The notes under the pieces are model-generated. The model saw only the letters and a program-made list of their open reading frames with translations. It had not been told where the DNA came from and made no database searches. From positions 1 to 11,179 of the forward strand of contig JANJXE010000057.1 in the NCBI GenBank assembly GCA_024709185.1: a stretch of DNA of 11,179 nt. The letters run 5' to 3'. A program made the translations under genes and the position numbers. Origin of the DNA: Paludibacter sp. Its GTDB lineage: Bacteria > Bacteroidota > Bacteroidia > Bacteroidales > Paludibacteraceae. Below, piece by piece: positions 1-11,179 of the stretch. Numbering within the stretch: position 1 is the first letter of the stretch; every line of letters starts with the position of its first letter.

Positions 1-395
1 GTTTTGTGTTGGGCGATGGCTTTGCTCTGGTAGCCGGTGGCACCTACAGTTACCAGCGGGCGCTCGACATTACCGACCCCGAATCGGGCACCTACCTGCA
101 TCAGATTGCTTATACACCACGTGTTTCAGGATCGGCACGGGCAGCGCTTACCACACCCTGGGCCGAATTAGCTTATAGTGCAGTGTGGTCGGGGAAACGG
201 TATGCAACAGGAGAAAATTATGCTGAGAACCGCATGCCGCGGTATAGCGATCAGGGAATATCTTTAAGCAGAAAGTTTTCCAACCTGATTGCACGGTTAG
301 AAGTGAATAATCTTTTCAACGAGCAATACGCTATTGTGAGATGGTATCCGATGCCGGGGCGAAGTTTTCGTATTGCACTGAATTATAAACTTTAA
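1..395 (+). CDS. btuB: TonB-dependent outer-membrane receptor, C-terminal end (BtuB-like, partial)
   Basis: This is the last ~131 codons of an outer-membrane receptor whose 5' part lies left of the window. The frame is open from base 3 and ends at TAA 393-395, so the GTG at base 6 is an internal codon, not a start. What is seen are alternating-residue beta strands and a C-terminal block with the motifs NNLFNEQYAIV and YPMPGRSFRI. That pattern is typical of the final barrel strands of TonB-dependent receptors, which import chelates across the outer membrane using energy from TonB/ExbBD. The protein ends in Tyr-Lys-Leu rather than the more usual aromatic last residue. Assignment to the cobalamin receptor BtuB rests mainly on the BtuG-like lipoprotein gene 79 bases downstream, probably in the same operon. 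A siderophore or other TonB receptor remains possible because the plug domain is not visible. I am sure of the family and only moderately sure of the substrate. Confidence 0.8.
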   Translation, partial: FVLGDGFALVAGGTYSYQRALDITDPESGTYLHQIAYTPRVSGSARAALTTPWAELAYSAVWSGKRYATGENYAENRMPRYSDQGISLSRKFSNLIARLEVNNLFNEQYAIVRWYPMPGRSFRIALNYKL

Positions 396-474
396 AATCA
401 GGAGTCATCAACTAACGAAACACAGAGCAATCCCAAACACCAATTTCATTCACAGCAACAAATTAATCAACAAC

Positions 475-1578
475 ATGACTGTTCACACTCTTCGCAACTT
501 ATTCAAACTTAGAATACTGCTGATTATCCTTTTGATTTCAGCCTGCGACGACATGACCGATAAAGCGGTGCCTGTTGGGGAAGTTCCGTACGGCGAAGAC
601 AGCGGACGGTTGTACATTCTTTCTGAAGGGCTGTATTCAGGCAACAACAGTCATCTCGCCTGTTACGATTTTGAGACCAAAACCATTGCACTCGACTGGT
701 TTGGCGTGATTAATCAACGTAAATTAGGTGATACAGCTAATGATTTGGGCGTTTACGGCAACAAACTCTACATCGTCATGAATACAGCAGGCATCATCGA
801 GGTAGTGGATAAGTTAAGCGGAAGGTCGCTACAACAGATTGAGATAAAAAATGATGCCGGTCGTTCGCGTGAACCTCGTTATATTGCTTTCCATAATGGA
901 TTTGCCTATGTTTGTTCGTTCGATAATACCGTAGCCGAAATTGACACTGCCAACCTGGAGGTTACACGGCTCACAACCGTCGGGCAAAATCCCGACGGTA
1001 TTACAGTTGCCAATAATAAAATTTATGTATCCAATTCAGGAGGATTAAGCAACCCCGCATACGATAGCACGGTTTCAGTCATAGATCCCGTTTCGTTCCG
1101 TGAAATCAAAAAAATCACAGTAGGGCACAACCCCTACACCCTGAAAGCCAACAGCCGCGGACAATTGTTTGTGGTAACCCGCGGAAACTACGGCGCACAG
1201 GGCTATCGGCTTCACCGCATCGACACAGCTACAGACACCTACGAGGAAGAACTGGAAGGGCTTCACCCGTTGAACTTTACCTTACGAAACGACACCCTGT
1301 GGATGTACAGCTACAATTTCACAACAGGTAGTAACGATTTTCAGCAATACGACAGCCGAACCGGCCAAGTGCTCACCAATAATTTCATCACCGACGCAAC
1401 ACCGGTGCGCATTCCCTACGGCATTTCCGCACATCCCCGCAACGGCGACATCTTCTTAGTTGACACACCCTTTGGATTCAGTACCCGTGGCGATGTGCTT
1501 TGTTTCTCAGCCGACGGCAAATTAAAATACCGCCTCAAAAGCGTGGGGGTGAATCCGAATAAGGTGGTGGCGGAGTGA
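475..1578 (+). CDS. btuG: Surface beta-propeller lipoprotein, BtuG-like (DUF5074/YncE type)
   Basis: This 367-residue lipoprotein has a short basic N-terminus, a hydrophobic stretch (about residues 12-21) and a lipobox ending at Cys24 (LISAC). Acidic residues directly after the cysteine (Asp25, Asp26) fit the negatively charged export signal that sends Bacteroidota lipoproteins to the cell surface. The rest is a chain of propeller blades with recurring phrases such as YGNKLYIV, NPDGITVANNKIYVSN, GHNPYTLKANSRGQLFVV and YGISAHPRNGDIFLVD. In Bacteroides the BtuG family has this architecture and length, sits next to BtuB, and captures vitamin B12 outside the cell before handing it to the barrel. 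The gene follows a TonB receptor by 79 bases with no promoter box or terminator seen between them, which supports a receptor-lipoprotein pair. No corrin-binding residue can be confirmed by eye. Other DUF5074 proteins partner TonB receptors for other ligands, so the B12 role is an inference. Confidence 0.72.
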   Translation: MTVHTLRNLFKLRILLIILLISACDDMTDKAVPVGEVPYGEDSGRLYILSEGLYSGNNSHLACYDFETKTIALDWFGVINQRKLGDTANDLGVYGNKLYIVMNTAGIIEVVDKLSGRSLQQIEIKNDAGRSREPRYIAFHNGFAYVCSFDNTVAEIDTANLEVTRLTTVGQNPDGITVANNKIYVSNSGGLSNPAYDSTVSVIDPVSFREIKKITVGHNPYTLKANSRGQLFVVTRGNYGAQGYRLHRIDTATDTYEEELEGLHPLNFTLRNDTLWMYSYNFTTGSNDFQQYDSRTGQVLTNNFITDATPVRIPYGISAHPRNGDIFLVDTPFGFSTRGDVLCFSADGKLKYRLKSVGVNPNKVVAE

Positions 1579-1678
1579 TACGCCAAAATCCGGAATTGCT
1601 CCCATTATTAATGCCCGGATAGCCCCTTAGTCTCACCCATTAATCATTAATCTTTTATCATAAATCAATCTTTTTTAT

Positions 1679-1686
1679 TACTTTTG
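1679..1686 (+). promoter_or_regulatory. Bacteroidetes-type -7 promoter box for the queuosine transporter
   Basis: TACTTTTG matches the TAnnTTTG -7 consensus of the primary sigma factor of Bacteroidota. A T-rich tract (TTTT at 1653-1656) lies roughly where the poorly conserved -33 element would be. Transcription would start near 1692-1695, giving a leader of about 65 nt that contains a small hairpin and the preQ1 riboswitch. This suggests the transporter is not simply part of the btuB-btuG transcript. Confidence 0.6.
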
Positions 1687-1699
1687 CGCCCTGAATTCC

Positions 1700-1712
1700 C
1701 GGCATAGTGCCG
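1700..1712 (+). other. Small GC-rich hairpin in the riboswitch leader
   Basis: CGGCA (1700-1704) and TGCCG (1708-1712) form a perfect 5-bp stem with a TAG loop, just after the predicted transcription start and 7 bases before the riboswitch. It is not followed by a T-run, so it is not a terminator. It may protect the 5' end of the transcript. It may also compete with the CGTG/CACG pairing at 1711-1722, which would occupy part of riboswitch stem P1. Confidence 0.35.
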
Positions 1713-1719
1713 TGAAACC

Positions 1720-1752
1720 ACGTGTGCTTGAACACCACGTTAAAAAAACAAG
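1720..1752 (+). promoter_or_regulatory. preQ1-I riboswitch upstream of a queuosine-precursor transporter
   Basis: All parts of the small preQ1-I (class I) pseudoknot aptamer can be read. P1 is ACGTG (1720-1724) paired with CACGT (1736-1740), and the loop is 1725-1735. The tail at 1741-1748 is T followed by seven A. The tail end CAAG (1749-1752) is fully complementary to loop bases CTTG (1727-1730), forming the P2 pseudoknot. The loop ends in ACAC followed by C, as in the Bacillus subtilis queC aptamer. C1735 falls where that aptamer's preQ1-pairing cytosine lies. The P2 3' strand overlaps the weak AAGAG (1750-1754) before the ATG at 1758, and no terminator follows. Ligand binding would therefore most simply block ribosome access and shut off uptake when preQ1 is plentiful. 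The downstream gene type supports the call independently. Confidence 0.88.
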
Positions 1753-1757
1753 AGTTT

Positions 1758-2441
1758 ATGAAAAGACAAGTTTCCGTCGCCTTTATGGTGGCAGGCCTGC
1801 TGTTTACGGTCTGCCTGATTACCGCTAACATCATCGAGCAAAAACTAATTCAGCTGGGGCCTATCGAGGCTACGGCCGGTTTGCTCATTTTCCCGATTTC
1901 CTACATTGTAAACGACCTCATTGCCGAAGTGTGGGGCTACCGAAAAGCCCGGCTCATCATCTGGTATGGGTTTTTTATGAATTTTCTGGCAGTTGCCATC
2001 TTCCGGCTCAGCATCTGGGTGCCGGGTTCGGAGAACTTCACCCATGGAGAGGCCTTCGATTTGGTATTGGGGAATACCCTGCGTATCACCTTAGCCAGTT
2101 TTGCAGCTTTCCTGGTAGGTTCGTTTCTCAATGCCTATGTGATGAGCAAGATGAAAATTATGCAAAAAGGGCGTAACTTCTCGTTAAGAGCGGTTGTATC
2201 GACCTTAGCTGGCGAAGGAGCCGACTCGTTGGTATTCTTCTTCTTAGCCTTTTACGGAGTGATTCCCAATAACGATTTATTCATTTTGTTGCTCACACAA
2301 ACCGCTATGAAAACAGGCTACGAAATCATGGTACTGCCCCTGACCAATTATATTGTGAAGAAAGTGAAGCAGCGCGAAGAAACCGATGTATATGACGATG
2401 ATATCGACAGTTACAATCCGCTGAAGATAAAAGATATCTGA
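1758..2441 (+). CDS. yhhQ: Queuosine precursor transporter (YhhQ/VUT family)
   Basis: This 227-residue polytopic inner-membrane protein has about six hydrophobic segments. The family hallmarks are visible: an early ITANI segment, the NDLIAEVWGYRKAR block, and GEGADSLVFF near the middle of the second half. YhhQ-type carriers bring preQ0/preQ1 into the cell for salvage into the tRNA base queuosine. The ATG at 1758 (MKRQVSVAF) is chosen over an in-frame GTG at 1722, because that GTG lies inside the riboswitch stem and its 12 extra residues would be encoded by the aptamer and its A-rich tail. The C-terminus carries an acidic cytoplasmic-looking tail (ETDVYDDDIDSY). A preQ1-I riboswitch immediately upstream strongly supports both substrate and feedback control. 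Older annotations call this family 'vitamin uptake transporter' or 'integral membrane protein'. Confidence 0.92.
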   Translation: MKRQVSVAFMVAGLLFTVCLITANIIEQKLIQLGPIEATAGLLIFPISYIVNDLIAEVWGYRKARLIIWYGFFMNFLAVAIFRLSIWVPGSENFTHGEAFDLVLGNTLRITLASFAAFLVGSFLNAYVMSKMKIMQKGRNFSLRAVVSTLAGEGADSLVFFFLAFYGVIPNNDLFILLLTQTAMKTGYEIMVLPLTNYIVKKVKQREETDVYDDDIDSYNPLKIKDI

Positions 2442-2455
2442 ACGAAATAAAAATG

Positions 2456-2463
2456 TATCTTTG
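2456..2463 (+). promoter_or_regulatory. Bacteroidetes-type -7 promoter box for the S9 peptidase gene
   Basis: TATCTTTG matches the TAnnTTTG consensus. It lies in the 46-base gap after the transporter stop and would start transcription near 2470, leaving a leader of under 20 nt before the ATG at 2488. No convincing TTTG -33 element was found at the usual distance; TCTG at 2437-2440 is a poor fit. Because the box covers the TTG at 2461, that upstream in-frame codon is very unlikely to be a start. Confidence 0.6.
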
Positions 2464-2487
2464 CGTTTGCAACAAAAAATTACTGGT

Positions 2488-5187
2488 ATGAATTTACGTT
2501 CAATTGCTCTTTATTGTTTTGCATTATCCGGATTAGCTCTTTTTGCATCCACTCCATCTACCAAACGACCGTTGGCTATTTCCGATTTTGCAGGATGGCA
2601 ACGCATTGAACAACGGTTGATCAGCCACGATGGCAGTAAGGTGGTATTCGAAACCAAAGCGCAGAAAGGTGATGGATTTTTAGTTATACACAATTTGCTG
2701 AACGGTAGTGTGGACACAGTTCACCACGGGTATGAAGCGAAAATAGCGCCAAATTCGGAGTATGTGGCATATAAACTTCGTATGCCTGAAGATAGCCTGC
2801 GCCGGCTGAAGTTGAAGAAAACGAAGAAAGAAGATATGCCGAAGGAGGCTATGGGATATTTCACCTTTGCCAACCGGCAACTACAGCGTATCGACAGTGT
2901 GAAAAGTTTCCGTTTGTCCGACGAAAAGAGTAACTGGCTTACCTACCTTCAGGAAAAACCCAGGGTGAAGAAAAAATCAGTCTATCAGGCAGTTGTACTT
3001 GATCCGCTGAGCGGAAAACAGTTCTGCTTCGAAAAAGCCGATACTTTTGCCATAGCTACAAAAGGAAATGCGGTAGCTATTGTGGCGGCAACAGATACTA
3101 CCAAAAGACGGTCGCTGATAGTAATTGATCCTGAAACGACCAGGATCGACACCCTGCTCACCGATTCTATTCATATAAGGAATATGGCATTTGACGTAGC
3201 CGGGCGACGGTTGGCATGGCTGGCCTCGCGCGATACGGCTGCAAGCAAAAACTATGGTCTGTATCTTTCAGACCTTAAAAAACCGTACCGTCTCATTGCC
3301 GACACCCTCTCTCCTGCCCTGCCGAGGGGTTGGGCGCCATCAGTCAACTCAACACCTTACTTTTCGGAAGATGGAACAAAACTCTTTTTCGGAACGGCAA
3401 AAAAAGTAAAAACGGCTGAAAAAGACACATTAACAGACGATGAAAAAGCCAAACTCGATATCTGGAGTCATACGGATAATATTATCAAACCACGTCAACT
3501 GAAACAACAGGCTCAAACGAAAAAACAGACCTATCTGACCGTTTATCGCATTGCCGAAAACAAGCTGCTTCAATTAGCCGACAGCACCGTGGAATCGATA
3601 CGACTGATGCACAGTAACAACGGCGATCTGGCCATAGGCACCAACAATAAACCACACGAACGCAGCATCACCTGGAGCTCACGTTCGCTTACCGATTACT
3701 ATCTGGTAGATTTAAAAACCGGACAAAAAAGTACGCTTCTGAAAGGTGGCCAGCACCTGCAACTTTCGCCCGAAGGCAAGTTTGCACTCTGGTTTGATCC
3801 CGATCAGCGACAATATTACATCCGCAACATACCAAAAGGTGACCCTCGACCATTAACCTCGACGATACCCGCATCCCTCACCGATGAGCAACACGATACC
3901 CCCGACGACCCATCGCCCTATGGTGTGGCCGGTTGGACCGAAGGCGACCGCAATGTGCTGATTTACGACCGCTACGATTTGTGGATGCTTGATCCGACTG
4001 GAAAAGAAGCTCCAGTCAATCTTACGCAAGGTCGGGAGAAGAAAATGAAATACCGGTATATCAGCACTGATAGCGAAAAAATGTATATAAGTACAACGGA
4101 ACCGGTTTTGTTATCGATGGTCAATGAAGATAGTTATGAGGAAGGGTTTGCAGCGTTGAAATCAGGAGTTGTGACAACTCTCATTTCCGGCCCCTGGTCG
4201 GCTGGCACCATCATCAAAGCCAAAAACAGCAATGCCCTGTTATGGTCGCGTCAACAGGTCAATCAATTCCCGGAAGTTGAAATCAGCAACCTGAGCTTCA
4301 GCGAAACGAAGCAACTCTCGTACACCAACACTCATCAGCAGGAATTCAACTGGCCAACAGTGGAATTAGTCAACTGGACCAGCTTCGCCGGCGACAGTCT
4401 GCGCGGATTGCTCTACAAACCCGAAAACTTCGACCCAACCAAAAAATACCCGATGGTGGTGTATTTCTACGAGCGCAGTTCCGACACTTACCATCGTTAC
4501 AATTATCCGCAGCCCAGTCGGTCAATCATCAGCATACCGTTCTATGTGAGTAACAACTACCTGGTATTTGTACCCGACATCGTTTACACCACAGGTTATC
4601 CGGGGAAAAATGCCTACGATGCCATTGTGAGCGGTGTAAAAAGCCTGACTACAACGCGCAGCTACATCAACGAAAAAGCGATGGGATTACAGGGACAGAG
4701 TTGGGGAGGATATCAGATTGCCTACCTGATTACACAGACCGATATATTCGCGGCTGCGATGGCGGGAGCACCGGTAAGCAATATGACGAGCGCATACGGG
4801 GGAATACGCTGGGGAACGGGAATGAGCCGTATGTTCCAGTACGAGAACACACAAAGTCGAATCGGGGGTACCTTGTGGGAAAAACCACTGCTCTACCTCG
4901 AAAATTCACCACTGTTTCATGCACCGCGGGTGAATACTCCCCTGCTGATGATGCACAACGATAACGACGGTGCAGTGCCCTGGTATCAGGGAATAGAATA
5001 CTTTATGGCCTTGTACCGGTTGGGAAAACCCGTTTGGCTTCTAAATTACAATGGAATGGATCACAATATCGAAGCAAAATACTGGGCGAATCGGATCGAT
5101 TTAAGCACCCGGATGTTCGGCTTCTTTAATCACTATCTTAAGGGTGAGAAAATGCCCGTGTGGATGGAGAAGGGGCAGGAAGAATAA
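2488..5187 (+). CDS. Secreted S9-family (prolyl oligopeptidase-type) serine peptidase
   Basis: This is an 899-residue exported peptidase. A Sec signal peptide is visible (MNLRSIALYCFALSGLALFA, cleavage plausible near residue 20), so it works in the periplasm or outside the cell. Residues of roughly 40-630 look like a beta-propeller, with recurring SPEGKFALWF- and SEDGTKLFF-type strands. The last ~260 residues are an alpha/beta-hydrolase domain. The catalytic triad can be placed: Ser738 in GQSWGG, Asp827 in HNDNDGAVPW (aligned with the dipeptidyl peptidase 4 aspartate) and His859 in GMDHN. Family members cut short peptides, often after proline, but the specificity here cannot be read. Length is above the 700-760 residues of classical DPP4/POP enzymes and fits a long Bacteroidota S9 subgroup, as I recall it. 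The ATG at 2488 is chosen because the in-frame TTG at 2461 lies inside the promoter box. The gene is likely monocistronic, ending six bases from the convergent neighbour. Confidence 0.9.
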   Translation: MNLRSIALYCFALSGLALFASTPSTKRPLAISDFAGWQRIEQRLISHDGSKVVFETKAQKGDGFLVIHNLLNGSVDTVHHGYEAKIAPNSEYVAYKLRMPEDSLRRLKLKKTKKEDMPKEAMGYFTFANRQLQRIDSVKSFRLSDEKSNWLTYLQEKPRVKKKSVYQAVVLDPLSGKQFCFEKADTFAIATKGNAVAIVAATDTTKRRSLIVIDPETTRIDTLLTDSIHIRNMAFDVAGRRLAWLASRDTAASKNYGLYLSDLKKPYRLIADTLSPALPRGWAPSVNSTPYFSEDGTKLFFGTAKKVKTAEKDTLTDDEKAKLDIWSHTDNIIKPRQLKQQAQTKKQTYLTVYRIAENKLLQLADSTVESIRLMHSNNGDLAIGTNNKPHERSITWSSRSLTDYYLVDLKTGQKSTLLKGGQHLQLSPEGKFALWFDPDQRQYYIRNIPKGDPRPLTSTIPASLTDEQHDTPDDPSPYGVAGWTEGDRNVLIYDRYDLWMLDPTGKEAPVNLTQGREKKMKYRYISTDSEKMYISTTEPVLLSMVNEDSYEEGFAALKSGVVTTLISGPWSAGTIIKAKNSNALLWSRQQVNQFPEVEISNLSFSETKQLSYTNTHQQEFNWPTVELVNWTSFAGDSLRGLLYKPENFDPTKKYPMVVYFYERSSDTYHRYNYPQPSRSIISIPFYVSNNYLVFVPDIVYTTGYPGKNAYDAIVSGVKSLTTTRSYINEKAMGLQGQSWGGYQIAYLITQTDIFAAAMAGAPVSNMTSAYGGIRWGTGMSRMFQYENTQSRIGGTLWEKPLLYLENSPLFHAPRVNTPLLMMHNDNDGAVPWYQGIEYFMALYRLGKPVWLLNYNGMDHNIEAKYWANRIDLSTRMFGFFNHYLKGEKMPVWMEKGQEE

Positions 5188-5193
5188 ACAAAC

Positions 5194-6591
5194 TTATTTG
5201 GTTTTATAACCAAACAACGCTTTCTCGCGGATTCGTTCAAACACAGGTGCAGGCAACATTGTACGAAGCTCTTCATCATTCCCCTCTTCGATATACTTTG
5301 TAATATCAGCTGTGTGAATTTTTAAATTTTGAATGGATGTGCTTTTCAACACCAGAATTTTAGAAGAAGATTGGAGATACTGCCACATCAGACGAACAGG
5401 CATGTCGAACAATTCATCATCGGGATAGAGTATTCCACCATCTGCATCCAGTGCCGGATACAGGTAGATTTTCACATTTTTCTGGAATAGCGCGCCCATG
5501 GCCTCCAGTAAGCCACCACGCAAGTCATCGTACTGATTTTCGTCCATAATACGCATAAAAGTGGGCAAACCCACCACCATGCGCAGTTTAATCAGCTTAA
5601 ATTGACGGAAATACTTCACCAGCTCGTAATACCGCTGAAAGCGCGACACCATAACGCTTTGCCCCATCAGGTTAAGCAATTCAACACGGTGCAGGAAATC
5701 TTTTTCGTTGAGTTGTTCATCCTGCATCAGGTAGTTGAGCGATATTTCGCAAAATGCCAGAGTGTTATCGGGTCGATAGTCCTCATCCCGTTTAAAAATA
5801 TCCAGACTATCTTCAACGAATTCCATACCCAGCTTATTGATGGGTCGGAAATAACCACGTATCAACAGCACGTTTTTTTTATACAGCAAATCGCCAGGTT
5901 GCTGCATCGCACCAGTGGCATCGAACATGATTGCAGGCGTCATCGAATGACTCACCAGCATCAGGTTCAGCAGTCGGTTATCAACCCAATGCATATCAGG
6001 CCCTTCGGTATAGATATAATCCACCTCCACACGGTCGGTATCGAGGTTATCGAGCATCCCCAGCAGAATCTTACGGGGATCATCCAGCAGAAAAAGTCCC
6101 CCATAAATCAGATTAACCCCAAGGGTACCCAGGGTATATTGCTGGAGTAAGGTATCGTTTTCGCGGAGCTTAACATGAAGAAAAATCAGATTGGGATGAT
6201 AGCGGTCAGAACCTTCCACAGCAATTCCCAGCCAACCATTACCCTGATTTGTTTTTGTATAATTGAGCACCTCAACTGTATTGGCAAAGGCAAAGAAGTG
6301 TTGCGGATTTTTCCCGTCGAGAATTGTAATCAGTTCGTTGTACTCAGATAGCACCATTTTGCGAAGTCGTTCTTCGGCCACATAGCGCGATGGTTGACCG
6401 TCGTTGTAAAAATGATCGCTGAAAAGCTTGTCATAGGCCGATATCGACTTGGCCACCGTATTGGATGCTCCGCCGGCCTGAAACAAATGACGGGCAGTTT
6501 CCTGCCCCCCACCGATTTCGGCAATTGTGCCGTAATATTGCGATTCAATGTTGATACGAACCGATTTCTCTTTTGTACTGATTGTTTTCAC
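5194..6591 (-). CDS. Conserved 465-residue protein of unknown function
   Basis: No characterised domain is recognised. The protein appears cytosolic, with no signal peptide or membrane segment. It has a glycine-rich N-terminal block at residues 21-54 (GTIAEIGGGQE, then FQAGGASNTVAKSISAYD), a central LGVNLIYGG motif (157-165), and a C-terminal block around MVVGLPTFMRIMDE and YDDLRGGLLEAMG. From memory, this pattern recurs in a family spread over Bacteroidota, cyanobacteria and proteobacteria that has no demonstrated function. It is sometimes labelled 'nicotinate-nucleotide adenylyltransferase' or 'TonB-dependent receptor', neither of which fits what is seen here. The start is a GTG at 6591: the frame upstream closes at a TGA 18 bases earlier, and no ATG lies near the conserved N-terminal block. 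It is the last gene of the leftward run, 58 bases after a GT4 gene, so it may be co-transcribed with the glycan genes, but a functional tie is unproven. Confidence 0.75.
   Translation of the reverse strand: MKTISTKEKSVRINIESQYYGTIAEIGGGQETARHLFQAGGASNTVAKSISAYDKLFSDHFYNDGQPSRYVAEERLRKMVLSEYNELITILDGKNPQHFFAFANTVEVLNYTKTNQGNGWLGIAVEGSDRYHPNLIFLHVKLRENDTLLQQYTLGTLGVNLIYGGLFLLDDPRKILLGMLDNLDTDRVEVDYIYTEGPDMHWVDNRLLNLMLVSHSMTPAIMFDATGAMQQPGDLLYKKNVLLIRGYFRPINKLGMEFVEDSLDIFKRDEDYRPDNTLAFCEISLNYLMQDEQLNEKDFLHRVELLNLMGQSVMVSRFQRYYELVKYFRQFKLIKLRMVVGLPTFMRIMDENQYDDLRGGLLEAMGALFQKNVKIYLYPALDADGGILYPDDELFDMPVRLMWQYLQSSSKILVLKSTSIQNLKIHTADITKYIEEGNDEELRTMLPAPVFERIREKALFGYKTK
5197..5214 (-). terminator. 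Possible weak hairpin terminator at the convergent gene ends
   Basis: TTTGGTT (5197-5203) and AACCAAA (5208-5214) form a 7-bp stem with a TTAT loop. It overlaps the last codons of the leftward 465-residue gene. Read on the minus strand, the hairpin is followed by ATAAGTTTGTTTATTC, which is T-rich but has no clean U-run. The stem is AT-rich and therefore weak. It could end the leftward operon before it runs into the convergent peptidase gene, but chance is not excluded. Confidence 0.3.
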
Positions 6592-6649
6592 AGGCTTACA
6601 CTTTATTCAGGTGACATCCTTATTAATAAAGAAAAACCATCATATTAAC

Positions 6650-7858
6650 TTACTGTTCAGAATCATCGCCTTTGAGCGTTTTGAGGATTTGTTTGTACGC
6701 CACGGTTACCGAATAGTTGGTATGCAATAACTGCTTGCCGTTTTTACCCATTGATGCGCGTAATTCCCGGGAGGAAATCAATTTTAGAGCTGCCTGGTAT
6801 AAACCTTCTTCGTCGCCCGAATCAAGCACATACCCTACCGACGCTTCGTTTAAGACTTCTTTCAGGTCATTACCCCGGTTAACGCAACCTAACACAGGTA
6901 GTTCGTAGGCCATATACCCAAATATTTTTGCCGGAAAATTATGGGTTTTATGATTAGGATGTAAACTGAACAATCCAATATCAAACTCACTCATCATGCT
7001 AAAGTAACTTTTCTGATCCACTGGTGGGAGCAGGGTAAGATTAGTTAGTTGGTGATTGACCTTTTCATGTTTCACCAATTCAAACTCATCCCCTTTTCCT
7101 ACAAACAGGAAATGAACATCAGGATTATTTTTAAAACGAATCGCCAGATTAACCATATAAATCATGTGTTGGGCATGACCAATATTCCCTCCGAAGAAGA
7201 AAACAATCTTGTTTTCCAGTCCCAACTTTGATCGATAGCTCACATCAGACGCACGCGATGTAGGATGAACAGCCCAATTATAGAGCACTTCGAAATGCTC
7301 GGTGTGCTTGCGTGTACGTTTGAAAAAGGCAAGGTTGGAAGGAGACATTACCCCGATTCGGTTAGCCTGGCGGAAATTAATCCATTCAAAAAATTTGAAG
7401 TACCAGAACACCGGTGATTTCCGTTTCATCAGACCGCTATCGGCGGTCCACTGTGGAAAAACATCTCTGAGAATCAGATAGGTCCGGCAATTCCACATTT
7501 TTTTCAGTTTGCGTACCAGTACTCCCCAGAATATTGTTGGAGAATAGTACACTATACCATCGTAGTGTTTTTCGCGAAACAAGTCACGGGTTGCCGCCCA
7601 TGCAAGTTGCGAAATCATCGATTCGTTGATTGCCCGTCTTATCTTGCCAATGTTCTTTATTTCACCGCATTTAAAGAAAATGGTTTCGACGCCTGAGATA
7701 TTTTGTACCGATAGCCTTTCCTTTTGGAAAGGATTCGGAGTCAGTATACTCACTTCATGACCGTGAGCCATAAACTCAAGTGCCAGATCTTGCATCATCA
7801 GTGCGGCAGCCTTAATGCTATAAGGCAGATAATCGTCGACTATTAAAAGATACTTCAT
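6650..7858 (-). CDS. Glycosyltransferase family 4 (WbuB-like), glycan assembly
   Basis: This 402-residue GT4 enzyme would transfer a sugar from a nucleotide donor onto a growing lipid-linked repeat unit at the cytoplasmic face of the inner membrane. It has an N-terminal acceptor domain starting MKYLLIVDDYLP, and an LRDVFPQW block around Asp132 that is typical of the WbuB-like subgroup. The C-terminal Rossmann domain opens with FFGGNIGHAQ (221-230), and the donor-site region NFPAKIFGYMAYELPVLG runs from 307 to 324. The position that is glutamate in most GT4 EX7E motifs (FEYM) is Gly314 here, a variant I associate with this subgroup rather than with inactivation. Donor and acceptor cannot be told from sequence. 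It lies 15 bases downstream of another GT4 gene, with no promoter box noticed between, so it is very probably in the same operon. Confidence 0.85.
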   Translation of the reverse strand: MKYLLIVDDYLPYSIKAAALMMQDLALEFMAHGHEVSILTPNPFQKERLSVQNISGVETIFFKCGEIKNIGKIRRAINESMISQLAWAATRDLFREKHYDGIVYYSPTIFWGVLVRKLKKMWNCRTYLILRDVFPQWTADSGLMKRKSPVFWYFKFFEWINFRQANRIGVMSPSNLAFFKRTRKHTEHFEVLYNWAVHPTSRASDVSYRSKLGLENKIVFFFGGNIGHAQHMIYMVNLAIRFKNNPDVHFLFVGKGDEFELVKHEKVNHQLTNLTLLPPVDQKSYFSMMSEFDIGLFSLHPNHKTHNFPAKIFGYMAYELPVLGCVNRGNDLKEVLNEASVGYVLDSGDEEGLYQAALKLISSRELRASMGKNGKQLLHTNYSVTVAYKQILKTLKGDDSEQ

Positions 7859-7873
7859 ACTTTTTTTGTAGAA

Positions 7874-9034
7874 TTAATTGCGCTGTTTTAACTGAAAATT
7901 TTCATAGATTTCATATAAGAAACGAAAGGTTTGCTGCGCTGTGGAACTCCAGTCATACTTTTCAGAAGCCTGATAGCTCAGGGCTGCTTTCTCTTCCCTT
8001 TGTTTGGGATGAAGAAGCATTTCTTCTAATGCAGTAGCAATGGAGTCTGCATTACGGGGGTTAAAATAGTAGGCATGATCACCTACGAATTCGGGCATGG
8101 GAGCCCGATCGCTGCATACAATCGGCAATCCGGCCGACATTGCCTCGATGAGGATATTAGGCATATTCTCACATTCAGATGCAAAGACAAACGCATCGGC
8201 ACTTTGATACAATTCATGTACCATCTCGTAATTGATCCAATTGTGCTCTTTTATAAATGTACGCTCGGGATCAACCGCCTGAATTGTCTTTGTTAGAATC
8301 TGTCCGGCAGGTTTGAAAATTACGGATCCGACAAGATGTAACTCCAACGGATATCCATTCTTTCTGAGCTGAGCTACTGCTTCAACAACCTTCCATTGTT
8401 TTTTATAACTGTGAACGGTTGAAACATACAATAACCGAAAAGGCTGATCAGTGGAATACGATGTCAGGGGTAGTTGTGGTTTAACCTTTCTGCGAAATCG
8501 CGATGAAATTCCATGATGAATTAGTGCTTTTCGTTGAACACTAATATTCAGCTGATTGCAAACAACCGACATTGCATGGTTGGACAAAAAAATAATCCCG
8601 TCGGCATGCTTAAAACAAACACGTTGTTTCTCAAAATTGAGCCACATTCGGAGTGTCTCTCGAACTTGTCCAAAATCTTTCCATAAATGTCGATCGTACA
8701 GAAGCATATTTTGCGACATTCCAACCAATGGGCGTAGTTTCCCTGTATAATCGCCGGTAATTGAAAAGAGAAGATCACATTTATATGCAGCTATACATCT
8801 ATCGTACTTACTCAATTGAAAACCAATCCTGGCAACCAATCCTCCGTTTAACTCCGGAAATGTTACTTTTTGCAAAACAGGATGATCCATCAACTGGTCA
8901 AGCACAGCCTTCGATGAAAATACAACCACGGCAGAAATTTCAGGCATACGATCATCGATACAATTGATCAATTCCTTTAAATGAGTAGTGCCACCACCCA
9001 ATCCGAGATTGGAGGCATCAATTGCGAGTCTCAT
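7874..9034 (-). CDS. Glycosyltransferase family 4 (GT-B), glycan assembly
   Basis: This 386-residue GT-B enzyme has the N-terminal glycine-rich acceptor loop (GLGGGTTHLKEL, 11-22). The linker into the C-terminal Rossmann domain reads LLYVSTVHSYKKQW, with His208 in it. An intact donor-binding EX7E motif is present at Glu289-Glu297 (ECENMPNILIEAM). Retaining GT4 enzymes of this kind add mannose, galactose, glucose or related sugars to polysaccharide repeat units; the exact sugar cannot be inferred. The start codon at 9034 lies 17 bases inside the end of the preceding GT2 gene, which suggests translational coupling. The ATG has no good Shine-Dalgarno sequence, as is common in this phylum. Confidence 0.9.
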   Translation of the reverse strand: MRLAIDASNLGLGGGTTHLKELINCIDDRMPEISAVVVFSSKAVLDQLMDHPVLQKVTFPELNGGLVARIGFQLSKYDRCIAAYKCDLLFSITGDYTGKLRPLVGMSQNMLLYDRHLWKDFGQVRETLRMWLNFEKQRVCFKHADGIIFLSNHAMSVVCNQLNISVQRKALIHHGISSRFRRKVKPQLPLTSYSTDQPFRLLYVSTVHSYKKQWKVVEAVAQLRKNGYPLELHLVGSVIFKPAGQILTKTIQAVDPERTFIKEHNWINYEMVHELYQSADAFVFASECENMPNILIEAMSAGLPIVCSDRAPMPEFVGDHAYYFNPRNADSIATALEEMLLHPKQREEKAALSYQASEKYDWSSTAQQTFRFLYEIYENFQLKQRN

Positions 9035-9899
9035 ACACCACTTTCAGATTTTTTTCGACCACACTCAACTGTTCGTTACGCTGGAAAAGTTTAGCCACAA
9101 AACGCTTTATTCGTAGTTCAGCCACAAGTCTGCGAATAATCCGGTTGTAATTCAACCCGTATTTTTTACAATAATATTGCATCGATTGCAGCAAAACAGA
9201 ATACGCCTGGGGTGAAAATCCAATACGATTATCAATTTTATGATAATAACTTATGCTTTTGTCAAACATCAAACTATATCCTGCCTTACGCAATCGTCTG
9301 GAAATATCAGCTTCCTCAAGGTAGAGGAAAATAGACTCATCAAACCCCCCGGCAGAGATAAACTTTTGCTTATCGACAACCATAAATGCCCCTGACAAAT
9401 AGAAAAAAGATGGAATGAATACCTTTACACGGTTGCTAAGCCGTTCGATAAGGGTTTGCAACAACGGAATCCGCAGCTCTGGAAAAAGATAATAACTGAT
9501 ATTTCGGTTTCCTATCTGGCTGAAACCCAATAATGCCAGTTTTGGTTTACGGTCGAACCATTCGAGCGCCTTTTTAAACATCGGCTCTGTAATTCGTACA
9601 TCCGGATTCATAATCAACACATGATCTCCGGTTGCATTTGCTATGCCAATATTGTTTCCTGCTCCATAGCCCATATTATGGTTATTGATGATAATTCTGA
9701 TTGAATCGGCATACTGTTTTCGAAGGTACGCTTCCATCGCTTCAGCTTCCTGCAAAGGACTGTTTTCAACTACAATCACTTCCAATTCCTCAGGGTTCAG
9801 ATCGTTGTACCGGAACACTGAGTCGATGCATTCTGCAATCAAATCGCCCGAAAGGTATGTTACAATTATAACTGATAGTTTCATTGAACCCTCATTCAT
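9018..9899 (-). CDS. Glycosyltransferase family 2 (GT-A, rhamnosyltransferase-like)
   Basis: This inverting GT2 enzyme of 293 residues (288 from the second ATG) has a single GT-A domain beginning KLSVIIVTY. The nucleotide-binding block NNHNMGYGAGNNIGIANATGD is followed by the metal-binding NPD motif at residues 98-100. A GGFDESIFLYLEEADISRR segment carries the acidic Glu195/Glu196/Asp198 expected to include the catalytic base. This pattern is common in rhamnosyl- and similar transferases of O-antigen and capsule loci. Two starts are possible: the ATG at 9899 is three bases after the upstream stop, while the ATG at 9884 has GAGG five bases upstream and begins exactly at the conserved MKLSVIIVTY. 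I lean towards 9884 biologically but give the longer frame. The 3' end overlaps the next GT4 gene by 17 bases. The sugar is unknown. Confidence 0.9.
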   Translation of the reverse strand: MNEGSMKLSVIIVTYLSGDLIAECIDSVFRYNDLNPEELEVIVVENSPLQEAEAMEAYLRKQYADSIRIIINNHNMGYGAGNNIGIANATGDHVLIMNPDVRITEPMFKKALEWFDRKPKLALLGFSQIGNRNISYYLFPELRIPLLQTLIERLSNRVKVFIPSFFYLSGAFMVVDKQKFISAGGFDESIFLYLEEADISRRLRKAGYSLMFDKSISYYHKIDNRIGFSPQAYSVLLQSMQYYCKKYGLNYNRIIRRLVAELRIKRFVAKLFQRNEQLSVVEKNLKVVYETRN

Positions 9900-9902
9900 T
9901 AT

Positions 9903-10997
9903 TTATCGAAGAAAATATTTGACAATCAAATTGGAACGTAACATATCACCTACAATATTTGATATATTACTACTGGTAATCATCATTGAAAGCACATAAT
10001 TATAGAAGAAAAAACCGGCATAGTAAAGTCCACCAATCAGGGCAAGCATTGCATTTTGACGGCGTTCGTTGAACTGCGAAAGGTAAAATAACATCAACAA
10101 CTGAAATATGATAGACGGTGTAACAAAGCGTTGTCCGATCACCTGTCGTTCCAGTGCCACGCCTACAAACATAATTGAAATTACCACAAAGCGATACAGA
10201 TATTGAAATTTCTTATCATCCAGTAAAGCCGGAAATTCGGCAATCTTTTCCCTTGCGTAGAAATTCACAAGCAGAAAGCCTATAATTACCGGCAGAAAAG
10301 AAAACAACCCGCCTAAAAGAGTGGATTCAAACGTATCGGATGTAATGTAGGTAAGGAACACCAGATTGCCGGTATCTTCAGTAAGAAAGACTGTGGATAA
10401 AAGATAGAAGATAACCATTGCAATCAACAACAGGAAGAGTCGTTTTATCAATGTTTCCACTTTTACAAAAAAGAAATACATAAACGGGAGAAAAAACAAC
10501 AGTGTGATGTGGTTTAACACTGCAAAGACCAGCGTTACCAGCGCCAGTTTCCTCTTCGACTCAACAAACAGCCAATAAAAGGCCAGGCTCATGGCATAAT
10601 AGCCCAGGAAGAAACGTATCTGAGTGGTATAAAAGATATAAACAATTCCCAGATACAGAACCATTATCAGGTAGGTTTGATGGGTAAACCTGCTGATGAG
10701 GTAAAGCAGCATAATGGTATACAAAGTAATAAAGGAAATATGTACAAACTGATATCCCCATCCTGCCGGTAAAACATTTTTAACAAAGAAATTAAAAAAC
10801 ACATCCCTTCCCAGGTCTTCATCAATCCACGACTGGTACCCTCCCCAGTCGGGAGTGTAAGTTACCAACGCCGAGACTATAAAAATTAAAATGAACGTGA
10901 GAACGTTAGCCACTTTATTATTGCCAATAGCAATCCGGGAAAGATTACTGAATAACATCCCGATGATTATCAACAAAATAAAAAGTATAATTCCCAT
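9903..10997 (-). CDS. EpsG/Wzy-like polysaccharide polymerase (polytopic membrane protein)
   Basis: This 364-residue, strongly hydrophobic protein has about ten or more predicted membrane segments. Between the first two segments and a further one is an external-looking loop with TPDWGGYQSW (Asp50, Tyr54), similar to the Asp-Tyr motif of EpsG-family proteins. A TQIRFFLGYY segment (Arg128) and LNHITLLFFLP (His163) complete the pattern I associate with EpsG/Wzy polymerases, which join undecaprenyl-linked repeat units on the periplasmic side. Family members are very divergent, so the assignment comes from topology, these few polar residues and the flanking glycosyltransferase genes. An O-antigen ligase or a flippase is less likely, because Wzx flippases are longer and lack the Asp-Tyr loop. 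The ATG directly follows the upstream stop (TAA at 10998-11000), so the two are probably translationally coupled. Confidence 0.75.
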   Translation of the reverse strand: MGIILFILLIIIGMLFSNLSRIAIGNNKVANVLTFILIFIVSALVTYTPDWGGYQSWIDEDLGRDVFFNFFVKNVLPAGWGYQFVHISFITLYTIMLLYLISRFTHQTYLIMVLYLGIVYIFYTTQIRFFLGYYAMSLAFYWLFVESKRKLALVTLVFAVLNHITLLFFLPFMYFFFVKVETLIKRLFLLLIAMVIFYLLSTVFLTEDTGNLVFLTYITSDTFESTLLGGLFSFLPVIIGFLLVNFYAREKIAEFPALLDDKKFQYLYRFVVISIMFVGVALERQVIGQRFVTPSIIFQLLMLFYLSQFNERRQNAMLALIGGLYYAGFFFYNYVLSMMITSSNISNIVGDMLRSNLIVKYFLR

Positions 10998-11179
10998 TTA
11001 CCAATACCGTATTAGTTGAACTATCCGTTGAATCAGCGATTTACGTTGAATAGACAATCCTTTTGACCAATGTGTTCCAATTTCTACATTATCAACATAA
11101 TGCAATTCTTCTTCGGACAATTCAGAGGAGTTGTTATACCAGGGCATATGTTTCGCTTCCAGGGGTGCAGCTGTACGCA
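10998..11179 (-). CDS. Unidentified gene, C-terminal fragment (partial)
   Basis: An open frame enters from the right edge and ends at TAA 10998-11000, giving about 59 C-terminal residues. It reads APLEAKHMPWYNNSSELSEE, then ELHYVDNVEIGTHWSKGLSI, and closes with a basic amphipathic tail ending LIRYW. It touches the start of the EpsG-like gene with no gap, which argues that it is a real gene in the same operon. I do not recognise the family. The HYVDN phrase loosely recalls the end of polyprenyl-phosphate sugar transferases (YVDN), and another glycan-locus enzyme is equally possible. The visible part has no membrane segment. Most of the gene is outside the window. Confidence 0.6.
   Translation of the reverse strand, partial: RTAAPLEAKHMPWYNNSSELSEEELHYVDNVEIGTHWSKGLSIQRKSLIQRIVQLIRYW

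Follow-up and report, generated by a model that had tools for sequence, protein, structure and literature searches.

Class I preQ1 riboswitches are divided by the dinucleotide before the 3' strand of P1, which is AC in type II and UC in type I (PMC11625349). According to the same review, type II is spread over phyla much as type I is, with Bacteroidota among them, and translational riboswitches are predicted in organisms without Shine-Dalgarno (SD) use, where they are hard to detect. Bacteroidia ribosomes are described as not reading the SD sequence and as favouring A at −3, −6, −12, and −13 together with little structure (PMC9976891). In a survey of Rfam families, queuosine riboswitches were mostly limited to Firmicutes (PMC3766115), and the main text of a Bacteroides thetaiotaomicron transcriptome study that used Rfam names TPP riboswitches and leaves preQ1 unmentioned (PMC7366714). 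Both statements would fit the gap in Rfam detection described below, which was observed in loci of other species. Among the literature matches listed, no published Bacteroidales yhhQ preQ1 riboswitch or SD-less platform of this kind was found. Type II elements in Bacteroidota are said to be covered by the 2014 work of McCown.

The window, by which we mean the whole 11,179-nt stretch of Paludibacter sp. DNA that was analysed, carries such an element in front of a yhhQ gene. There is good reason to regard it as a preQ1 riboswitch of class I, type II, through which abundant preQ1 lowers yhhQ expression by blocking SD-independent initiation. We infer ligand binding, the direction of control, and the translational level from what was observed, namely the structure, its covariation, the gene association, the start-codon spacing, no terminator-like site, and no SD enrichment near these genes.

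The pseudoknot pairs of the preQ1-I element at 1720–1752 can be read straight from the sequence, with all segments on the forward (+) strand. The 5' strand of P1 occupies 1720–1724 (A1720, C1721, G1722, T1723, G1724; conserved part 1721–1724) and is followed by L1 at 1725–1726 (T1725, G1726), the 5' strand of P2 at 1727–1730 (C1727, T1728, T1729, G1730, i.e., CUUG), L2 at 1731–1735 (A1731 to C1735), the 3' strand of P1 at 1736–1740 (C1736, A1737, C1738, G1739, T1740; conserved part 1736–1739), an A-rich L3 at 1741–1748 (T1741, then A1742 to A1748), and the 3' strand of P2, CAAG, at 1749–1752 (C1749, A1750, A1751, G1752). A1734 and C1735, directly before the 3' strand of P1, form the type II signature. 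Counted from the yhhQ start codon (ATG at 1758), A1745 and A1746 are −13 and −12, the 3' strand of P2 covers −9 to −6, and P2 ends 5 nt before the AUG. The first-pass annotation had written P1 as ACGTG/CACGT, P2 as CTTG/CAAG, an A-rich tail, and C1735, and every position agrees with our reading. The P1 conserved among relatives has four pairs, the fifth (A1720–T1740) being unpaired in 42 of 52 relatives.

T1725 and the A, C, and C at 1734–1736 do not vary across the 25 leaders that were aligned, of 35 distinct ones. The invariant positions are those that touch the ligand in solved class I aptamers, i.e., the U in L1, the AC before P1, and the A-rich L3 (PMC10622847). By analogy with that work, T1725 is expected to be the ligand-contacting uridine, and C1735, which adjoins the 3' strand of P1, is predicted to be the ligand-pairing cytosine. 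The conserved U in L1 and an A-rich L3 ending in A before P2 are present in the family, with two exceptions that have T before P2 (L231 and L232). The ordinary folding energy of the leader, computed without pseudoknots, is not unusual (z −0.99).

The pseudoknot is confirmed as real and conserved. Leaders were sampled with the YhhQ protein as anchor, without demanding the motif, and class- and order-wide samples were added. A structure-only rule, which fixes the sequence of neither stem, asks for four Watson-Crick pairs in P1, a T following it, a C preceding its 3' strand, an A-rich L3, and four P2 pairs of which no more than one is G-U. It was satisfied by 62 of the 77 leaders from the same YhhQ clade (at least 43.5% identity), comprising 34/41 in the genus and 28/36 outside; L232 is counted among the 62, but in a register that we judged not believable. 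By comparison, 60 shuffles gave a mean of 0.37/77, and 1 of 35 distant YhhQ leaders passed. The element is absent from seven clade leaders (L029, L030, L032, L033, L039, L040, L041), and eight others are by eye variants that break at least one part of the rule (L046, L048, L183, L185, L189, L221, L231, L233). An earlier YhhQ-anchored sample had the core in 43 of 54 fetched loci.

Several variant leaders show their own architecture. Upstream of yhhQ, L189 has a variant P1 (GGGAG/CUCCC) and, by eye, an insertion of about 60 nt, which may include a hairpin, separating P1 from the A-rich L3/CAAG. A subgroup (L044, L183, L185, L221, L229, L239) has the loop UAUUCYAGRACA and the tail CAGGA/CAAGAA, with P2 seemingly moved to UUCY/GGAA; in L183, L185, and L221 this P2 is not fully paired.

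A covariance model (A3/R2) built from 52 other loci, with the window left out, matched 1720–1750 at 41.3 bits and E 4.6e-8 (next best E 0.7), a value that is flattering and not a free-standing test, since the loci came from a scan whose pattern was drawn from the window's relatives and is fitted by the window too. At E 0.04 or lower, model R2 also matched 41 of the 54 loci sampled through YhhQ. The structure-only count of 62/77 is the fair test, independent of the pattern-picked model. A second riboswitch copy in the host was rejected: the only other match of model R1 in the host genome (L181, 21.8 bits, E 0.5) is a palindrome without the CUUG loop. This weak chance match (TTTACGTGCAA..TTGCACGTAAA, ~1498–1531 of L181) lies near small genes and is perhaps a toxin-antitoxin operator, which is a guess.

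The Rfam search proposed in the first pass did not return the element at the Rfam cut-off, an outcome that the first-pass annotation had named as refuting. In a search of 161 bases, RF00522 aligned sensibly over 1718–1757 but scored 13.9 bits (cut-off 39, E 1.4), and a search of the whole window gave no match. We read this miss as a limit of the model, because the cut-off was reached by none of 20 element-carrying loci, the window's own (L001) included. Five further carriers also stayed below it (best L094, 29.9 bits). Since RF00522 fails in carriers generally, it was not used to reject the element.

Covariation in orthologous leaders, which the first-pass annotation had pointed to as a check, was found for both P1 and P2. 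A genome-wide pattern scan with one genome per species yielded at least 119 loci, in which the P1 pair outside GUG/CAC, left free by the pattern, is C-G (75), A-U (33), G-C (9), U-G (1), or mismatched (1). The sole mismatch among the 119 matches listed belongs to L147 (Flavobacterium), which was rejected as spurious on this ground and for having no usable downstream ORF. Among 52 distinct sequences, the pair is kept in all 52 (C-G 34, A-U 16, G-C 1, U-G 1). Its covariation score and percentage paired exceed 500/500 shuffles and every slid register, a control that ignores relatedness, while two of the five covariation measures are not above shuffles, the observed value being reached in 493/500 shuffles for pairs changed on both sides and in 342/500 for further pair types. 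Additionally, the middle pair of P1 swaps from U-A to A-U, changing GUG/CAC to GAG/CUC in L042, L049, L184, L187, and L238. P2 changes from CUUG/CAAG to CUAG/CUAG (L042), UUCC/GGAA (L239), UUCU/GGAA with one G-U (L044, L229), and, by eye, AUUG/CAAU (L231, L232); only three of the four P2 pairs are kept by eye in L046, L221, and L233. As P2 is CUUG/CAAG in most leaders, its covariation comes from few lineages.

The gene downstream, yhhQ (1758–2441, +), encodes a 227-aa protein of the QPTR/COG1738 family (PF02592, TIGR00697) and is predicted to be a preQ1 importer. The product matches Vut_1 PF02592 at 159.1 bits (1.3e-46, cut-off 27.2) and the TIGR00697 'queuosine precursor transporter' at 113.8 bits (8.6e-33, cut-off 50.95), bearing out the earlier assignment of a queuosine-precursor (YhhQ-type) transporter directly downstream; against the preQ0/preQ1 equivalog PRK11212 it scores 58.2, below the cut-off of 252. 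An alternative GTG start at 1722 was ruled out, as relatives align at the ATG at 1758. Among the 119 matches listed in the pattern scan, a YhhQ relative starts at most 60 nt downstream in 104 (45 and 56 nt in L170 and L172), the element precedes queC in 8 and queT in 1, and 6 are without a usable downstream gene, giving queuosine genes in 113/119. Pfam confirmed two of the eight queC and the queT, and the six other queC were assigned by similarity. These 119 matches comprise 114 from Bacteroidota (L147 included), 2 from Mailhella, and 1 each from Coriobacteriaceae, Ruminiclostridium, and Fibrobacteres. The structure rule, the covariation of P1 and P2, and the same RNA before queC and queT uphold the first-pass view of a class I preQ1 aptamer with a complete pseudoknot. 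Since this RNA precedes yhhQ, queC, and queT, its ligand is very likely preQ1.

The two Mailhella loci (Desulfovibrionaceae; L148 at ~6550–6580 on the − strand, and L075) have a GC content of ~60% and the same riboswitch before yhhQ, with a gap of 2 nt between P2 and the AUG. In L148, queC-like and queF-like ORFs follow yhhQ by eye. The Mailhella copies suggest horizontal transfer of the operon together with its switch.

Upstream of the aptamer, a promoter-like match (TACTTTTG, 1679–1686, +) fits TAnnTTTG, which we take to be the Bacteroidetes −7 promoter element. TAnnTTTG occurs within 60 nt upstream of the aptamer in 79/111 relatives among the matches listed, compared with 2.8 expected from mononucleotide shuffles, and no sigma-70 pattern was found at 1560–2480. 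Between the two lies a predicted 5' hairpin, P0 (1696–1716, +), at the presumed 5' end of the mRNA just upstream of the aptamer; it appears accessory and is variable in sequence. Stems of at least 6 pairs ending within 4 nt of P1 occur in 76/111 relatives among the matches listed versus 27% of shuffles. P0 was ruled out as an essential part, as it is missing by eye in some relatives, e.g., L031 and L034. Downstream of yhhQ, a TATCTTTG box at 2456–2463 immediately precedes an S9 peptidase gene, so that yhhQ is probably transcribed on its own. Elsewhere in the window, 6–395 may encode the C-terminus of an outer-membrane receptor (no Pfam match) and is followed by a lipoprotein-like DUF5074 protein (475–1578), a pair that presumably resembles BtuB/BtuG-type vitamin B12 uptake pairs. 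At 5194–10997 (− strand) lies a polysaccharide-type cluster with an EpsG-like protein, one family 2 and two group 1 glycosyltransferases, and a 465-aa protein without a Pfam match.

Initiation is the likely target of control, since no terminator-like site was found at 1560–2480, which rules out attenuation by a terminator, and P2 ends 5 nt before the AUG. Among 577 gene starts from the fetched Bacteroidota loci, SD-like 4-mers occur in 6.8% versus 6.9% in a control stretch, and A stands at −12 and −13 in 56% and 54% versus 28% at −30. Among the matches listed, −12 and −13 fall inside L3 in 109/113 riboswitch leaders, P2 ends 1–6 nt before the AUG (last base −2 to −7) in 109/113, and SD-like 4-mers lie within 16 nt of the start in 12/113, including L094 and L166. 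In the window's own leader, T stands at −3 and G at −6 in place of the favoured A.

The phyla of the Coriobacteriaceae and Ruminiclostridium hosts generally use SDs. In L094 (Coriobacteriaceae) and L166 (Ruminiclostridium), P2 ends at −12 and −13, within AAGGAG, 8–9 nt from the AUG and ~7 nt further upstream. The same aptamer may thus be positioned to cover the signal recognised by the ribosome of its host, a suggestion drawn from two contrasting loci. SD-like motifs at neighbouring gene starts (2/3 in L094, 0/4 in L166) are too few to say. The Mailhella copies keep a short, Bacteroidales-like spacing though their neighbours are partly SD-like (3/8 in L148, 0/7 in L075), which the placement over the host signal leaves unexplained.

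Without ligand, P1 would be formed and the tail at 1741–1757 (A-rich L3, CAAG, and spacer) would be single-stranded, so that a Bacteroidia 30S subunit could read the unstructured A-rich stretch instead of an SD and start at the AUG at 1758. When preQ1 pairs with C1735, P2 would close (CUUG at 1727–1730 with CAAG at 1749–1752) and the L3 adenines would dock in the groove of P1. The ligand-bound pseudoknot would then cover about −6 to −17, A-12 and A-13 included, and block initiation. The feedback model of the first-pass annotation is plausible, but it calls for a different expression platform from the usual SD masking. We lean towards a large Bacteroidales type II branch that works without any SD, in which the L3 adenines would double as the initiation signal (A-12/A-13) and ligand docking would withdraw it, the aptamer sitting ~7 nt upstream, on a true SD, in SD-using hosts.

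The same aptamer might instead act before translation and alter the transcript level, with the pseudoknot, depending on ligand, either stabilising a pause of RNA polymerase in the short leader or changing the access of RNase to it. Pausing by the type II aptamer has been described in B. subtilis (PMC11625349) and needs no terminator, in keeping with the lack of one at 1560–2480, but we consider this unlikely here, because both the narrow 1–6 nt gap between P2 and the AUG in 109/113 leaders among the matches listed and the move of P2 onto AAGGAG in L094 and L166 point to initiation.

A role for preQ1 also agrees with the queuosine genes of the host and its genus. TGT, QueG, and QueA-family fragments were found in the host genome (G000), and a full-length QueA in its nearest near-complete relative (G034; ~99% complete, YhhQ 93% identical to that of the host). 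In both genomes, QueF was not found and QueC appeared only as weak QueC-like matches, one of which in G034 has 22.7 bits against a Pfam cut-off of 22 and covers only positions 1–117 of 210, in a 432-aa frame. As G000 is 82.65% complete, QueC and QueF may be missing from the assembly, and their absence there alone is weak evidence. QueH was not found in any of the five genomes searched. Lacking QueF and a convincing QueC, as G034 does likewise, the host probably lives on imported preQ1. Salvage of preQ1 through YhhQ with feedback by preQ1 would be the simplest reading of these gene contents.

Across the genus, both QueC and QueF are below the thresholds used in 16/34 riboswitch-bearing members (the window's host and 15 others), and in five riboswitch-bearing members QueF is seemingly present and QueC is not. 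QueC occurs in 13/34 riboswitch carriers versus 6/6 non-carriers (Fisher p 0.007), a correlation of riboswitch loss with de novo synthesis that we do not lean on because the genomes are related. The seven clade leaders without the element belong to the genus, and QueC gives a strong match in each of the six genomes that they come from.

It is quite improbable that the preferred ligand is a different 7-deazaguanine, preQ0 or queuine, owing to a differing transporter or salvage route. Such a preference has precedent in the E. coli YhhQ, which prefers preQ0 (PMC10622847), and in a Chlamydia QPTR that takes queuine and not preQ1 or preQ0 (PMC11130926), and the five genus members with QueF and without QueC would suit preQ0. 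However, the pocket has the positions expected of class I type II, preQ0 would lead nowhere in the 16 members with neither enzyme above thresholds, and QueA and QueG, unneeded for direct use of queuine, are kept. That the leader holds merely a conserved hairpin or protein site and no riboswitch is hardly credible: it does have a variable 5' hairpin and Rfam makes no call, but P2 covaries, the U, C, and A pocket positions are invariant, and three different queuosine genes lie downstream.

With more than 100 leaders in an SD-less phylum and 0/25 scanned carriers reaching the Rfam threshold, the family fits the prediction of translational riboswitches that escape detection. If the preferred reading of preQ1-controlled, SD-independent initiation is true, it would be an example from nature of the SD-less translational riboswitches predicted in the field. 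A 33-nt, well-understood, ligand-controlled block would offer a probe of how Bacteroidia choose start codons and would indicate preQ1 as the likely substrate for one branch of YhhQ. The leaders also provide a seed alignment, with which preQ1 annotation would reach further into a major gut phylum. The aptamer itself is ordinary; the interest is moderate and lies in turning a stated prediction of the field into an easy experiment.

Among the described systems, the type II riboswitches of Tte and Bsu (RF00522) share with the window family the H-type pseudoknot, AC before the 3' strand of P1, the L1 uridine, the A-rich L3, and a queuosine gene as target. In contrast, solved type II aptamers have a P1 of 5–6 bp, whereas the window family has a conserved P1 of 4 bp and scores far below the RF00522 cut-off. 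In Tte, SD nucleotides are buried, and Bsu acts on a terminator (PMC11625349), whereas the window family has no SD in its tail and places P2 1–6 nt from the AUG. The type III riboswitch of E. coli yhhQ is alike in target gene family, pseudoknot logic, and AC at the specificity base (PMC10622847, PMC11625349). It differs in its short pyrimidine-rich loop, UU motif, and AAGG SD within P2; the window has the loop UGCUUGAACAC and a P2 strand, CAAG, that is not an SD, and neither a short pyrimidine-rich loop nor AAGG in P2 was found in its loop and tail. Type I (Can) likewise uses pseudoknot-based translational control, and pseudoknot formation there matters more than SD hiding (PMC11625349). However, type I binds two ligands and has UC before the 3' strand of P1 and UU after its 5' strand, where the window has AC and UG. 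The TPP riboswitches of Bacteroides also work in SD-less hosts, and some are said to regulate translation, according to the title of a preprint cited in PMC7366714, but ligand and aptamer differ. Judged from its sequence by the published rule, the window element is a class I type II preQ1 riboswitch, whose aptamer belongs to a known class and whose SD-less platform is the variant.
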